NCBI GenBank assembly: GCA_023250955.1
Contig: JAHEZQ010000020.1
Span: 1 to 64,000 of the forward strand
Direction: 5' to 3'
From: Melioribacter sp.
Lineage (GTDB): Bacteria > Bacteroidota > Ignavibacteria > Ignavibacteriales > Melioribacteraceae
Length of the DNA stretch: 64,000 nucleotides
A program made the translations under genes and the position numbers. Positions 1-64,000 of this stretch are shown here, in pieces (the first letter of the stretch is position 1; every line of letters starts with the position of its first letter). The notes under the pieces are model-generated. The model saw only the letters and a list, made by a program, of their open reading frames with translations. It was not told the origin of the DNA and did not search any database.

Positions 1-72
1 CTGAGCCTCAATATTGGTTGTTATCATTAAAGCTATCGCGAACATCAAAATAATTTTAAATGCTCTAGCCAT
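1..72 (-). CDS. Secreted protein, N-terminus only (cut by the window edge)
   Basis: The first 24 codons run off the window edge. They read MARAFKIILMFAIALM followed by TTNIEAQ, a short basic start, a hydrophobic core and an Ala-containing end, which is a typical Sec signal peptide. A GGAGAA ribosome-binding sequence lies about 9 nt upstream of the ATG. It sits 51 nt downstream of the TonB-receptor gene on the same strand, so the two are probably cotranscribed. In this group such a partner is often another outer-membrane or secreted protein, but nothing of the mature protein is visible, so no function can be given. Confidence 0.6.
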   Translation of the reverse strand, partial: MARAFKIILMFAIALMITTNIEAQ

Positions 73-123
73 TTATTTATTTCTCCTATTATTAATCTTT
101 TTCATGACTTTCAAAATCAATTG

Positions 124-2805
124 TTAGAAATTAAATTCGAAACCGAATTGAACTAAACGCGGTTCGCCATAATTCCACGGATATTTTAAATATTCCTCCA
201 CTGTATTTGGTCTGTTTGCATCATAACCAATATTTTTTCCTTCTGTTGTATAATTAGGTTGACCAGTATCTCCAAATACGTTTACGACTATTCTATTATC
301 AAGTAAATTATAAACACTAAGGAAAGTTGTAACATCAAGTCCTAACAACTTGAAAGTCTTATGTAATTTTAGATCAACATTAAATTGAGCAGGTCTTGAT
401 CTGCTGTTTCTTTGCAGACCAGATGTAATTCCTCTATCAGCAGTATATTGAGTAATAGATGGTGTATAAGGAAGTCCAGTACCATAACGTGCAAGTGCAC
501 TTATGCCCCAATCAACATCACCAACAAATACAGAGAGATTAAGAAGATGTCTTTGATCCCAATCAAGTGGAATTAAATATAAGGTTGGTTCATTATTTCC
601 AAGCTGAGCATAAAATTCATCTTCTGGATTTGAATTACTACCTTCTGCAACCTGATATGTATAATTGAAATCTATTGAATAGTGATTACTAAATCTCTTG
701 TTAAGATTTAATGTAATCCCTTTTACGTTCGAGTAATCCTTATTAATAAACTGAGAATAAGTAACTAGGTTACGAGTTGCAATAAGTGGCCCGGCAGTTA
801 TCCAATTTCTAATGTCGCGGTAAAAACCAGTAACATCTAAAGTAAAATCATCAAAGAATTCTTGTTTGAATCCAATTTCATACATAATTGTTTTTTGCGG
901 TTCAAGGTCAGGATTACCGTACGGACCATATCCGCTTCCAGTATTAGGAACAAGGTACGGTCCTCTATTAAACAAATATGAAAAAGTTGGAACTTGTAAA
1001 AACTGTCCATAAGAAAAATGTAAAACACCTTTTTCACTAATTGGATAAGCAACACCAAAACGTGGACCAAGTGACCATTTAGCAGTAGAATTTTTATAGA
1101 AATAAGATTCTCTTTCAGCAAGTGATAATTTTTCTAATTCAGGTCTTAATGGAAGATTTATATTAGGATCGCTTGGATCAACAAGTACACTTCCCTTCGC
1201 ATCAAAATAATCTAATCTTATACCAACATTAATAATTACACTATTGAATTCAATTTTATCCTGAAGATATGCTGAAAATTCGATCGGTTCGTTAACATAC
1301 TTTGTTCTGTTGGGTGTTCCTTCTTCTGGAATGGAGGGAACGAATGGTTCAACCGGAACATTGTTAATACGTAATGGCTCAAGATAATAATCGTCGAATT
1401 TTAGGTTATGCTTTCTGCCTTCAAAACCAAATTTTACTAAATGATTTTCTGCAACCTGACTGGTGAAATCAATTTTTCCTATAAGTGTGTTAGTCTCTCT
1501 AAAAAATCTATGTAGATCTGTACCCTTTGTTGTAAAAGCATATCCAACTGTTCTTAAAGAATCGGGATGTAGATAACGTACATCCAAAGGATCATCATAC
1601 AAATGTTCATTAAAATCTTTGAAAAATTTTGAAATTTTTATTGTGTAAAATGATTTGTTGGAAAGTGTGTGGGTCATTGTAAATGTTGCGTTGTAACTAT
1701 TGGCAAACTTTTTAACATTACCATCAGGCTCCCATTTATAAAAATGATTGTAATCCTGATAGTTGTCTTTGGAATAAAGAACTTCTGCATTAAATTTTAT
1801 TGATGAGGATGCAGAAAAAGTTAAGTTCGCTTGACCTAACCAACGCTTACTCCAGTTCATTGGAACTAATGATCCATCTCCTGCGGCACCTGTTGGTGTG
1901 TAATATTTATAACCGTATAAATAACCATCATCATAAACATATCGTGCATTTACGAAAAAAGTAATTTTATCATTTGTCCCTGGAATTGGTCCGCTTAAAC
2001 TCCCTTGGAAATTATAATTCGTAACTGGATTAAATTTGTCTATTCCAACAAAATAATCTTTGAAGTTACTAGCATAATCACTGCTGTAAACTTTAAGATT
2101 TCCTTTAACGGTTCTGCTGCCTTCTTTTGTTACTGTATTTACAATACCTGAAAGAGCCTGTCCGTATTCAGCATTAAATGTCCCGCTGATAACTTGAAGT
2201 TCTTGAACACTTGAATTATCAATATCAAGTCCTCGACTGTTATCATAAGCGTCAGTAATCGAAATACCATTAACCCAATAAGCTATTTCGGAAGAGCGTC
2301 CACCGCGAATATGAAATCCGCCGCCTGCATCTCTTGTAACGCCGCTTTGCAATTGAAGAACATCGTTCAATTCTGCGACCGGTAGATTTTTAATTTCGTC
2401 TGAAGTTACACGGGCTTGGCTAGAAGTAATATCTTTTTGAATCTTATCTACATTACCTTGAACAACGATTGCCTGCATTTCAACAGCGGTATCCACTAAA
2501 GCTGCGTCCTGCGTAGTTGTTAAGTCAATTGAGATTTGAACATTTTGAGCGACTACAGACTGATATCCAACATATTGATATCTTACGTTATACTTTCCAG
2601 GCTGAATGTTAAGTATTGTATATCTTCCATCCAGATCAGTTTGAGCCCCTATAGACGTACCTTCCAAAACAACATTCACAAAAGGAAGGCCTTCGCCTGT
2701 TTTTTTATCGGTTACTTTTCCCGTGAGTTTTCCGGTAGTTCCGCCATAAACAAACGCGGGGAAAAAGAAACTCAATAAAAGTAAAACAGAAAAAGCTTTT
2801 TTCAT
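124..2805 (-). CDS. TonB-dependent outer-membrane receptor with N-terminal carboxypeptidase-like regulatory domain
   Basis: An 893-residue outer-membrane beta-barrel receptor, expected to import a ligand using TonB energy or to act as an Oar-like surface protein. The ATG at 2805 follows a GGAGGC ribosome-binding sequence and begins a clear signal peptide (MKKAFSVLLLLSFFFPAF). An upstream in-frame TTG at 2844 would spoil it. Residues about 25-105 form a CarboxypepD_reg-like beta-sandwich (GKVTDKKTGEGLPFVNVVLEG). About 115-225 is the plug, with IRGGRSSEIAYWVNG and AEYGQALSGIVN. The rest is a barrel ending in the aromatic VQFGFEFNF. No STN or FecR-type signalling domain is seen. The substrate cannot be read from the sequence. 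It is followed on the same strand by the cut gene at 1-72. Confidence 0.9.
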   Translation of the reverse strand: MKKAFSVLLLLSFFFPAFVYGGTTGKLTGKVTDKKTGEGLPFVNVVLEGTSIGAQTDLDGRYTILNIQPGKYNVRYQYVGYQSVVAQNVQISIDLTTTQDAALVDTAVEMQAIVVQGNVDKIQKDITSSQARVTSDEIKNLPVAELNDVLQLQSGVTRDAGGGFHIRGGRSSEIAYWVNGISITDAYDNSRGLDIDNSSVQELQVISGTFNAEYGQALSGIVNTVTKEGSRTVKGNLKVYSSDYASNFKDYFVGIDKFNPVTNYNFQGSLSGPIPGTNDKITFFVNARYVYDDGYLYGYKYYTPTGAAGDGSLVPMNWSKRWLGQANLTFSASSSIKFNAEVLYSKDNYQDYNHFYKWEPDGNVKKFANSYNATFTMTHTLSNKSFYTIKISKFFKDFNEHLYDDPLDVRYLHPDSLRTVGYAFTTKGTDLHRFFRETNTLIGKIDFTSQVAENHLVKFGFEGRKHNLKFDDYYLEPLRINNVPVEPFVPSIPEEGTPNRTKYVNEPIEFSAYLQDKIEFNSVIINVGIRLDYFDAKGSVLVDPSDPNINLPLRPELEKLSLAERESYFYKNSTAKWSLGPRFGVAYPISEKGVLHFSYGQFLQVPTFSYLFNRGPYLVPNTGSGYGPYGNPDLEPQKTIMYEIGFKQEFFDDFTLDVTGFYRDIRNWITAGPLIATRNLVTYSQFINKDYSNVKGITLNLNKRFSNHYSIDFNYTYQVAEGSNSNPEDEFYAQLGNNEPTLYLIPLDWDQRHLLNLSVFVGDVDWGISALARYGTGLPYTPSITQYTADRGITSGLQRNSRSRPAQFNVDLKLHKTFKLLGLDVTTFLSVYNLLDNRIVVNVFGDTGQPNYTTEGKNIGYDANRPNTVEEYLKYPWNYGEPRLVQFGFEFNF

Positions 2806-2854
2806 GGTGCCTCCATTAAAGCTATAGATTAGCAATAAGAACAAATATTTTATT

Positions 2855-4528
2855 TTAATTATTAATTACAATACTTCCCAATAAATCTTCATTCACTTTA
2901 ATCTGTACTTTAGATTTAAGTTTATCAATATATTCTTGCATTACAGATTTTGATTTTTCTTTATTTAATAAACGGACAACATCGTTTTTTACCTGCTCAT
3001 ATTTTTTTATCTCACCGGTTTTTTTTCCTAATATTTTAAAAATCCCACAATATCCTTCTATCTGTATAGGACCTATTAATTTACCTGTTTCTGATTTCCA
3101 CAAAGTATCTTTAAGCATTCCATATTTTGAAACTTCGGCAAAACCCATTTCACCATTATTTTTTGATGACCAGTCTCTAATTGAATATTTCTTAGCAAGT
3201 ATCCCAAAATCCGTTCCGTTTTTTAACTGGGTAATTAAACTATCAGCTAAAGTTTTCCGTTTTAGTATAATCTCTTGTATATTCATTTCATCAGAAGATT
3301 TAAAGTATTGAGAATTATCAGTATAGAATTTATAAGTAACACTATCAGGAAATGCTGTTTTATCGGCTATTTCTTTTCGTTTATATTTTAAGAAAGTGTT
3401 GTTATAATACTTTGAAATAGTAGTGTTTACTTCTTGCTGTTTATCATATCCCTTTCTTAAAGCAATTTGATATAAAATATCTTGTAAAATAATTCCTTTA
3501 ATAATGGTTTTTAATTCTTCCAAAGAAGAAATTTTCTCTCGATGAAAAACGGGAATTAAATCAATCCTTTTTTCAAGCTCGGTTTGCTTGTAAAACTTAT
3601 TCTCATATTTTACACACACAGCAGATGAGGTTTGTGTTTTACTATTTTCATTAGAATACTGTGTTGAATATGATAAATTATTGAAAATATTGCCAAGAAT
3701 TTTTTCGTTAAACCAAACTTTATTCGGATCAAATAGTTTATTTAGATATTCTATTTCAGCAGCTCTTTTTTTCCTCATTCTAACTACTTTTTCCATATGT
3801 TTTTTCTTTTTCAGAAATTCTGTTTCTGTTAAAAGTGGATGAGGTTTGCGATCTTCTAACTTAATTATACTGTAACCAAATTTAGTTTTTACAGGTTTGG
3901 ATATCTCACCAATATTTAATGCATATGCTGCATCTTCAAATGCAGGATCCATATCACCCCAAGAAAAATACCCTAGATAACCGCCATTATTCTGAAGAGT
4001 TGTATCTGTAAAGACTTGCTTTGCTAAATTTTTGAAATCAGAACCGTTTTCTAAAAGCTTATAAAGGTTATTAGCTTCTTCTTCTGTGGTAGCGAATAAA
4101 TGCCGAACTGAAATTTTCTCATTTGATTTATAATAAGCATCTCTAACTTCTTTATCTGTAGCTGTTAATTTTGCAAAAATTTCTTGGTCTTTAAGATATG
4201 CTAATATAGTTTGTTTTTTATCCCAGTTTAATTCTTTCTGATATTCAGGATCTGAAAATATTTTTTGATTATCATCTACATTATAAAGCAAGTATTCGCT
4301 AATCATGTTATTAAGAATCGAGCGACGGGTAACTATATTATCTTTTGTCCCAGAGGTAAACAGATATTCACTATAACGATTGGTAAAATCTTTAACATAA
4401 ATTTTGTGTGTACCGATTTCCGAAATAACAGAATTAGGTAGCGCTAACTGTTGAGAATGGATTGATTGGCTGTAAAAAATTAAATTAAAAACAACAAATA
4501 TGGAGACAGTTCTAAACTGTGATACCAT
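2855..4528 (-). CDS. Periplasmic parvulin-type peptidyl-prolyl isomerase (SurA/PpiC-like), two PpiC domains
   Basis: A 557-residue exported chaperone or foldase, likely helping outer-membrane proteins fold. The ATG at 4528 starts a signal-peptide-like MVSQFRTVSIFVVFNLIF. The in-frame TTG at 4579 adds 17 unlikely residues. A SurA-like helical N-terminus is followed by a first PpiC domain at about 139-226 (VRHLFATTEEEANNLYKLL, NGGYLGYFSWGDMDPAFEDA, GEISKPVKTKFGYSIIKLED). A second, more diverged domain lies at about 415-505 (NIQEIILKRK, NNGEMGFAEVSKYG). The end has the family's KL-rich helix. It lies 49 nt upstream of the TonB receptor on the same strand, so it may serve biogenesis of that barrel. 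No strong ribosome-binding sequence precedes the ATG. Confidence 0.85.
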   Translation of the reverse strand: MVSQFRTVSIFVVFNLIFYSQSIHSQQLALPNSVISEIGTHKIYVKDFTNRYSEYLFTSGTKDNIVTRRSILNNMISEYLLYNVDDNQKIFSDPEYQKELNWDKKQTILAYLKDQEIFAKLTATDKEVRDAYYKSNEKISVRHLFATTEEEANNLYKLLENGSDFKNLAKQVFTDTTLQNNGGYLGYFSWGDMDPAFEDAAYALNIGEISKPVKTKFGYSIIKLEDRKPHPLLTETEFLKKKKHMEKVVRMRKKRAAEIEYLNKLFDPNKVWFNEKILGNIFNNLSYSTQYSNENSKTQTSSAVCVKYENKFYKQTELEKRIDLIPVFHREKISSLEELKTIIKGIILQDILYQIALRKGYDKQQEVNTTISKYYNNTFLKYKRKEIADKTAFPDSVTYKFYTDNSQYFKSSDEMNIQEIILKRKTLADSLITQLKNGTDFGILAKKYSIRDWSSKNNGEMGFAEVSKYGMLKDTLWKSETGKLIGPIQIEGYCGIFKILGKKTGEIKKYEQVKNDVVRLLNKEKSKSVMQEYIDKLKSKVQIKVNEDLLGSIVINN

Positions 4529-4777
4529 TTTTTTACAGTAGTGAAAAACATGGATTAAATAGATTAATCCATGTAACAAATTAGGATAGATTCATCGAAT
4601 CACATATTAAATTACAAAAAACGATAACAAAAAATCAAATTATATAACGAGTAAAACCCAAACATTATTTTTGAGTAACATTTTGAAAAATAGCATAATT
4701 CTGATTTTTTGCTTTTTTTATTGATACATAGCAAAATCCAGCACTATCTCTTAATCTTGTAATTATTTAAGTTATAT

Positions 4778-4790
4778 TGTAAATATTACA
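4778..4790. promoter_or_regulatory. Palindrome TGTAAATATTACA upstream of the LacI-type gene, possible operator
   Basis: TGTAA-ATA-TTACA is a perfect 5-bp inverted repeat around an ATA centre. It ends 38 nt before the regulator's ATG in the 299-nt gap between divergent genes. LacI-family proteins bind inverted repeats and often control themselves, so this is a candidate autoregulatory operator. Such short AT-rich palindromes also arise by chance, and it lacks the central CG typical of many LacI operators. Confidence 0.25.
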
Positions 4791-4827
4791 TATACTGCTA
4801 CAAGTTTAAGGAAACAGAAAATTTTAT

Positions 4828-5856
4828 ATGAAACCGAAAGAAGTAACATTAAGCGATATAGCACAAAAGTTAGGTGTTTCAATAATAACTGTCTCAAAAG
4901 CGCTTCGCGGACATCCAGATATTTCGAGCCACACAGCTGAAGTTATCAAAAAGGCAGCAGGAGAATTAGGGTATTCTCCCAATTTTATGGCAAGAAATCT
5001 TGCATCAAGGAAGTCAAACACGATTGGTGTTGTACTTCCGGAAATAGCGCATCACTTTTTTAGTTCTATTATTGATCATATCTATATTTATGCAACCTTA
5101 AATAATTATCAAATCTTTCTAACTGTCTCCCAAGAAAATTCTGAATTGCAGAAGAAACAAATTCAAACTCTCCTTTCTATGAGGGTTGATGGAATAATTA
5201 TTTCAATATCTCGGGATACATCAAATTTTGAAATTTTCGAGACAGCAAAGAATAGACAAATTCCATTAGTTTTTGTGGATCGTATTCCGGATTTAATTAA
5301 TTGCAATACTGTCACTGTTGATGATCGTGGCGGAGCTTATAAAGCGATTGATCACGCTATTAAACTTGGATATAAGAAGATCGCACATTTTGCTGGTTAT
5401 ACAAATATTAACATTGGACGTGAGCGAATGCTAGGTTTTAAGCAAGCTATGAATGATTACGGTTTGGAGGTTAATCAAGATTGGATTTTAGAAGGAGACT
5501 TCGGAGAAAAAAGTGGTTACGATTCTTTCATGAAATTATACCGCGAAAAGAATCTACCCGATTTAATCCTTGCCGTTACATATCCGGTTGCAATTGGTAT
5601 ATATATGGCGGCTAAAGAAGTTGGTATGAATATCCCTAATGATATTGATTTGATTTGCTTCGGTAATTCTCAAGAACAGAATTTATTATCTCCTCCATTA
5701 AGCTGTGTAAATCAACCTACGGAACAGTTAGCGGCAAAATCAATGGAAATATTAATAGAGAACATTACAAAGAAAGATAAATTCATCCACAAGCAAATAG
5801 TAGTAGATACCGATTTAATTTTGCGAGGAACTTGTATTAAATGTAATCGCCTTTGA
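4828..5856 (+). CDS. LacI/GalR-family transcriptional regulator
   Basis: A 342-residue repressor or activator of sugar-related genes. Residues 7-55 form the LacI helix-turn-helix and hinge (LSDIAQKLGVSIITVSKALR, then HTAEVIKKAAGELGYSPN). The rest is a periplasmic-binding-protein-like effector domain (NTIGVVLPEI, RVDGIIISIS, GRERMLGFKQAM, PNDIDLICFGNS). Length and domain order are standard. The ATG lies 8 nt after a purine-rich AAGGAAACAG stretch. The next gene (RNase HIII) is 46 nt downstream and probably unrelated in function. No sugar-use operon adjoins it, so the effector and targets are unknown. It could regulate the divergent PPIase/TonB-receptor unit. Confidence 0.9.
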   Translation: MKPKEVTLSDIAQKLGVSIITVSKALRGHPDISSHTAEVIKKAAGELGYSPNFMARNLASRKSNTIGVVLPEIAHHFFSSIIDHIYIYATLNNYQIFLTVSQENSELQKKQIQTLLSMRVDGIIISISRDTSNFEIFETAKNRQIPLVFVDRIPDLINCNTVTVDDRGGAYKAIDHAIKLGYKKIAHFAGYTNINIGRERMLGFKQAMNDYGLEVNQDWILEGDFGEKSGYDSFMKLYREKNLPDLILAVTYPVAIGIYMAAKEVGMNIPNDIDLICFGNSQEQNLLSPPLSCVNQPTEQLAAKSMEILIENITKKDKFIHKQIVVDTDLILRGTCIKCNRL

Positions 5857-5902
5857 AACTAGCATCACTATTTTTTTCCGAACTAAACTATTTTTATTCT
5901 TA

Positions 5903-6814
5903 ATGAATCTTGAAGAAAAAGCAAAAAAGCATATTTGGAATCTTAGAAAATTAGTTAACAATTCTAATTTGTCCACAGATGAAATAATTTTAAAACAGTA
6001 TAATTTCGAATTCAATACCGTCTACGAAAAAGGTTCTGTAAAAGTACTTGTCTACTTTGGCAAGAAAGGAATTAAGACAATTCTTCAAGGAGATGAAAAA
6101 TCAGATCTCTATAAAAAAGTGAAGAACATTATTTCTGATGAACTAATGTTAGAACTGGTTGACCCTGAATTAAAGGAACCGGAAGAGTATATTGGAACAG
6201 ATGAATGCGGTAAGGGAGATTTTTTTGGTCCCTTAGTAGTTGCCGCTGTCTTTGTTAATGCACATACAAAAAAAGATCTTCTTAAAATTGGAGTTAAGGA
6301 CAGTAAAGATTTGAGCGACTACCAAATAAATTTTTTAGCAAAGGAAATAAAAAAAATTATCGCGGATAATTTTACAGTTGTAAGTATTAATCCGAAAAAG
6401 TATAACGAAGTTTATAAACTATTTGGAAATTTGAATAGTTTATTAAACTGGGCACACTCAAAAGCATTAAGCAACTTATTCGATAAGATTGATTGCAAAA
6501 CAGTTATAACTGATAAATTCAGCAATAAGGATTTGGATATTAGTTCTTTATCAAAGCATTCGGACGTGGAATTCATACAAGAGACAAAGGCAGAAAAATA
6601 TGTTGGTGTTGCTGCCGCATCAATAATAGCCAGAGAAAGTTTTTTAGATTGGTTTGAAAACAAGGAGCGGACCGGATTGAATTTACCTAAAGGTTCTTCA
6701 ACTGATACGGAAGTCTTTGCCAAGAAATTATTGAATAGAATTGACAAAGATAAATTAAATGAGCTTGCTAAATTACACTTCAAGACTTACAAAAAAATAA
6801 AATCTAATCGCTAA
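5903..6814 (+). CDS. rnhC: Ribonuclease HIII
   Basis: A 303-residue RNase that cuts the RNA strand of RNA:DNA hybrids. The N-terminal ~95 residues form the TBP-like substrate-binding extension that separates HIII from HII (FNTVYEKGSVKVLVYFGKKG). The catalytic domain opens with GTDECGKGDFFGPLVVAA, carrying the acidic DE.G motif with the HIII-type Lys where HII has Arg. VKDSKDLSD follows, and AAASIIARESFLDWF is the conserved C-terminal active-site helix. A separate RNase HII begins at 63636, so this genome has both enzymes. Confidence 0.92.
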   Translation: MNLEEKAKKHIWNLRKLVNNSNLSTDEIILKQYNFEFNTVYEKGSVKVLVYFGKKGIKTILQGDEKSDLYKKVKNIISDELMLELVDPELKEPEEYIGTDECGKGDFFGPLVVAAVFVNAHTKKDLLKIGVKDSKDLSDYQINFLAKEIKKIIADNFTVVSINPKKYNEVYKLFGNLNSLLNWAHSKALSNLFDKIDCKTVITDKFSNKDLDISSLSKHSDVEFIQETKAEKYVGVAAASIIARESFLDWFENKERTGLNLPKGSSTDTEVFAKKLLNRIDKDKLNELAKLHFKTYKKIKSNR

Positions 6815-6880
6815 ATATTTCATTTAACTTAAATAAAACTACCCCAAACGTATGCAACACAACTTGCAATTAAGAGGTAA

Positions 6881-7030
6881 TTTGAAAGAATAGTTTCTCT
6901 TAAAGGTTCTGAAATAGCAAGCGTTAGAATAATAGATGTGATTCTGCATCAGGAATTAATTAAGCGGGAAGACCAAACAATATCAGTGATAAATGCAATT
7001 AGAGCTAGTTTTGCAATGAAAATTTATTGA
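6881..7030 (+). pseudogene. Possible remnant of a coding sequence between rnhC and tRNA-Asp
   Basis: The 280 nt between rnhC and tRNA-Asp contain no complete gene. One frame stays open for 49 codons without a start codon. It reads FERIVSLKGSEIASVRIIDV, then a Leu/Ile-patterned stretch ending at TGA (7028-7030), which looks like amphipathic helix. A short ATG frame at 6852 stops after 13 codons. This may be a decayed gene fragment or chance. The rest of the gap shows nothing recognisable. Confidence 0.2.
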
Positions 7031-7094
7031 CTTCCTTGCTTTGGATAAGTTTTAATGCTTATTTTTGCTCGTAAGTTAGTGACATGTTCTTTTC

Positions 7095-7168
7095 GGGGTC
7101 GTAGTTCAGTTGGTTAGAACGCCTGCCTGTCACGCAGGAGGTCGCGAGTTCGAGTCTCGTCGGCCCCG
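7095..7168 (+). tRNA. tRNA-Asp (anticodon GTC)
   Basis: A 74-nt cloverleaf. The acceptor stem GGGGTCG pairs with CGGCCCC, with one T:G wobble. The anticodon stem CCTGC/GCAGG encloses the loop CTGTCAC, giving anticodon GTC at 7129-7131. The T arm carries GTTCGAG. Discriminator G73 is at 7168 and is followed by CAAC, so the CCA end is not encoded. It is a single tRNA, not a cluster. Confidence 0.97.
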
Positions 7169-7265
7169 CAACTCTGAGCATCATTTTATTTAGCGATTCG
7201 AAAATCGATAAAAGAAACTCTCAATTCATTCACTTTTCTAATATCAATTTTATCACCGTAAACAT

Positions 7266-7359
7266 CATTACTCCTTTAAAGTTATTTTGAGCGGCGTTCA
7301 AATCGATTACTTATCATCTTCTCAGAGAAAAATAATAATATCATAAAGGAGTAGTAATG
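7266..7359 (+). promoter_or_regulatory. 5' leader complementary to the ribosome-binding site and start codon of the RRM gene
   Basis: CATTACTCCTTTA at 7266-7278 can pair with TAAAGGA (7344-7350) and GTAATG (7354-7359) of the following gene. This gives 13 pairs with a 3-nt GTA bulge, or 10 uninterrupted pairs with TAAAGGAGTA. The paired region covers the whole ribosome-binding sequence, and in the longer form also the ATG. A small internal hairpin (TTTGA/TCAAA near 7286-7303) could close the loop. If transcribed, this would hide the start at low folding energy and could act as an RNA switch. The promoter has not been located, so inclusion in the mRNA is inferred. Confidence 0.45.
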
Positions 7360-7692
7360 AATATCTATGTAGGTAATTTGTCTCAACAAGCAAGTGATCA
7401 AGATTTAGAAGAACTTTTTAAAGAGTTCGGCGCAGTTACAAGCGTTAAAATAATTCGTGATATGTTCACTGGCGAATCTAAAGGTTTTGCATTTGTTGAA
7501 ATGAATGACAAAACAGCAGGAACAAAAGCAATTGAAGCTCTTAACACCAAAGAACTTAAAGGTAAAAAAATTGTTGTTAACGAGGCTCGTCCCAAAACCG
7601 ACAATAGACGCGGTGGCGGTGGCGGTAATCGCGGCGGTGGCGGCGGTTACGGTGGTAGCAATAGAGGCGGCGGAGGCGGAAAACGCTGGTAA
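7357..7692 (+). CDS. Glycine-rich RRM RNA-binding protein (cold-inducible type)
   Basis: A 111-residue single-RRM protein of the type induced by cold in cyanobacteria and other bacteria, thought to act on RNA structure or mRNA fate. RNP2 is IYVGNL at residues 3-8 and RNP1 is KGFAFVEM at 42-49, both with the RNA-stacking aromatics. After residue ~83 the tail is Gly/Arg/Asn-rich (RRGGGGGNRGGGGGYGG), ending in KRW. A strong AAAGGAG lies just upstream of the ATG. Its leader can mask this site, which would suit temperature control. It is monocistronic: a tRNA lies upstream and a hairpin terminator at 7786 downstream. Confidence 0.92.
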   Translation: MNIYVGNLSQQASDQDLEELFKEFGAVTSVKIIRDMFTGESKGFAFVEMNDKTAGTKAIEALNTKELKGKKIVVNEARPKTDNRRGGGGGNRGGGGGYGGSNRGGGGGKRW

Positions 7693-7785
7693 TCTTCTCT
7701 TTTATTTCTGATTACTATATATTAATTAAGCCGTTAAGGCAATATTAAAAAATAATTATAGAGGGATGACATTCCCACTACTTGC

Positions 7786-7820
7786 ATCCCGAAGTATGTT
7801 AACATACTTCGGGATTTTTT
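7786..7820 (+). terminator. Rho-independent terminator after the RRM gene
   Basis: A perfect 30-nt palindrome, ATCCCGAAGTATGTT followed by its reverse complement (7786-7815), runs into six T's. It lies about 95 nt after the stop codon. A near copy of the same palindrome ends the gene that stops at 34187. Confidence 0.88.
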
Positions 7821-7943
7821 ATTGCAAATAAACCGTTATAAGTTCAAAAAAATCTAAAATATTCCACACAAAAAATTTATATTTCACTTTATAATAAATA
7901 TTTTTTCATTTTGTGCTTATGAATTTTATTATAAACAAACATC

Positions 7944-8378
7944 ATGAATAACAATTTTGAGGATTACGTTGTGAATTCAAAACCAAAAAAAAGATTTTAT
8001 AAATATTTGTTGTCTGCTATAGGAATAATATTGATTTGTGTTCTAGGTTTTATTGCTTATCTCTACTCACAAGGTGGTCAAAAAAATTATACTCCACCCA
8101 AAGCTGAAGAAAAGACAAATGAGGGACAAGTAGTTTCAGATCTGATGGACATATCACATGCTATTGAATCTTATTATGCAATTAACTTATCCTATCCACC
8201 CTCTCTTAAAAACTTGGTTCCGGATTTTATTGGTAAGCTACCAACTGAGCCATTAACTAATAGCGATTACATCTACAAAGCTTTAGCTGATACAGCTTTT
8301 GAAGTTTCAGTACAAAATCCACAGAACTATAACTTAAAAGAATTAAGAGTGAGAAATGGTAAACTTATTAAAAATTAG
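7944..8378 (+). CDS. Single-pass membrane protein resembling the C-terminal region of type II pseudopilin G
   Basis: A 144-residue protein with one membrane segment at about residues 19-42 (LLSAIGIILICVLGFIAYLY), inside-out. The outer part (GQVVSDLMDISHAIESYYAI, YPPSLKNLVPDFIGKLPTEP) has the helix and the 'YP..L..L..GKLP.DP' pattern of GspG-like pseudopilins. It lacks an obvious prepilin peptidase site or N-terminal Phe-Thr-Leu-Ile-Glu, so it is not a standard pilin. It overlaps the next gene by 23 nt, indicating a two-gene operon. Function unknown. The pilin-like reading is inference from the pattern. Confidence 0.6.
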   Translation: MNNNFEDYVVNSKPKKRFYKYLLSAIGIILICVLGFIAYLYSQGGQKNYTPPKAEEKTNEGQVVSDLMDISHAIESYYAINLSYPPSLKNLVPDFIGKLPTEPLTNSDYIYKALADTAFEVSVQNPQNYNLKELRVRNGKLIKN

Positions 8379-9105
8379 ATCTTATTTTTTATTAATTCTC
8401 TTTTTCGGAGAAATGTCTTTATATGCATTTCAGGTAACTAACAAAGAAGATCTGGAAAAGACAATAGGGAAAGCTATTGCACGTGAAATAAATTGTAAAG
8501 AGATCAAAGTAAAGATAAATTTTGACTCGAACATTCCATCAAAAATAAATAATTTGGCTGTTCGAATGGATGGCGTAAATATCGGTGGAATTATTGCTGA
8601 CTATATAACTATTCAATATAATAATCCATCTCTAGATTATAAAAATCTTAAAAATCAAGGTAAGCTCAAATTCTTATCCTATTCTGATCAAAAAGTAAAC
8701 GTACTGCTTTCAATTAACAGCTTACAAAATTATCTTAGCTTAAAAGAAAAAGAATTTGGGAAAAAGAATGTTAATATTCGATTAAAATTTTCACCTCCTT
8801 TTATCGAATGTTTCTACGACGTTCCTCAAAAAGAAATTGCCTCAGAGACTGCTCAAATTATAAGTAAATTTATTCCTGGTGATAAGCTTGAAGGATACGC
8901 CGCTTTTACACTCCATGCAAAAAAGAGTGAGTTATCGGCCCATTCATCCAAAGTAATTTTGAATCACTTTTTAATCCCGGGTTCCATACTCAGCACATTC
9001 GAAAATAAGTTTAATCCATTTGAAAAAATTTCTGCTATAAATATTTTTAACTTTGAAATAAATAATGTCGTAGTACAGTCAAAATACGTCCTACTAACTA
9101 ACTAA
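8356..9105 (+). CDS. Exported DUF2993-like (LmeA family) protein
   Basis: A 249-residue protein starting with a signal peptide (RSYFLLILFFGEMSLYAF). The body alternates beta-strands and resembles DUF2993: DLEKTIGKAIAREINCKEIK, KINNLAVRMDGVNIGGI, VNVLLSINSLQNYLSLKE, then a C-terminal VVVQSKYVLLTN. Known members bind lipids or act in cell-envelope lipoglycan maturation, which would fit the nearby polysaccharide genes. Its start lies inside the preceding gene (23-nt overlap). Assignment rests on pattern only. Confidence 0.55.
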   Translation: MVNLLKIRSYFLLILFFGEMSLYAFQVTNKEDLEKTIGKAIAREINCKEIKVKINFDSNIPSKINNLAVRMDGVNIGGIIADYITIQYNNPSLDYKNLKNQGKLKFLSYSDQKVNVLLSINSLQNYLSLKEKEFGKKNVNIRLKFSPPFIECFYDVPQKEIASETAQIISKFIPGDKLEGYAAFTLHAKKSELSAHSSKVILNHFLIPGSILSTFENKFNPFEKISAINIFNFEINNVVVQSKYVLLTN

Positions 9106-9138
9106 ATTATTACTAGTAAATAAAATTTAGAATTAATT

Positions 9139-10482
9139 ATGAATTATCGCGATCAACTCATTAACAAAATCAATTCAAAAACTGCAGTTGTAGGAATTAT
9201 TGGTCTGGGTTATGTTGGATTACCTCTTGCCTTGGAATTTTCAAAAAAAGGGTTTAAGACAATAGGATTTGATATTGATACTAAAAAAATTCCACTCTTA
9301 ATGAACGGCCAAAGTTATATTAAACACATTTCACCAGAAAAAATTAACCTTGCAGTTAAATCAAAATTGTTTTTTGCCACTTCGGATTTTTCACGGCTAA
9401 CCGAAACCGATGCAATATTATTATGTATCCCTACCCCATTAGACGAACACCGCGAACCCGATCTTACTTTTATCAGAAACTCTGCTGAGACCGTCGCTCA
9501 ATATTTACGAAAAGGTCAGTTGGTTACATTGGAATCATCAACTTATCCTGGAACAACTGATGAAATTCTGTTACCATTATTTGAAGAATGCGGTTTAAAA
9601 GAAAGTAATGAAAAATATAAAGTTGGAAAAGATTTTTTCTTGGCCTTTAGTCCCGAAAGAGAGGATCCGAATAATCCAGATTATTCTACATCAACAATAC
9701 CAAAGGTAGTTGGCGGAACAACTCCGGATTGTCTTGAAGTAGCGTGCTCGTTATATAATCAAGTGATTGTAAAAACTGTTCCTGTCTCATCAACTAGAGT
9801 TGCCGAGGCAACTAAATTATTAGAAAATATTTATCGTAGTGTAAATATTGCGCTAATGAACGAATTGAAAATGGTGTTTGATAAAATGGATATTGATGTT
9901 TGGGAAGTAATAGAAGCAGCAAAGACAAAGCCATTTGGATTCCATGCCTTTTATCCTGGTCCAGGACTTGGCGGACATTGTATTCCAATCGATCCGTTTT
10001 ATCTAACTTGGAAAGCACGCGAGTATGATATTAATACTAAATTCATAGAACTAGCAGGAGAGATCAATACATATCAGCCATATTATGTTGCTGAAAAAGT
10101 TGTTAATGTTCTTAATCAAAATGGAAAATCTATAAAGTGTGCAAAGATTCTTATTCTCGGCGTTTCCTACAAGAAAAATATTGACGACAAACGTGAATCT
10201 CCATCATTAAAATTAATTGAAATACTTCAGAACAAAGATGCGAAAGTTGATTTTAGCGACCCTTATGCCCCTCAATTAACTCCTTCAAGAAAATATGATT
10301 ATAATATACCGTCTATTAATCTTAATAAAGAAAATTTATCATCTTATGATCTAGTTCTTTTAAGCACTGACCATGATAATTTTGATTATGAAATGATTGC
10401 TAAGAATTCCAAGCTTATTGTTGATACGCGTAATGCATTTGAACGTCATGGAATTAAGAGCTCTCATATATATAAATCATAA
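9139..10482 (+). CDS. Nucleotide-sugar dehydrogenase (UDP-GlcNAc/ManNAc 6-dehydrogenase type, WbpA/TviB-like)
   Basis: A 447-residue NAD-dependent enzyme that oxidises C6 of a UDP-sugar to the uronate, for surface polysaccharide. The N-terminal Rossmann motif is VVGIIGLGYVGLPLALEF (residues ~15-32). The central signature PGPGLGGHCIPIDPFYLTWK contains the catalytic Cys. The C-terminal UDP-binding domain includes ILGVSYKKNIDDKRESPSLK. The GHCIPIDP form points to the WbpA/UDP-N-acetyl type more than Ugd of glucose, but the substrate is not certain. It opens the sugar-precursor block with fcl and gmd on the same strand. Confidence 0.9.
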   Translation: MNYRDQLINKINSKTAVVGIIGLGYVGLPLALEFSKKGFKTIGFDIDTKKIPLLMNGQSYIKHISPEKINLAVKSKLFFATSDFSRLTETDAILLCIPTPLDEHREPDLTFIRNSAETVAQYLRKGQLVTLESSTYPGTTDEILLPLFEECGLKESNEKYKVGKDFFLAFSPEREDPNNPDYSTSTIPKVVGGTTPDCLEVACSLYNQVIVKTVPVSSTRVAEATKLLENIYRSVNIALMNELKMVFDKMDIDVWEVIEAAKTKPFGFHAFYPGPGLGGHCIPIDPFYLTWKAREYDINTKFIELAGEINTYQPYYVAEKVVNVLNQNGKSIKCAKILILGVSYKKNIDDKRESPSLKLIEILQNKDAKVDFSDPYAPQLTPSRKYDYNIPSINLNKENLSSYDLVLLSTDHDNFDYEMIAKNSKLIVDTRNAFERHGIKSSHIYKS

Positions 10483-10514
10483 AAGATAAATTTAAGTGAG
10501 TATAAACTTATTCT

Positions 10515-11471
10515 ATGAATAACAAAAAGATCTATATAGCCGGTCATCAAGGGATGGTTGGTTCAGCAATATTAAGAAAGTTTAGAAGTGCGGGATATAA
10601 TAATTTTGTTTTAAGATCTTTCGAAGAATTAGATCTGCGTAAACAAAATGAAGTTGAAAATTTTTTCAAGGATGAAAAACCTGAAGTTGTAATTATTGCC
10701 GCAGCAAAAGTTGGGGGCATTTTAGCTAATAACAAGTATCGCGCCGAATTCCTTTTTGACAATTTGATGATCGAAGCCAATATTATTAACGACGCTTATA
10801 GAAACGGAGTTGAAAAACTAATATTTCTTGGCAGCTCATGTATTTATCCTAAACTTGCACCTCAACCTTTGAAAGAAGAATGCCTACTTTCTAATTATTT
10901 AGAGTATACTAACGAACCTTATGCTGTTGCAAAAATTGCAGGAATAAAACTTTGCGAAAGTTACTATAAACAATATGGATGTAATTATTTCTCGATTATG
11001 CCGACTAATCTTTATGGTTATAATGATAACTTCGATTTGGAATCGTCCCATGTTCTGCCAGCTTTGATCATAAAATTTCATGAAGCTAAAATTAATAATA
11101 ATGATAAAGTTGAAATCTGGGGATCTGGTAAACCATATCGAGAGTTTTTGTTTGTTGATGATCTGGCAGATGCAACTTATTTTTTATTTGATAAAATAAA
11201 TGCTAAGGATCTTTACGAAAATAATCTAACTCATATAAATATCGGTACAGGTGAGGATATCTCTATTACGGATTTGGCTGAATTGATGAAAACAATAACT
11301 GCCTTCAAAGGCAATATTATTTATGATTCTTCGAAACCCGATGGAACACCTAAAAAATTATTGGATGTCTCCCGACTTCATCAATTTGGATGGAAACACA
11401 AAACAACTTTAGAAGAAGGAATAAAATTAACTTATAATTGGTATTTAGATCATTACGTAAAAAATTTATAG
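10515..11471 (+). CDS. fcl: GDP-L-fucose synthase
   Basis: A 318-residue short-chain dehydrogenase that epimerises and reduces GDP-4-keto-6-deoxymannose to GDP-L-fucose. Family marks are [18 protein letters not shown] at the start (NADP-binding), [18 protein letters not shown] with the catalytic Ser and Cys, and [13 protein letters not shown] with the Tyr-Lys pair. [12 protein letters not shown] and [12 protein letters not shown] also match. It is followed after 8 nt by gmd, the preceding enzyme of the same pathway. Confidence 0.94.
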
Positions 11472-11479
11472 GTGCAAAA

Positions 11480-12601
11480 TTGCGTAAAGCATTAATAACG
11501 GGAATCACTGGTCAGGATGGGAGTTATTTAACTGAAATCCTTTTAGAGAAAGGGTATGAAGTTCATGGTATTATTCGGAGGAGCAGTTCTTTCAACACAA
11601 ATCGAATTGATCACCTTTATAATGATAATGAAATAATGAATAAGAAATTATTCCTTCATTATGGTGATTTAGTAGATACCAGTAATTTGAATCGTCTTCT
11701 CGAAAAAATTGAACCTGATGAAATATATAATCTTGCGGCTCAAAGCCATGTTAAAGTTTCATTTGAGGTACCTGATTATACCGCCCAAGTGGATGCGTTA
11801 GGCACTTTACGCTTTTTAGATGCGATAAGAGAAGTAGGTTTGCGCAAAGTAAAATTCTATCAGGCTTCCACGAGCGAACTATTCGGAAAAGCACAAGAAG
11901 TTCCCCAATCTGAAAAGACTCCATTCTATCCACGTTCTCCTTACGGTGTAGCTAAATTGTACGGATACTGGATAATTGTGAATTACCGCGAAGCATATAA
12001 TATCTTTGCTTCAAATGGAATTTTATTTAATCACGAATCCCCACGCCGTGGTGAAACATTTGTAACAAGAAAAATTACTCGTGCTGTATCTCGTATAATT
12101 ACCGGAATAGATAAAGAATTATCAATTGGTAATTTACATGCTAAAAGAGATTGGGGTTATGCGCCCGAATTCTGTGAGGGCATGTGGAGAGTATTGCATC
12201 ACGAAAAAGCAGATGACTTTGTACTTGCTACCGGAGAGACGCATACAGTAAGAGAGTTTATAGAAAATTCGTTCAAAGAAGTTGGAATTGAATTGGAGTG
12301 GAAAGCAAAAGCCGAAAATGAAAAAGGAATTGTTAAGAAGTTAGATCTTTCAGTAGCAGAACAATTAATAAAAATTGATAAAAAAGATCAACGATCTTCA
12401 CTTTCAAAAAAAATAAAAATAGGCGATGTGGTTGTCGCTATCAATCCAAATTATTATAGACCTACAGAAGTGGATTTACTAATTGGGAATGCAGAGAAAG
12501 CCAAAAAAGAACTTAACTGGGTTGCAAAAACAAAGTTCAGTAAGTTGGTAAAAATTATGGTAAAGTCAGATCTGGAAAAAGTTATCAAGCGTGGTTACTA
12601 A
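11480..12601 (+). CDS. gmd: GDP-mannose 4,6-dehydratase
   Basis: A 373-residue enzyme converting GDP-mannose to GDP-4-keto-6-deoxymannose, the substrate of the preceding gene product. The TTG at 11480 gives [20 protein letters not shown], matching the family N-terminus, 8 nt after the fcl stop with AGGTG upstream. An earlier in-frame TTG at 11438 would overlap fcl and add 14 unrelated residues. Marks: [54 protein letters not shown] (Tyr-Lys), [18 protein letters not shown] Lys-rich stretch near residues 275-310 is longer than in E. coli Gmd but known in some homologues. Confidence 0.94.
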
Positions 12602-12615
12602 GTAAAGATTAGTAA

Positions 12616-12978
12616 TTAATTTTGTTTTTCTGCTTCTTTGTTTTTTTTCAATTCGAATTCAAGTATTGCAATTTTCTGGCTAAGTTTTTTAACTCGATTA
12701 GATAGTATCGAAATCTTCAACGAAAAAAATAATCCTAGTAGCATTAAGAATATTATACCGGTAAAAAATAATGTGTTGATCGGAAGTTCTGTACCAATAA
12801 ATCCTGAGATAAAATAAATTAATTGTGGAAAAAACGTTATCATTAAAAGTAAAACACCGATTATCAACCACAAAAATGAATATTCTTCATTCAGTTTTCT
12901 TCTTCTAACCAATTCTATGATACCGAGAACAATTACTATCCCCATTAAAATAACCACTATGTTCAGTCGCGTTGAAAT
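12616..12978 (-). CDS. DUF2304 small membrane protein, apparently starting at ATT
   Basis: A protein of about 120 residues with three hydrophobic segments and a C-terminal amphipathic helix (RVKKLSQKIAILEFELKKNK). It matches the DUF2304 pattern RRRKLNEEYSFLWLIIG. The ORF contains GTG at 12957 and ATG at 12945, but neither has a ribosome-binding sequence. AAGGAG lies 6 nt before an in-frame ATT at 12978. From that ATT the N-terminus aligns without gaps to the paralogue at 22542-22910, with the KL of the signature at position 28-29 in both. DUF2304 proteins sit beside DPM1-like GT2 enzymes, as here, and may anchor or assist them. Start is inferred; GTG at 12957 is the conservative choice. Confidence 0.8.
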   Translation of the reverse strand: MSTRLNIVVILMGIVIVLGIIELVRRRKLNEEYSFLWLIIGVLLLMITFFPQLIYFISGFIGTELPINTLFFTGIIFLMLLGLFFSLKISILSNRVKKLSQKIAILEFELKKNKEAEKQN

Positions 12979-13003
12979 ATTTTTCTCCTTAATTCTTTTT
13001 TAA

Positions 13004-13726
13004 TTAACGATGTTTTTTTCTAAGCAAGATAATGAATATAGAAAGTAACATTTTAAATATATAGTAAAGCGGTTTCAAACCACGATGTTGAGACTTCCCG
13101 CCATACCTTTTTCTCATCGTAACAGGTATTTCACAAAATCTAAAGCCAGCCCTGTGCAAAGTAAGTAGAAAATCTGCATCAGGATAATCAAAATTAAATG
13201 TATCGACTATTGTAAAGTTCAATGCCGCCCTATTCATACCGCGGTAACCGGAAGTTACGTCAGTAATTTTTTCACGGATTAAAAGTGAAACTAGCTTAGA
13301 AAAAAATTTTATACCAATAATTCTAATTTTAGAACCATCATATTTACTATTTTCCAAAAATCGTGAGCCGATAACAATATCTACTTTACCTTCATTTAAT
13401 TTATCAATGAATTTGGGTAAATCATTAGGGTCGTGTTGTCCGTCGGCATCTATATTGATTAAGAAATCATAATTATTTTCAATTGCATATCTAAACCCGG
13501 TCTGAAGTGCATTTCCAACTCCTTGATTGAATGGCGTGTTAATAACATTAATTCCCTCTCTCTGACAAACAGCGAGTGTTCCATCGGATGAGCCATCGTT
13601 AATAATTAATAGATCTGTTTCATTAGATAAATATTTCCTGCATTCGGAAATTACTTCACTTATTCTTTCCTCTTCGTTAAACGCAGGGATTAAGACTAAA
13701 AATTTTTTCCCGTATCGATTAGTCAA
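13004..13726 (-). CDS. GT2 glycosyltransferase, dolichol-phosphate-mannose-synthase-like
   Basis: A 240-residue GT-A enzyme of the DPM1/polyprenyl-phosphate sugar transferase group, expected to load a sugar on undecaprenyl phosphate. Motifs: FLVLIPAFNEEERISEVI, LLIINDGSSDGTLAV, NQGVGNALQTGFRYA, LINIDADGQHDPNDLP (DAD metal site), ITDVTSGYRGMNR. There is no C-terminal membrane domain. The neighbouring DUF2304 protein may supply membrane contact. The only upstream start is TTG (13726). A second, similar GT2+DUF2304 pair is at 22542-23637. Confidence 0.88.
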   Translation of the reverse strand: MTNRYGKKFLVLIPAFNEEERISEVISECRKYLSNETDLLIINDGSSDGTLAVCQREGINVINTPFNQGVGNALQTGFRYAIENNYDFLINIDADGQHDPNDLPKFIDKLNEGKVDIVIGSRFLENSKYDGSKIRIIGIKFFSKLVSLLIREKITDVTSGYRGMNRAALNFTIVDTFNFDYPDADFLLTLHRAGFRFCEIPVTMRKRYGGKSQHRGLKPLYYIFKMLLSIFIILLRKKHR

Positions 13727-13757
13727 AAAATATCCATATTGTTAGAAATCATTTATT

Positions 13758-14876
13758 CTAATTTATTATTTCTTTATATAATTTTAAGTAACTTTTTATC
13801 GAATCTGTCCAATTGAAAGTCATGGGCTCTTTATATTTAAATTCTTTATGAAAAGCTCTAATACATGCAATTTTTATTGCTTCAGATGATTGTGGTTCAA
13901 ATAAAATATAATTCCCACTAATTACTTCCGGTATTGCTCCAACATTTGAGGCAATAATATCTTTTTTTAACATTCCTGACTCAAGTGTAGTAAAACCAAA
14001 GCCCTCGGATAAAGAAGGAATTATTATCACGTCAGAAACATTTAAATAGTTAAATAACGTTTCCTTCTCTAAAGAATTAAATATGATGATTCTATTTTTA
14101 TCTATTTTTTTTAGATTATTATTTATTTTTTTCCAAATTCTCTTATCATCTTGCGTAAGTATTAGCAGAAATTTTGAACTTTGTATTTCGCCTAAAACTG
14201 ATGGAATTGCATCTACAAGATATTCAAAACCTTTGGTTATACCAGTTCTTCCATATGCGGCAAAGACAAAATCATTTGAATTAAGTCCTAATTCAGTTTT
14301 AGTTTCTACAAGAGACTTATTTATTTTAATCTCTGCGTAACTTTCTCCATTATAGATTTGAACTATCTTATCATGTGGAATTCCTGCTTCAATCAATTTA
14401 TTTTTAGTGAAATTAGAGACTGCAATAAATTTAGAAAAGGATAATTTGGCAAATATTTTTTCAGCTAATTGATAGAATAATGCAACTGGATAATTGTTTG
14501 TGAACCTGAACCAATTCTTTCCCATAAATTCATGTACTGTCAGAACAGTTGGTTTACCCAAAAACTTTCCGGCAATATATGTTTGTAAAATACCTCCATA
14601 GCTTGTGCCATGAATAAGATCAGCATCTTTAGCATAATAGAGTGTGTAAGGAAAAGAAAGTATCAGAAACCAAAGACGACGTAAAAATTTAGGAGTGTAA
14701 ATTCTTATGACTTTGGATTTATCATAAGATTTTAAAGAAGAAGAGTTGTAGGGCTTTGTTGTTATTACTATTGTTCCAATGCCGTATTTTGCTATTCCTT
14801 CCACAATATTCTGGATAACAATTTCTGCACCCCCAACATTTGGGGGATATGAATCAGTGACAAAACAAACTTTCAA
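13758..14876 (-). CDS. GT4 glycosyltransferase
   Basis: A 372-residue GT-B retaining glycosyltransferase. The N-terminus MKVCFVTDSYPPNVGGAEIV is the family start with the GG acceptor loop. Later FVAAYGRTGITKGFEYLVDA and IIPSLSEGFGFTTLESGMLK carry the E-x7-E donor-site motif. The start is TTG at 14876, overlapping the TGA of the upstream gene (TTGA), which implies translational coupling. Donor and acceptor are not readable from sequence. Confidence 0.88.
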   Translation of the reverse strand: MKVCFVTDSYPPNVGGAEIVIQNIVEGIAKYGIGTIVITTKPYNSSSLKSYDKSKVIRIYTPKFLRRLWFLILSFPYTLYYAKDADLIHGTSYGGILQTYIAGKFLGKPTVLTVHEFMGKNWFRFTNNYPVALFYQLAEKIFAKLSFSKFIAVSNFTKNKLIEAGIPHDKIVQIYNGESYAEIKINKSLVETKTELGLNSNDFVFAAYGRTGITKGFEYLVDAIPSVLGEIQSSKFLLILTQDDKRIWKKINNNLKKIDKNRIIIFNSLEKETLFNYLNVSDVIIIPSLSEGFGFTTLESGMLKKDIIASNVGAIPEVISGNYILFEPQSSEAIKIACIRAFHKEFKYKEPMTFNWTDSIKSYLKLYKEIIN

Positions 14877-15730
14877 AACAATTGACCCCTAGATAATTTT
14901 TTGTTTTTTATTCTCCAATAATATCTGTATAAAGGCAAAAAAATACTTCCTTTTAATAATCTACCTGCATAATCTTTAGCTACTACATATATATAATTTG
15001 TCCAGACATTAAGTTTGGAGAAATGCTTTAATCTAGCAAGTTTAGTTTCTCTAAGTGCTTGTTTACGATTTATATAAGAAATCCCCTCTAATCTTCGATT
15101 TGCAATTATATAGTTTAATAAATAAAATTTTATTCCTTCCATTTTATATCTAAGTAATAACTCGTAATCCATAGCATAATTATAATTAACATCAAAACCG
15201 CCAAAAGCTTTATAAATTTTTTTCTTAATAAATACAGTGGAATGATGTATTGAAGTTTCTCTCTTTATTCTTGCTATTTCTGAGAGTGAGGAAATTATTT
15301 TCCTATCATGTTGCCAGAATTGTATTGCCCCGCAAACTAAATCGGGATTTGCTGAAACAAAAATGTTTACTACATTTTTTACCGCGTCTGGTTCATACCA
15401 ATCATCAGAATTAATTATCCCAATGATATCCCCTTTAGCATTTTCTATGCCCAGATTAAAAGCAGCACTGATTCCGTTATCCGTGTGGCTAATCCAATAA
15501 TCAATTGATTTATCATATTGTTGAATAATGCCCAGTGTTTTATCGTTTGATCCACCATCAATTATTATATATTCTATATTATCATAAGACTGTTCTAAAA
15601 CACTCTGAATTGTATGTTCAAGATACTTATCCCCATTTAACACTGCTGTAATAATACTTACTAAAGGTTTTTCAGCAGATGGGATTCTTAAAATATTATT
15701 TAAACGTTTTCCACCTTCTATTTTCATCAT
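14873..15730 (-). CDS. GT2 glycosyltransferase (WcaA-like)
   Basis: A 285-residue GT-A transferase. Motifs: VSIITAVLNGDKYLEHTIQS, YIIIDGGSNDKTLGIIQQY, SDNGI-like SHTDNGISAAFNLGIENAKG, IIGIINSDDWYEPDA (metal site) and a C-terminal YNYAMDYELLLRYKMEG. Begins with ATGATG. The ATG lies 21 nt after the giant membrane-protein gene, and its stop overlaps the start of the GT4 gene. Likely adds one sugar of the repeat unit. Confidence 0.87.
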   Translation of the reverse strand: MMKIEGGKRLNNILRIPSAEKPLVSIITAVLNGDKYLEHTIQSVLEQSYDNIEYIIIDGGSNDKTLGIIQQYDKSIDYWISHTDNGISAAFNLGIENAKGDIIGIINSDDWYEPDAVKNVVNIFVSANPDLVCGAIQFWQHDRKIISSLSEIARIKRETSIHHSTVFIKKKIYKAFGGFDVNYNYAMDYELLLRYKMEGIKFYLLNYIIANRRLEGISYINRKQALRETKLARLKHFSKLNVWTNYIYVVAKDYAGRLLKGSIFLPLYRYYWRIKNKKLSRGQLF

Positions 15731-15751
15731 TACAATAAAAATTTAAATAAA

Positions 15752-18700
15752 TTATTGATCAATGCTTATGCTAAATATCCTAAAATTTAATATCCTCTTG
15801 TCCGACGGTATTACGGCATTCTTGCTAACGGGAAGAAGTTTTATCACCAACGGTTTATTTGAAGTTTTTCTCAGCCGCGGAGGGATATCAATTATTAAGT
15901 TTTCTCTACTAACAACTGATTTTTTCGCAATGATATTATTATTAAAATATATTTTCACTTGTAAAGGACGTTTTCCACAACTTGGTCCAGGTTCAATATT
16001 CATTTTAACCTTCCGTGAAGTAGAATCCAGATTTGTTATTAAAATTTCAGCAAAATTTCTACCAACCCAGCGAAATGATTCATTATTATATGTTTCATAA
16101 GGAAACCATCCTTTACCGATTTGAATTTGCTCTAAATTATTTAATTCAATAATGTCATTCTTTTTAAGTTCAGGTTGTCTTAATGAAATATTGAACACAC
16201 GATAATTTAGAATTCTAGGATCGGAAATAATTTTTCTATTTTCTGTTTCCACTACAAATTTCAGAGTAATTTGTTTCTGAACATTGACAAAACTCTCTTT
16301 CGGCATTTGAATTTGCAATTTTTGTATTCCTTTTACAATCTCATTTATTAACATTTTGGTCTTATCAAAGATTTTTAAATTTAATGGTTTATCACCGCAC
16401 CCCGGTCCAGGTTCAAGGTTTACTTCTAAAATATTCCGTCTTATATCAATATTATTCAAGATAATTTCAGTCGGATTGGCACCTACCCACCGGTAAATTT
16501 TATTCTCGTGTTCCTCGGGTGGAAACCAGCCCATTCCTAAAGATACTAGGGCAGAATCTTTTTTATTTATTATGTCGTAAAATTCTTTCTCTTTTATAAA
16601 GAGTCTCAAAAAACGGTCTAGTCTTGAAGGGGCTTTATTATTCAGAACGCTCAGCAAATAATTTGAATAATGATCGACTTGGTCCGTTAGTTCCAATGCT
16701 TGAATCTGATAATTTAAGTAACGGTCATCTAGTGGTAACAAAGAGTGGCCAAATAAATTTTGTCCTTGTATAGATAACTCTAAAGTAGTATCAGATTTTT
16801 CTTTAATGTCGCCAATATTTAAATCAACCAAGGTTACTGGATTGTCAATATTAATTAATTTCTTTTTGCCATTACTGACATTTTCAATTTTTAGAACAAA
16901 TGGTGAAAATTCTATACTGGGACCTGGAGATACTAAGATTCTTAAATATTCTGCTCTAGATGATAGGTTAGAAATTTTAATTTGAAAATCACCTTTGGAA
17001 TAATTAGCTGCCATTGTAAAGGGTAGCTTTTCTTCAACTCTTTTGTTCGAATTTAGAATTCTGTCCTTCAAGGGTACTTTAACAAGCTGTATTTCCCATG
17101 GTCTCTGAAACACATTGAAAGAAACTGATTGCCATAATACTTTTTCGTTAACATGTGAATACGTTTGATAATTTAATTTTTCAAAATCTTTATTAAAAAT
17201 GCATCTGCAAAATATTTCTGCCTCCTCTGGATTATCAACAACGTTAATCCCTTGTTCTCTAAGAAATTGCTTCAAGTATAAATAGAGATGTTCTGATGAC
17301 GGTATATCAATATAGATTTTATTGCCGTTTAATTTTGCTTCATTAACTATTCCGGAAAAATTCGGGATCTCTGGAAGTTCATTGATTTTTATTTTAGTCC
17401 CGGCTTTCACACTTATTATCTTGAAAAATTCATTGCTCCAAATTTCTTTTGAATCTTTTGTATCAGAGATGATTGTTCTCCCCCCGTTAATCCTGATAAA
17501 CCAATCAGCATTAAGTGCAGACCTTTGCAGTTTAATGCCTTTAGATTTCAGAGACTCGTCAAGGAGTATATATGTATCCTTGTCTGTGATATCAATAAAA
17601 GTTCGAGAAAGATTTCCGCTTTTTTCTAAAAATTCAGTAAGGCTGTTCAATGATGATAAAAGAATACCACGCTTTAAGCTGAGCTCGTTTCCTATCCAGT
17701 TAATATTAATTTTTCCAGAATGCTCTGGTTCATACATTGTAACGGTTGTAATCTGGTTATCTGAGGGAGGTTCAAATAATTTTAATAACCCGTTATTAAA
17801 TAATTCCCGACTCTTAGAAACTGAATTTTGATATACGTTGCCATAATTCTCCAATTGAATTATGTATTTAGCATCTTTACGAGAAGTGAGAGGAGAATAA
17901 CCGTGTTCTATAAAAATATATCTGAATACTAAGTCGACAAGAAAGTTGGGTATATCAATATATGATTGAGAGATTTCCTGTTTGTTAGTATGTGAGAAAA
18001 AATCTTCAATCCGCGGCTTATCATTGTAAGGCCTTGTATAATAATCATAATCAATGGAAATGTTCCAAATAATATTCAAACTACCTATGAGAACTAATAA
18101 ACCAATAAAAGTATTTTTAATTACTTTCTTTTTAGTTGATCTAAAAAAATCTGATAACCACAAGAACAGTATCACCACAACAATAAAATAATTAACATAT
18201 AAAAATTTGTAAAAGTAGTATGGACTGCCCCAAAAGTAGCGCATCATTATAAAGAAAGGGATATAAAAAACAGTATAGAGAAATAAAAAATACCGGTTTA
18301 CATTTAGCCTGTTCTTGATCCCAGCTATAAATGCTGAAACGGTAAGCGATCCTGCTATGATCAATGCCACGGTATTTATAATATCATTTGAAATAAATAT
18401 TGGAAGTGCAGATAAAATACCGGTTGAACCTGAAGGATAAATACCCCAAAAAATCATAATCATTTCCTTAAACAAAGAAATTTTCCAGCTGACATTCGTT
18501 CTCAATATTGCGTTGATTCTTCTGGGCTCAAAATAATTGTAAACAATAATTGTAAATAAGACTGAAATAATTAAAACAATTATTCCAATACTGATAACTC
18601 TCAACCAGTTAAATCTATTTTTAAGCTGCTGAGCATTTTCCTGATTATTAAAACCAAAAAAAAATGATATTTTTTTTGTAAAACCTAATGGTTGAAAAAT

Positions 18701-19606
18701 CCTTTTATGAATTATTAATACAGCTGCGGGAATCAGTAAAAAAAAGATAGGACCGGGATAAGTGATATGAATGGAATATAGTAATAAGGCCGCCAGTATT
18801 AACCAATATGAATTAACTTCTTTTCTTGACCATAATATTATTATACCGATAAAAACAGGAGCCATCGATCCATACATTAGTGAACCAATATGCCCATTTA
18901 AAAAAGTCGTTAAATAAAAATTTGCACAAACACTCCAGAAACTAGCTAATAATGCAGTTTTCCCATTACCGTGAAATACAGTTATAACCAACCAATAAAT
19001 TCCAATCGCTGTTAGAAACAAATTGAGTATTGCTTGAAATAAAAATCCGTCTACTCCGCTAGCTTTTAACAAAATACGTGTAAAAGCTTGACTGCTGTAT
19101 TGCAGTCTGATCCATCCACTAAAATCTTCTGGCATGTAGCGAAGCGGAGTATTATCAAGATATGATTGCCCCCCATTTATTCCATCAAAAAAATCTTCAT
19201 TGCCGGAATGAAGATAGTTCTTTTCTCCTATCGCGACATATTGCCAAGAACTTAGAATAAAGATCAGAACTAAAATCAATAAAATGTACAAATCTTTCAG
19301 TGGCATGCTGAACTTTTCGATAAAAACCGAGAGAGGACGTTCTCTTCTTGAAAGAAGGGAAAAATAAATTAGATTAATTGCAGTTAACAAAATTAGAGTT
19401 ATAAAAAAACTGATTAAGGAATTTTCATTTATAGAATAAAATAATTGGAACAAAAACTGTGACGCAGCATAGCCAACAATTGCTGTAATCAAATAATATC
19501 TTGAAAGTTTTTCTTTATTATCAATTAATTGAAATAATCCGACCACGCCCAATCCCGCATAGAAAACAAACAAAAGCATAAAACATACTTTAATGGGTAT
19601 AATCAT
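15752..19606 (-). CDS. Giant polytopic membrane protein with C-terminal tandem beta-domains (possible GT-C-type glycosyltransferase)
   Basis: 1284 residues. About 12-14 hydrophobic segments fill residues 1-515, followed by a soluble, presumably periplasmic part. The membrane half resembles GT-C or polymerase-like polysaccharide proteins in layout, but no catalytic motif is certain. At the C-terminus two 140-residue repeats align without gaps: GMGWFPPEE/GKGWFPYET at ~1025/1165, RWVG at ~1039/1179, EPGPGCG/EPGPSCG at ~1065/1205 and RILNYR/RILNFR at ~1131/1271. A diverged third copy lies at ~890-972 (SPGPS, DDRYLNYQ). The GW..E..RW pattern occurs in sugar-related accessory domains. ATG overlaps the upstream stop (TAATG). 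Function unknown. Confidence 0.75.
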   Translation of the reverse strand: MIIPIKVCFMLLFVFYAGLGVVGLFQLIDNKEKLSRYYLITAIVGYAASQFLFQLFYSINENSLISFFITLILLTAINLIYFSLLSRRERPLSVFIEKFSMPLKDLYILLILVLIFILSSWQYVAIGEKNYLHSGNEDFFDGINGGQSYLDNTPLRYMPEDFSGWIRLQYSSQAFTRILLKASGVDGFLFQAILNLFLTAIGIYWLVITVFHGNGKTALLASFWSVCANFYLTTFLNGHIGSLMYGSMAPVFIGIIILWSRKEVNSYWLILAALLLYSIHITYPGPIFFLLIPAAVLIIHKRIFQPLGFTKKISFFFGFNNQENAQQLKNRFNWLRVISIGIIVLIISVLFTIIVYNYFEPRRINAILRTNVSWKISLFKEMIMIFWGIYPSGSTGILSALPIFISNDIINTVALIIAGSLTVSAFIAGIKNRLNVNRYFLFLYTVFYIPFFIMMRYFWGSPYYFYKFLYVNYFIVVVILFLWLSDFFRSTKKKVIKNTFIGLLVLIGSLNIIWNISIDYDYYTRPYNDKPRIEDFFSHTNKQEISQSYIDIPNFLVDLVFRYIFIEHGYSPLTSRKDAKYIIQLENYGNVYQNSVSKSRELFNNGLLKLFEPPSDNQITTVTMYEPEHSGKININWIGNELSLKRGILLSSLNSLTEFLEKSGNLSRTFIDITDKDTYILLDESLKSKGIKLQRSALNADWFIRINGGRTIISDTKDSKEIWSNEFFKIISVKAGTKIKINELPEIPNFSGIVNEAKLNGNKIYIDIPSSEHLYLYLKQFLREQGINVVDNPEEAEIFCRCIFNKDFEKLNYQTYSHVNEKVLWQSVSFNVFQRPWEIQLVKVPLKDRILNSNKRVEEKLPFTMAANYSKGDFQIKISNLSSRAEYLRILVSPGPSIEFSPFVLKIENVSNGKKKLINIDNPVTLVDLNIGDIKEKSDTTLELSIQGQNLFGHSLLPLDDRYLNYQIQALELTDQVDHYSNYLLSVLNNKAPSRLDRFLRLFIKEKEFYDIINKKDSALVSLGMGWFPPEEHENKIYRWVGANPTEIILNNIDIRRNILEVNLEPGPGCGDKPLNLKIFDKTKMLINEIVKGIQKLQIQMPKESFVNVQKQITLKFVVETENRKIISDPRILNYRVFNISLRQPELKKNDIIELNNLEQIQIGKGWFPYETYNNESFRWVGRNFAEILITNLDSTSRKVKMNIEPGPSCGKRPLQVKIYFNNNIIAKKSVVSRENLIIDIPPRLRKTSNKPLVIKLLPVSKNAVIPSDKRILNFRIFSISIDQ

Positions 19607-20469
19607 TATTTCTCGATTAATTTATTTGAGCTTTTTTTCTCAATAATTTCTTTTATAGAACTAAATGTAAAATTTTTGAGTAGCATTTTTAAATAAACTT
19701 CTGTCTTGTTAAGATTATAATACCTGATTATTCTAAATGTAAATTTAGTTTTTAACTTAGGAACATCCGGATCCAGATCATAAGGATGAAGATAGACCAT
19801 CGCAGGGAAATTCTTCTTGGCCGATTGCTTAATTGCATATTTAGAAAAGATGTATGGAAGTGCCCTTAAGTAAAATCCACCTGCCGCCGGGAATTTAATT
19901 TTCCCAATTGATAAAACCTGTGCAGGGAATTCATAAATCTTTTTATTGTTTAATAAATTTATTTGATGAGGAAATCTATTAAAATAATTACTGCCGAATG
20001 GATGGAATGAACTTGGAAATATGCTCGAATCATAAATAAAATTCTCTTCTGCCAAAATTTCGAGCCCCCAATATGAATCTTTATTTATGGACCAGCTTGC
20101 TGCGCGGTAACCAATTATTTTTTCGTTTGTGATATCTTCAAGAAAATTTTTTGATCTCTTGATATCTTCGCGAAAGTCTTTTGGTGTGAGTTTTGGAACA
20201 TGAACGTGCGAATGGCCATGTGAGGCAATTTCATGCCCTTTCTTATGAATTAATTGTACAATCTCAGGATTTGCTTCTGCGAAACTGCCCAAGACAAAAA
20301 AGGTTGCTTTTGTATTATGAGTATCTAAAATATCTAGTATTTTTTGAACGTTTTTCTCCTCCCGTGATCCATATTTCTCCCATCCGCCAATTCCACGATA
20401 GAGAAATCCCTGATACCAGTCTTCAACATCAAAAGTTAGTGCATGGAAGTCTGAATTAATTTCATTCAT
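19606..20469 (-). CDS. Polysaccharide deacetylase with DUF3473 (exosortase-associated type)
   Basis: A NodB-type carbohydrate esterase of 287 residues removing N- or O-acetyl groups from a glycan. Motifs: ALTFDVEDWYQGF (catalytic and metal Asp), SHGHSHVHVPKL (metal-binding HxxxH), YRAASWSINKDSYWGLEILA, FPAAGGFYLRALPY and the DUF3473 end MVYLHPYDLDPDVP. ATG at 20469 follows the upstream stop by 13 nt and gives a family-like short N-terminus. The ATG at 20517 overlaps the upstream gene by 35 nt and adds 16 residues. Similar proteins accompany XrtA/PEP-CTERM polysaccharide loci. Confidence 0.87.
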   Translation of the reverse strand: MNEINSDFHALTFDVEDWYQGFLYRGIGGWEKYGSREEKNVQKILDILDTHNTKATFFVLGSFAEANPEIVQLIHKKGHEIASHGHSHVHVPKLTPKDFREDIKRSKNFLEDITNEKIIGYRAASWSINKDSYWGLEILAEENFIYDSSIFPSSFHPFGSNYFNRFPHQINLLNNKKIYEFPAQVLSIGKIKFPAAGGFYLRALPYIFSKYAIKQSAKKNFPAMVYLHPYDLDPDVPKLKTKFTFRIIRYYNLNKTEVYLKMLLKNFTFSSIKEIIEKKSSNKLIEK

Positions 20470-20482
20470 TAGTAAATAAAAC

Positions 20483-21439
20483 TCATTTATTTTTGATTGG
20501 TTTTTTATAAAAGACATTAAACAATAAAGCTAATAAACCACTCATAGCAAGACCGAACACATTTGAATCAATGAAGGCAATTAATAAAGCGTTTTCCGGT
20601 GAAACTAATACCCTAGATAAAAGAAAAATGAAAATGGCTTCCCTGGTTCCTAATCCCCCTATAGAAATAGGTAGCAATGATACGATTGATGCCAAAGTCA
20701 TACAAAATGATAAATAAATAAAAGATACGGAAACGTTAAATCCATGAGCGACAATATTAATTTGAGCATAATAGCAACAATAAATAAGAATTGTGTAAAA
20801 TATCATTCTCGGCATAGTAGGATAGAATATTTTGATAATTTCAGTCTTGAATTGGTACCATTCTTTCACAATCAATGAATATTTAGCTTCCGGCAATAAA
20901 AGCTTCATTGCCTTTTTTAATAATTCCCAGATATTACTTCGAAATAAAAAAATCAAAATCCCAACCCCAAAGAATAAGAAAATAAAAAAAAATAAATTTT
21001 TAATGCCCACCATTAGAATATCAGCAAAATAGAAAAGAGCAATCACGCTGAAGATGATTAATATACCGAGATCATATGCTCTGTCTATAAGTACACTAAC
21101 AATACTTTTCGAAAAAGGAATTTCATCTTCTTGTAGGTACACAACTTTTGATAATTCACCAAGTCTACCGGGAGTTATCATACCCAGAAAAGAAGTATTT
21201 GCATTAATAGCACAAACTTTAAACATCGGATAATCAATACCCTGTTTTAATAATACACTCCGCCATCTTAAACTTTTGAATATCAGCATTAGAATAGAGA
21301 GAATTCCATATACAATAAGCCATTTCCATTTAAAATTTATCAGATTTTTGAATGCTGTATGAAAATCAAGTCTTGTAAGAATAAATAGGAATAAAATAAT
21401 TCCTATTATTCTCATCCACTTCGAATAATTTTTTTTCAT
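20483..21439 (-). CDS. Lysylphosphatidylglycerol synthase TM region/UPF0104 flippase-like membrane protein
   Basis: A 318-residue protein with about eight membrane segments and the family motifs (INANTSFLGMITPGRLGELSK, LIDRAYDLG, LPISIGGLGTREAIFIFLL). These match the AglD/LPG-synthase-TM group, thought to move or modify lipid-linked substrates. It lacks the C-terminal synthetase domain of MprF. Its position inside the glycan cluster suggests work on polyprenyl-linked sugars. Confidence 0.85.
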   Translation of the reverse strand: MKKNYSKWMRIIGIILFLFILTRLDFHTAFKNLINFKWKWLIVYGILSILMLIFKSLRWRSVLLKQGIDYPMFKVCAINANTSFLGMITPGRLGELSKVVYLQEDEIPFSKSIVSVLIDRAYDLGILIIFSVIALFYFADILMVGIKNLFFFIFLFFGVGILIFLFRSNIWELLKKAMKLLLPEAKYSLIVKEWYQFKTEIIKIFYPTMPRMIFYTILIYCCYYAQINIVAHGFNVSVSFIYLSFCMTLASIVSLLPISIGGLGTREAIFIFLLSRVLVSPENALLIAFIDSNVFGLAMSGLLALLFNVFYKKPIKNK

Positions 21440-21500
21440 TCAGTACCAATTTTAGCTTATAATTCTAATTATCCTGAAAACGAATCTTTATTTTAAATAT

Positions 21501-22526
21501 TTAGGGAATATACTTACGCAATTTGGGTCCTATCCATAATGACATAAAATAAGGAATCCTCTTCCAAACATTGCTGAACATTTTTGCTCGACTTCCTCTA
21601 TATGAAGCGATTGTGGATTTTCTTTCATTACCAACTAGTGAATAAAAATCATAAGATAAATTAAATTGCTTTGCATCCCACTGTATCTTAAAATTATATG
21701 TTCCTGAATTTACATTACTTCTGCCGAAATCAAATTCCTCATAACCATTCTCACAACCGTATTGTAACGCCCCCCAGTATAAAAGCATATTAGGATTTAA
21801 TGATAAATATTTTTTTAATGAGGACGCTACAGGATCAGATAATTGTTTTTTAAATTTAACCAGCAGCATAACGGCAATTGCTTCTCCCTCTCGACGTATG
21901 GTTAGAATATCCACATAATCTTTTAAGATCCGACAAATACAATCAAAAAATAATCTGGAATGAACTGGTGTGCCAAGCGATAACATGTTACGCGAATATA
22001 TATTATATAGTTCATCTATTTGATCTATTCCAAATCTTAGATTTAGGCCTGCTCGCTGAGCTTTCCTAATTTGATTTCTCACTTTTGCATCTAAATCTTT
22101 CCAGAGAATATCAGCACTCGTGGGAAGTTTTCGTTTTAATGTGACCTCATCAGAATTATTGCCCTCATTAACTGAAATATGACGATTTTCAAAACCAAAT
22201 ATGTTTTTATTTTTTAAAAATGGTATTAAAGATTCGAATATTATTTCCTTTGATGATGGTTGTTCAATAAGAAGCCCCGCATAATTTGAAAACGGTAACG
22301 AGACCGCGAAAGGTTTTGAGAGTGGTCGGTTAATAATAACAATGGGCAGAATTCCAACTAACTTGTCTACTAGATAAAATCCTAAATAGTAAGTTTTTAG
22401 TCTGTAGCTTTCTTCATAAATTTTCCTCCATTCGTATAGATGATAGAATGTGGAATCATTATGATTATTAACAAATTTGTTCCATTGGTAAGAATCATTA
22501 TCTGAAAATTCTTTTATTACTAACAT
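21501..22526 (-). CDS. FemAB-like GNAT-fold protein (XrtA/PEP-CTERM-associated type)
   Basis: A 341-residue protein of the FemAB/GNAT acyltransferase superfamily. The N-terminal half has FYHLYEWRKIYEESYRLKTY and LPFSNYAGLL. The C-terminal half has VRNQIRKAQRAGLNLRFG, LGTPVHSRLFFD, MLLYWGALQYGCENGYEEFD and FGRSNVNSGTYNFKIQWD, closely following the pattern of FemAB proteins found in exosortase-linked polysaccharide loci. It probably transfers an aminoacyl or acyl group to a glycan precursor, but its substrate is unknown. Confidence 0.82.
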   Translation of the reverse strand: MLVIKEFSDNDSYQWNKFVNNHNDSTFYHLYEWRKIYEESYRLKTYYLGFYLVDKLVGILPIVIINRPLSKPFAVSLPFSNYAGLLIEQPSSKEIIFESLIPFLKNKNIFGFENRHISVNEGNNSDEVTLKRKLPTSADILWKDLDAKVRNQIRKAQRAGLNLRFGIDQIDELYNIYSRNMLSLGTPVHSRLFFDCICRILKDYVDILTIRREGEAIAVMLLVKFKKQLSDPVASSLKKYLSLNPNMLLYWGALQYGCENGYEEFDFGRSNVNSGTYNFKIQWDAKQFNLSYDFYSLVGNERKSTIASYRGSRAKMFSNVWKRIPYFMSLWIGPKLRKYIP

Positions 22527-22541
22527 TAATGGTCAGGTCAG

Positions 22542-22910
22542 TTATAATTGTTTTTTCTTATTCGATCTTTCGAGTGATTCTATCTTAGAGCGAAGTAACG
22601 CAATCTCTTGCGTGAAAATTTTATTCTGATCTTTTATGGTTGATAGTTTAACAGAGAATAGCAGGATAAAAACATAAAGAGAAATTGCAATGATGAATAA
22701 AAGAATTTCGCCTGCACTTTCCGGATTTAGAAATTCAAATAATGTTACAATCTGTTTAGAGAAAATAGCTACTATTATCAATACAATTGATAAAACAAAC
22801 CAAAGAAGAGAGAACTCTTCTTTTAATTTATTTTTTTTCATAAAATATAGAATAAGACCGACAAACGAGAGCGATAGAAATAATATTAATATTTGAGTTC
22901 CGACTTTCAT
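22542..22910 (-). CDS. DUF2304 small membrane protein (second copy)
   Basis: A 122-residue protein with three hydrophobic segments and a Lys-rich helical tail (LLRSKIESLERSNKKK). It carries the DUF2304 core MKKNKLKEEFSLLWFVLS. It starts at a plain ATG and lies 13 nt downstream of a DPM1-like GT2, so the pair mirrors the one at 12616-13726. The copies are diverged in sequence and are not a recent duplication. Confidence 0.85.
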   Translation of the reverse strand: MKVGTQILILFLSLSFVGLILYFMKKNKLKEEFSLLWFVLSIVLIIVAIFSKQIVTLFEFLNPESAGEILLFIIAISLYVFILLFSVKLSTIKDQNKIFTQEIALLRSKIESLERSNKKKQL

Positions 22911-22923
22911 TTTATGCTCTTTA

Positions 22924-23637
22924 CTATTTAATTTTTCTGAATGAATTTGCCCTTAAAACAACTCCTAATGCGGTAATAATTGTTTTAAAAGGATAATAAA
23001 AAGATCTCCAAAAATTAATACTTGATTTCCCCGATTGTCTCGGTTCAAATTTACAGGGAATCTCTTTTATTCTAACACCACAGAAAAAGCCATGAATGTT
23101 TGATTCAACACCGGCAAAATTTGATGGGTATTCTTTTGAAAAAACAGAAAGAGCTTTTCTATTCCAAGCTCTAAAACCTGAAGTTATGTCGGTTAATTTT
23201 TGTCTTATAATTATACTTGTCAACCAAGCAGAGAAGAGCATTCCGATTCTTCTAATTAGAGGAGTTTTATAACCCTTATCTAAAATATAACGAGACCCAA
23301 TTACCATGTCGGCTTCGTCATTTAGAATTGGTTGTATCAAAGTATTTATTTCACTGGCAAGGTGTTGTCCATCGCCATCAAATTGTATAGCAATATCATA
23401 ATTATTTTCAACGGCAAATTTCATTCCTGTTTGCACTGCACCACCGATACCTAAATTAATCGGATGAGAGACATAAAAAACTTTCTCCGATTTGGCAACT
23501 TCAACAGTATCATCTGAAGATGCATCTGAAACAACAATTATATCAAACTTTAGAACTTTCTTTTTTAAATCTGGTAAAATTTTCTTTAGATTTTTACTTT
23601 CATTAAAGGCAGGAATTATTATTAGTATTTTATTCAT
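22924..23637 (-). CDS. GT2 glycosyltransferase, DPM1-like (second copy)
   Basis: A 237-residue GT-A enzyme. Motifs: ILIIIPAFNESKNLKKILPD, DIIVVSDASSDDTVEVAKSE, NLGIGGAVQTGMKFAVENNY, AIQFDGDGQHLASEI (metal site), LTDITSGFRAWNRKALSVF. No membrane domain. Likely makes a polyprenyl-phosphate sugar used by other enzymes here. Paired with DUF2304 downstream. Compared with the 13004-13726 protein the metal motif is DGD instead of DAD. Confidence 0.87.
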   Translation of the reverse strand: MNKILIIIPAFNESKNLKKILPDLKKKVLKFDIIVVSDASSDDTVEVAKSEKVFYVSHPINLGIGGAVQTGMKFAVENNYDIAIQFDGDGQHLASEINTLIQPILNDEADMVIGSRYILDKGYKTPLIRRIGMLFSAWLTSIIIRQKLTDITSGFRAWNRKALSVFSKEYPSNFAGVESNIHGFFCGVRIKEIPCKFEPRQSGKSSINFWRSFYYPFKTIITALGVVLRANSFRKIK

Positions 23638-23665
23638 CTTATTAATTAAACTAATTATTTTAATA

Positions 23666-24373
23666 TTATTTTATATGAAAATGCATGATATATAAAGAAT
23701 TGGAGATTTGAAACCCGCAACTCTCATATAGTCTCATCGAAGGGACATTAGCAATTTGTGTTCCAACCCTTAAGATATCATATTTATCTGTGCAATCATT
23801 AATCCAATAATCAACCAAGGATTTTCCTAGGCCCTTTCCTTGAAAATTTTTATCAATGCTAATTAAATCAATAACTCCAACCGATTTATTTTCATTTTTT
23901 GATTCAATCTCAGCCAAAAAACCTGCATGTTCATTTTTATATTTAATAACTAGTAGTCTTACTCCGCGTTTTTTATCAATATAATTCTTAATCCACATTT
24001 TTTTAATTCTATCTGCCAACGAATTAGAAATATTTTGATCTAAATGAAATCTTGAATAAACAAAACTACTTTCTGCAATTTTTAATATCGAAGTTTCATC
24101 TTCTTTTGAAAACTCCGTTACAATTGAATGAATGTTCTGTTCCTTCTTTACATATATTTTGTTTATTTCAAAAGTTACATTTACATCGATAACTCTAAAA
24201 TTCATAGAGCTTAATAAATCAACTAAATCAACTCTTTCTGTTGGAATCTTAGTCCAGATAAAAGATTTTGTTTTGGGTAGTTCAAAAACACTATCAATTT
24301 CATTTAAATTATTAAGTCTATATACATCATAATTAAATATATCTGAAAGCCAAATATCTTTGATAAGTTTCAT
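23666..24373 (-). CDS. GNAT N-acetyltransferase, WecD-like
   Basis: A 235-residue protein with a C-terminal GNAT fold: VGVIDLISIDKNFQGKGLGK (acetyl-CoA loop Q-x-x-G-x-G) and VGTQIANVPSMRLYESCGFQ. The layout follows WecD/RffC, which acetylates dTDP-4-amino-4,6-dideoxygalactose. A DegT aminotransferase lies two genes upstream, which would supply the amino group. The specific sugar is inference. Confidence 0.75.
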   Translation of the reverse strand: MKLIKDIWLSDIFNYDVYRLNNLNEIDSVFELPKTKSFIWTKIPTERVDLVDLLSSMNFRVIDVNVTFEINKIYVKKEQNIHSIVTEFSKEDETSILKIAESSFVYSRFHLDQNISNSLADRIKKMWIKNYIDKKRGVRLLVIKYKNEHAGFLAEIESKNENKSVGVIDLISIDKNFQGKGLGKSLVDYWINDCTDKYDILRVGTQIANVPSMRLYESCGFQISNSLYIMHFHIK

Positions 24374-24406
24374 TTACAAATAGATACCTAATAAGTGATC
24401 TAAAAT

Positions 24407-25396
24407 TTAATCGGGCATTTTGAAGAAATTATTATTCAAGTACCACTCAATGTACTCCGCTCCTCCACTCTCAAGAGAAATACTTGATTTATATCCGAGG
24501 AGTTTATTTGCTCTTGTAATATCCAGTGTCCCGCGCTTTGGTTTTAATCTGTCGAGAGGTTTATATTCAATTTTTACATTGGGAAAATATTTTTGAACAA
24601 TTTGTGCAAGCTCATTGATAGTTCGTCCACTGCCGTATGTAAGATTAAACGTTTGGTTGATAGCTTCAGTCTTCGATAACATTAGGATAATACCGTTCAC
24701 AACATCTATAACGTTAGTAAAATCAAGACGCTCGGAACCATCGCCTTCAACGTAAAGCGGTTTCCCCTGTAAAGCGTTCTCGATAAATATTTGTGTTATT
24801 CTTCTATTAATACATCGCGGACCATATAATGCCGAGGGACGAACTATTGTATAAGGAATTCCAAATACATGATTGTAAGCTTTGATCAATAATTCGCTAG
24901 ATAATTTTGCTGCACCATAAATACCGATTGGATTAGTTGAGCTTTCTTCAGTTACAGTATCTTCGACAAAATTACCGTAGACCATACTGGACGAAAAGAA
25001 TAAAAATTGTTCAGGTTTTTTTTCTAGTGTACGTAATATTTCCAGAATATTTTTTGTAGCTGTCAAATTGTTATCAAACCCTTCCGAGGGATTATCATTG
25101 CATAATACAGCTGATGGTATAGCAGCTAAGTGAACAATTTTTGAAGGCTCGTAAAATTCAATTATTTTTTTTATGTCATTAAAATCTTTCGTATCACCTC
25201 TTTTAATTTCATAACCGGTTCCTTTAACCATATTTATTCTTTCATCAACAAATTTCTGATAAACCGGATTGGTAATTTTATGATCAAAATTATCATATAT
25301 AAGTGCATCGGCATTTAACTTACTTAAGGCAATTGCAAAGTGATGCCCAATAAAACCAAGACCGCCTGTAATTAGTACTTTTCCTTGTACTGACAT
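24407..25396 (-). CDS. NAD-dependent nucleotide-sugar epimerase/dehydratase (extended SDR)
   Basis: A 329-residue SDR enzyme. KVLITGGLGFIGHHFAIAL is the NAD-binding motif. SSSMVYGNF with the catalytic Ser and YGAAKLSSELLIKAY with Tyr-Lys form the active site. IVRPSALYGPR and DFTNVIDVVNGIILML are substrate-domain marks. RBS AAAGAGG precedes the ATG. Likely makes the keto or epimerised sugar for the DegT enzyme next to it. Substrate unknown. Confidence 0.88.
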   Translation of the reverse strand: MSVQGKVLITGGLGFIGHHFAIALSKLNADALIYDNFDHKITNPVYQKFVDERINMVKGTGYEIKRGDTKDFNDIKKIIEFYEPSKIVHLAAIPSAVLCNDNPSEGFDNNLTATKNILEILRTLEKKPEQFLFFSSSMVYGNFVEDTVTEESSTNPIGIYGAAKLSSELLIKAYNHVFGIPYTIVRPSALYGPRCINRRITQIFIENALQGKPLYVEGDGSERLDFTNVIDVVNGIILMLSKTEAINQTFNLTYGSGRTINELAQIVQKYFPNVKIEYKPLDRLKPKRGTLDITRANKLLGYKSSISLESGGAEYIEWYLNNNFFKMPD

Positions 25397-25421
25397 TAAA
25401 ACCTCTTTAATGAATTAAAAA

Positions 25422-26567
25422 CTATTTAGAATTTTCAGAGATAATTTGTGACATTAATTCTAGATCTTCTTTCAAAACACGTGGCCCAATTGGAAGAGCA
25501 ATTGTTGTGTCTGCTATTAGTTCTGCATTTACCAAATCCCCTTTCTTGTAACCATATTTCTGCCGATAATAAGTCATCAAGTGAAGTGGTGTAGCATAAT
25601 AAATGCTTGTTCCAATCCCCTGCTCGGTAAATTTCTTTGCTAAATCATTTCTGCTGGTTGGATATTCCTTTTCCAATTTCAGTTGAAAAAAGAAATGGGT
25701 ATTAACAATTTCATTTGATTCTTCAGTGTAACTAATTCCGGGTATGTTTTTGATTAGAGATGTTAAATACTTCGCGTTTTCAATCCTGGAATTATTCATA
25801 GCAGGAAGTTTCTTCATCTGAATTATTCCAATGACCGCTTCAACTTCTGTCATGCGGTAATTATATCCCAAATACGGTACATCATAATACCCGGCAATTT
25901 TTCTTTCTTGAACCGCTTTATCAATTCCGAATCCTCTTTGTTTTGAAGCTAACATTGCAATTCGCTGATCATTAGTCGTCAGCATTCCCCCTTCACATGT
26001 TGTAATCTGTTTGATTGGATAGAAAGAATAACACCCGGTATTGCCAATGTTCCCGGTTTTTTTCCCTTTATAAACTGAACCTAATGAATGTGCACAGTCT
26101 TCAACTATAAAAAGTCCCTTGCTTTCACAAAGATTACGGATTTCATCCATCTCACATGGCTGGCCCGCAAAGTGCACAACATTCACAACTTTTGTATTCT
26201 TAGTTAGTTTCGCTTTAATTGTCTCTGCGGTAATAGTTCCGCTAGCAATATCAACATCGGCAAATACAGGTTTTGCTCCTACAAACTCTGCAGAGTGAGC
26301 AGTTGCAACATGAGTTTGAGCAGGAACTATTACCTCATCTCCCGTACCAACTCCAAGTGCCATCAATGACAAATGAAGAGCAGCTGTGCAGGAGGAAACT
26401 GCAACTGCATATTTAGTCCCAATATATTCTGAAAACACTTTTTCAAATTCTTCGGTTTTGGGTCCATGAGTTAACCATCCGCTTTGAAGAACCTTAATAA
26501 CATCTTGAATTTCTTCTTCACCAATAATTGGTTCGCCAAATTTTATTGTCCTTTTCAAACTATCCAT
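25422..26567 (-). CDS. DegT/DnrJ/EryC1-family PLP sugar aminotransferase
   Basis: A 381-residue aminotransferase installing an amino group on a 4-keto nucleotide sugar. The PLP lysine lies in CYSFYPIKQITTCEGGMLTT. Other marks are SSCTAALHLSLMALGVGTGD, EVIVPAQTHVATAHSAEFVG, VEDCAHSLGSVYKGKKTG and YNYRMTEVEAVIGIIQMKK. Together with the epimerase and the WecD-like GNAT it forms a plausible amino-deoxysugar pathway within four genes. Confidence 0.92.
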   Translation of the reverse strand: MDSLKRTIKFGEPIIGEEEIQDVIKVLQSGWLTHGPKTEEFEKVFSEYIGTKYAVAVSSCTAALHLSLMALGVGTGDEVIVPAQTHVATAHSAEFVGAKPVFADVDIASGTITAETIKAKLTKNTKVVNVVHFAGQPCEMDEIRNLCESKGLFIVEDCAHSLGSVYKGKKTGNIGNTGCYSFYPIKQITTCEGGMLTTNDQRIAMLASKQRGFGIDKAVQERKIAGYYDVPYLGYNYRMTEVEAVIGIIQMKKLPAMNNSRIENAKYLTSLIKNIPGISYTEESNEIVNTHFFFQLKLEKEYPTSRNDLAKKFTEQGIGTSIYYATPLHLMTYYRQKYGYKKGDLVNAELIADTTIALPIGPRVLKEDLELMSQIISENSK

Positions 26568-26595
26568 TAATAACGTCCTATTTTAGAGAAGTGGA

Positions 26596-28950
26596 TTAGT
26601 AATTAGTTAATTTTGCTCTATATATCTTATGATAAATTTCCGACTTCAAAAGATACTTAAAAATATTTTTATTTATTTCCGGGTATGTAATGCTTCTTCC
26701 AATATGTTTTTCTCTTAGTTTTGTCATTTCTTGCTCACCCAAAGAAGATATCTGAGCAGAAGTTTTTTGCTGAGGGTGAACTCTAAATGCCGCAAGAAAA
26801 CGTGGAAGTCTTACAATCTTTGCATCCATTTCTTGAAATCTTAAAAGCAAATCCCAATCTAATGCAAAATCAAATTCATCATTAAGACACCCTCCGATTT
26901 TTTCCCAAATTTCACGCCGCCAGAATAAAGTTTCTTGAGGAATAAAATCTGCCCATACTAATACTTTTTTATCATGTCTTGGTAATACCCAACGACCGAT
27001 TTCCTTATCACAATTATTAATTAAAATGCGGTGACCATATATTACATCAATATTAGGGTTCTTGTTAAAATAATTTACGACATAATTAAAGGTTCCAGGC
27101 AGATAAATATCGTCAGAATTTATCCATGCCAATATATCACCTGAAGCAAGTTTTAATCCTTTGTTAATCGCATCAGCCTGACCTTTATCACGCTCGGAGT
27201 TTGAACTTTTTAAATATTTTTTATACCTATCAAGTATTTCTGTGCTGCCGTCAGTTGAACCTCCATCCTGAATGATATACTCAAGATCAGGATAATTTTG
27301 GTCGAGAATGCTCTTAATAGTGCGTTCTAAAAATTCTGCCTGATTATAGGAGGGAGTTACAATTGACAATCGAAGAGGGGTACTAATTAATTTTGTATTT
27401 AAATACTTTTGCGGAATTATTAATTCTGTCGGCTCATAATGGTTTAATTGACCCAGTCTTGGTGTAAAAAAATCTAATTTATTTTTTTCAGTTTTTGTTT
27501 CATTCTTATCTGGTTCTTTAATTTCCATATCCTTCTGTTCAGGCTCTTGAATTGTTAAATTCTCTAGCTCCGGTTCCTCTTCAACTATTACATTATTCTC
27601 TGTTAAACCTGATCTCTTTTTATAGATATAATCCCAAAGCTTGGGAAAATGAAATTGAAATAAAGTTACTAGTCCCCATATCGGAGTTGAAAGACGTTTT
27701 TTAAGAATACTCAAACTTTCTGATAAGAAGACAATTTCCTTTTCTTTTCCTACTAAATCTTCCGTTAATGAAACAATTTCTCCTTCTTTTTCAACAAGAT
27801 CCGCCGAGAGAATATTTATCTTTTCATCTTTTTCTTTGAGTTCACTTAATAACGAATCAATTTCTATTTGCTTACTGACCAAATCATCCGAGAGAGAATT
27901 TATCTTTTCATCTTTTTCTTTTAGTTCAATATATAATGCATCGATTTCTTTTTCTTTACCTACCAGGTCATCCGAAAGTGAGTCTATCTTTTCGTTTTTA
28001 ACTTTTATTTCATCTAATAAATCATCTAATTCTTTTTCCTTACCTACCAAATCATCCGACAACGAATCTATCTTACCATTTTTATCTTTTATTTCATCGA
28101 ATAAATCATCTAATTCTTTTTCCTTATCTACCAACTCTTTAGAAAGTAATGTTATACTATCTTCTTTATCATGAATTGTCTTATCCTTTATAACTAGGTC
28201 TCCCGAAAGCTTAAAAATCGTTTCATCTTTGTTGACCAAATCATCGGACAACACTATTATTTTCTCATCTTTCTCTTGTAATTGCTTCAGCATATCTTTT
28301 TGCTGTTTCAGAAGTGTATCATAATCTCTGGACTTATCAAGAACAGTTAACCAGTTAATGGAATTTTCATAGGCATAATCTTTTATTGTTTCGCGGATTG
28401 ATTTTGGATAAAAAATAATCGTATCGTTTAATATTATTGTCTCATGTACAACACTCAATTTTCTGAACAATGTAATGATCGAATTAAAGTCAGGCCATTG
28501 AGTAATTTCATGAGGTGAAGGCGGGGGGGAAATGAACAGTCGTGCATCATCAATGATTATTATACTTTTTTTGTTAAGAGACTTTATTGATACTAATTCG
28601 TCCAATAGAGGGCACTGAGATTTTTTCCCTGCTGTTTTGTCCGCAACGCACCAGTGAGCATCGAGCCAATAGAGAACTGATTTCTCTTTCAGAACAGGAT
28701 GAATCTTATTTAAAAACTTCTCCGAACTATTAAGATACAAATGAATATCATTATTCGATTGGAATTTGCTTTTAACTTTGTTGTAATATTCTTCCGCAAG
28801 TTCAACCGAATGAATCTCGCTGAAAAGGTCTTTGACATATTCAATTGTTTCACCTTCGAATGTACCGGTTTCAACAAAAATATCTAAAGGGAGAACTTCT
28901 TTAAGTTTCTTAACTAAATTTAGATCTAACGAAAAATTAATTGCACCCAT
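26596..28950 (-). CDS. Methyltransferase-like / long coiled-coil / GT2 glycosyltransferase fusion
   Basis: A 784-residue multidomain protein. Residues 1-190 resemble a SAM-dependent methyltransferase-type Rossmann domain (FVETGTFEGETIEYVKDLF, IHSVELAEEYYNKV, WLDAHWCV, CPLLDEL, IIIIDDARLF). Residues ~206-420 are an almost unbroken coiled coil containing 28-residue repeats. An acidic linker follows (~455-490). Residues 520-730 are a GT2 domain (LSIVTPSYNQAEFLERTIKS, IIQDGGSTDGSTEILDRYK, DILAWINSDDIYLPGTFNYV, FALDWDLLLRF). It lies 4 nt downstream of wzt, in the order wzm-wzt-fusion. A chain-terminating or length-setting enzyme is a reasonable hypothesis by comparison with WbdD. Methyl transfer itself is unproven. 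Confidence 0.85.
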   Translation of the reverse strand: MGAINFSLDLNLVKKLKEVLPLDIFVETGTFEGETIEYVKDLFSEIHSVELAEEYYNKVKSKFQSNNDIHLYLNSSEKFLNKIHPVLKEKSVLYWLDAHWCVADKTAGKKSQCPLLDELVSIKSLNKKSIIIIDDARLFISPPPSPHEITQWPDFNSIITLFRKLSVVHETIILNDTIIFYPKSIRETIKDYAYENSINWLTVLDKSRDYDTLLKQQKDMLKQLQEKDEKIIVLSDDLVNKDETIFKLSGDLVIKDKTIHDKEDSITLLSKELVDKEKELDDLFDEIKDKNGKIDSLSDDLVGKEKELDDLLDEIKVKNEKIDSLSDDLVGKEKEIDALYIELKEKDEKINSLSDDLVSKQIEIDSLLSELKEKDEKINILSADLVEKEGEIVSLTEDLVGKEKEIVFLSESLSILKKRLSTPIWGLVTLFQFHFPKLWDYIYKKRSGLTENNVIVEEEPELENLTIQEPEQKDMEIKEPDKNETKTEKNKLDFFTPRLGQLNHYEPTELIIPQKYLNTKLISTPLRLSIVTPSYNQAEFLERTIKSILDQNYPDLEYIIQDGGSTDGSTEILDRYKKYLKSSNSERDKGQADAINKGLKLASGDILAWINSDDIYLPGTFNYVVNYFNKNPNIDVIYGHRILINNCDKEIGRWVLPRHDKKVLVWADFIPQETLFWRREIWEKIGGCLNDEFDFALDWDLLLRFQEMDAKIVRLPRFLAAFRVHPQQKTSAQISSLGEQEMTKLREKHIGRSITYPEINKNIFKYLLKSEIYHKIYRAKLTNY
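27715..28134 (-). repeat. 84-nt tandem repeat encoding 28-residue coiled-coil units
   Basis: The motif LV(G/D/S/E)KxxE recurs at residues 273, 301, 329, 357 and 385 of the fusion protein, exactly 28 residues (84 nt, four heptads) apart. Shorter half-units at 238, 252 and 399 are spaced by 14 or 21. DNA copies are similar enough to allow slippage or recombination that would add or remove whole heptads without breaking frame. Confidence 0.85.
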
Positions 28951-28954
28951 AGGT

Positions 28955-30343
28955 TTAATTCTGATTTGTTATTGACATTTGGAAATTACTTTCTAGATTA
29001 ACATAACCATGAAACGGTAAGATCATACCTTCGTTATTAGGACTAATCAGAATTCGTCCTGCTTGAGACGCGCGGAATATCCATTTAATAAAATGGTCTC
29101 TTGTATCAAAATCTACCTTATTAATTTCATCAAGGTTTTCACTTTTAACAGCACCGAACGCTATCGTAAATGTATATTCACCAGGAGAAATATCAAGTAT
29201 AAATTCTTGCTTAAAACGAATTATTGAACCTGCCTTTATTTTTGGAAAAGCATTTTTATTGGATGTTGGATATTGTAATGTATCCTTCCCATGAACGGGA
29301 ATATTTAACCTGTTGATTAATACAACAGCACCAACAGGAATATCTATGTCGTTGTAAATATTGACTTCATAAAAAAAGATAACTTTTTCACCAACTTTGA
29401 AATTTGATGTGGCTTTCTTTTTTGTATTACAAACTGCCAGCTTTGTTAGTCTGGCAACTTTTTGGTCTCCATGCACTTCCAGAGAATTTGTGTCGATTAA
29501 AAATTCATAATCCGGCCAGTCATCAATTTTATCAGAAATTTTTTCTTCCAAGGATAAATTTATTGTGTTGTCATCCTCTATTACATTCTCCGAAGGAGTT
29601 AATGGATAGTTATCTGCTAAACTATAATACTTTTGAATTGCGGTATGCGGATTTCCTTTAAATAACAGCTCACCATTCGATAAAACAATAGTATCATTAC
29701 TATATTTTTCAATTAATTGCATATCGTGAGAAACTATTATTAAAGAAGTACCTCTACTCAATAATTTTTCAATTCGTGAATGACATTTTTGCTGGAAAAA
29801 AATATCGCCGACACTTAAGACTTCATCAACAATAAGAATATCCGGTTCCAGACTCGTTTGAACGCTGAAAGCCAATCTAACAAACATTCCGCTTGAATAA
29901 GTTTTTACAGGCTGATCAATATATTCTCCAATGTCTGCAAATCGAATGATCTCTTCAACCTTTTTTTCAATTTGATTTTTACTAAACCCAAGTATAGTAC
30001 CATAAAAATAAATATTCTGTCGGCCTGTGAATTCCGGATTAAAACCGGTGCCTAATTCCAATAATGCAGAAACACTTCCATTAACAAAAATATTTCCCGA
30101 ACTCGGGGGAATAACATGTGCAATAATTTTCAGAAGTGTGGATTTGCCCATACCATTCTTACCAATAACTCCTAAACACTTTCCTTTATTTAATTCAAAA
30201 CTAATATTCTTCAGCGCATAAAATTCTTTGTGATATTTTTTACCAAAAGGGTTTAGCGCTTCTTTTAATCGATCTTTTGAAGAGCCATATAGTCTATAAT
30301 ACTTTGATACATCTTCCAATTTTACAACGAGATTATGATTCAT
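28955..30343 (-). CDS. wzt: ABC transporter ATP-binding protein for polysaccharide export with C-terminal carbohydrate-binding domain
   Basis: A 462-residue Wzt. Walker A is GKNGMGKST at residues 61-69, the signature is YSSGMFVRLAFSV, and Walker B is PDILIVDEVLSVGD followed by SHDM. Residues ~265-455 form an extra beta-rich domain (VEKVIFFYEVNIYN-like region, GAVVLINRLNIPVHGKDTLQ, FILDISPGEYTFTIAFGAVK). This matches the Wzt C-terminal domain that recognises the capped end of an O-polysaccharide in O8/O9a-type systems. Such domains usually accompany a chain-terminating enzyme. The ATG overlaps the wzm stop (TGATG). Confidence 0.93.
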   Translation of the reverse strand: MNHNLVVKLEDVSKYYRLYGSSKDRLKEALNPFGKKYHKEFYALKNISFELNKGKCLGVIGKNGMGKSTLLKIIAHVIPPSSGNIFVNGSVSALLELGTGFNPEFTGRQNIYFYGTILGFSKNQIEKKVEEIIRFADIGEYIDQPVKTYSSGMFVRLAFSVQTSLEPDILIVDEVLSVGDIFFQQKCHSRIEKLLSRGTSLIIVSHDMQLIEKYSNDTIVLSNGELLFKGNPHTAIQKYYSLADNYPLTPSENVIEDDNTINLSLEEKISDKIDDWPDYEFLIDTNSLEVHGDQKVARLTKLAVCNTKKKATSNFKVGEKVIFFYEVNIYNDIDIPVGAVVLINRLNIPVHGKDTLQYPTSNKNAFPKIKAGSIIRFKQEFILDISPGEYTFTIAFGAVKSENLDEINKVDFDTRDHFIKWIFRASQAGRILISPNNEGMILPFHGYVNLESNFQMSITNQN

Positions 30344-31167
30344 CAGATAACCTCAGCAAAATGTGGACGAAGCCTTCTAAAAACAACTGCACCAATGACA
30401 ACAATTACAATTACAGTTACCCAGAAATACAAAGTTTCAAGAGGTTTAGTCCAAAATGGAATTCCATATATAAATGTGTCTCTGTATCCTGAAATAATAT
30501 AGTAAACCGGATTAAGTTTTATTATCCAATGAAACTTCTCGGGTATCATTGAAATACTCCAAAAAATTGGAGTTAGCCAAAACCCAAATTGGATTAACAC
30601 TGTTACAATATTATTTATATCTTTCACAAAAATGCTAGTTGAAGAGGTTATCCAACCAAGACCAATCAGGAGGAAAAACATTGATATTATATAATATATG
30701 ATTTGAATTGTATAAAGACTCGGATAGATTCCATAAAAACATCCTAATAATATTGTGAGAAAAATGAAGACCAAATGATTAATAAACGCACTAAATATTT
30801 TTACAAGAGGTAAAATGCCAAGACTAAAATCAACTTTCTTGATAAGAAAACTAAATTGTTGTACTACATTAGTTGATGCAACAAACACTTCTGAAAAGTA
30901 TAACCATGGAATCATTCCGATAATTAGCCAAAATGAATGTGGTGCGTTTTCGATTTTTTGAAGTTTAAAACCTAAACTTAAAACACCCCAAATAATTAGA
31001 ATAAATAAAAGTGGTTGAATATAGGTCCAAAAAAATCCTAAGTAAGAACCTTTATACTGTGCCTGGAAATCTCGTTTCGTCAATTCGTAAATAATCGATT
31101 TCTTAAAATAGATTTCCTTGGTGAAGCTAAAGAATAATTTTATATAGCTCAAATGTTTTGGAAACAT
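30343..31167 (-). CDS. wzm: ABC-2 type polysaccharide export permease
   Basis: A 274-residue inner-membrane permease with about six membrane segments and the family N-terminus YELTKRDFQAQYKGSYLGFF followed by WTYIQPLLFILIIWG. Near the end comes LNPVYYIISGYRDTFIYG. ATG at 31167 is preferred over TTG two codons earlier. It pairs with wzt through a TGATG overlap and exports a lipid-linked glycan across the inner membrane. Confidence 0.92.
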   Translation of the reverse strand: MFPKHLSYIKLFFSFTKEIYFKKSIIYELTKRDFQAQYKGSYLGFFWTYIQPLLFILIIWGVLSLGFKLQKIENAPHSFWLIIGMIPWLYFSEVFVASTNVVQQFSFLIKKVDFSLGILPLVKIFSAFINHLVFIFLTILLGCFYGIYPSLYTIQIIYYIISMFFLLIGLGWITSSTSIFVKDINNIVTVLIQFGFWLTPIFWSISMIPEKFHWIIKLNPVYYIISGYRDTFIYGIPFWTKPLETLYFWVTVIVIVVIGAVVFRRLRPHFAEVI

Positions 31168-31216
31168 ACCCAATTAGAATATTTCTGACAAAATGAAATT
31201 GCTAGGGATTTTATTT

Positions 31217-32266
31217 TCATCGAATATCATGAATCAAATCAAGAATCATTTTAGCGCTTCTTTGCCAATCAAATTTCTGTTTAAGTAATTCGATGCTCTC
31301 TTTATTGTTCTTCTTATTGCGGTTTAGAATAAGTTCTATTTTAGAAGTAATGCTATCAATATCGTCCGGATTGCAATATTCCGCTAAGTCACCACAAACT
31401 TCGGGCAAACTGCTTGTATTAGAAACCAGCGTAGGGCATCCGCAAGAAATTGCTTCTAATGGCGGAAAACCAAATCCTTCATAATACGAAAGATACGCAA
31501 AAAGCCTCGCATTTTTATATAAACCGACTAATTCTTCGTCAGAAATATATCCTGTCAATATTATATTCTTATTTTGGGTAAAATCATAATTAACCGTGTT
31601 AAATACTCTTTGGTTTGACTTACCAACAACTATCAATTTAATGTTTGGGTCATTTAATCTGAGAAAAGCGGTAACAAGATTTAAGATGTTTTTTCTCGGT
31701 TCAATTGAAGATACGGTTAAAATGTATTTTCCATACTTGTTCTCAAAATTTTTCTCTTCATACTGCGAAATATATGAAGGAATGGCTCCAGGAATTACCT
31801 CAATCATTTCAGACGGTATTTTAAAATATTTAATTACTTCTTGCTTTGTAAAATTGCTTACAGTAATAATTTTTTTTGAAGCTTTTATTGATTGACTAAC
31901 AAGCAGTTTAAATGAAAATGCCGCCCTCTTAGTATACCAATTTGGTTCATGTAAAAATGCTAAATCATGAATGACAAGTATCTGGTTCTTATAAAAAATT
32001 GGAGCAGTGTTTGTCAAGTTTATAAGTAATGGATTCCTCTTCTTTTTCAGATAGAAAGGTAATGTCAATTGTTCCCACAAATACTCTTTGAATGGTGTAA
32101 TGTATTTGATGTTTAGTCCAGAGACAAAATTTTTTTCCCCATTGTAATTGGGGACTAAGAACAAAATTGAAGGATCAATTTTTTTTAGTGCATAGGAAAT
32201 CTCTGTAGCGTATCTTTCAACACCTGTAATTATTTTTGTTAGAAATTTAGCATTTACATAAATCAT
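31217..32266 (-). CDS. GT4 glycosyltransferase (mannosyltransferase-like)
   Basis: A 349-residue GT-B enzyme of the WbaZ/mannosyltransferase type. Marks: TGVERYATEISYALKKI (acceptor loop), LVIHDLAFLHEPNWYT, KIITVSNFTKQEVIKYF, ILTVSSIEPRKNILNLVTAF and AYLSYYEGFGFPPLEAISCG (E-x7-E). It is the first gene of the minus-strand cluster and diverges from the TMTC-like gene across 52 nt. Donor is likely GDP-mannose or GDP-fucose judging from the neighbouring gmd/fcl, an inference. Confidence 0.87.
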   Translation of the reverse strand: MIYVNAKFLTKIITGVERYATEISYALKKIDPSILFLVPNYNGEKNFVSGLNIKYITPFKEYLWEQLTLPFYLKKKRNPLLINLTNTAPIFYKNQILVIHDLAFLHEPNWYTKRAAFSFKLLVSQSIKASKKIITVSNFTKQEVIKYFKIPSEMIEVIPGAIPSYISQYEEKNFENKYGKYILTVSSIEPRKNILNLVTAFLRLNDPNIKLIVVGKSNQRVFNTVNYDFTQNKNIILTGYISDEELVGLYKNARLFAYLSYYEGFGFPPLEAISCGCPTLVSNTSSLPEVCGDLAEYCNPDDIDSITSKIELILNRNKKNNKESIELLKQKFDWQRSAKMILDLIHDIR

Positions 32267-32318
32267 AACGTCTATAAAATAGAGCTGATTAAATAACTTA
32301 ATTATGAGCTAATGGAAA

Positions 32319-34187
32319 TTGACAAAAAAAGTTACCAAAAAAAAAGAACTAACTAGAAATCAATCACATAAAAATAATAAAGAATCTCTTCTTTCGAGGT
32401 ATTCTTTTCCAATTTCGCTTACGGTGGTCATAATATTAGGAATAATTTTGTATTTCCATACGTTTCATGTCCCTTTTTATTATGACGATTATGACTCAAT
32501 CGTTGGTGACCCGTTAATCAAGGATATTAATAATTTTATTCAATTCCCAAATTTTTTAGATGCAATTCATTCAAGATTTATTTCCGGTTTTACTCTTGCA
32601 CTCAATTTTCACTTTGGTGTTTTGGACGTTCTCGGTTATCATTTGGTCAATTTGTTGATTCACCTTATAAACAGCGCTTTGGTAATGCTGCTCATAAATT
32701 TAACATTAAAGACACCCCGACTTAAAAATAAATATTCATCTAATGAACAAATATTGTTCATTTTAATTTGTGGAACTATTTTTGTTGCCCACCCGATTCA
32801 AACACAAGCAGTAACTTATATAATTCAGAGAATGACTGCATTGGCAACCATGTTCTTTGTTTCTTCAATTATATTTTATGTTAAAGCTCGCCTTGCAATG
32901 AAAGATTCTGAATATTCCACACCAAAAATAATTATTACAATTCTTTTTTTCTGTATGTCTATAATTGCATTTATTTGGGGATTGTGGAGTAAACAAATCG
33001 CGGCGACCCTTCCAGTTCTTCTGGTTATATATGAATTTCTTTTTTTGAGAGAAGAGGAAAAAATTAATTGGAAAAAAGTCGCTTTAGTGATTGTTCCATT
33101 AATTTTGATTATTGGTGCTGCAATAATAACAATCGGGTTACCAAGTGAGACAGAGGAAATCTCGAGGAAGGATTACTTTCTAACAGAACTAAATGTCATT
33201 GTAACATATCTGAGATTGTCTGTTTTGCCTACAAGTTTAAATTTAGATTATGATTATCCGATTTACACATCACTATTTAATGTTCCGACAATTACTAGTT
33301 TGATTATTATTCTTGCACTATTTTTCTTAAGCATAAAAACATTTAAGAAAAATCCGCTTTTATCATTTTCAGTTTTGTGGTTTTTTATCACTCTTTCCAT
33401 TGAGTCCAGCTTTATTCCAATACGTGATGTTATTGTTGAACACAGAGTTTATTTACCCCTGATAGGTTTTTCAATTTTCTTTGCTTCTATCATATTGTTG
33501 ATCCCGCATAAGTACAACATTCTTAAATATGGTACTTTAGCATCTTTTATTGTTTTTTATTCCGTATCTACTTTTGAGCGGAATATTTTATGGAACGATC
33601 CGGTCGCTATGTGGACTGATGCAATCCAAAAATCTCCTAATAAGGTGAGACCAATATTTTTTAGAGGATTTGTTTACTTACATAATGGCGAAGTTGATAA
33701 AGCTATTTACGATTTCAACCACGTGATTTCTTTAGACAAAAATTATTACAGGGCATATGACAATTTAGGAGTGGCTTATCAAGAAAAAAAAGATTATAAA
33801 ACTGCATTGATATTTCTTAATGAGGCAATTAGACTTAGACCAAACTCACCTTATTCTTATAATAACCGAGCAAGCGCTTATATTTTATTAGGGAGATACG
33901 ATGATGCCCTTAATGACTTAAATAAAGCAATCTCTATAACCGCGAACTATACTGATGCTTATTACAATCTTGGTTATGTCTATTTTATATTAAAAAAATA
34001 TGAGGATGCAATAAAATATTTTTCAATAGCTTTTGAATTTAATCCTACCTACACCGATATTTATAATTATCTCTCTTATTCCTATAATGAGCTGGGCAAT
34101 TTCAGTAAAGCAAAAGAACTGGTAGATATTATGAGGTCAAAAGGGATTGTTCCAAATACAAAATTATTGGAAAAATTAAAGCTATAA
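32319..34187 (+). CDS. TMTC-like polytopic membrane protein with C-terminal TPR repeats
   Basis: A 622-residue protein. After a Lys-rich N-terminus come about ten membrane segments with the GT-C-like loop FYYDDYDSIVGDPL and FVAHPIQTQAVTYIIQRMTA, typical of the TMTC/O-mannosyltransferase-like group. Residues ~435-610 are four to five TPRs (AYDNLGVAYQEKKDYKTALI, AYYNLGYVYFILKKYEDAIK). The first in-frame start is TTG at 32319. An ATG at 32312 is in another frame and stops after 14 codons past a run of nine A's. A role in glycosylating an exported protein or lipid is possible but unproven. Confidence 0.82.
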   Translation: MTKKVTKKKELTRNQSHKNNKESLLSRYSFPISLTVVIILGIILYFHTFHVPFYYDDYDSIVGDPLIKDINNFIQFPNFLDAIHSRFISGFTLALNFHFGVLDVLGYHLVNLLIHLINSALVMLLINLTLKTPRLKNKYSSNEQILFILICGTIFVAHPIQTQAVTYIIQRMTALATMFFVSSIIFYVKARLAMKDSEYSTPKIIITILFFCMSIIAFIWGLWSKQIAATLPVLLVIYEFLFLREEEKINWKKVALVIVPLILIIGAAIITIGLPSETEEISRKDYFLTELNVIVTYLRLSVLPTSLNLDYDYPIYTSLFNVPTITSLIIILALFFLSIKTFKKNPLLSFSVLWFFITLSIESSFIPIRDVIVEHRVYLPLIGFSIFFASIILLIPHKYNILKYGTLASFIVFYSVSTFERNILWNDPVAMWTDAIQKSPNKVRPIFFRGFVYLHNGEVDKAIYDFNHVISLDKNYYRAYDNLGVAYQEKKDYKTALIFLNEAIRLRPNSPYSYNNRASAYILLGRYDDALNDLNKAISITANYTDAYYNLGYVYFILKKYEDAIKYFSIAFEFNPTYTDIYNYLSYSYNELGNFSKAKELVDIMRSKGIVPNTKLLEKLKL

Positions 34188-34217
34188 ATAATAGCAACAA
34201 GTATTTCTGTTTTTTCC

Positions 34218-34252
34218 ATCCCGAAGTATGTGAACATATTTCGGGATTTTTA
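34218..34252 (+). terminator. Terminator after the TMTC-like gene
   Basis: ATCCCGAAGTATG...CATATTTCGGGAT forms a 30-nt near-palindrome (34218-34247) followed by T's, 30 nt past the stop. It is nearly identical to the terminator at 7786-7820. The convergent thioredoxin-like gene may share it in the reverse sense. Confidence 0.82.
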
Positions 34253-34329
34253 TTATAAATGTTCTTGCTTTCGTCGCTGTACAATAATTTCAAACAAACA
34301 ATTCGATAATATTTTATATCGCTTTTTAT

Positions 34330-34815
34330 TTACGATTTATCTTTCTTAGGCGCCCATTCTTTTAAGAAGCTCATGATCTTTTCTGCATCATAGGATTTTT
34401 CTTTTTCCAATTCACCCGTATTCTTAGAGAACAAAAACTTTCCATCTTTTTCTAAAATAAATATGTGTGGGTAGCCGGCTACTTTTGGGTACTGTGAAAG
34501 AAATTTTTCGTTCTTACTTTCCGGACTCCAGTTTATTTTGAGCACTATAAAATTATCGTGCATAAAATTTTTAAGTTCAGGGTTGGCATCTAAAAATCCA
34601 TCTAACCGATGACACCAAATACACCATTCTCCTCCTACGTCTAATAAAATCCTTTTACTTGAACCTTGTGCATCAACTACGGCTTCTTTCAAATCCTTAA
34701 AAGAATCTCTTAAAGGATCGAATTTCGGTGTTGTACTTTCTGATTTATCTTGGGCAACAAGACTTGCAGTAATAACAACGAGAAGCGCAAAAACAATAAA
34801 CGATACTTTCTTCAT
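34330..34815 (-). CDS. Exported thioredoxin-fold protein (DUF255-like, CxxC)
   Basis: A 161-residue exported protein. ATG at 34815 follows GGAGAG and begins a clear signal peptide (MKKVSFIVFALLVVITASL). An ATG 13 codons upstream lacks these features. The mature domain has RILLDVGGEWCIWCHRLDGF with a CIWC redox pair, then VLKINWSPES, YPKVAGYPHIFIL (cis-Pro) and FLKEW. A periplasmic thiol-disulfide role is likely. The large DUF255 protein at 35325 carries a related CHWCH motif. Confidence 0.87.
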   Translation of the reverse strand: MKKVSFIVFALLVVITASLVAQDKSESTTPKFDPLRDSFKDLKEAVVDAQGSSKRILLDVGGEWCIWCHRLDGFLDANPELKNFMHDNFIVLKINWSPESKNEKFLSQYPKVAGYPHIFILEKDGKFLFSKNTGELEKEKSYDAEKIMSFLKEWAPKKDKS

Positions 34816-34988
34816 ATTCTCTCCTAATTTCTTAATCAAAATTATTTTGAACATTATTATTATGTTGATTGCAACAAAAATAATATTATTTTAATTAATA
34901 GAAACATATTGAGCAAATTAGTAATCACATTTTTATTGAAATAAATTTTAAAATTAGATTAATTTTATAAAACATTTTTGAGGTTTGC

Positions 34989-35273
34989 ATGTCTTTATTT
35001 GGATTTCTATTCTTTCTGTTAATTGCTTCCATTTGTGGTGCAATCGGTCAAAGTCTTGCCGGATATTCATTAGGCGGATGTTTTGTTTCAATAATTGTTG
35101 GATTTGTCGGTGCGTGGCTTGGGCCTTTAATTGCAAAGGAATTGGAATTACCAATGTTCTATACAATCAATATTCAAGGAAGAGATTTTCCGGTTGTTTG
35201 GTCAATTATTGGTTCAGCTTTGTTCGCGCTTGTTGTTGGCTCAATTACAAGAGGACGCAAACAACATCCATAG
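34989..35273 (+). CDS. GlsB/YeaQ/YmgE-family small membrane protein
   Basis: A 94-residue protein with three hydrophobic Gly-rich segments (FLFFLLIASICGAIGQSLAG, FVSIIVGFVGAWLGPLIAKE, WSIIGSALFALVVGSITRGR). This is the 'transglycosylase-associated' small-protein pattern, often stress-induced. GAGG precedes the ATG by 5 nt. It is followed after 51 nt by the DUF255 gene on the same strand. No enzymatic residues are evident. Confidence 0.8.
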   Translation: MSLFGFLFFLLIASICGAIGQSLAGYSLGGCFVSIIVGFVGAWLGPLIAKELELPMFYTINIQGRDFPVVWSIIGSALFALVVGSITRGRKQHP

Positions 35274-35324
35274 AAATTTTATTATTAATATTTAAGTGAA
35301 AAGATCGCTTGAAAGTTTTATTTA

Positions 35325-37424
35325 ATGACCCTACTCAATAAAAATTCTAACCGCCTTAGCAAAGAAAAAAGTCCTTACTTGTTGCAACATGCTCACAATC
35401 CTGTTGATTGGTTCCCGTGGAGCGAAGAGGCATTTGAGAAAGCTAAAAGAGAAAACAAACCGGTATTTTTATCAATCGGTTATTCTACATGCCATTGGTG
35501 TCACGTGATGGAACGCGAATCATTTGAAGATAATGAAACTGCAGAACTAATGAACAAAGTCTTTGTTTCAATCAAAGTAGATCGCGAGGAACGACCTGAT
35601 ATTGATAACATTTACATGACCGTTTGTCAAATGATGACCGGAAGCGGCGGCTGGCCATTATCAATTATAATGACACCCGATAAAAAATCATTTTTCAGCG
35701 GAACATATTTTCCAAAAGAAGGCAAATACGGAAGAATTGGTTTCAAAGAATTAATAAATAATATTAACGAAGCTTGGATAAATAAAAGAAGTGAAATTGA
35801 ATCAAGCGCAGATGAACTTACAAATTATCTTCAAAAGATAAATAGCTCGTCAGGAGTAGCAATAAAATTAAATCCAGATATTTTTAACATTGCTTATAAT
35901 AATTTTGAAACACGATTTGATCCGGTTAATGGAGGATTTGGAAGCTCACCAAAATTTCCTTCGCCTCATAATTTAATGTTTCTACTACGTTACTGGAAAA
36001 GATCCGGTGATAATAAGGCATTAGAGATCGTTACAAAAACTCTAACGGAAATGCGTAAGGGTGGGATTTTTGATCAAGTCGGATTTGGTTTTCATCGGTA
36101 TTCTACAGATAGGAATTGGCTTGTACCCCATTTTGAAAAAATGCTTTACGATCAAGCACTTCTAATAATAGCTTATTCAGAAACTTATCAAGCGACACAA
36201 AATATTGATTTCAAAAAAACTGCAGAAGAAATTATTCAATATGTGTTACGTGATATGACTTCTCCCGAAGGAGGATTCTACTCCGCTGAGGATGCCGATA
36301 GTGAAAGTGAGGAAGGTAAATTTTATTTATGGACCGAAGACGAGTTGTTAATAATACTCGAGCAAGATGATGCCAATCTTGTCTTCAAAGTTTTCAACAC
36401 CAATCCTAATGGAAATTTTCACGAAGAGGCAACAGGTAAATCTTCCGGTGATAATATTTTACATTTATCTAAACCATTAGACGAACTAGCCATAAATCTT
36501 AACATTGACAAGAACAATTTGATTCAGAGATTAGAATCAATCCGACTAAAACTACTTAATGAAAGAGAGAATCGTGTTCATCCCTATAAAGACGATAAGA
36601 CTCTAACTGACTGGAATGGGCTAATGATAGCGGCACTTGCTAAAGCCGGAAGTATTTTTAACAACGACGATTATATTGTTGCGGCAGAAAAGAGTTTTTC
36701 TTTTATTGAAAAATATTTGACAAACAAAGACGGGAAATTATTACACAGATACCGGGATGGTGATTCAAGTATCACAGGTAATATTGATGATTACGCTTTT
36801 TTGATTTGGGGATTGATTGAATTGTATGAAGCAACTTTTCAAGCAAATTATTTGATTAAAGCTGTTGAACTAACCAACTCTGTTCTAAAGTATTTCTGGG
36901 ATGAAACGAACGGCGGATTTTTCTTCACTCCGGCCTTTGGCGAAAAGCTTTTAGTTAGGACAAAAGAAATTTATGACGGTGCAATTCCTTCGGGTAATTC
37001 GGTTATGCTCTATAATCTAATTCGTATTGCCAGAATGACTTCGGTTTCCATTTATGAAGATTATGCCAATAAATTGCTGGATTATTTCTCTGATTCTGTT
37101 CAGAAGGCGTCTTCCGGCTTTTCTTTTTTTCTTTCTGCTTTTGAATTTATGATTGGTCCGAGTTATGAAATTATTGTCGCCGGAGATAGAAATAATCCTG
37201 AAACACAAAATATTATCAATTCCATCAAACAAAAGTTTATACCGAGTAAAGTATTATTGTTAAAAGATCCAACAAGTATAGAATATTCTCCACCTTTTGA
37301 ATATTTGAATTCATACGATCAGATTAATTCTAAACCTGCTATTTATATCTGTAAGAATTTTATTTGTAATTTACCAACAACTAATATCAACGAAGCGCTT
37401 CGATTACTAGGAGTTTCTCAGTAA
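35325..37424 (+). CDS. DUF255 thioredoxin-domain/(alpha/alpha)6-barrel protein (YyaL/SPATA20-like)
   Basis: A 699-residue cytosolic protein. Residues 1-165 are the DUF255 thioredoxin-like domain ([67 protein letters not shown]). The remainder is an alpha/alpha barrel resembling GlcNAc 2-epimerase folds ([71 protein letters not shown]). Full family length. Its biological role remains poorly defined; no signal peptide. Confidence 0.92.
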
Positions 37425-37534
37425 GTACACTGTAATCAATTTTTATTTTTCTTATACACAAAAGCATTCCTTTGATTCAAATAATTTTATAAATATTTTC
37501 CTCACGCAATAATCCAAGACTAACGGAGATTAAT

Positions 37535-38965
37535 ATGAAACTACAAAAAATTTTATTTCTTATTTCTGTTTTTTTATTTCTAAGTGTTTCTATTTACGCG
37601 CAAATCAAAAAAGAAGAACTGATGAAGACCGTTGAGTTCCTTGCAAGCAAAGAACTTGCGGGAAGACTTCCCGGCAGTGAAGGTTACACCAAAGCGGCTA
37701 ATTTCATTACAGGAGAATTAGCTAAACTAAAAATTAAACCCGGCGGCGATGAAAGCTATTTTCAAAAATTAAAAGTTGAGTACAATGAAATATTAGCCTC
37801 AGAACATTTTTCTGTGATTAAAGATGGAAAGACAATCAATTATAAAATTGGTGATGATTACGCTTACCGCGGATTTACTGGTGCAGGAAAATTTATTGCC
37901 CCGGTTGTTTTCTGCGGATACGGTTTATCTCAACCTGCATTAGGTTATGATGATTATTCCGGAATTGACGTAAAAGGAAAAGTTGTTCTGGCATTTAAGT
38001 ACAACCCAAAATGGAACATTGATGGGAAAAATTTTACAAGTGGAAATCCGCGTGAGAAAGCTATTGTTGCAGCTGATCATGGTGCAATCGGAATATTATT
38101 CGTTTCATTTCCTAATGATGCAGAGCCCCAAGCGCCGATTGGAAGCGTTATACATGGCGATGGCGAACAGATGATAAATTTTCCGGAGATACATATTGAT
38201 CTACCTGTAGCAGATGGAATATTTAGCGGATGCAACCACACATTAAAAGATTTGCAAACATTAATTGACTCAACAAAAAAACCGTTCTCTATACAGCTTA
38301 TTCCAAAAGTTGATATTGAAGTGCACACGAAGTATGAAAAGGAAAAAGAGGTTGTAAATGTTGTGGGAATGATCGAAGGAAGTGATCCTGATCTCAAGAA
38401 CGAGTATTTGATTATCGGTGCACATCTCGATCACGTTGGCAGTCAAGCAAGTAAAATTTATTTTCCGGGCGCTAACGATAATGCATCGGGTTCGGCAGCA
38501 TTACTGCAAATTGCCCGCGAATTTAATAGAACTAATGAAAAACCGAAACGTTCTATTATTTTTGTTTTTTTTGCGAGTGAAGAGCAGGGATTATATGGGG
38601 CAAAATATTTTTCAGAACATATGAAGTTTTCAAAAGAAAAAGTTAGAGCAATGATCAATCTTGATTGTGTCGGTTACGGTGATAGTATTCAGATAGGCGG
38701 AGGAGAAAGCGCAACAACACTTTGGAACATCGCAAAACAAATTGATAACGAAAATGATAAACTTCTGATAACCAGAACATGGAAAGGCGGCGGTGCTGAT
38801 GCTGAACCATTCTACGAAAAAGGAATACAAACTTTGTACTTCGTCACAACAAACAGCTATAAACACCTTCACATGCTTTCAGACAAACCCAAAACACTAA
38901 ATCCCAATTTACTTGAAGCGATTACCAAATTAGCTTATAAAACAATTGTAAAAATTGCTGAATAA
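37535..38965 (+). CDS. Exported M28-family zinc aminopeptidase with PA domain
   Basis: A 476-residue secreted metallopeptidase. A signal peptide (QKILFLISVFLFLSVSIYAQ) is followed by an N-terminal M28 part, a PA insertion (~130-235; GYDDYSGIDVKGKVVLAF) and the di-zinc catalytic half. Ligands are seen in IIGAHLDHVG, GANDNASGSAALLQIA, FFASEEQGLYGAKYF, NLDCVGYG and a C-terminal HLHM. It probably trims peptides in the periplasm or outside. GGAGAT precedes the ATG. Confidence 0.92.
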   Translation: MKLQKILFLISVFLFLSVSIYAQIKKEELMKTVEFLASKELAGRLPGSEGYTKAANFITGELAKLKIKPGGDESYFQKLKVEYNEILASEHFSVIKDGKTINYKIGDDYAYRGFTGAGKFIAPVVFCGYGLSQPALGYDDYSGIDVKGKVVLAFKYNPKWNIDGKNFTSGNPREKAIVAADHGAIGILFVSFPNDAEPQAPIGSVIHGDGEQMINFPEIHIDLPVADGIFSGCNHTLKDLQTLIDSTKKPFSIQLIPKVDIEVHTKYEKEKEVVNVVGMIEGSDPDLKNEYLIIGAHLDHVGSQASKIYFPGANDNASGSAALLQIAREFNRTNEKPKRSIIFVFFASEEQGLYGAKYFSEHMKFSKEKVRAMINLDCVGYGDSIQIGGGESATTLWNIAKQIDNENDKLLITRTWKGGGADAEPFYEKGIQTLYFVTTNSYKHLHMLSDKPKTLNPNLLEAITKLAYKTIVKIAE

Positions 38966-38972
38966 TATAATT

Positions 38973-39001
38973 GTAGTGGATGCAAAGTTTGCATCCACTA
39001 C
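38973..39001. repeat. REP-type hairpin upstream of the RAYT gene
   Basis: GTAGTGGATGCAAA, one G, then its exact reverse complement: a perfect 14-bp stem. It is 30 nt before the transposase start at 39031, and its right arm contains a misleading ATG at 38980. Related copies lie at 39283 and 39547. Confidence 0.88.
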
Positions 39002-39030
39002 TACAAATAAATTATCGGGGAATTATTTTT

Positions 39031-39540
39031 ATGTGGGGGAGAAAGAAAAACAGACTACAAGAATTCGATTACTCACAATCTGGGTATTATTTTGTTACAC
39101 TCTGCACTAATAATCATAAATTATTTTTTGGTAAAATAATTAATGGTAAAATGATACTAAATCAGTTTGGGGAATCAATTACAAGTAATTGGATTAAAAT
39201 TCAAACTCTTCACAATAATATTGAATTGGATGAATTTGTTATTATGCCAAATCATATTCACGGAATTATCATTATTAATTATGTAGGGGACGCAAAATTT
39301 GCGTCCCCTACTATGGATAGAACAAAGATGTTATTATCAAAAATTATTCAACAGTTTAAAAGGGCTTGTACAATTGAAATAAAAAATAAATTATCCTTTC
39401 GCTTACCATTATGGCAACGTTCTTATTATGATAGAATCATTCGTAATGAAAAAGAGCTATATCAAATCAGAAAATATATCCTCCAGAATCTCCTTAAATG
39501 GGAAATAGAAAATCATTCGATTAAAAATTTAGAGCTGTAA
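39031..39540 (+). CDS. REP-associated tyrosine transposase (Y1/IS200-like, RAYT)
   Basis: A 169-residue HUH single-strand transposase. Residues include GYYFVTLCTNNHKLFFGKI, EFVIMPNHIHGIIII (the HIH metal motif) and LWQRSYYDRIIRNEKELYQI followed by RKYILQNLLKW (catalytic Tyr helix). ATG at 39031 gives MWGRKKNRLQEFDYSQSGYY, the family start. REP hairpins flank it on both sides, and a third forms codons 85-94 (VGDAKFASPT) between the HUH and tyrosine motifs. RAYTs are usually host-fixed and move REPs, not themselves. Confidence 0.92.
   Translation: MWGRKKNRLQEFDYSQSGYYFVTLCTNNHKLFFGKIINGKMILNQFGESITSNWIKIQTLHNNIELDEFVIMPNHIHGIIIINYVGDAKFASPTMDRTKMLLSKIIQQFKRACTIEIKNKLSFRLPLWQRSYYDRIIRNEKELYQIRKYILQNLLKWEIENHSIKNLEL
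39283..39311. repeat. REP-type hairpin inside the RAYT coding sequence
   Basis: GTAGGGGACGCAAA, A, then the exact reverse complement. It differs from the upstream copy by paired changes (GT/AC to GG/CC near the tip of the arms, T-A to C-G further in), so base pairing is kept. It is read through in frame as VGDAKFASPT. Confidence 0.9.
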
Positions 39541-39546
39541 CAAATT

Positions 39547-39575
39547 GTAAGGGATGCAAACTTTGCATTCCTTAC
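39547..39575. repeat. REP-type hairpin downstream of the RAYT gene
   Basis: GTAAGGGATGCAAA, C, TTTGCATTCCTTAC: a 14-bp stem with one G:T pair, 6 nt after the transposase stop. A half copy (TTTGCGTCCACTAC, 39613-39626) follows without a left arm. Confidence 0.85.
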
Positions 39576-39636
39576 GGTTAATTTATACTTTTTCAAAAAA
39601 CGGAAGACAGAGTTTGCGTCCACTACTTCTTTAAAA

Positions 39637-39669
39637 AAACAAAACCCCGCCATAGGCGGGGCTTTGTTT
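39637..39669. terminator. Bidirectional terminator between the RAYT and the T9SS giant
   Basis: CCCCGCC-ATA-GGCGGGG, extended by AAACAAAA and CTTTGTTT arms, gives a strong stem with A-rich and T-rich flanks on either side. It can end transcription from both convergent genes. Confidence 0.85.
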
Positions 39670-39703
39670 GCTAATAGCTAAAAAGCTTGTAGCTAATTGC
39701 TGA

Positions 39704-42700
39704 TTACTTCATCAATAACATCTTCTTAACTTGTACAAAGTTATCAGCTTCGATTCTGTAGATATACATACCACTTGAGAGTTTTGTAGCATTGAAATCA
39801 ACTGTATGATATCCAGCAGGCATTACTTTACTAATCAATGTTTCAACTTCTTGACCTAATACGTTATAGATCTTAAGTGTAACATTAGATTCTTTCGGTA
39901 ATGCAAACTTAATATTGGTTGTAGGATTGAATGGATTCGGGAAATTCTGATAGAGTGCGAACTCTGTCGGAATAGCGTCCTCAGCAACATCTGTCAAACC
40001 AACATTAACAGCAAAACTGTAAGCAAAGAAATCATTGTTAGCAGCATCACTTGCTGTAATGGTAACAATACAATCACCAATTGCAACTGGAGAAATTGCT
40101 AATGTAGCACCAACTACAGGATTAACAACAGTAGCGATATTTGTATTTGATGACTGTGCTTTATATGATAACTGACCAACGTTTCCTTTGAATACATTTG
40201 TTAATAGATAATTCTTTGTACCAGCTGAAAGAACTAACCATTGTTTTGGAATTGCAGTCTTGATAGAAATATTAGATTTAATACCAAGTGTAAATACTGC
40301 ACCGCCAAGTCTTAATCCAGCATTAGCACCTCTCTGGATAATTGTTGGGCTAGTTCCGTTCATTGAGTTATCGTATGAACCATTAGTGCCCTGTAATAAC
40401 CAATCGTTAGATACGTCTGTAATAGCACCATGTCTACGGATAATTCTTAGATTAGCAACTGCATCAAAATCTGTAAATGCGGTAGCTGTCAACTCTAAAT
40501 CAAATGGAGTTGTAGGACCAACACTGAATGGTGTAGATGCAATTGTCCAATAGAAGTTAGGATATCTAGCAACATCAATACCTGTAGCAACACCATCTGT
40601 AATTGGCAAGCCAACTGCGCCACCAGGATTTCCATCAAATGCAGCTACTGTTAAGGTAGCGTTTGGTGTTGTTGGTAATCCGAATGCAGGATTAAATGTT
40701 ACAGCAGCTAACTTATAAAGTGTCAATGTACCAACTGGGAATTCTTGTCTTGGTTCAGATGAACCTGCTAAACCAGGACCACCAGCGTTGAACAATGTTT
40801 TAGCAAGATTTCCAACAACGTGACTGATGTTTGTACCTGTTACAGCAGCTCTTGTAAATCCTTGTCCACCGCCAAATGCAGGAACGAACATGTTAAAGGT
40901 ATTAGCACCTGTAACAAATAAACCGTTAGCAAAAGTTGTTACTGCTCTTGTAGCTAAATTACCGCCAGCTAAAGTAACAGTGTTTGTATTATTAGTTTTG
41001 TTAAATGTCAAACCACCAACTGTTGCGCCTACAGATGGAACAGTTAAAGTAGCATTAGCTGAACCAACAAATGCTAAATTAGATGTAGCAGCCATACTGC
41101 CGCCAGTACCAACTGTAACATTGGCAGAAGCAGTAATGGTACCATTTGTATGTGCACCATTAATAGCAACATTACCTGTACTTGTTAAATTACCATTAAA
41201 TGCAGCAATTGTAGAAGCTCCACTAACAGTAGCTCCAGTAGCAGATGTTGTTGTTGCAGTACCATACAATGCCTGTCCAAATGGACCGGCTAAGGTCATT
41301 GTTGCTGCAGTAACGTTAACGTTCATAATTGAAGCAGCAGCAGCAGAAGTAAGTGTACCAGTTACTGCTAATGTACCAGCAACGTTGCTTGTAGCAGGTG
41401 CTGTTGGATTAGTTTCACTTGATAAGATACCTCTTGTAAGTGTAGCACTTGTTGCGTTTGTTACGCTAAGTGTTTTGCCATTAAGGTCAAATCTAACATC
41501 ATTAATCGGAGTTGTTGAGTTACCTGATGCAAGAACGAGATCACCGCATGAATTGTTTGCATTAAGTTTAAGACCTACGGTTGTAGCACCGGTATTGCTG
41601 TTTACATTCAATACACTTACAAAACCAGCAGTCGTAGGATACTCACGATTAGTGATTGTTCTAAATGCTGTGTTTGAATATGTCAATGTAACTGGACCAC
41701 CAGCTAAACCTGTAACAGTAGTACTTCCAGAATTTAGAAGATTACCATCACGTACGTTTACTGTGGAAGCAGCACCCATTGTTATACCATAGATAGTACC
41801 TGCAGTAAATTCGAAATCATAATCGCCTGTATATAAATATAATGTTCCTGTAACGGTAACAGGCTTAGATGCATTAACAGGAATTGCAGCTGTATTGTTA
41901 ACATATAAGTTTCTAACTGACAATGGAGTTGTTGCTGTTCCGGGCATTTCTAATGCAGGAGTAATTGCTCCAGCAGCAGTGTATTGAACATCTACAACAC
42001 CAGCAAATGTTGGAAGTGCGCTAAGAATTCCAAGATTATTCATTCTCTTTATCAACGCGCCATCACCAACAGTCAACTTACCTGCAGCAGCTGTTACATC
42101 ACCTGTATTTGCAAGAACAAGTCTGTTAGAAATTGTGAACGCATTATTATTTGGAGTAGCGGCTAATGTTAAATTACCGGTATTATTAACACGAACGTTC
42201 GGGAATGATAAACCAGTTGCCGTTGTGCTTAATGCTAGATTTGCAACGTTATCGAATACGAATTCACCGTTTGAATTATCAGTAGCGGTAATTGTATTTG
42301 ATGTTGTAGCTGTAAATGTACCAGCAACAAAAGTAAATCCAGCAATACCATTAACAATAACATCCATATTACCAAGTGCCAATGTACCGCTAGTAGAAGT
42401 AAATGAACTGGTTGTTAAGCTAGGAGGAGTAGAAGTGCCAGTATTATTTACTAAGGTAGCAGTGTTTGTTGTATTCTTCAATTGGAAATTAGGAACGGTT
42501 AAAGAACCACCTAAATTAATATTTGTAGCTCCAGTAACTATTGTTGTTCCAGTTCCAGTGTATGTTCCACCAAAAATGTTCCAAGTACCACCAGCGAGAG
42601 TGAAATTATTTGCACCCATTGCTAAGAAACCTGCTGTTGGTGTTGCATCATAATCTTGGAACGTGTCGCTCACACCGCTATTGCCGGTTTGTGTAACTGT

Positions 42701-45700
42701 TGAACCATTAGCAATCATTATCTTAGGAACAAATGTACTTCCAGTACTAAGATTTGCGGAAGCATTGAAAACTAACCATCCTTTTGTTGTTGCACCAGTA
42801 GCTAAGAAACTACCACCAGTAACTACACCAAAAGTACCACCGGTTACATATAGGTTTTGATTTGCAAAGTCGAATGTACTACCAGTACCCATTGCAAATG
42901 ATGTTGAAACTTTTGCATCAGCGGTTAAAACTACTTTACCACCTGTCAAACTAAAGTTTGCAACAGTACCGATGTTTCCGGTTGCCCATGCTTGCATACC
43001 AAGATTTACTGTACCAGCTACGCCATTTAAAGTAGTAATTGTTTTAAGATTGTTAACATTATAAGTAGCTGAAGTTGTGCCTGTATTAACAGTCATTATT
43101 GCAATTGCAGCAGCATCAGCAGGTGCAGTTTGATTGGTTCCGCCATTGACAGTTCCATCTCCTTGTAAAGAGAAGTTTGCACCACCTGGTGAAGTGATTG
43201 ATCCTGTAATTGTATGTGTAACTGCTGAACCAGTTGATACTAAATCATCTACTCCAGCGCCACCAGATAATTGAAGTGTTGAGCTGTTACCAACATTTAA
43301 ATTTCCGGAGAATGTATAAAATCCAGCAACCGGGAAGTTAACTGCGCCTGTTGTAGCTGAAACTGTAAGGTTAACAACATAAGGAGTTGTACCAACTACA
43401 AATTCAGAACCAACATTGAATGGACCAGCAGCAACAGATCCAACACTAAAATACTCAAGATTATATGTAGTATTTGTTAAGTTGAATGTACCACCATTTG
43501 GAGTAATAGGAGCGCCGTCTGCGGCTGCATCTGTATTAGCATCAGCCATATTTCTGCGAATGGTAGAAGTTCCATATAGATTTGATGGATTAAATGAATT
43601 TCCAGCATTGATACGAATTGTTCCGGAAGTTAATGTTAAAATACCAGAGAAATTAACTTGTCCGCTCGATGTGTTAACAACGTCAACAAATTGAGTAGGA
43701 ACAGTTAATCTAACTTCCATATTAGAACAAGTACCATTACCGGTAATGTTAAAATAATTTGTAGCTGTATTGCTTGGGCCTAAGAATATAATTCCGCCAC
43801 CGCCAGAAGCTGTGAAGTTACCAGTGTTGGTAAGAGTATTTGCACCAGCAGCTTGACCAAGCATTCTAATGTTATATGTACCAAGATTTACAGTAGTATT
43901 AGATACTATCTGGCAATCATTAAGTACTTCTAGTGAACCATTAATAAATGATACAGCAGTATTTGTTGTAGTTGTTAAAAATCTATATGCTTGCATGTTT
44001 GTACCACCGGAGAACGTTTGAGCAATACCACCGCTGAAACGGAGGTTTCCGGTTGAAGGTACAATTGTACCAGCATTTCTTGTAAAGTTTGTTTTTAGAT
44101 CTAACGATGAAAGTGTTCCCCAAGTAAAGGTTCCACCATTCTGTAAAAAGTCAGCGGTTGTACGTGTAGTAGAATTGTTCTGTAACGTATATCCGCCACC
44201 GCTTATTGTTAGACCTTTAAGGTTGGTTGTTCCAGGAGCTGATGTTACAGTACCTAGGACAACTGTAGTTAAACCTGTAACCGTTACATCTGTACCGGTC
44301 CAAGGTGCAAAGGTAATTCCACCAGCGTTTGATGTAATATTACCGTTAACCTGTGTAGCATGAAGTGTTAATAAACCAGCACCGTTTTTCTGAAGGTTTG
44401 GAATCTGTCCCGTACCTCCAGTTTCTCTTAAAGTTGTTGCATTAGCAACGGTGAAAACTAATAACCCGCTGCCAACTGAAGAGCTGGTTATATTTCCATT
44501 ATTAGTATGAACTGCAGCGCCTGATAGTGTGAGAGTAAGTGTATTACCACCAAGAGCAATTGTATGTCCGGTATTGTTTACCAAAGCACCTTTTATTGTT
44601 ACCGGACCATTAACGTTTACTGTTCCGGCAGCTGCAGCGTCAGTTAAACTACCAGAAATTGTAGTTACAACTGAGCTTCCGCCTAAATTATAAATTCCGG
44701 TACTATTATTAACAAGGTTAATCGCAGGAGTTCTTGCAGCTGTAAAATCTGATATGGTACCAGAACCATCATCAACTGCTGTAACTGTTTCTGCAACTCC
44801 ACCTGAAAGTGTAAAAGTTCCGCCTAATGCATTGTAGAAAGTAGAAATATGAACAGCATCATCAGAATAACCAGCACCTTCACTATCAAATTGAGTTAGA
44901 GATAAAGGACCGGTTACTAATATTTTACCTGTACTAGAATTATGTACAGTGTAGGTACCACCTGGATCGTTTGCTGTAAGTGTTGATCTAACAGTTAGAC
45001 CGCCGGCAAAAGTAAACGTTCCGGTTCCGTTATTTCTAATTTGAGGTGTTACAGTTGCTGGGCCTGCGGCTTCAGCTGCTGCAACATATAGTAAAATAGC
45101 GCCGTTAAATGTTCCACTGGTATTTGTGGTCTGGAAGATACCGCCAGCAGTATAACCGAAATTAATTGCACTATTAAATGTTACTGTTTTACTTGCAGCA
45201 GTAGCGCTTAAGTTCAAAGTTCCAAGTAGTGAAGGAACTTCACCGCCAGCTGTTAAAGAAACTGCATTTGTATAATTCAATGTTCTGTTTACAGCAGTAA
45301 AGGTTGGTGTTCCAACAATGGTGCCTGCCGTAACATTAATTACAGTATAATTTACACCAATGGTAAATCCGCCAGCACCCATTCCGCTTACATTTAAAGT
45401 ACCGCTAAGTAAATTAAGATTATTTGCATTACCTGTAGTATTTAAAACTACAGTGTTCACACCAGCAACAGCCGGTTGGAATGTCATAGTGCCAGCACCG
45501 ATGTCTAATTTGAAACCATCAGCACCACCACCACCTTGTCCGTCTAGTGTTGCAGTATTATTTGAGTTATAAGTTTGAACAATAAAGGTCATACTTTTGT
45601 CGACGGTGTTGAAAAGAAATCCATCAGCATCAGTAATGCCTCCCGATCCAGCAAAGTGATAAGCACCAGCAGCCATATAGACTGTAGCACCATCAGCAAA

Positions 45701-45895
45701 TGCCGAGAACGCGCCTTCTAGGGTTCTCATAGGACCAGTACCCAAAGGATTGTTCGTAGGATTCACTCCCGTATATGTGTCATCACCGTCAGTAGAATTC
45801 AAGTATCTTACGGTTTGACCATAGGAGAGAGAACTTATTACGATCGTAAAAAGAAAGACGAGCGTACTAAGTCTGAACAGGTTTTTGAAATTCAT
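39704..45895 (-). CDS. 2063-residue secreted beta-helix/repeat protein with type IX sorting domain
   Basis: An exported surface or extracellular protein. The signal peptide (FRLSTLVFLFTIVISSLSYG) follows GGAGT and ATG 45895. Residues ~30-110 resemble a DUF1565-type right-handed beta-helix opening (RYLNSTDGDDTYTGVNPTNN). The bulk is Thr/Gly/Asn/Val-rich short strand repeats (TLTLTLSGAA, TVNVNGPVTI), poor in Lys and Cys. The last ~85 residues are a Por/T9SS C-terminal domain: LYQNFPNPFNPTTNIKFALP, VTLKIYNVLGQEV, LSSGMYIYRIEADNFVQVKK. It is expected to cross the outer membrane by T9SS. Ligand unknown; adhesin or surface-layer role is guesswork. Confidence 0.9.
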   Translation of the reverse strand: MNFKNLFRLSTLVFLFTIVISSLSYGQTVRYLNSTDGDDTYTGVNPTNNPLGTGPMRTLEGAFSAFADGATVYMAAGAYHFAGSGGITDADGFLFNTVDKSMTFIVQTYNSNNTATLDGQGGGGADGFKLDIGAGTMTFQPAVAGVNTVVLNTTGNANNLNLLSGTLNVSGMGAGGFTIGVNYTVINVTAGTIVGTPTFTAVNRTLNYTNAVSLTAGGEVPSLLGTLNLSATAASKTVTFNSAINFGYTAGGIFQTTNTSGTFNGAILLYVAAAEAAGPATVTPQIRNNGTGTFTFAGGLTVRSTLTANDPGGTYTVHNSSTGKILVTGPLSLTQFDSEGAGYSDDAVHISTFYNALGGTFTLSGGVAETVTAVDDGSGTISDFTAARTPAINLVNNSTGIYNLGGSSVVTTISGSLTDAAAAGTVNVNGPVTIKGALVNNTGHTIALGGNTLTLTLSGAAVHTNNGNITSSSVGSGLLVFTVANATTLRETGGTGQIPNLQKNGAGLLTLHATQVNGNITSNAGGITFAPWTGTDVTVTGLTTVVLGTVTSAPGTTNLKGLTISGGGYTLQNNSTTRTTADFLQNGGTFTWGTLSSLDLKTNFTRNAGTIVPSTGNLRFSGGIAQTFSGGTNMQAYRFLTTTTNTAVSFINGSLEVLNDCQIVSNTTVNLGTYNIRMLGQAAGANTLTNTGNFTASGGGGIIFLGPSNTATNYFNITGNGTCSNMEVRLTVPTQFVDVVNTSSGQVNFSGILTLTSGTIRINAGNSFNPSNLYGTSTIRRNMADANTDAAADGAPITPNGGTFNLTNTTYNLEYFSVGSVAAGPFNVGSEFVVGTTPYVVNLTVSATTGAVNFPVAGFYTFSGNLNVGNSSTLQLSGGAGVDDLVSTGSAVTHTITGSITSPGGANFSLQGDGTVNGGTNQTAPADAAAIAIMTVNTGTTSATYNVNNLKTITTLNGVAGTVNLGMQAWATGNIGTVANFSLTGGKVVLTADAKVSTSFAMGTGSTFDFANQNLYVTGGTFGVVTGGSFLATGATTKGWLVFNASANLSTGSTFVPKIMIANGSTVTQTGNSGVSDTFQDYDATPTAGFLAMGANNFTLAGGTWNIFGGTYTGTGTTIVTGATNINLGGSLTVPNFQLKNTTNTATLVNNTGTSTPPSLTTSSFTSTSGTLALGNMDVIVNGIAGFTFVAGTFTATTSNTITATDNSNGEFVFDNVANLALSTTATGLSFPNVRVNNTGNLTLAATPNNNAFTISNRLVLANTGDVTAAAGKLTVGDGALIKRMNNLGILSALPTFAGVVDVQYTAAGAITPALEMPGTATTPLSVRNLYVNNTAAIPVNASKPVTVTGTLYLYTGDYDFEFTAGTIYGITMGAASTVNVRDGNLLNSGSTTVTGLAGGPVTLTYSNTAFRTITNREYPTTAGFVSVLNVNSNTGATTVGLKLNANNSCGDLVLASGNSTTPINDVRFDLNGKTLSVTNATSATLTRGILSSETNPTAPATSNVAGTLAVTGTLTSAAAASIMNVNVTAATMTLAGPFGQALYGTATTTSATGATVSGASTIAAFNGNLTSTGNVAINGAHTNGTITASANVTVGTGGSMAATSNLAFVGSANATLTVPSVGATVGGLTFNKTNNTNTVTLAGGNLATRAVTTFANGLFVTGANTFNMFVPAFGGGQGFTRAAVTGTNISHVVGNLAKTLFNAGGPGLAGSSEPRQEFPVGTLTLYKLAAVTFNPAFGLPTTPNATLTVAAFDGNPGGAVGLPITDGVATGIDVARYPNFYWTIASTPFSVGPTTPFDLELTATAFTDFDAVANLRIIRRHGAITDVSNDWLLQGTNGSYDNSMNGTSPTIIQRGANAGLRLGGAVFTLGIKSNISIKTAIPKQWLVLSAGTKNYLLTNVFKGNVGQLSYKAQSSNTNIATVVNPVVGATLAISPVAIGDCIVTITASDAANNDFFAYSFAVNVGLTDVAEDAIPTEFALYQNFPNPFNPTTNIKFALPKESNVTLKIYNVLGQEVETLISKVMPAGYHTVDFNATKLSSGMYIYRIEADNFVQVKKMLLMK

Positions 45896-46308
45896 TTGAT
45901 ACTCCTTAATTTGTTAAATAATCAAATTCAGTTTTACACACACACATTAAAAACTCTAACGTCCTTAAGTTGGTAAGAGTTCTTGCATGTATATCCTCCT
46001 TTGTTTTTGTTTTTGTTCTGTTATTTAATTTCACACAATCTCCGTCGAGATAAAAACTTAACTTCATATATTTTATGTGTTTATGTTAGTTGCCATATAA
46101 CTTTACTTTAAAAAAATAAAATGAATATAGATTTTCATCTATTTTCATCACACACAACAACGATAATTTGAGCAAATTCACTATATTTTTTCTTAGTCCT
46201 TACCAAGGACAACAACAAAATAGGAATTCAGATATTACTTGTCAACATATTTTTTAAAGAAAAAACACTTTTAGAGGGGAGATCACAGAGACAAGAAAAC
46301 CCCAATTT
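45896..46308 (-). promoter_or_regulatory. 413-nt gap holding the long 5' leader and promoter of the T9SS giant
   Basis: Reading the minus strand, TTGACA (46245-46240), 17 nt, then TATTTT (46222-46217) is a good promoter candidate. A hairpin GTCCTT-ggt-AAGGAC lies at 46210-46196, near the expected transcript start. The leader would be about 310 nt. It contains a 7-codon ORF (MQELLPT, 45988-45965) behind a very strong AAAGGAGG, then a weak AACTCT/AGAGTT stem with T's before the real gene. No known riboswitch pattern was recognised. Confidence 0.45.
45965..45988 (-). CDS. Seven-codon leader ORF with strong ribosome-binding site
   Basis: ATG CAA GAA CTC TTA CCA ACT TAA (MQELLPT) follows AAAGGAGGATATAC, the best Shine-Dalgarno match in this neighbourhood. 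It ends 69 nt before the ATG of the giant gene, and its codons overlap the left arm of a small AT-rich stem. It could be a translated leader controlling the downstream gene, or chance. Confidence 0.3.
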   Translation of the reverse strand: MQELLPT

Positions 46309-47166
46309 TTAAGAATTTCTTGTATAAATCTCTATCCCGGATTCTTTAGCACAAATAATTTTATCAGCTAAACCAACAAATAATCCGTGTTCAACAATTC
46401 CTGCTCTATCATTTAAAATATCAGCAAGTCCTTTCACATTTTTTATTTCACCAAAATCAGCGTCAAGTATAAAATTGTTTTCATCAGTTATGTAGTTTGA
46501 GCCATCAGAATTTTTTCTTGGTTCAGCTTTAGCATTGAGAGATTCCAAGAATTTCTTTTCTAAATCAAAACAAAATTTGAAAACTTCTATCGGGACGGGC
46601 CATTTTGTGCCAAGATATTTTGATTGTTTAGATCCATCTGTAATTATGATTAATCTTTTACTGGCTTGCGCCAATATTTTTTCTCTCAATAAAGCTCCAC
46701 CACCGCCTTTTATTAAATTAAGTTGCTCATCAAATTCATCAGCGCCATCAATTGTAAGATCAATAAAGATGGGTAATGGATGATGGGTGATGGACGATGA
46801 ATGATGGATGATGGACGATGGATGATGGATGATGGATTCCGATTTCTGATTTCTGATTTCTGATCCTTCGCTAGCGCTCAGGACATGTTTCTGATTCCCG
46901 TTTCCCTTTTTATGTTTTTCGTCTTCAGAAAGATAGAGCTCATTCAACGTAGTAATCGGGATCTCCAAACGAATTGCTTCTTTTTCAGTTTTTGAAGAAC
47001 TGGGAATACCAATAATATTTTTAAGTTCATTGTTTTTAATTCTTTCAGAAATTTTTTCTAATGCGAATTGAACAGTACTTCCTGTACCAAGACCAACTAT
47101 CATTCCTGATGAAATTTCTTCTACCGCTTTTTCAGCCGCTAGTTTTTTTAGTCCGTCAACGTTCAT
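46309..47166 (-). CDS. rpiA: Ribose-5-phosphate isomerase A with an in-frame low-complexity insertion
   Basis: A 285-residue enzyme interconverting ribose 5-phosphate and ribulose 5-phosphate. Family marks: IVGLGTGSTVQFALEKI, IGIPSSSKTEKEA, IDLTIDGADEFDEQLN, LIKGGGGALLREKI. Residues ~80-133 (HKKGNGNQKHVLSASEGSEI, then His/Ser-rich HHPSSIIHHSSS) have no place in the family. They are encoded by short DNA repeats. Without them the protein is ~231 residues, the usual size. The insertion lies just before the substrate-loop strand IDLTIDGADE, yet frame and catalytic motifs are intact. Start ATG 47166. Confidence 0.92.
   Translation of the reverse strand: MNVDGLKKLAAEKAVEEISSGMIVGLGTGSTVQFALEKISERIKNNELKNIIGIPSSSKTEKEAIRLEIPITTLNELYLSEDEKHKKGNGNQKHVLSASEGSEIRNQKSESIIHHPSSIIHHSSSITHHPLPIFIDLTIDGADEFDEQLNLIKGGGGALLREKILAQASKRLIIITDGSKQSKYLGTKWPVPIEVFKFCFDLEKKFLESLNAKAEPRKNSDGSNYITDENNFILDADFGEIKNVKGLADILNDRAGIVEHGLFVGLADKIICAKESGIEIYTRNS
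46768..46929. repeat. Composite intergenic-type repeat inserted in rpiA
   Basis: On the plus strand: ATGGATGATGGA/C units (46771-46838), about three to four TTTCTGA units (46841-46864), then CCTTCGCTAGCGCTCAGGACA (~46865-46885) containing the AGCGCT palindrome. The 162-nt block is divisible by three and supplies about 54 codons. Confidence 0.85.
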
Positions 47167-47227
47167 TAGTTTTTCTCAAGTACTAAATCTTTATTTAAAA
47201 GATAAGAAATAAATAGAACACAGATGA

Positions 47228-47262
47228 CGCTGATTTAACTGATTCTCGCAGATTAATCAGCG
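47228..47262. repeat. Degraded dispersed repeat with inverted ends between rpiA and miaB
   Basis: CGCTGATT (47228-47235) and AATCAGCG (47255-47262) are perfect inverted repeats within a stretch of ...GATTTAACTGATTCTCGCAGATT..., resembling dispersed intergenic repeats of CGCAGATT type in environmental genomes. The rest of the 217-nt gap carries two copies of TTAAGAGTAAGA before miaB. Confidence 0.55.
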
Positions 47263-47383
47263 AACATCTTGCCCGATCTGCGTTATAAGTGTGCCATTGG
47301 GTTACAAATATTGTATATCTAATCCAATCTTTATAACTTTTCACCCCCGAATTAAGAGTAAGATAAAGATTAAGAGTAAGAGA

Positions 47384-48739
47384 ATGAATAAGAACAAAAA
47401 TAATATATATATCGAAACTTACGGCTGCCAAATGAATTTTGCAGATACGGAACTGGTAATGGGCATTTTGAAAGATCAAGGATATGAACTGGCAAAAGAA
47501 ATTGATGACGCAAATGTTATTCTTCTTAACACATGCAGCATCCGCGATAATGCCGAGCAGAAAATTTATGCCCGACTTGAACATCTGCGCGGAAACAAAA
47601 GAAGAAAACCTGGAACAGTGGTAGGTATTTTAGGTTGTATGGCAGAACGACTTCGAAAAAATTTGATCGAAGAAAAAAAAATTGTTGATCTTGTTGTTGG
47701 TCCCGATGAATACAGACGATTACCGGAATTTATTGATGCTGCTTTTGGCGGAGAAAAAGGAATCGGCGTTAAACTTTCCCGCACTGAAACTTATGATGAT
47801 ATAATTCCACATCGAGAAGACGGTTTGAACGCGTGGATTTCTGTTATGCGCGGCTGTGATAAGTTTTGCACATTCTGCGTTGTTCCATTCACACGTGGAA
47901 GAGAAAGAAGTCGCTCTCTTGAATCAATTATTTCAGAAATAAAACAACTTTCAGCTAGAGGATTTCGCGAAGTAACTCTTCTTGGGCAAAATGTAAATTC
48001 TTATTCTGATTACACTAACGATTTCGCTGATCTTCTTGCAGCTTCGGCAAAGGTTGATGAGTCAATGCGTATTCGATTCACAACTTCACATCCGCAGGAT
48101 TTATCAGACAAACTTCTTTACACAATAGCCGAACATCAAAATATTTGCAACTATATTCATCTGCCTGTTCAATCCGGCTCTAATAGAATTCTCGAGTTGA
48201 TGAACAGAACTTATACAATTGAACATTATCTTAACTTAATAGAAAAAGCCCGCACAATAATTCCCGGTGTAAGTTTTTCAACTGATATAATTGCCGGTTT
48301 CCCGGGCGAAACAATAGAAGATCATCTGATGACGCTTGACGTCATTCAAAAAGTTCGTTACGATGGTGCATTTATGTTTAAGTATTCTCCTCGTGAGGGT
48401 ACGAAAGCATATGATATGATTGATGATGTTCAGGAAGAAGTAAAAGCCAAACGGCTTAATGATATTATTGATCTTCAGCATAAAATTTCTTTCGAAATAA
48501 ATCAGTTGGAAATTGGAACGGAAAAAATTATCCTTGTTGAAGGCAACAGTAAAAAATCTGATGATTTTCTTGCGGGAAGAACTGATACAAATAAAATTAC
48601 TGTGTTCCCGAGAAATGATGAAATTGCTGTCGGTGATTATGTTAAAGTGAGAATAAATCGTGCAACATCTGCAACTTTATTCAGTGATTTTATAGAGATT
48701 GTTAGCACAATAAAAGAAAATGTTTCCAATATTGCTTGA
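47384..48739 (+). CDS. miaB: tRNA-2-methylthio-N6-dimethylallyladenosine synthase
   Basis: A 451-residue radical-SAM methylthiotransferase modifying A37 of tRNAs reading U-starting codons. The N-terminal cluster domain has YIETYGCQMNFADTELV, LLNTCSIRDNAEQKI and GILGCMAERL (three Cys). Radical SAM: VMRGCDKFCTFCVVPFTRG (CxxxCxxC). HLPVQSGSNRILELMNR and a C-terminal TRAM domain follow. The ATG at 47384 fits the family start. An in-frame GTG at 47291 would add 31 residues from repeat-like DNA. Confidence 0.95.
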   Translation: MNKNKNNIYIETYGCQMNFADTELVMGILKDQGYELAKEIDDANVILLNTCSIRDNAEQKIYARLEHLRGNKRRKPGTVVGILGCMAERLRKNLIEEKKIVDLVVGPDEYRRLPEFIDAAFGGEKGIGVKLSRTETYDDIIPHREDGLNAWISVMRGCDKFCTFCVVPFTRGRERSRSLESIISEIKQLSARGFREVTLLGQNVNSYSDYTNDFADLLAASAKVDESMRIRFTTSHPQDLSDKLLYTIAEHQNICNYIHLPVQSGSNRILELMNRTYTIEHYLNLIEKARTIIPGVSFSTDIIAGFPGETIEDHLMTLDVIQKVRYDGAFMFKYSPREGTKAYDMIDDVQEEVKAKRLNDIIDLQHKISFEINQLEIGTEKIILVEGNSKKSDDFLAGRTDTNKITVFPRNDEIAVGDYVKVRINRATSATLFSDFIEIVSTIKENVSNIA

Positions 48740-48780
48740 GTGTAAAAATAATTTTCTTTGATTATCAATTGACAACAAGA

Positions 48781-49491
48781 ATGAATCGTATTTACATCAC
48801 ATTATTTATTGTATTTCTTTCTCTGCCAGTTTATGCCCAAGAAGTTGATATAGTCCCGGCACTTCAACAAATTGAAAATGGAAATATTAAATCTGCAGAA
48901 ATATTCCTTCGTGATCTCAAAGTAAAAAACGCCAATGATCCATCAGTTATTTTCCTTGATGCCGTTCTAACAAAAGACGGTGAAGAAGCCCTCAAAAAAT
49001 ATTCTACTGTATTAGAAAAATACCCCAACAGCAAATATGCCGATGCAGTTTTATATCGTATCTTTTCATATTACTACTCTCTTGGTTATTATAAAAAGGC
49101 CGAAACATATTTAGACCGATTAAAAAAAGATTTCCCTGAATCCCCTTACATTAAAACTGCAGATAGAAAAATTCCCGATATTGAGGAACAACCACCTAAA
49201 CCAATTGTCACTACTTCTAAACCTGCTCAATCAGTGAAAACAGAAATCAAAACATATAACTTCACAATTCAAGCCGGTGCATTCTTAAATGTTGATAATG
49301 CTAAAAAATTGTGCGATCAATTAAATAAAGAAAATTATTTTACGGAAATTACAACCAAAGATATCGGCGGAAGTATTCTTAATGTTGTAAATGTAGGTCG
49401 TTTTACTACCGAAGAAGAATCTAAATCTGTACTAAATCTCCTGGAAAAAAGATTTAACCTCAAAGGAAGAACCGTTCCTATTAACAAGTAG
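48781..49491 (+). CDS. Exported TPR protein with C-terminal SPOR domain
   Basis: A 236-residue periplasmic protein. ATG 48781 starts a signal peptide (MNRIYITLFIVFLSLPVYAQ). Residues ~25-130 are TPR-like (EKYPNSKYADAVLYRIFSYY, KKAETYLDRLKKDFPESPY). A Pro/Lys linker leads to a SPOR domain (~160-236: FTIQAGAFLNVDNAKKLCDQ, NVVNVGRFTTEEESKSV) that binds denuded septal peptidoglycan. A cell-division or wall-related role is likely. Confidence 0.85.
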   Translation: MNRIYITLFIVFLSLPVYAQEVDIVPALQQIENGNIKSAEIFLRDLKVKNANDPSVIFLDAVLTKDGEEALKKYSTVLEKYPNSKYADAVLYRIFSYYYSLGYYKKAETYLDRLKKDFPESPYIKTADRKIPDIEEQPPKPIVTTSKPAQSVKTEIKTYNFTIQAGAFLNVDNAKKLCDQLNKENYFTEITTKDIGGSILNVVNVGRFTTEEESKSVLNLLEKRFNLKGRTVPINK

Positions 49492-49585
49492 ATCATTATT
49501 AACTAATTAGGGCAAGACAAAATCATTTAAGTTGTTCTAAAAACACTTATTTTAAAGCGCAATTATTCTTACTATATAATAGATA

Positions 49586-50692
49586 ATGAAAGTAGAAGAG
49601 TTCCAGAAAAAATTCGGTATTATTGGCAAGTCTCAGGAGATTCGCGATCTTGTTGATATTACCATGCAAGTTGCCCAATCTGATATTTCAATTCTAATAA
49701 CAGGCGAAAGCGGAGTAGGAAAAGAAATTTTTGCACGCGCTATCCATGGTTATAGTAATCGTTCAGGTAAAGAATTAGTTAGTGTTAATTGCGGTGCAAT
49801 TCCGGAAGGAATTTTGGAAAGCGAATTGTTCGGTCATAAAAAAGGTTCGTTCACAGGAGCTACTGATGACCGTAAGGGATATTTTGAAATAGCTGATGAA
49901 GGCACACTATTTCTTGATGAGATTGCAGAAATGCCGTTAACAACTCAAGTGAAATTATTACGCGTTCTTGAAGCAAAAGAATTTATGCGAATTGGAAGTG
50001 AGACAGTTACAAAAGTTGATGTTAGAATAATAACAGCTACAAACAAAGACCTTCAGCATGAGGTTGATACAAAAAAATTTCGCAATGATCTTTATTTCAG
50101 ACTAAAGGCAGTTACATTAAATATTCCGCCGTTGCGAAGCAGGCGTGGAGATATTTTGGAATTGGTCAGTTATTTTTTAAAAAATTATTCCTATAATAAT
50201 AAAAGAACCGAGCCGAGAATAACAAAGGAAGCCGAACAACTTCTTGTAAACTATAACTGGCCTGGTAACATCCGCGAACTAAAAAATGTTATTGAGACAG
50301 CAATTGCCCTTAGCAGAAACGGTATTTTAGATGCTGAAAATTTTACTCCTTTACTGAATGAAACACGACATGATGATGATTTCAGAAATTTGCCTGTTTA
50401 TGTAAATCGTTCCGCAGAATCACTGGATAGAGAAATGGTTTATAGAGCTTTAATTGAAATCAAAAAAGATTTGATGGACTTAAAACAGATTGCGGCAAAA
50501 AATCAGAATGAAGAAACAAGTGCACCTATTAATATTAATCCAAACGAAATTGTTGCTCTTGATGCAATTGAGAAACAAGCGATAATAAACGCTGTACATT
50601 TCACAAAACACAATAAAAGAAAAGCCGCCAAATTACTCGGTATCAGCGAACGTACTTTATATAGAAAACTTAAGGATTATGGTCTCGATTAA
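49586..50692 (+). CDS. Sigma-54-interacting transcriptional activator lacking a sensory domain (PspF-like)
   Basis: A 368-residue AAA+ activator. The domain begins almost at once (FGIIGKSQEIRDLVDITMQV). Walker A is GESGVGKE, the sigma-54 loop is KKGSFTGATDDRKGYFE, and Walker B is GTLFLDEIAEMPL. NWPGNIRELKNVIETAIAL and a Fis-type helix-turn-helix (KRKAAKLLGISERTLYRKLK) close it. There is no receiver, GAF or PAS domain, so control must come from a partner protein or from its level. It overlaps the lptE-like gene by 14 nt. No sigma-54 promoter was found nearby. Confidence 0.93.
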   Translation: MKVEEFQKKFGIIGKSQEIRDLVDITMQVAQSDISILITGESGVGKEIFARAIHGYSNRSGKELVSVNCGAIPEGILESELFGHKKGSFTGATDDRKGYFEIADEGTLFLDEIAEMPLTTQVKLLRVLEAKEFMRIGSETVTKVDVRIITATNKDLQHEVDTKKFRNDLYFRLKAVTLNIPPLRSRRGDILELVSYFLKNYSYNNKRTEPRITKEAEQLLVNYNWPGNIRELKNVIETAIALSRNGILDAENFTPLLNETRHDDDFRNLPVYVNRSAESLDREMVYRALIEIKKDLMDLKQIAAKNQNEETSAPININPNEIVALDAIEKQAIINAVHFTKHNKRKAAKLLGISERTLYRKLKDYGLD

Positions 50693-51200
50693 ATTTTTGC
50701 GTTACATTTTTTTATTTGCAGTAGGAATTATTCTGCTGGGAATATCTGCGTGCAGTTATTCTTTTTCCGGTGCCTCTGTTCCTTCACATCTAAAAACAAT
50801 TTCCATCCCGATTTTTTCTGATAAAAGCGGCTCAGGTGAATTTGACTTAAATCAAAAATTAACCAAGCAGCTGATTCAAAAATTTATTGATGATAATACT
50901 TTACTTGTAAGTGATCGGTTGAATTCAAATGCCCTGTTAGAAGGAACTGTTACAGGTCTTAGCGATGCACCGTCAGTCGTTTCAGGCGGAGAAAAAGTTA
51001 CATCAAGAAGAATTACAATTAGCGTTCGTGTTGTTTATAAAGATTTAGTTAAGAAGCAGCAAATTTTCGATAGAAATTTTTCTAATTACGGCGATTACAC
51101 AGTCGGCGGCGATATTACATCGGTACGCAGACAAGCAATAGATGCCGCTATTGATAAAATCTCGGAAGATATTTTGCTCGGAGTAGTTTCAAATTGGTAA
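50679..51200 (+). CDS. LptE-like outer-membrane lipoprotein (LPS assembly)
   Basis: A 173-residue lipoprotein. The N-terminus has a signal sequence with a lipobox (LLGISAC, Cys at residue 25). The body matches the LptE family: SVPSHLKTISIPIFSDKSGS, LTKQLIQKFIDDNTLLV, NALLEGTVTGLSDAP, RRQAIDAAIDKISEDILLGV. LptE plugs LptD in the outer membrane and helps insert lipopolysaccharide. The ATG lies inside the preceding gene (14-nt overlap), so both are coupled. Confidence 0.85.
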   Translation: MVSIKFLRYIFLFAVGIILLGISACSYSFSGASVPSHLKTISIPIFSDKSGSGEFDLNQKLTKQLIQKFIDDNTLLVSDRLNSNALLEGTVTGLSDAPSVVSGGEKVTSRRITISVRVVYKDLVKKQQIFDRNFSNYGDYTVGGDITSVRRQAIDAAIDKISEDILLGVVSNW

Positions 51201-51218
51201 TTAATTACAGGTTAGTAA

Positions 51219-52694
51219 ATGATATTCGATGAAATAATTCTTTTCACTTACATCTTCTCTCTATGTGTAATATTGATTTTTGGAAGTCATGGATTTGTAA
51301 TGATTTTTTATCATTACAAATACAGAAAGAACATTCCTCAACCAAAAGAAACTCACGATGAAGACTTGGTTACCATTCAACTGCCGATGTACAATGAAAT
51401 GTATGTAGCAGAAAGATTGATCAACGCAATCTGTGAAATAGATTACCCGAAAGATAAATTAGAAATTCAAGTCCTTGATGATTCAACTGACGAAACAGTT
51501 GATATTGTTGCAAAAGCAGTTAAACAAAAACAAGCCGAGGGTTTCGATATTCAGCACGTGCGCCGAACAAGTCGTCTTGGTTTCAAAGCCGGTGCACTCA
51601 AAGAAGGATTAAAATCCGCTAAAGGAAAATATGTTGCAATTTTCGATGCAGATTTTATTCCTAAGGTTGATTTTTTACGAAAGACTTTAAAATATTTTAC
51701 GAATGATAAGATCGGATTAGTTCAAACAAGATGGGAACATCTTAACGAAAACTATTCGATTCTAACTAAGATACAAGCACTAGCCCTCGACGGACATTTT
51801 GTAATTGAACAAACTGTTCGTAACAAAGCCGGATTTTTTATTCAGTTCAACGGCACAGGCGGTGTTTGGCTTAAAGAGTGTATTGAAGATGCAGGCAATT
51901 GGCATGCAGATACATTAACTGAAGATTTAGATCTTAGTTACCGAGCTCAATTAAAAGGCTGGAAATTTATTTACCTCCGAGATTTTACAACTCCGGCAGA
52001 ACTCCCTGTAGAAATGAATGCGCTTAAAGCTCAACAATTCCGCTGGACCAAAGGCGCAATTGAAACAGGAATGAAATTACTTCCGATGGTTTGGAAAGGA
52101 AAAATTCCTCTGCGTGTAAAACTGCAGGCAACATTTAATTTAACTAACAATTTGGTTTTTCCGTTTACTCTTCTTGCAGGAATTTTAAATGTTCCGCTAA
52201 TCTTTATTAAGAATGCGGGACCATATTGGAACTTCTTTAATTTCATGGCGATTTTTGTAACTGCATTCATAAGTACATTTTTGTTCTACCTTTTCTCACA
52301 GAAAGATGTTCACACTGATTGGAGAAAAAAGATCGCTCTCTTTCCTCTTTTCATGGCAGGAAGTATGGGTTTTGCTCTCAACAATACACGCGCTGTAATA
52401 GAAGGTTTGATGAGTAGAAAAAGCGAATTTGTCCGTACACCTAAATTCAATGTTGAAAAGAAAACTGATCAGTCAACAGTAAAAAACAAATATTTAGCTA
52501 AAACAAAAATTCAAGCATCAACTTATGTCGAGCTAATGCTTGCAGTTTATTGTTTGATCGGTGTTGGCGCTGCAATATATTTTATGGAAATTGCAGCATT
52601 GCCTTTTCAACTGATGTTCTTTATCGGATTCGCTACGGTTTCAATAATGTCCTTAAAGCAAAGTTTTACCAAAAAAGAACGGTTAGCATCGTGA
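51219..52694 (+). CDS. Processive GT2 glycosyltransferase, cellulose-synthase-like
   Basis: A 491-residue membrane glycosyltransferase of the BcsA/CslC style. After one N-terminal membrane segment come VTIQLPMYNEMYVAERLINA, QVLDDSTDETVDI, VAIFDADFIPKVDFL, GTGGVWLKECIEDAG, DTLTEDLDLSYRA and QQFRWTKG (the D,D,D,QxxRW set). Four or more membrane helices follow. It may make a beta-glucan- or mannan-like polymer or a glycolipid. No PilZ domain. Coupled to the TPR protein downstream by GTGA. Confidence 0.9.
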   Translation: MIFDEIILFTYIFSLCVILIFGSHGFVMIFYHYKYRKNIPQPKETHDEDLVTIQLPMYNEMYVAERLINAICEIDYPKDKLEIQVLDDSTDETVDIVAKAVKQKQAEGFDIQHVRRTSRLGFKAGALKEGLKSAKGKYVAIFDADFIPKVDFLRKTLKYFTNDKIGLVQTRWEHLNENYSILTKIQALALDGHFVIEQTVRNKAGFFIQFNGTGGVWLKECIEDAGNWHADTLTEDLDLSYRAQLKGWKFIYLRDFTTPAELPVEMNALKAQQFRWTKGAIETGMKLLPMVWKGKIPLRVKLQATFNLTNNLVFPFTLLAGILNVPLIFIKNAGPYWNFFNFMAIFVTAFISTFLFYLFSQKDVHTDWRKKIALFPLFMAGSMGFALNNTRAVIEGLMSRKSEFVRTPKFNVEKKTDQSTVKNKYLAKTKIQASTYVELMLAVYCLIGVGAAIYFMEIAALPFQLMFFIGFATVSIMSLKQSFTKKERLAS

Positions 52695-53362
52695 ACAGAA
52701 CAGAAAAAGATCTAACCACAGATAAAATAAAGTTGATCTTCGAATTCAATAACAGCTCATCTCTTTTTGCGCGCGTGGCTGCTTCCGAAATGGAAAGCGG
52801 AAACATTTTGGATGCAATCAAAATCTTAGAAACCGGTTTGGAACTGCATTCTTATTATCCCACACCTTATTTACTTCTTGCAGTTGCAAATGCGTATGCA
52901 GGAAAAGAAGAAGAAGCGAGAAGCAATGCTGTAATGGGAAGCGAACTTCTTGGTTCATCAGATACACTTGAATTCTATCTGAAAAAGATTGCTGATATCA
53001 TTACCGAAAGAAATTCATTGAGCGGTGCAAAACGCCCGGCATTTCTTACTGAAAAGAAAGACGATAAAGTTGAAAAGATTGAAGACGAATTTGAAAATCT
53101 TGAAGACAAACTTGATATACTTGCAGAAAGATTAAGCAAAGCTAAAATTATCCCGAAAGGAATGGGCGAATCAATGCCTGAACTTTCTCAGCCTGAGGTA
53201 AAAATAAAACGGATTGTTTCCGATACGATGGCAGAAATTTTTCTTTCACAAAATAATTACGAGGAAGCAATTTCCATTTACGAGGAACTTCTGGAACAGA
53301 AACCGGAGAAAGCTGATTTCTATCTTCAAAAAATTACCGATCTTAAGTCCCTTCTTGAATAA
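52691..53362 (+). CDS. TPR-containing cytosolic protein
   Basis: A 223-residue protein starting at GTG 52691, which overlaps the preceding TGA (GTGA). Longer readings enter the previous gene. It has TPR-like units at ~15-95 (LFARVAASEMESGNILDAIK, YLLLAVANAYAGKEEEAR) and at the end (AEIFLSQNNYEEAISIYEEL), with an acidic coiled-coil region between (EDEFENLEDKLDILAERL). No signal peptide. Coupling suggests it works with the GT2 enzyme, but its role is unknown. Confidence 0.8.
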   Translation: MNRTEKDLTTDKIKLIFEFNNSSSLFARVAASEMESGNILDAIKILETGLELHSYYPTPYLLLAVANAYAGKEEEARSNAVMGSELLGSSDTLEFYLKKIADIITERNSLSGAKRPAFLTEKKDDKVEKIEDEFENLEDKLDILAERLSKAKIIPKGMGESMPELSQPEVKIKRIVSDTMAEIFLSQNNYEEAISIYEELLEQKPEKADFYLQKITDLKSLLE

Positions 53363-53390
53363 TTTATAACTGATTTATTCCGCTCAATAA

Positions 53391-53996
53391 ATGAAGCCGC
53401 AAAAAAAACTTCCGAGAAAATTCTACACGCGTGATGTTCACACCGTTGCAAAAGAACTGCTTGGTAAATTTTTGGTTAGAAAGATCGGGCGTAAACATTT
53501 AATTGGAAAAATTGTTGAAGTTGAAGCTTACGACGGTTCGGTTGATAAAGCCGCACATACTTACGGTGGAAAAACAAAACGGAATGAAGTTATGTTCAAT
53601 GAAGGCGGCTTTCTTTATGTTTATTTTACATACGGAATGCATTTCTGTTCTAATGTTGTTACCGGAAAATTAAATGAAGGCAAAGCTGTTTTATTGCGAG
53701 CTATTGAACCTCTGGGCGGTTTAGATAAAATGGCACTTAACCGTTTTGGTAAAAAAGATATTTCTACTATGGAATTAAAAAATCTAACAAATGGACCCGC
53801 AAAGATTTGTCAGGCTTTCGGTATAGTGCGTAGTGAGAACGGAACTGATCTTGCTGGAAATGAAATCTTTATACTCGATTCATCTAAACTAAGTGAGAAT
53901 AAAATTGCATCTTCCACAAGAATCGGCATTAAAAAATCTGTAGATTTGCCGTGGAGGTATTATATCAAGAATAATTCTTTTTTATCGCGTAAATGA
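53391..53996 (+). CDS. mpg: 3-methyladenine DNA glycosylase (AAG/MPG family)
   Basis: A 201-residue base-excision enzyme removing alkylated purines. Marks: FYTRDVHTVAKELLGKFLVR, KIVEVEAYDGSVDKAAHTYG (catalytic Glu), GGFLYVYFTYGMHFCSNVV, VLLRAIEPLGG, NLTNGPAKICQAFGI. Full family length. Its stop overlaps the next ATG (ATGA). Confidence 0.95.
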   Translation: MKPQKKLPRKFYTRDVHTVAKELLGKFLVRKIGRKHLIGKIVEVEAYDGSVDKAAHTYGGKTKRNEVMFNEGGFLYVYFTYGMHFCSNVVTGKLNEGKAVLLRAIEPLGGLDKMALNRFGKKDISTMELKNLTNGPAKICQAFGIVRSENGTDLAGNEIFILDSSKLSENKIASSTRIGIKKSVDLPWRYYIKNNSFLSRK

Positions 53997-55030
53997 ATCG
54001 GCCAAAAAATATTTTAATTGTTAGAACAGACCGCATAGGCGACGTTGTTCTATCGCTTCCGTTGGCTGCAATCATCAAAAAACATTTTCCCGAATGCAAG
54101 ATTTCTTTTCTTTTGCGTGAATACACAAAACCACTTGCGGTTAATAATCCTAATATTGATGAAGTGATCACACTTAAAGGAGTCGGAGGAAAAGTTTCAG
54201 TAAAAGAAAATGTTCAACTTTTAAAAAATAGATTTGATGTTTCCATCGTAGTTTATCCTACTTACCCAATTGCATTAATTCTTTTTCTTTCAAATATTAA
54301 AACACGCATAGGAACGGGATACCGTTGGTATTCTTTTCTTTTCAATAAAAAAAATTACGAGCACAGAAAGACTGGCGAGTATCACGAACTTGAGTATAAT
54401 GTTCATTTACTGCGGCAATTAGGTATTGAAGAAGAGGTAACGGAGGAAAATGTTTCTTATGGAATTACTCCCTCCGCTCAAGATGAAAAGAAAGTAAAAA
54501 AGGATTTATTTGATCTCGGAATAAATTTTTCAAACCCGGTTATAATTGTCCATCCGGGCAGCGGTGGCAGTGCCGTTGATCTCCCAATTTCCAAAATGAA
54601 AGAGATCGTTAATAACCTTTCTAAAGAGAATGTTGAGATATTAATCACAGGCACCACTGCAGAAAAGGAACTTTGTCAATCACTTGTTGTAAATAAATCA
54701 ACAATAAATCTTGCGGGAAAATATAACTTGAGTGAATTAATCGCTCTGATAAATCAATGTAATGTGATGATAGCAAACTCAACCGGACCAATTCATATTG
54801 CAGCAGCGCTCGGGAAAAATGCAATCGGGTTTTATCCGAAATTTACTGCTGCGTCAGCAAAACGATGGGGACCATTTACAAACAAAAAAAATATTTTTAC
54901 TCCAACGATTGATTGTGCAAATTGTACACGTAAACAATGTGAAGAATTAAATTGCATGGATAGTATAAAAACAGAAGATATTGTCTCCACAGTTAAAAGT
55001 ATTCTCAATAAATTATCATTGGGGAAATAA
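53993..55030 (+). CDS. GT9 heptosyltransferase-like glycosyltransferase
   Basis: A 345-residue GT-B enzyme of the ADP-heptose:LPS transferase family. Marks: NILIVRTDRIGDVVLSLPLA, HELEYNVHLLRQLGIEE, IIVHPGSGGSAVDLPISKM, INLAGKYNLSELIALINQCN, NSTGPIHIAAALGKNAIGFY, and a Cys-rich end (CANCTRKQCEELNC). It probably builds LPS inner core. Starts within ATGA overlap after mpg and ends in TAATG overlap with the DUF3108 gene. Confidence 0.92.
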   Translation: MNRPKNILIVRTDRIGDVVLSLPLAAIIKKHFPECKISFLLREYTKPLAVNNPNIDEVITLKGVGGKVSVKENVQLLKNRFDVSIVVYPTYPIALILFLSNIKTRIGTGYRWYSFLFNKKNYEHRKTGEYHELEYNVHLLRQLGIEEEVTEENVSYGITPSAQDEKKVKKDLFDLGINFSNPVIIVHPGSGGSAVDLPISKMKEIVNNLSKENVEILITGTTAEKELCQSLVVNKSTINLAGKYNLSELIALINQCNVMIANSTGPIHIAAALGKNAIGFYPKFTAASAKRWGPFTNKKNIFTPTIDCANCTRKQCEELNCMDSIKTEDIVSTVKSILNKLSLGK

Positions 55031-55842
55031 TGAACTCCGAGATTAAGAGAAATAAAAAAATTCTATCAGTGAACGTCATTCTCTTTTTCTTAATCTTACT
55101 CTCTAGTGCTCAAGCTCAAACCAAGTTTGAATTCCGAAAACTTGAGAACAAAGCCTTTAAACTCGGGGAAAAATTAACCTACGAAGTGAATTACGGTTTT
55201 GTTACTGCCGGCATCGCGGAATATTCAATTCCAAAGATTGTTAAACTTGCCGGGCGCGATGTTTATAATGTTGTGTTTAATGTAAGTTCTGTCTCGGCGT
55301 TTGATCCTTTCTATAAGGTGCGCGATCACTATGAAACTTATATTGATGTTGAAGGAATTTTTCCGTGGCGCTTTGAACAACACATTCGTGAAGGCGGTTA
55401 TTCACGTGACTTTTCTGCATTCTTTGATCAGCGCAAGGGAAAAGCAAAAACTTCCGAAGGCTCTTACGATATTCCAATTTACGTTCATGATATTGTTTCT
55501 GCTTTTTATCTTGGAAGAACATTTGATTATTCTAAGATGAAAGTCGGCGATAAAGTCCATCTCGAAAATTTTTACAAAGACAAAACTTATCCGCTTGATA
55601 TTCTTTACCGAGGGAAAGAAACCATTTCTGTTAAAGCCGGAAAGTTTGACTGCATAATTTTAGAACCGCTTGTTCAAGAAGGAGGACTTTTTAAGAACGA
55701 AGGAAGTATTGTTATTTGGTTAACAAATGATGATCTAAAAATTCCGGTTAAAGTTAAAACAAAAGTTCTTATTGGTTCCATTGATGCAGAATTAAGCAGT
55801 TACACAGGACTTGCTGGAGAATCGAAAGCGAAGCGAAAGTAA
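55030..55842 (+). CDS. Exported DUF3108 protein
   Basis: A 270-residue periplasmic protein. A signal peptide (VILFFLILLSSAQAQ) precedes FKLGEKLTYEVNYGFVTAGI, RDHYETYIDVEGIFPWRFEQ, KAGKFDCIILEPLVQEGG and VIWLTNDDLKIPVKVKTKVL, the DUF3108 pattern. A lipid or envelope-polymer role has been suggested for relatives, but no activity is established. Translation is coupled to the GT9 gene. Confidence 0.85.
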   Translation: MNSEIKRNKKILSVNVILFFLILLSSAQAQTKFEFRKLENKAFKLGEKLTYEVNYGFVTAGIAEYSIPKIVKLAGRDVYNVVFNVSSVSAFDPFYKVRDHYETYIDVEGIFPWRFEQHIREGGYSRDFSAFFDQRKGKAKTSEGSYDIPIYVHDIVSAFYLGRTFDYSKMKVGDKVHLENFYKDKTYPLDILYRGKETISVKAGKFDCIILEPLVQEGGLFKNEGSIVIWLTNDDLKIPVKVKTKVLIGSIDAELSSYTGLAGESKAKRK

Positions 55843-55865
55843 ATCCAAAAAAATTAAAAGCAATC

Positions 55866-55900
55866 GGGGAGAGATTTTTAGCAAGTATCTCCCCTTTTTT
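55866..55900 (+). terminator. Rho-independent terminator after the DUF3108 gene
   Basis: GGGGAGA (55866-55872) pairs with TCTCCCC (55888-55894), followed by TTTTTT, 24 nt past the stop codon. Confidence 0.85.
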
Positions 55901-55916
55901 ATAATTTGGAATCATC

Positions 55917-56879
55917 ATGAACGAAGAATATCAAAATCAGCAATTACCTGAAGAAGAAAAACACGAAGAGATAAAACCGCTTTCAACAATGTCTCCAATC
56001 TCTGCAGCTTTTATTGCTTTGATAGGAATATTTCTGCTTTACCAATTTGGCGGAGCTATACTTACTCTTGTAATCTTCGGGTTAAATTTTGAGAAAGCTG
56101 ATGTTAATGCTATCCGTCTGCTTACAATGGGCGGACAAATTCTTTTAATGCTTCTTCCTACTTTAATTCTTGCAAAATATGTTTACCGCGATAATATTTC
56201 TATAATACTAAGAATGCGTTTTCCGTCATTCAAAGAGATTGGCGCATTCGCACTTGGATTAATTCTTCTAACGCCTTTGCTTCAGAATTTTCTTTATATA
56301 CAAAATTTCTTACTGCAAAAACTTGCGGCATTCAGCCCGTTCGTAAAGAGCATAATGAACTCGCTTGATCAATTAGACGCTTTAGTTGAAAAAACATATG
56401 GCAGCTTGCTTACTTCCCATTCTGTCTTTGAATCGTCTTTTATAATTTTCGTAGTTGCTGTCATTCCGGCTCTTTGTGAAGAAACTCTTTTTCGCGGATT
56501 CGTTCAAAAAAGTTTTGAACAAAAACTAAAACCGTTCTGGAGTATATTTATCACCGCAATATTTTTTGGCCTTTATCACTTCAATCCATATGGTTTGATT
56601 GCTCTAATAGCGCTTGGTGTCTATTTCGGTTATGCGGCTTATACAAGCAATTCTATTTTTGTACCCATGACACTTCACTTTCTCAATAATTTTCTTGCAG
56701 TCGTAGCTTATATGATTCTAGGCAAGGAAGAATTAATAAATACTACTGCAACAAAAAATGATAATGTCTTCCCCCAGCTTATCAGCTTAATAATTTTTTC
56801 GGTCCTATTCTTCTCTTATATTACTTATGTAAAGATTAATTATCATAAATTATTACCTAAGCATTCGGAGGAATTATGA
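55917..56879 (+). CDS. CPBP-family intramembrane glutamic protease
   Basis: A 320-residue polytopic protein with eight or so membrane segments. ABI/CPBP motifs: ALCEETLFRGFVQKSFEQ (EExxxR), FFGLYHFNPYGLIALIALG and FVPMTLHFLNNFLAVV. These are Rce1-like active-site elements. An acidic N-terminal tail (~30 residues) precedes the first helix. Ends with ATGA overlap into the zinc-ribbon gene. Substrate unknown. Confidence 0.9.
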   Translation: MNEEYQNQQLPEEEKHEEIKPLSTMSPISAAFIALIGIFLLYQFGGAILTLVIFGLNFEKADVNAIRLLTMGGQILLMLLPTLILAKYVYRDNISIILRMRFPSFKEIGAFALGLILLTPLLQNFLYIQNFLLQKLAAFSPFVKSIMNSLDQLDALVEKTYGSLLTSHSVFESSFIIFVVAVIPALCEETLFRGFVQKSFEQKLKPFWSIFITAIFFGLYHFNPYGLIALIALGVYFGYAAYTSNSIFVPMTLHFLNNFLAVVAYMILGKEELINTTATKNDNVFPQLISLIIFSVLFFSYITYVKINYHKLLPKHSEEL

Positions 56880-57217
56880 TTTGCCCAAAATGTGAATGCG
56901 AATATGTTGACGGAATAAAAGTTTGTTCGGATTGCGGAATTGACCTTATTCCCGTTGACGAGTTTGAAGGGAAATTAATCCATCCTAAAGATTGGGTTAT
57001 TGTTTACACCGGTAATGATCTAATTGAAACCGAAATGCTGAAAGCAAATTTAACTGGTGCTGAAATTGAATCTATAATTCTTTCACAAAAAGACCGGAGC
57101 TATATATATTTGGGAGAAGTTTCCCCCATAAAATTACTTGTTAAAAGAAAAGATGCCGATGAAGCTTTACAAATCATAAATGATATTTTTGAAAGCAAAG
57201 CCGATGATGAGGAATAG
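56876..57217 (+). CDS. Zinc-ribbon/DUF2007-like small protein
   Basis: A 113-residue protein. The N-terminus CPKCECEYVDGIKVCSDCGI is a CxxC...CxxC zinc ribbon. The rest (WVIVYTGNDLIETEMLKANL, PIKLLVKRKDADEALQIIND) follows the DUF2007 'signal-transducing' ferredoxin-like pattern. The start overlaps the protease stop, and cdsA follows with no gap. Function unknown. Confidence 0.82.
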   Translation: MICPKCECEYVDGIKVCSDCGIDLIPVDEFEGKLIHPKDWVIVYTGNDLIETEMLKANLTGAEIESIILSQKDRSYIYLGEVSPIKLLVKRKDADEALQIINDIFESKADDEE

Positions 57218-58045
57218 ATGGCAAAAAAATTAAATAATTTAACTACACGAGTTATTGTCGGTCTTATTGGAATTCCGCTTCTAATAGTTTTAAGTCTCAT
57301 CGGAAAAATTCCGTTTTTAATTCTCGTGCTTGCTATCGGTTTGGTTTCTTATTTTGAATTTACCCGGATGATGCGCAACAAACACAGCTACACAAACAAA
57401 TTGATCGGTTACCTCTCCGTTGCTGTGATAATTGTAAATGAGTACAAATCCATTATTGATTACCATTTACTATTACTATTGATCACAGTTTTACTTTTAT
57501 TTTTTGAATTATTCAGGAATAAAGATTCTGCAGTTGCAAATATTGGTTCAACGCTTGTGGGAATTTTTTACATAGGAATTTTATCCGCAGCAATAATTGA
57601 CTTGCGTGAGTTTTATCGTGATTCAGCTTTCACATATCCACAAGGTGGATATTTAATCATCTCAATTCTTGCATCAATCTGGATTTGTGATTCAGCGGCA
57701 TATTTCATTGGATCTGCATTTGGTAAACATAAATTGTTTCCGCGCGTTAGTCCTAATAAAAGTTGGGAAGGTGCGGTTGCCGGATTTATTTTCGCTGTTG
57801 TGGGAATGATTGCCGCCCATGAATTTATTTTGAATTTCTTGGAATTAAAAGATGTGATCGTTATTGGATTAATAGTTGGACTATTTGGTCAGATTGGCGA
57901 TCTGATAGAAAGTTTAATCAAGCGTGACTCTCATGTAAAAGATTCATCATCAATTATTCCCGGACACGGTGGAATCCTCGATCGGTTTGATTCACTACTT
58001 TTCACAGCACCTATTGTTTATCTTTACCTAACATTAATTCGTTAG
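57218..58045 (+). CDS. cdsA: Phosphatidate cytidylyltransferase
   Basis: A 275-residue membrane enzyme making CDP-diacylglycerol. About eight helices. The C-terminal family signature is complete: SPNKSWEGAVAGFIFAVVG, FGQIGDLIESLIKRDSHVKD, then SSIIPGHGGILDRFDSLLFT. Immediately follows the zinc-ribbon gene. Confidence 0.95.
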   Translation: MAKKLNNLTTRVIVGLIGIPLLIVLSLIGKIPFLILVLAIGLVSYFEFTRMMRNKHSYTNKLIGYLSVAVIIVNEYKSIIDYHLLLLLITVLLLFFELFRNKDSAVANIGSTLVGIFYIGILSAAIIDLREFYRDSAFTYPQGGYLIISILASIWICDSAAYFIGSAFGKHKLFPRVSPNKSWEGAVAGFIFAVVGMIAAHEFILNFLELKDVIVIGLIVGLFGQIGDLIESLIKRDSHVKDSSSIIPGHGGILDRFDSLLFTAPIVYLYLTLIR

Positions 58046-58067
58046 AAAGGTTATTCTTTCTCTCACG

Positions 58068-58110
58068 TACTCATTATTTACTCTCAATTTCAAGGATTGA
58101 GTAACGAGTA
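58068..58110. repeat. Imperfect inverted repeat between cdsA and rimO
   Basis: TACTC..TTTACTCTCAAT and ATTGAGTAACGAGTA form an imperfect hairpin with a TTCAAGG loop. It resembles the short dispersed repeats elsewhere in this window. No T-run close after it, so terminator action is doubtful (AGATTTTTAG follows). Confidence 0.45.
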
Positions 58111-58123
58111 AGATTTTTAGTTT

Positions 58124-59437
58124 ATGAGCAAAAATAAAATTTCCATTATCACACTCGGCTGTTCAAAAAACACGGTTGACTCCGAACGATTGATGAGCCA
58201 GCTTAAATTAAATAAGTTTGATTTGACTGATGATCCCAATCAAGCAGACTCAGTTGTTATAAACACATGCGGATTTATAGACGCGGCTAAAGAAGAATCC
58301 GTGAATACAATTCTCTCGGCGATCGAACTGAAGAAAAAAGGAAAGCTAAAGAAAGTTGTTGTTGCCGGATGTCTTTCCGAACGTTACATGGAAGATCTAA
58401 GAAAAGAAATTCCCGAAGTTGATTCATTCTTTGGCACAGAGGCATACGAAGGAATTGTGCGTGAGTTCGGTGGTAACTTAAAATATGAACTCCTTGGTGA
58501 AAGAATAATTACAACTCCAAAACATTTTGCTTATCTCAAAATCTCTGAGGGTTGCGATAACCCATGTTCATTCTGTGCAATACCTTTAATGCGCGGACTT
58601 CATAAAACAAAACCGATGGATCAACTTCTTGCTGAAGCAGAGTCACTTGCCTATCAAGGTGTGAAAGAATTAATCCTCATTGGTCAGGATACAACTGATT
58701 ACGGAATTGATCTATACGGAAAAAGAAATCTTGCGGAGTTGATGAACAAACTTTCAAAAATTAACGGCGTAGAATGGATCCGTTTACTTTATGTTTATCC
58801 GTCTCACTTCCCCGATGATCTATTGAATGAAATGGTGAACAATCCAAAGATTTGCAAATATATTGATGTACCGCTCCAGCATATTTCTGATAATGTCTTA
58901 AAATCTATGAGACGTGGAATAACACAGCGCAGAACCAAAGAACTTCTCTACACACTTAAAGAAAGAATTCCCGGTCTTTCATTGCGGACAACTTTCATCC
59001 TCGGCTATCCTAACGAAACTGAAAAAGAGTTTGGGGAACTTTGCAATTTTATCCGGGATATAAAGTTTGATCGTTTAGGCGTGTTCACTTATTCGATCGA
59101 AGAGAATACTCCAAGTTTTATTCTTGGCGATCCGGTTTCTCCAGAAATCAAAGAAGAACGGAAAGCAATGTTGATGGAGATTCAAAAAAAAATTTCCGAA
59201 GAAAAAAACCGATCTTTTATTGGAAAGAAGATAAGGGTACTTATTGATTCGCTGGATAACGATTTCTATGTGGGACGCTCTGAGCGCGATGCACCGGAAG
59301 TTGACGGCGAAATTTTAATTGATGCAAAAAACAATACACTAAAGATCGGCGAATTTTATAACATTGAAATTTACGATTGCAATGAGTATGATTTATTTGG
59401 TAATTTACCTGCGGCAGGCGGGATTGTTCGAGAATAA
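58124..59437 (+). CDS. rimO: Ribosomal protein S12 methylthiotransferase
   Basis: A 437-residue radical-SAM methylthiotransferase that modifies the conserved Asp of ribosomal protein S12. Marks: IITLGCSKNTVDSERLMSQL, VINTCGFIDAAKEES, VVAGCLSERYMEDL, ISEGCDNPCSFCAIPLMRG (CxxxCxxC), DVPLQHISDNVLKSMRRG, then a TRAM domain. The LGCSKNTVDSE form separates RimO from MiaB, which is also present. Confidence 0.95.
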   Translation: MSKNKISIITLGCSKNTVDSERLMSQLKLNKFDLTDDPNQADSVVINTCGFIDAAKEESVNTILSAIELKKKGKLKKVVVAGCLSERYMEDLRKEIPEVDSFFGTEAYEGIVREFGGNLKYELLGERIITTPKHFAYLKISEGCDNPCSFCAIPLMRGLHKTKPMDQLLAEAESLAYQGVKELILIGQDTTDYGIDLYGKRNLAELMNKLSKINGVEWIRLLYVYPSHFPDDLLNEMVNNPKICKYIDVPLQHISDNVLKSMRRGITQRRTKELLYTLKERIPGLSLRTTFILGYPNETEKEFGELCNFIRDIKFDRLGVFTYSIEENTPSFILGDPVSPEIKEERKAMLMEIQKKISEEKNRSFIGKKIRVLIDSLDNDFYVGRSERDAPEVDGEILIDAKNNTLKIGEFYNIEIYDCNEYDLFGNLPAAGGIVRE

Positions 59438-59450
59438 AGGAGTTAAGTAA

Positions 59451-60722
59451 GTGAAAAATATATTAATACTGCTCTTGTTTTCAGTTTCTGTTATTTCTGC
59501 TCAAGTAGAATATTCTTCTAACTTGGGAAATGCAAAATCAATGAATTTTTCAGTTGATGTAGGCGGATTTAAAAGTTCTGTACCAAATAAAACGCGAATG
59601 GATTTCTTTGTTCAAGTTCCTTATACAAGCATTCAATTCGTTAAGAAAGACAATGGCTTTTATGCTAACTATAATATAACATTGTCATTTACCGATGAAA
59701 ATAAAACGAATATTATTTTCGAACGGAATTGGAAGGAAAGAATAAAAACGACCGATTTCGATCAAACACTATCCGGAGAAAATTATAATCTCAGCTACAA
59801 AACTTACGATCTTAATCCGGGGAAATATTTTGTCAAATGTATCGTAGAAGATTCCGATTCGCGAACCGCATCATCAAAAGAAATCCCTCTCGTTGTTAAA
59901 CAAATAACGGATTCACTTGGTGTAAGCGATTTGATGTTAGTTTCAGAATTTGTAAAGGATTCAACAGGCGAAAAAATTATTCCGAATGTTACTGCATCAG
60001 TAACAAATAGGAGTAATTTAGTCCCTCTCTATTTTGAAATTTATTCCGATAAAAAACGCGACCTCAATATTGAATACTCATTGGATGATCTTAAAAAGAA
60101 TACATCGTTCAAACAAATGGAACATATAACGGTAAATCCCGGAACGAATTTGATAAAACATACTGTTAACAATGTAAGTTTTTCGGTCGGAGAATATCTT
60201 CTTAATGCAGTAATAAAAGACAACGATTGGAAAATAATTACTTCCGTTGAGAAAAAAATCTATTCAAAAATTCACGGGGTTCCGTTAGCTATTACAGATC
60301 TTGATAAAGCTGTTGTACAAATGGTCTACATTGCTTCTCCGGAAGAATTAGATTACATAAAGGAAGGAAAAAGTTACGATGAAAAACTGGAACGGTTTTT
60401 AAATTTTTGGGATAAGAAAAAACCTAATTCTAAAACAATTGATAACCCAATACTATATGAATATTTCCGGCGCGTTGATTATTCAAACAAACATTTTAAA
60501 GGATTGGGAGAAGGATGGCGTTCAGACATGGGTATGATTTTTATTACGTTTGGTCCGCCTAGCAGTGTTGAAAGACATCCGCTTGATTCAAATACTAAAC
60601 CTTATGAGATTTGGGATTATTATGAATTGAACAGAAGTTTTGTCTTTTCTGATCAAACAGGATTTGGCGATTATAGATTGTTAGATCCCGATTATAGTAG
60701 ATGGCCCGGATATAGACCATAA
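59451..60722 (+). CDS. GWxTD-domain exported protein
   Basis: A 423-residue exported protein starting at GTG 59451 behind AAGGAG. A signal peptide (NILILLLFSVSVISAQVEYS) is followed by beta-rich regions and the C-terminal GWxTD-like domain: FKGLGEGWRSDMGMIFITFG, PPSSVERHPLD, PYEIWDYYELNRSFVFSDQT. Here the motif is GWRSD instead of GWxTD. The domain is common in Bacteroidetes, Ignavibacteria and Acidobacteria; its role is not established. Confidence 0.85.
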   Translation: MKNILILLLFSVSVISAQVEYSSNLGNAKSMNFSVDVGGFKSSVPNKTRMDFFVQVPYTSIQFVKKDNGFYANYNITLSFTDENKTNIIFERNWKERIKTTDFDQTLSGENYNLSYKTYDLNPGKYFVKCIVEDSDSRTASSKEIPLVVKQITDSLGVSDLMLVSEFVKDSTGEKIIPNVTASVTNRSNLVPLYFEIYSDKKRDLNIEYSLDDLKKNTSFKQMEHITVNPGTNLIKHTVNNVSFSVGEYLLNAVIKDNDWKIITSVEKKIYSKIHGVPLAITDLDKAVVQMVYIASPEELDYIKEGKSYDEKLERFLNFWDKKKPNSKTIDNPILYEYFRRVDYSNKHFKGLGEGWRSDMGMIFITFGPPSSVERHPLDSNTKPYEIWDYYELNRSFVFSDQTGFGDYRLLDPDYSRWPGYRP

Positions 60723-60824
60723 CATTATGAATGTTGAATTATGAGTTTTTAGTTTATCGTTCAAATATATTTTTATTGTACTACCTATTATAAATTACTG
60801 ATAAACCGATAACCGATCACTGAA

Positions 60825-61793
60825 ATGATTCTCACTGTAACATTAAATCCTTTATTGGAACGAAGACTATTTTTTGATTCCGTTGAACTTGGAAAATCAA
60901 ATCGCTCCAAAGAAGAATTTTTCACTTCCGGCGGTAAAGGAATCAATGTAAGCCGACAATTAAATTTCCTTGATGAAAAAAATTCAGCTCTAACTTTTCT
61001 TGGCGGGAATAACGGGAAGATTTTACGCCATTGTCTTATACAAGATAAAATTGATTTTACTGTTGTCTCTACAAAATCCGAAAATCGTTCCGCCGATATA
61101 ATAATTGAAGAAAAGAATAATCGCGTTACCACTTACTTCGGATTAAATAGCAATATCACAGTTGAAGAAGCTGCAGACTTCAAACATAAACTAGATAAGA
61201 TGATTCAGAATTGTTCGATTGTTGTTTTTGCGGGAAGCTCACCATGTACGACAACCGATGATATTTTCCAACATGGAATTGAGCTTGCGAACCGTTACGA
61301 TAAAATTTCCATACTTGATACTTATGGTTCTCATTTAATGAACTGCATTAATGCTAGTCCGACTGTAATTCACAACAATGTTGACGAGGTTGAAAGATCG
61401 CTCGGTATTAGTCTTAATGATGAAAAAGAAAAACTTGAGTATTTGCACCAACTCTATGCAAAAAATATTAAGCTGATGTTCTTAAGCGATGGTGCAAATT
61501 CTCTTTATGCAGAAAAATTTGATTTCAATTATAAAGTTGATCCGCCGGAAGTAAATGTAATTGATGCGACCGGAAGCGGCGATGCTTTTGTTGCCGGGAT
61601 TGCTTTTGGTTTGGAAAACTCTCTCGTGTTCGATCAGTTTTTAAAGATTGCTTCTGCATTGGGGGCTGCTAACGCATCAAAGCTTACAACTTGCAATGTT
61701 ACCTTTGACGAAATGAATTCATACATTGAGCAAGTAAAAGTTTCTACGATCGGCAAAAAGATGAAAATAATTGATGACTCACCGAATTATTAA
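60825..61793 (+). CDS. PfkB-family sugar kinase (1-phosphofructokinase/tagatose-6-phosphate kinase type)
   Basis: A 322-residue ribokinase-fold kinase. Marks: ILTVTLNPLLERRLFFDSVE (fructose-1-phosphate kinase type start), FFTSGGKGINVSRQLNFL, VFAGSSPCTT, VIDATGSGDAFVAGIAFGLE (catalytic Asp). No PTS genes nearby, so the phosphate acceptor is uncertain. Its 3' end overlaps the next reading frame by up to 23 nt. Confidence 0.85.
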   Translation: MILTVTLNPLLERRLFFDSVELGKSNRSKEEFFTSGGKGINVSRQLNFLDEKNSALTFLGGNNGKILRHCLIQDKIDFTVVSTKSENRSADIIIEEKNNRVTTYFGLNSNITVEEAADFKHKLDKMIQNCSIVVFAGSSPCTTTDDIFQHGIELANRYDKISILDTYGSHLMNCINASPTVIHNNVDEVERSLGISLNDEKEKLEYLHQLYAKNIKLMFLSDGANSLYAEKFDFNYKVDPPEVNVIDATGSGDAFVAGIAFGLENSLVFDQFLKIASALGAANASKLTTCNVTFDEMNSYIEQVKVSTIGKKMKIIDDSPNY

Positions 61794-63636
61794 TTATCTC
61801 TGCATCCTTAGTGCTTTCCTCGGCGGTATTTGCGTTTCTGCTTTTAACCGCAGAGGGCGCAAAGAATCCGCAAAGTACGCCAAGAAATTTTTTCTTTTCA
61901 TCCTGATTAATATTTTCTTCCAATTTAATGTCTCCGCACAAATTATTTCAAGAATTGAGATCTCTGGAAATAAAATCTTTATCGAGGGTGATTATTTAAG
62001 CTGGATAAATATTCCTCCCACGCAAAAATATTTTCATGGTATAAAAGATTCCATAAGAACACGGATTGCTTCTAAATTGAATGAGCGCGGATATTATAAC
62101 TTTTCCTTCAACGATATTTCTACAGAAAATATTGATACGGTAAAATCACGATTAAGAATAAACATAAACGAAGGAACTCCGACTCTTATAAATAAGATTC
62201 AAATTAACAATCCAGTTAAAGATTCTGTTATTGTAAACAATATTCTCTCCCGGCTTCAAAAAGAAAGATTTATCAAAACAAACATTGAATCAGTTTTTTC
62301 AGAAATCATTGATCATTACGAAAACAAAGGATTCCCTTTTGCTTCTGTTAAAATTGAATCAGTAGAATTTATGAGCGATTCGACAAGCAGTGATCATTTT
62401 GCAAATCTCTATTTAAGCATAAATGAAGGAGCGAAAAGCACAATAGATAAAATTGAAATTGCAGGAAACGACAAAACAAAAAATTACGTGATCATCCGCG
62501 CGCTCCAAATCCCTTTAGGCGAAGAATATTCTCAAAAAAATATTGATGTAATTCCAGAAAAATTAAATCGTCTCCGTTTCTTTGAATTGGTAGAACAGCC
62601 GGAATTTTATTTCAACTCAAAAAAAGAAGGTGTGTTAAAAATTTCCATCAAAGAAAAACAAACAAATTTCTTTGACGGTATTGCCGGATATGTTCCAGCT
62701 GTGAATGATAAAGAGAGCGGTTACTTAACCGGATTTGTAAATGTGAACTTAAGAAATCTCTTGGGTACAGGTCGCGCAGCTTCCCTCCGATGGCAGCAGG
62801 AAAACCGTTACTCACAGGAATTAGAGTTGCGTTATCTTGAGCCGTGGCTTTTCGGATTGCCATTTAACTTCGAAGGAGGATTGTTCCAGCGTAAGCAAGA
62901 TTCAACCTATGTCCAAAGAAATTTTGAAGGACGATTGGAATTTGTTGCTACAAGCGAAATTTCGGCATCGTTTCTGGTTGCCGCTCAATCAACAATTCCA
63001 ACACAACAAAACACAAATAGATTTACCATATTTAATTCTTCCGCATTTACAAGTGGAGTCAATTTGAGAATTGATACACGTGACGATTTTTATTCGCCGA
63101 CTGAAGGAATATTTTTCAACAACACTTATTCATACACCTCTAAAAGAATAAATGGTCCGTCTGATTTCATCACTCCAATCACAAATACCGAAGTAACTTT
63201 ACAACGGCTCGAATTTGATTTTGTGTTTTTCAAACAATTCTTCAACAGACAGGTAGCAGTACTTGGGGTTCACGGTAGAGAATTGCGCGGCGATGATGTT
63301 GAATCAAGTGATCTTTATTTTCTCGGTGGGACCAATTCATTGCGTGGTTACAGAGAAAAACAATTTCAGGGAAACAGAATTTTGTGGTTTAATCTTGAAT
63401 ACAGATTACTCCTTACTCGTCGTTCTTTTGCATTTTTGTTTTTTGACAGCGGATATTTTTTACGCAACGAGGACAAGCAAAAAGGTCTTCCGGAAAATTC
63501 ATCTTTTAAGATCGGTTATGGATTCGGTTTAAATATAGAAACCGGACTTGGTGTTCTTGGTGTCAGCTTCGCTCTTGGCAAAGGTGATTCCTTCAGCGAA
63601 GGCAAAATTCACTTCGGAATTATTAATGAGTTTTGA
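61774..63636 (+). CDS. Omp85/BamA-TamA-like outer-membrane protein with repeat-derived N-terminus
   Basis: A 620-residue protein with about three POTRA-like units (~60-330: ISRIEISGNKIFIEGDYLSW, GTPTLINKIQINNPVKDS, KSTIDKIEIAGNDKTKNYVI) and a 12-16 strand barrel (NLRNLLGTGRAASLRWQQEN, LFFLGGTNSLRGYREKQFQG-type motif, final aromatic F). Shorter than BamA. The only ATG (61774; TTG at 61771) puts ~44 residues before the signal-like KKFFLFILINIFFQFNVSAQ. About 28 of them come from a dispersed repeat. It overlaps the kinase gene, and its TGA overlaps the rnhB ATG. Confidence 0.88.
   Translation: MTHRIINYLCILSAFLGGICVSAFNRRGRKESAKYAKKFFLFILINIFFQFNVSAQIISRIEISGNKIFIEGDYLSWINIPPTQKYFHGIKDSIRTRIASKLNERGYYNFSFNDISTENIDTVKSRLRININEGTPTLINKIQINNPVKDSVIVNNILSRLQKERFIKTNIESVFSEIIDHYENKGFPFASVKIESVEFMSDSTSSDHFANLYLSINEGAKSTIDKIEIAGNDKTKNYVIIRALQIPLGEEYSQKNIDVIPEKLNRLRFFELVEQPEFYFNSKKEGVLKISIKEKQTNFFDGIAGYVPAVNDKESGYLTGFVNVNLRNLLGTGRAASLRWQQENRYSQELELRYLEPWLFGLPFNFEGGLFQRKQDSTYVQRNFEGRLEFVATSEISASFLVAAQSTIPTQQNTNRFTIFNSSAFTSGVNLRIDTRDDFYSPTEGIFFNNTYSYTSKRINGPSDFITPITNTEVTLQRLEFDFVFFKQFFNRQVAVLGVHGRELRGDDVESSDLYFLGGTNSLRGYREKQFQGNRILWFNLEYRLLLTRRSFAFLFFDSGYFLRNEDKQKGLPENSSFKIGYGFGLNIETGLGVLGVSFALGKGDSFSEGKIHFGIINEF
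61797..61880. repeat. Dispersed CGCAGAG-type repeat at the start of the Omp85 gene
   Basis: CTCTGCATCCTTAGTGC... followed by TTTTAACCGCAGAGGGCGCA and AAGAATCCGCAAAGTACGCC resembles the 'CTCTGCGTCCTTTGCGGTT / AACCGCAGAGGACGCAAAG' intergenic repeat common in environmental bacteria. CTCTGC and GCAGAG are inverted. It is translated in frame as part of the protein's N-terminus. Confidence 0.6.
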
Positions 63637-64000
63637 TGAATAATTTTAAACTTTTCGACAAAAAATTTCTCACCCGCAAAATTAAACTCATCGCCGGGGT
63701 TGATGAAGCTGGGCGCGGACCAATTGCTGGACCGGTTGTTGCCGCAGCGGTTATATTTGATAAAAAATCATTCCACAAAGAAATCAATGATTCAAAAAAA
63801 CTTTCCGAAAAGAAACGTGAAGAGTTATTTGTTTGGATTACAAAGAATTGTTTGTGCTATGGTGTTGGAATTGTTGATCACAATGAAATTGAAGAAATAA
63901 ATATTCTGCAGGCATCACTTAAAGCAATGAAGATTGCAGTATCACAACTTTCAAAAATACCCAATCTGATTTTAATAGACGGGAATAAATCTTTTACGTC
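63636..64000 (+). CDS. rnhB: Ribonuclease HII (3' end beyond the window)
   Basis: The first 121 codons. ATG 63636 uses the A of the preceding TGA. After a short lead comes IAGVDEAGRGPIAGPVVAAA, the HII active-site motif (D-E-A-G-R-G), then INDSKKLSEKKREELF and ILIDGNKSF, giving the catalytic acids expected in this part. The N-terminus lacks the TBP-like domain of HIII. Cut by the window edge. Confidence 0.95.
   Translation, partial: MNNFKLFDKKFLTRKIKLIAGVDEAGRGPIAGPVVAAAVIFDKKSFHKEINDSKKLSEKKREELFVWITKNCLCYGVGIVDHNEIEEINILQASLKAMKIAVSQLSKIPNLILIDGNKSFT

Follow-up and report, generated by a model that had tools for sequence, protein, structure and literature searches.

A gene for a 784-residue protein that joins a methyltransferase fold, a coiled coil and a GT2 glycosyltransferase lies directly beside wzm and wzt in a 64,000-nt stretch of Melioribacter sp. 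DNA, here called the window (Table 1). We consider it probable (roughly 60 %) that this fusion protein serves an ABC-transporter-dependent pathway for a surface polysaccharide, acting as chain terminator, ruler and glycosyltransferase scaffold at once. In this reading the GT2 domain at the C-terminus, near the membrane, would extend a lipid-linked chain with sugars, and the coiled coil would keep the N-terminal methyltransferase about 30 nm off. Once the free end of the chain reached the methyltransferase, O-methylation would stop growth, and the C-terminal domain of Wzt would then accept the capped chain, which Wzm would export. We infer that methylation is terminal rather than internal, that the coil controls glycan length and that Wzt reads the cap. 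What is new here is the capping-enzyme family, together with a second modifying gene, variable in kind, that many relatives have upstream; WsaE and O7 ORF6, both known proteins, were compared by description.

The three genes are consecutive on the minus strand, in the order wzm, wzt, fusion gene. The wzm stop overlaps the wzt start in TGATG and a 4-nt gap separates wzt from the fusion gene, so that the coordinates bear out the adjacency reported in the first-pass annotation. The fusion is not an assembly artefact, because its reading frame is uninterrupted in the assembly it comes from and three congeners have full-length homologues with the same domain make-up (784, 722 and 770 aa). Other glycosyltransferase genes in the cluster are of GT4 type (at 31217 and 13758) or GT2 type (at 22924, 14873 and 13004).

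Table 1. Features of the wzm-wzt-fusion gene locus in the window
Feature	Position	Strand	Residues	Details or basis
wzm, ABC-2 permease	30343..31173	-		TTG start at 31173 or in-frame ATG at 31167; PF01061, 2.6e-18
wzt, 462 aa	28955..30343	-		nucleotide-binding domain (about 1-245) and C-terminal domain (about 291-462); ABC_tran, 7.2e-20
Wzt C-terminal carbohydrate-binding-type domain	28958..29473	-	291-462	Wzt_C
Fusion protein gene, 784 aa	26596..28950	-		methyltransferase fold, coiled coil and GT2
Class I SAM-methyltransferase-type domain, candidate capping enzyme	28351..28950	-	1-200	AlphaFold model, VIA-align, motifs, dN/dS
Coiled coil	27685..28335	-	about 206-422	COILS-type score, register
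84-bp tandem repeat inside the coil	27804..28134	-		28 residues (four heptads), 3.9 copies, 81 % matches
Conserved aromatic, weakly amphipathic segment	27601..27684	-	423-450	congener conservation, hydrophobic moment
PRLG lead-in and GT2 glycosyltransferase, NSDD and ALDWD motifs	26599..27462	-	497-784	PF00535, 5.6e-28

The N-terminal domain

The AlphaFold model of residues 1-200 (pLDDT 85.6) has as its top VIA-align match the O-methyltransferase 4oa8 (Z 14.6). The best 50 rows have Z values of 12.6-14.6 over 143-172 aligned residues, and Z is 8 or more in 973 of 1000 chains. WbdD is absent from the best 50 rows, which excludes nothing. Because the leading catechol- and caffeoyl-CoA-type O-methyltransferases share the top, to within about 1 Z, with tRNA- and N-methyltransferases, the fold leaves the substrate unnamed.

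A profile of 16 family sequences gave 13 weak matches in the PDB at E<=10, headed by an rRNA methyltransferase (0.008) and including several non-methyltransferases; WbdD is not among the 13. In the weak profile matches (best E 0.008), VETGTFEG (motif at residues 27-33) is aligned to the motif-I region of known methyltransferases. A phmmer search of the PDB with residues 1-200 returned a single match (E 0.87). The whole protein matched no methyltransferase in Pfam at E 0.1, and the whole-protein NCBIfam search covered the best 25 of 30 families. Searched by themselves, residues 1-205 reached no Pfam or NCBIfam cut-off, and neither did two distant members. For the window, the best Pfam match of these residues is a DNA methylase (E 0.032, below cut-off), and the distant members weakly match Methyltransf_24 over nearly the whole profile (L024, 0.024) and Erm (L030, 0.018). 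There are weak non-methyltransferase matches too, e.g. lincosamide nucleotidyltransferase (window, 0.013). As residues 1-205 reach no family cut-off, the methyltransferase assignment depends on the fold and motifs.

Nine residues (E27, G29, T30, F31, E50, D97, H99, D134 and D135) are invariant in all 16 aligned rows. D97, D134 and D135 are reminiscent of the residues that bind metal in catechol O-methyltransferase (COMT). Relative to L019, dN/dS is 0.03 for the methyltransferase domain, 0.07 for GT2, 0.10 for the coil and 0.40 for the linker. Residues 1-200 are thus modelled as a class I SAM-methyltransferase-type fold and are under strong purifying selection, and they are predicted to bind SAM and to have capping activity. 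The methyltransferase-like domain with VETGTFEGET proposed at first pass is supported by the modelled fold and the VIA-align matches. Of the structure prediction and profile search that were suggested with it, the former gave a class I fold, whereas by sequence no family cut-off was reached and WbdD was not among the PDB matches at E<=10.

The coiled coil, its DNA repeat and glycan length

A COILS-type score assigns coil to 201 of 215 residues, whereas 200 shuffled sequences average 34 and never exceed 98. A single heptad register is kept for about 200 residues, in 195 of 196 sequence windows. This agrees with the earlier description of a ~215-residue coil, which would measure about 32 nm if fully helical. 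The d positions are occupied by 15 Leu, 14 Lys and 1 Met, and as every second d is Lys the stability of the coil is uncertain.

At a shift of 28 residues, the coil is 48 % identical to itself. The aligned coil regions of the four congeners, whose enzyme domains are 75-94 % identical, are 216, 216, 153 and 202 residues long. The indels in them are of 35, 14 and 14 residues (63 in total) and of 7 and 7 residues (14 in total), all multiples of seven; outside the coil, there are none in the methyltransferase domain and GT2 indels are of at most one residue. With coil regions from 153 to 216 residues, the four congeners provide a ready-made range of lengths against which to set the ruler idea. The 84-bp DNA repeat is a simple possible route for glycan length evolution.

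The coil might instead be a mere tether between the methyltransferase and GT2, with methylation internal or on every repeat and chain length set elsewhere. Consistent with this, among GT2-fused members no coil is detected in L024, and the predicted coil spans 47 residues in G640, 203 in the window and 240 in L035 (linker included), so that the architecture can do without a long ruler. In addition, methylation by WsaE in vitro is independent of chain length (PMC2943079). However, about 200 residues in unbroken register under purifying selection are more than a tether requires, every aligned coil indel preserves the heptad register, and in the characterised coil proteins of the pathway the terminator is distal, as described in excerpts of PMC11231755. 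We regard the tether as unlikely. We note separately that the GT2-fused members with almost no coil (L024 and G640), the uncertain stability of a coil with Lys at every second d position and the chain-length-independent methylation by WsaE count against the ruler explanation.

Residues 421-450, largely the aromatic segment that follows the coil, are 67-97 % identical between congeners. The best hydrophobic moment of this segment is weak, at the 93rd percentile of the local background, and a simple hydropathy scan of the fusion protein found no transmembrane segment. Judged from these sequence properties, residues 423-450 could possibly be a membrane-surface helix.

Wzt, family distribution and upstream genes

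Residues 295-405 of Wzt match Wzt_C in Pfam above the cut-off (6.1e-13), which confirms the extra domain noticed earlier, although the extension beyond the nucleotide-binding domain is nearer 215 than 190 residues. The closest PDB sequence match of Wzt is 8dku (5.7e-69), entered as an ABC transporter, which we take to be a Wzm-Wzt. Between congeners, the C-terminal domain is 41-85 % identical compared with 77-92 % for the nucleotide-binding domain, and it is diverging much faster than the methyltransferase domain. This faster divergence is unlike the expectation of a simple lock-and-key between cap and Wzt.

A chain terminator usually goes together with a Wzt that has a carbohydrate-binding module (PMC11127046). 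Among the 10 family loci with wzt, Wzt_C is above the cut-off in 6 and just below it in 1, one has a long extension that matches nothing in Pfam at 1e-5, and in 2 Wzt is short and the C-terminal domain is absent. A C-terminal domain on Wzt is therefore usual, not universal, in family loci. The two related loci with a Wzt that lacks this domain count against the best explanation.

Members of the family are rare and scattered unevenly over the phyla. Beyond Melioribacter, its genomes are titled Acidobacteria, Opitutales, Desulfobacteraceae and Polynucleobacter; with residues 1-205 as query, one record in the plasmid collection (26 % identity) and seven in the phage collection (partial matches) were found. 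Of the 25 family genes, 12 encode a GT2 domain fused to methyltransferase and coil. In 8 of the 9 loci that could be judged, a gene with the GT2 fusion lies <=10 kb from wzm-wzt, compared with 2 of 9 for members not fused to GT2 (Fisher p 0.015; 0.041 when the four congeners are treated as one). On the suggested survey of whether such fusions always sit beside a Wzt with a C-terminal domain, linkage is thus frequent, and two family loci have a short Wzt. The census comprised 24 genomes, with contigs too short to judge in six (L020, L021, L022, L025, L028 and L029) and only about 2.4 kb of upstream sequence in L026, and same-genus counts take in incomplete genomes. For the large-protein loci L152 and L153, Wzm and Wzt were checked with the window's proteins as sole probes, which missed a divergent Wzm in L151.

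An FkbM methyltransferase gene is the nearest upstream gene in 8 of the 24 genomes, is fused in 2 and is elsewhere in the locus in 1. A sulfotransferase without FkbM is found in 3, and a hexapeptide transferase alone in 1. In the window and in L019, wzt runs straight into the fusion gene. The FkbM protein of L037 also matches V. cholerae RfbT, below the cut-off. RfbT acts on a terminal sugar. Its role in O antigen methylation is given in the accessible part of PMC9929944.

These upstream genes raise the alternative that the cap is made by the partner (FkbM, sulfotransferase or hexapeptide transferase) and that the N-terminal domain has a secondary or binding role, for which the frequency of the partners and the weak likeness of one of them to an O-antigen methylator speak. 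However, the window's genome has neither an FkbM nor a sulfotransferase gene at E<=0.001 (hexapeptide transferases being outside the genome-wide search), and its N-terminal domain, which is strongly constrained, shares 90 % identity with that of G007 and 77 % with that of G001, both of them congeners with FkbM, making this improbable. A further and tentative idea, which we would sooner doubt than accept, combines a partner with the preferred capping role of the fusion protein. In such a two-part cap, the methyltransferase-coil-GT2 ruler family would perform a conserved core step and an exchangeable upstream gene (FkbM, sulfotransferase or hexapeptide acyltransferase) would fix the final chemistry. 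The C-terminal domain of Wzt, itself exchangeable and evolving fast, would read the product, and glycan length would evolve as whole-heptad coil units are gained and lost through the slippage-prone 84-bp repeat. Absence of FkbM was also considered as the cause of the differing Wzt C-terminal domain in the window and L019 and was rejected, as the FkbM-bearing G001 and G007 differ from each other equally in that domain (43 %).

Comparison with characterised systems

The following comparisons draw on excerpts of the cited papers. ORF6 of Klebsiella pneumoniae O7, also from a wzm/wzt cluster, is likewise a single polypeptide with a methyltransferase at its N-terminus, a coil in the centre and GT2 at its C-terminus, and has been demonstrated to terminate chains and to add repeat-unit sugars (PMC11231755). 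Compared by description, ORF6 alone has a kinase-like domain, a predicted CBM before the coil, two GT2 modules and SAM-binding glycines 91/93, whereas the window fusion has its motif at 27-33, a coil from about 206, one GT2 and no kinase. In the window fusion the coil follows directly after the methyltransferase fold, so that neither a kinase-like domain nor a CBM would fit between them, and the protein has no kinase match in Pfam. WbbB (K. pneumoniae O12) is also one polypeptide that unites a terminator, a coil and polymerase modules; its terminator is a beta-Kdo glycosyltransferase and that of the window fusion is a methyltransferase fold (PMC11231755). WsaE of Geobacillus stearothermophilus, whose gene overlaps wzm and wzt, joins an N-terminal methyltransferase to glycosyltransferase domains, two in WsaE and one in the window fusion as compared by description, and methylation is thought to cap its S-layer glycan (PMC2943079). 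The excerpts on WsaE make no mention of a coil. In E. coli O9a/O8, WbdD has an N-terminal methyltransferase-type capping domain followed by a long coil, with Wzm and a Wzt that has a carbohydrate-binding domain; WbdD recruits the polymerase WbdA and its O9a form has a kinase, whereas the window fusion carries its own GT2 and no kinase (PMC3482155). FkbM-type methyltransferases, with weak matches including V. cholerae RfbT, stand beside the fusion in relatives and are absent from the window's genome at E<=0.001.

The first-pass annotation had presented the glycosyltransferase at the far end as a new alternative to recruitment. In that form the proposal is not supported: a terminator united with polymerase modules was known before from O7 ORF6, O12 WbbB and WsaE, so the design was right in kind, not new (PMC11231755, PMC2943079). 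Independent assembly of the ruler, also proposed there, is plausible, with no kinase and no WbdD among the PDB matches of the family profile, although the shared methyltransferase fold allows remote common descent. The family extends a design known, from the excerpts of these papers, in enterobacteria and Geobacillus to Melioribacter and the other genomes named above, with a predicted capping enzyme that is not sequence-matched (ORF6 and WsaE being compared by description). No description of the family was recognised in the open-licence literature, which does not show its absence from print.

The C-terminal GT2 domain recognised earlier is confirmed by a Glycos_transf_2 (PF00535) match over residues 529-650, and is predicted to be the polymerase. 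The further GT4-type and GT2 genes of the cluster would allow it to be an adaptor, or an early single-use enzyme near the lipid end, with another enzyme recruited to the coil protein as polymerase, but this is very improbable given that fused glycosyltransferases are the polymerase modules in Klebsiella O7 and O12 (PMC11231755, as excerpted), that fused GT2 domains, including that of the window, group together, and that they recur with the methyltransferase and coil across the family.

The fusion gene in its polysaccharide locus

The gene for the 784-residue fusion follows wzm and wzt. Downstream of it, in the same direction, are genes for a DegT-type aminotransferase, an NAD-dependent epimerase/dehydratase, a WecD-like acetyltransferase and a GT2, and also for a DUF2304 protein, a FemAB-like protein, an LPG_synthase_TM protein and a polysaccharide deacetylase. 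The same run includes a 1284-residue protein, for which the Pfam search returned no family, and three more glycosyltransferases. Together these genes form a polysaccharide locus. Among named genomes, a Melioribacter MAG comes nearest, with 93% identity across fusion residues 1-200.

Coordinates of features in the window and in loci of relatives
Feature	Sequence	Position	Strand	Remarks
wzm	window	30343-31173	minus	first of three consecutive genes
wzt	window	28955-30343	minus	TGATG overlap with wzm
784-residue fusion gene	window	26596-28950	minus	4-nt gap after wzt
aminotransferase and acetyltransferase genes	window	23666-26567
1284-aa protein	window	15752-19606		~11 hydrophobic segments
87-residue ORF	L036 (congener G007)	7701-7961		right after wzt
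two methyltransferase-coil paralogues	L023	9332-12397		coils ~31 and 252 residues
FkbM-GT2 fusion	L154	6096-8051		near candidate ruler gene
multidomain protein	L152	5920-10389		1489 aa
multidomain protein	L153	8884-15759		2292 aa

The aminotransferase and acetyltransferase genes are common to the window and the congener locus L019, and are unmatched at the same place in congeners G001 and G007; in these two, the fusion is followed by a different epimerase-type gene. From this gene content, the congeners probably do not all make the same glycan. Much of the window cluster recurs in L154, which comes from the phylum sample around an acidobacterial family member. It shares wzm, wzt, the fusion, a GT2 and a relative of the 1284-residue protein, which there adjoins the fusion and is placed elsewhere than in the window, as well as the FemAB, LPG-type and deacetylase genes in the window's order, and has one GT2 and two FkbM genes in addition.

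The layout of the fusion corresponds to that of terminator-ruler proteins of ABC-transporter pathways. The first-pass annotation saw the novelty of this candidate glycan-length ruler in its far-end glycosyltransferase. That is already known, as Klebsiella O7 ORF6 is described as a single polypeptide with a methyltransferase, a kinase, a coil and two GT2 modules (PMC11231755), and WsaE as a methyltransferase and two glycosyltransferase domains in one protein (PMC2943079). Compared by description, the fusion differs from ORF6 in having neither kinase nor CBM and one GT2 rather than two, and from WsaE likewise in its single GT2. What sets it apart from known systems is its candidate capping-enzyme family, the missing kinase and CBM, the single GT2, a repeat-built coil of variable length and a variable partner gene.

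Methyltransferase-type domain and coiled coil

The N-terminal domain, alone or in the whole protein, reached the cut-off of no Pfam or NCBIfam model. The structure predicted from 16 family members (pLDDT 85.6) has the alternating strands and helices of a class I methyltransferase, and its best solved matches are methyltransferases. Among the matches listed, the O-methyltransferase 4oa8 is best (Z 14.6, rmsd 3.4, 167 aligned), followed by TrmR (Z 14.3), which ranks first by Foldseek alone, and COMT (Z 14.1). With tRNA- and N-methyltransferases among the matches that tie within ~1 Z, the fold does not reveal the substrate. E27, G29, T30, F31, E50, D97, H99, D134 and D135 are invariant in all 16 alignment rows, and the domain's dN/dS between the window and L019 (0.03) is the lowest of all protein parts. 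The first-pass annotation was uncertain of methyltransferase activity; a working methyltransferase would be the natural reading of the modelled domain. In the same comparison, dS reaches 1.20 in the methyltransferase part, far above the 0.42 of the GT2 part, a hint of recombination inside the gene.

In a COILS-type calculation, 201 of 215 residues scored as coil, whereas 200 shuffled sequences averaged 34 and never exceeded 98; 195 of 196 coil windows have one register. Of 31 heptads, 29 carry Leu or Ile at position a. Position d alternates between Leu (15) and Lys (14), plus one Met, and these lysines argue against the ruler reading, as do GT2-fused relatives almost without coil. In the coil DNA, an 84-bp unit is repeated in tandem (3.9 copies); shifted by 28 residues, the protein sequence matches itself at 48% identity. 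Relative to the window, coil gaps are 35+14+14 residues in G007 and 7+7 in G001, all multiples of seven; exact positions are unsure in aligned repeats, and the net length differences (63 and 14 residues) are firmer. The same alignment has no gap in the methyltransferase domain and at most one residue in GT2. Aligned coil regions measure 216, 216, 153 and 202 residues, and residues scored by the COILS-type method number 203 in the window, 240 in L035 (33 of them in the linker), 118 in G007 and 162 in G001.

Distribution and linkage to wzm-wzt

A search with the 16-row profile (E<=1e-40), covering the phyla of five distant members and the order of one, found the family in 2/297, 2/288, 3/292, 1/300, 2/247 and 4/199 genomes, each count including the centre genome. 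In the window's phylum sample, 13 of 296 genomes match at E<=1e-10; a high-scoring, full-length domain is confined to two of them, the window's genome and congener G003, and the remaining 11 matches are weaker and mostly partial. Four of 12 genomes of the genus carry the family, some genomes being incomplete. On these profile counts the family is rare and patchy, as expected for horizontally moving glycan loci. Viral contigs (L065-L144, the 80 listed of 100) and some Synechococcus phages carry distant homologues of the N-terminal domain (27-43% identical).

We followed 25 genes in 24 genomes: 12 are fused to GT2, 10 are unfused, one is cut at a contig end and two, in the cyanobacterial sample (L152 and L153), lie in large proteins that combine the domain with FkbM domains, GT11 and other glycosyltransferase domains. 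Among the 18 genomes with sufficient flank, 10 have wzm and wzt no more than 10 kb from the family gene (GT2-fused 8/9, non-fused 2/9; Fisher p 0.015, or 0.041 when the four congeners count once). Wzt_C is above cut-off in six of these 10 loci and just under it in L023; the L154 Wzt has a long extension unmatched at 1e-5. The first-pass annotation's pairing of the fusion with a Wzt carrying a C-terminal domain is therefore frequent but not constant, Wzt_C being absent at two linked loci (L030 and L151). This absence speaks against the ruler reading, as does the divergence of the Wzt C-terminal domain (41-52% identity in pairs other than window-L019) while the methyltransferase stays at 77-92%. 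In G007, the ORF following wzt resembles the C-terminal half of this domain (33-37% identical to all four Wzt C-terminal domains) and is possibly a scar of domain exchange.

Partner genes and history of the GT2 fusion

An FkbM methyltransferase gene is nearest upstream in eight of the 24 genomes, fused in two and within the locus in one. Three have a sulfotransferase without FkbM (L023 also APS kinase) and one a hexapeptide transferase alone. No upstream modifying gene was found in nine, including the window and L019, seven of them searched by pairwise probes only and some on short contigs; the window's genome has no FkbM or sulfotransferase gene at E<=0.001. The N-terminal domain thus appears often to have a chemical partner and not always to need one. 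In L023 the sulfotransferase precedes the paralogue pair, with APS kinase between the two.

Glycos_transf_2 matches fusion residues 529-650. A tree built from 24 GT2 domains places all 12 fused GT2s in one group of 13 (support 93/91, not starred), and the fused label requires two changes. The methyltransferase tree is weakly resolved (nine of 16 inner branches open) and requires four, so that a single fusion with losses and repeated fusion would both be possible. The one intruder in the GT2 group is that of the FkbM-GT2 fusion in L154, two genes away from the candidate ruler gene, suggesting a GT2 module common to two modifying proteins.
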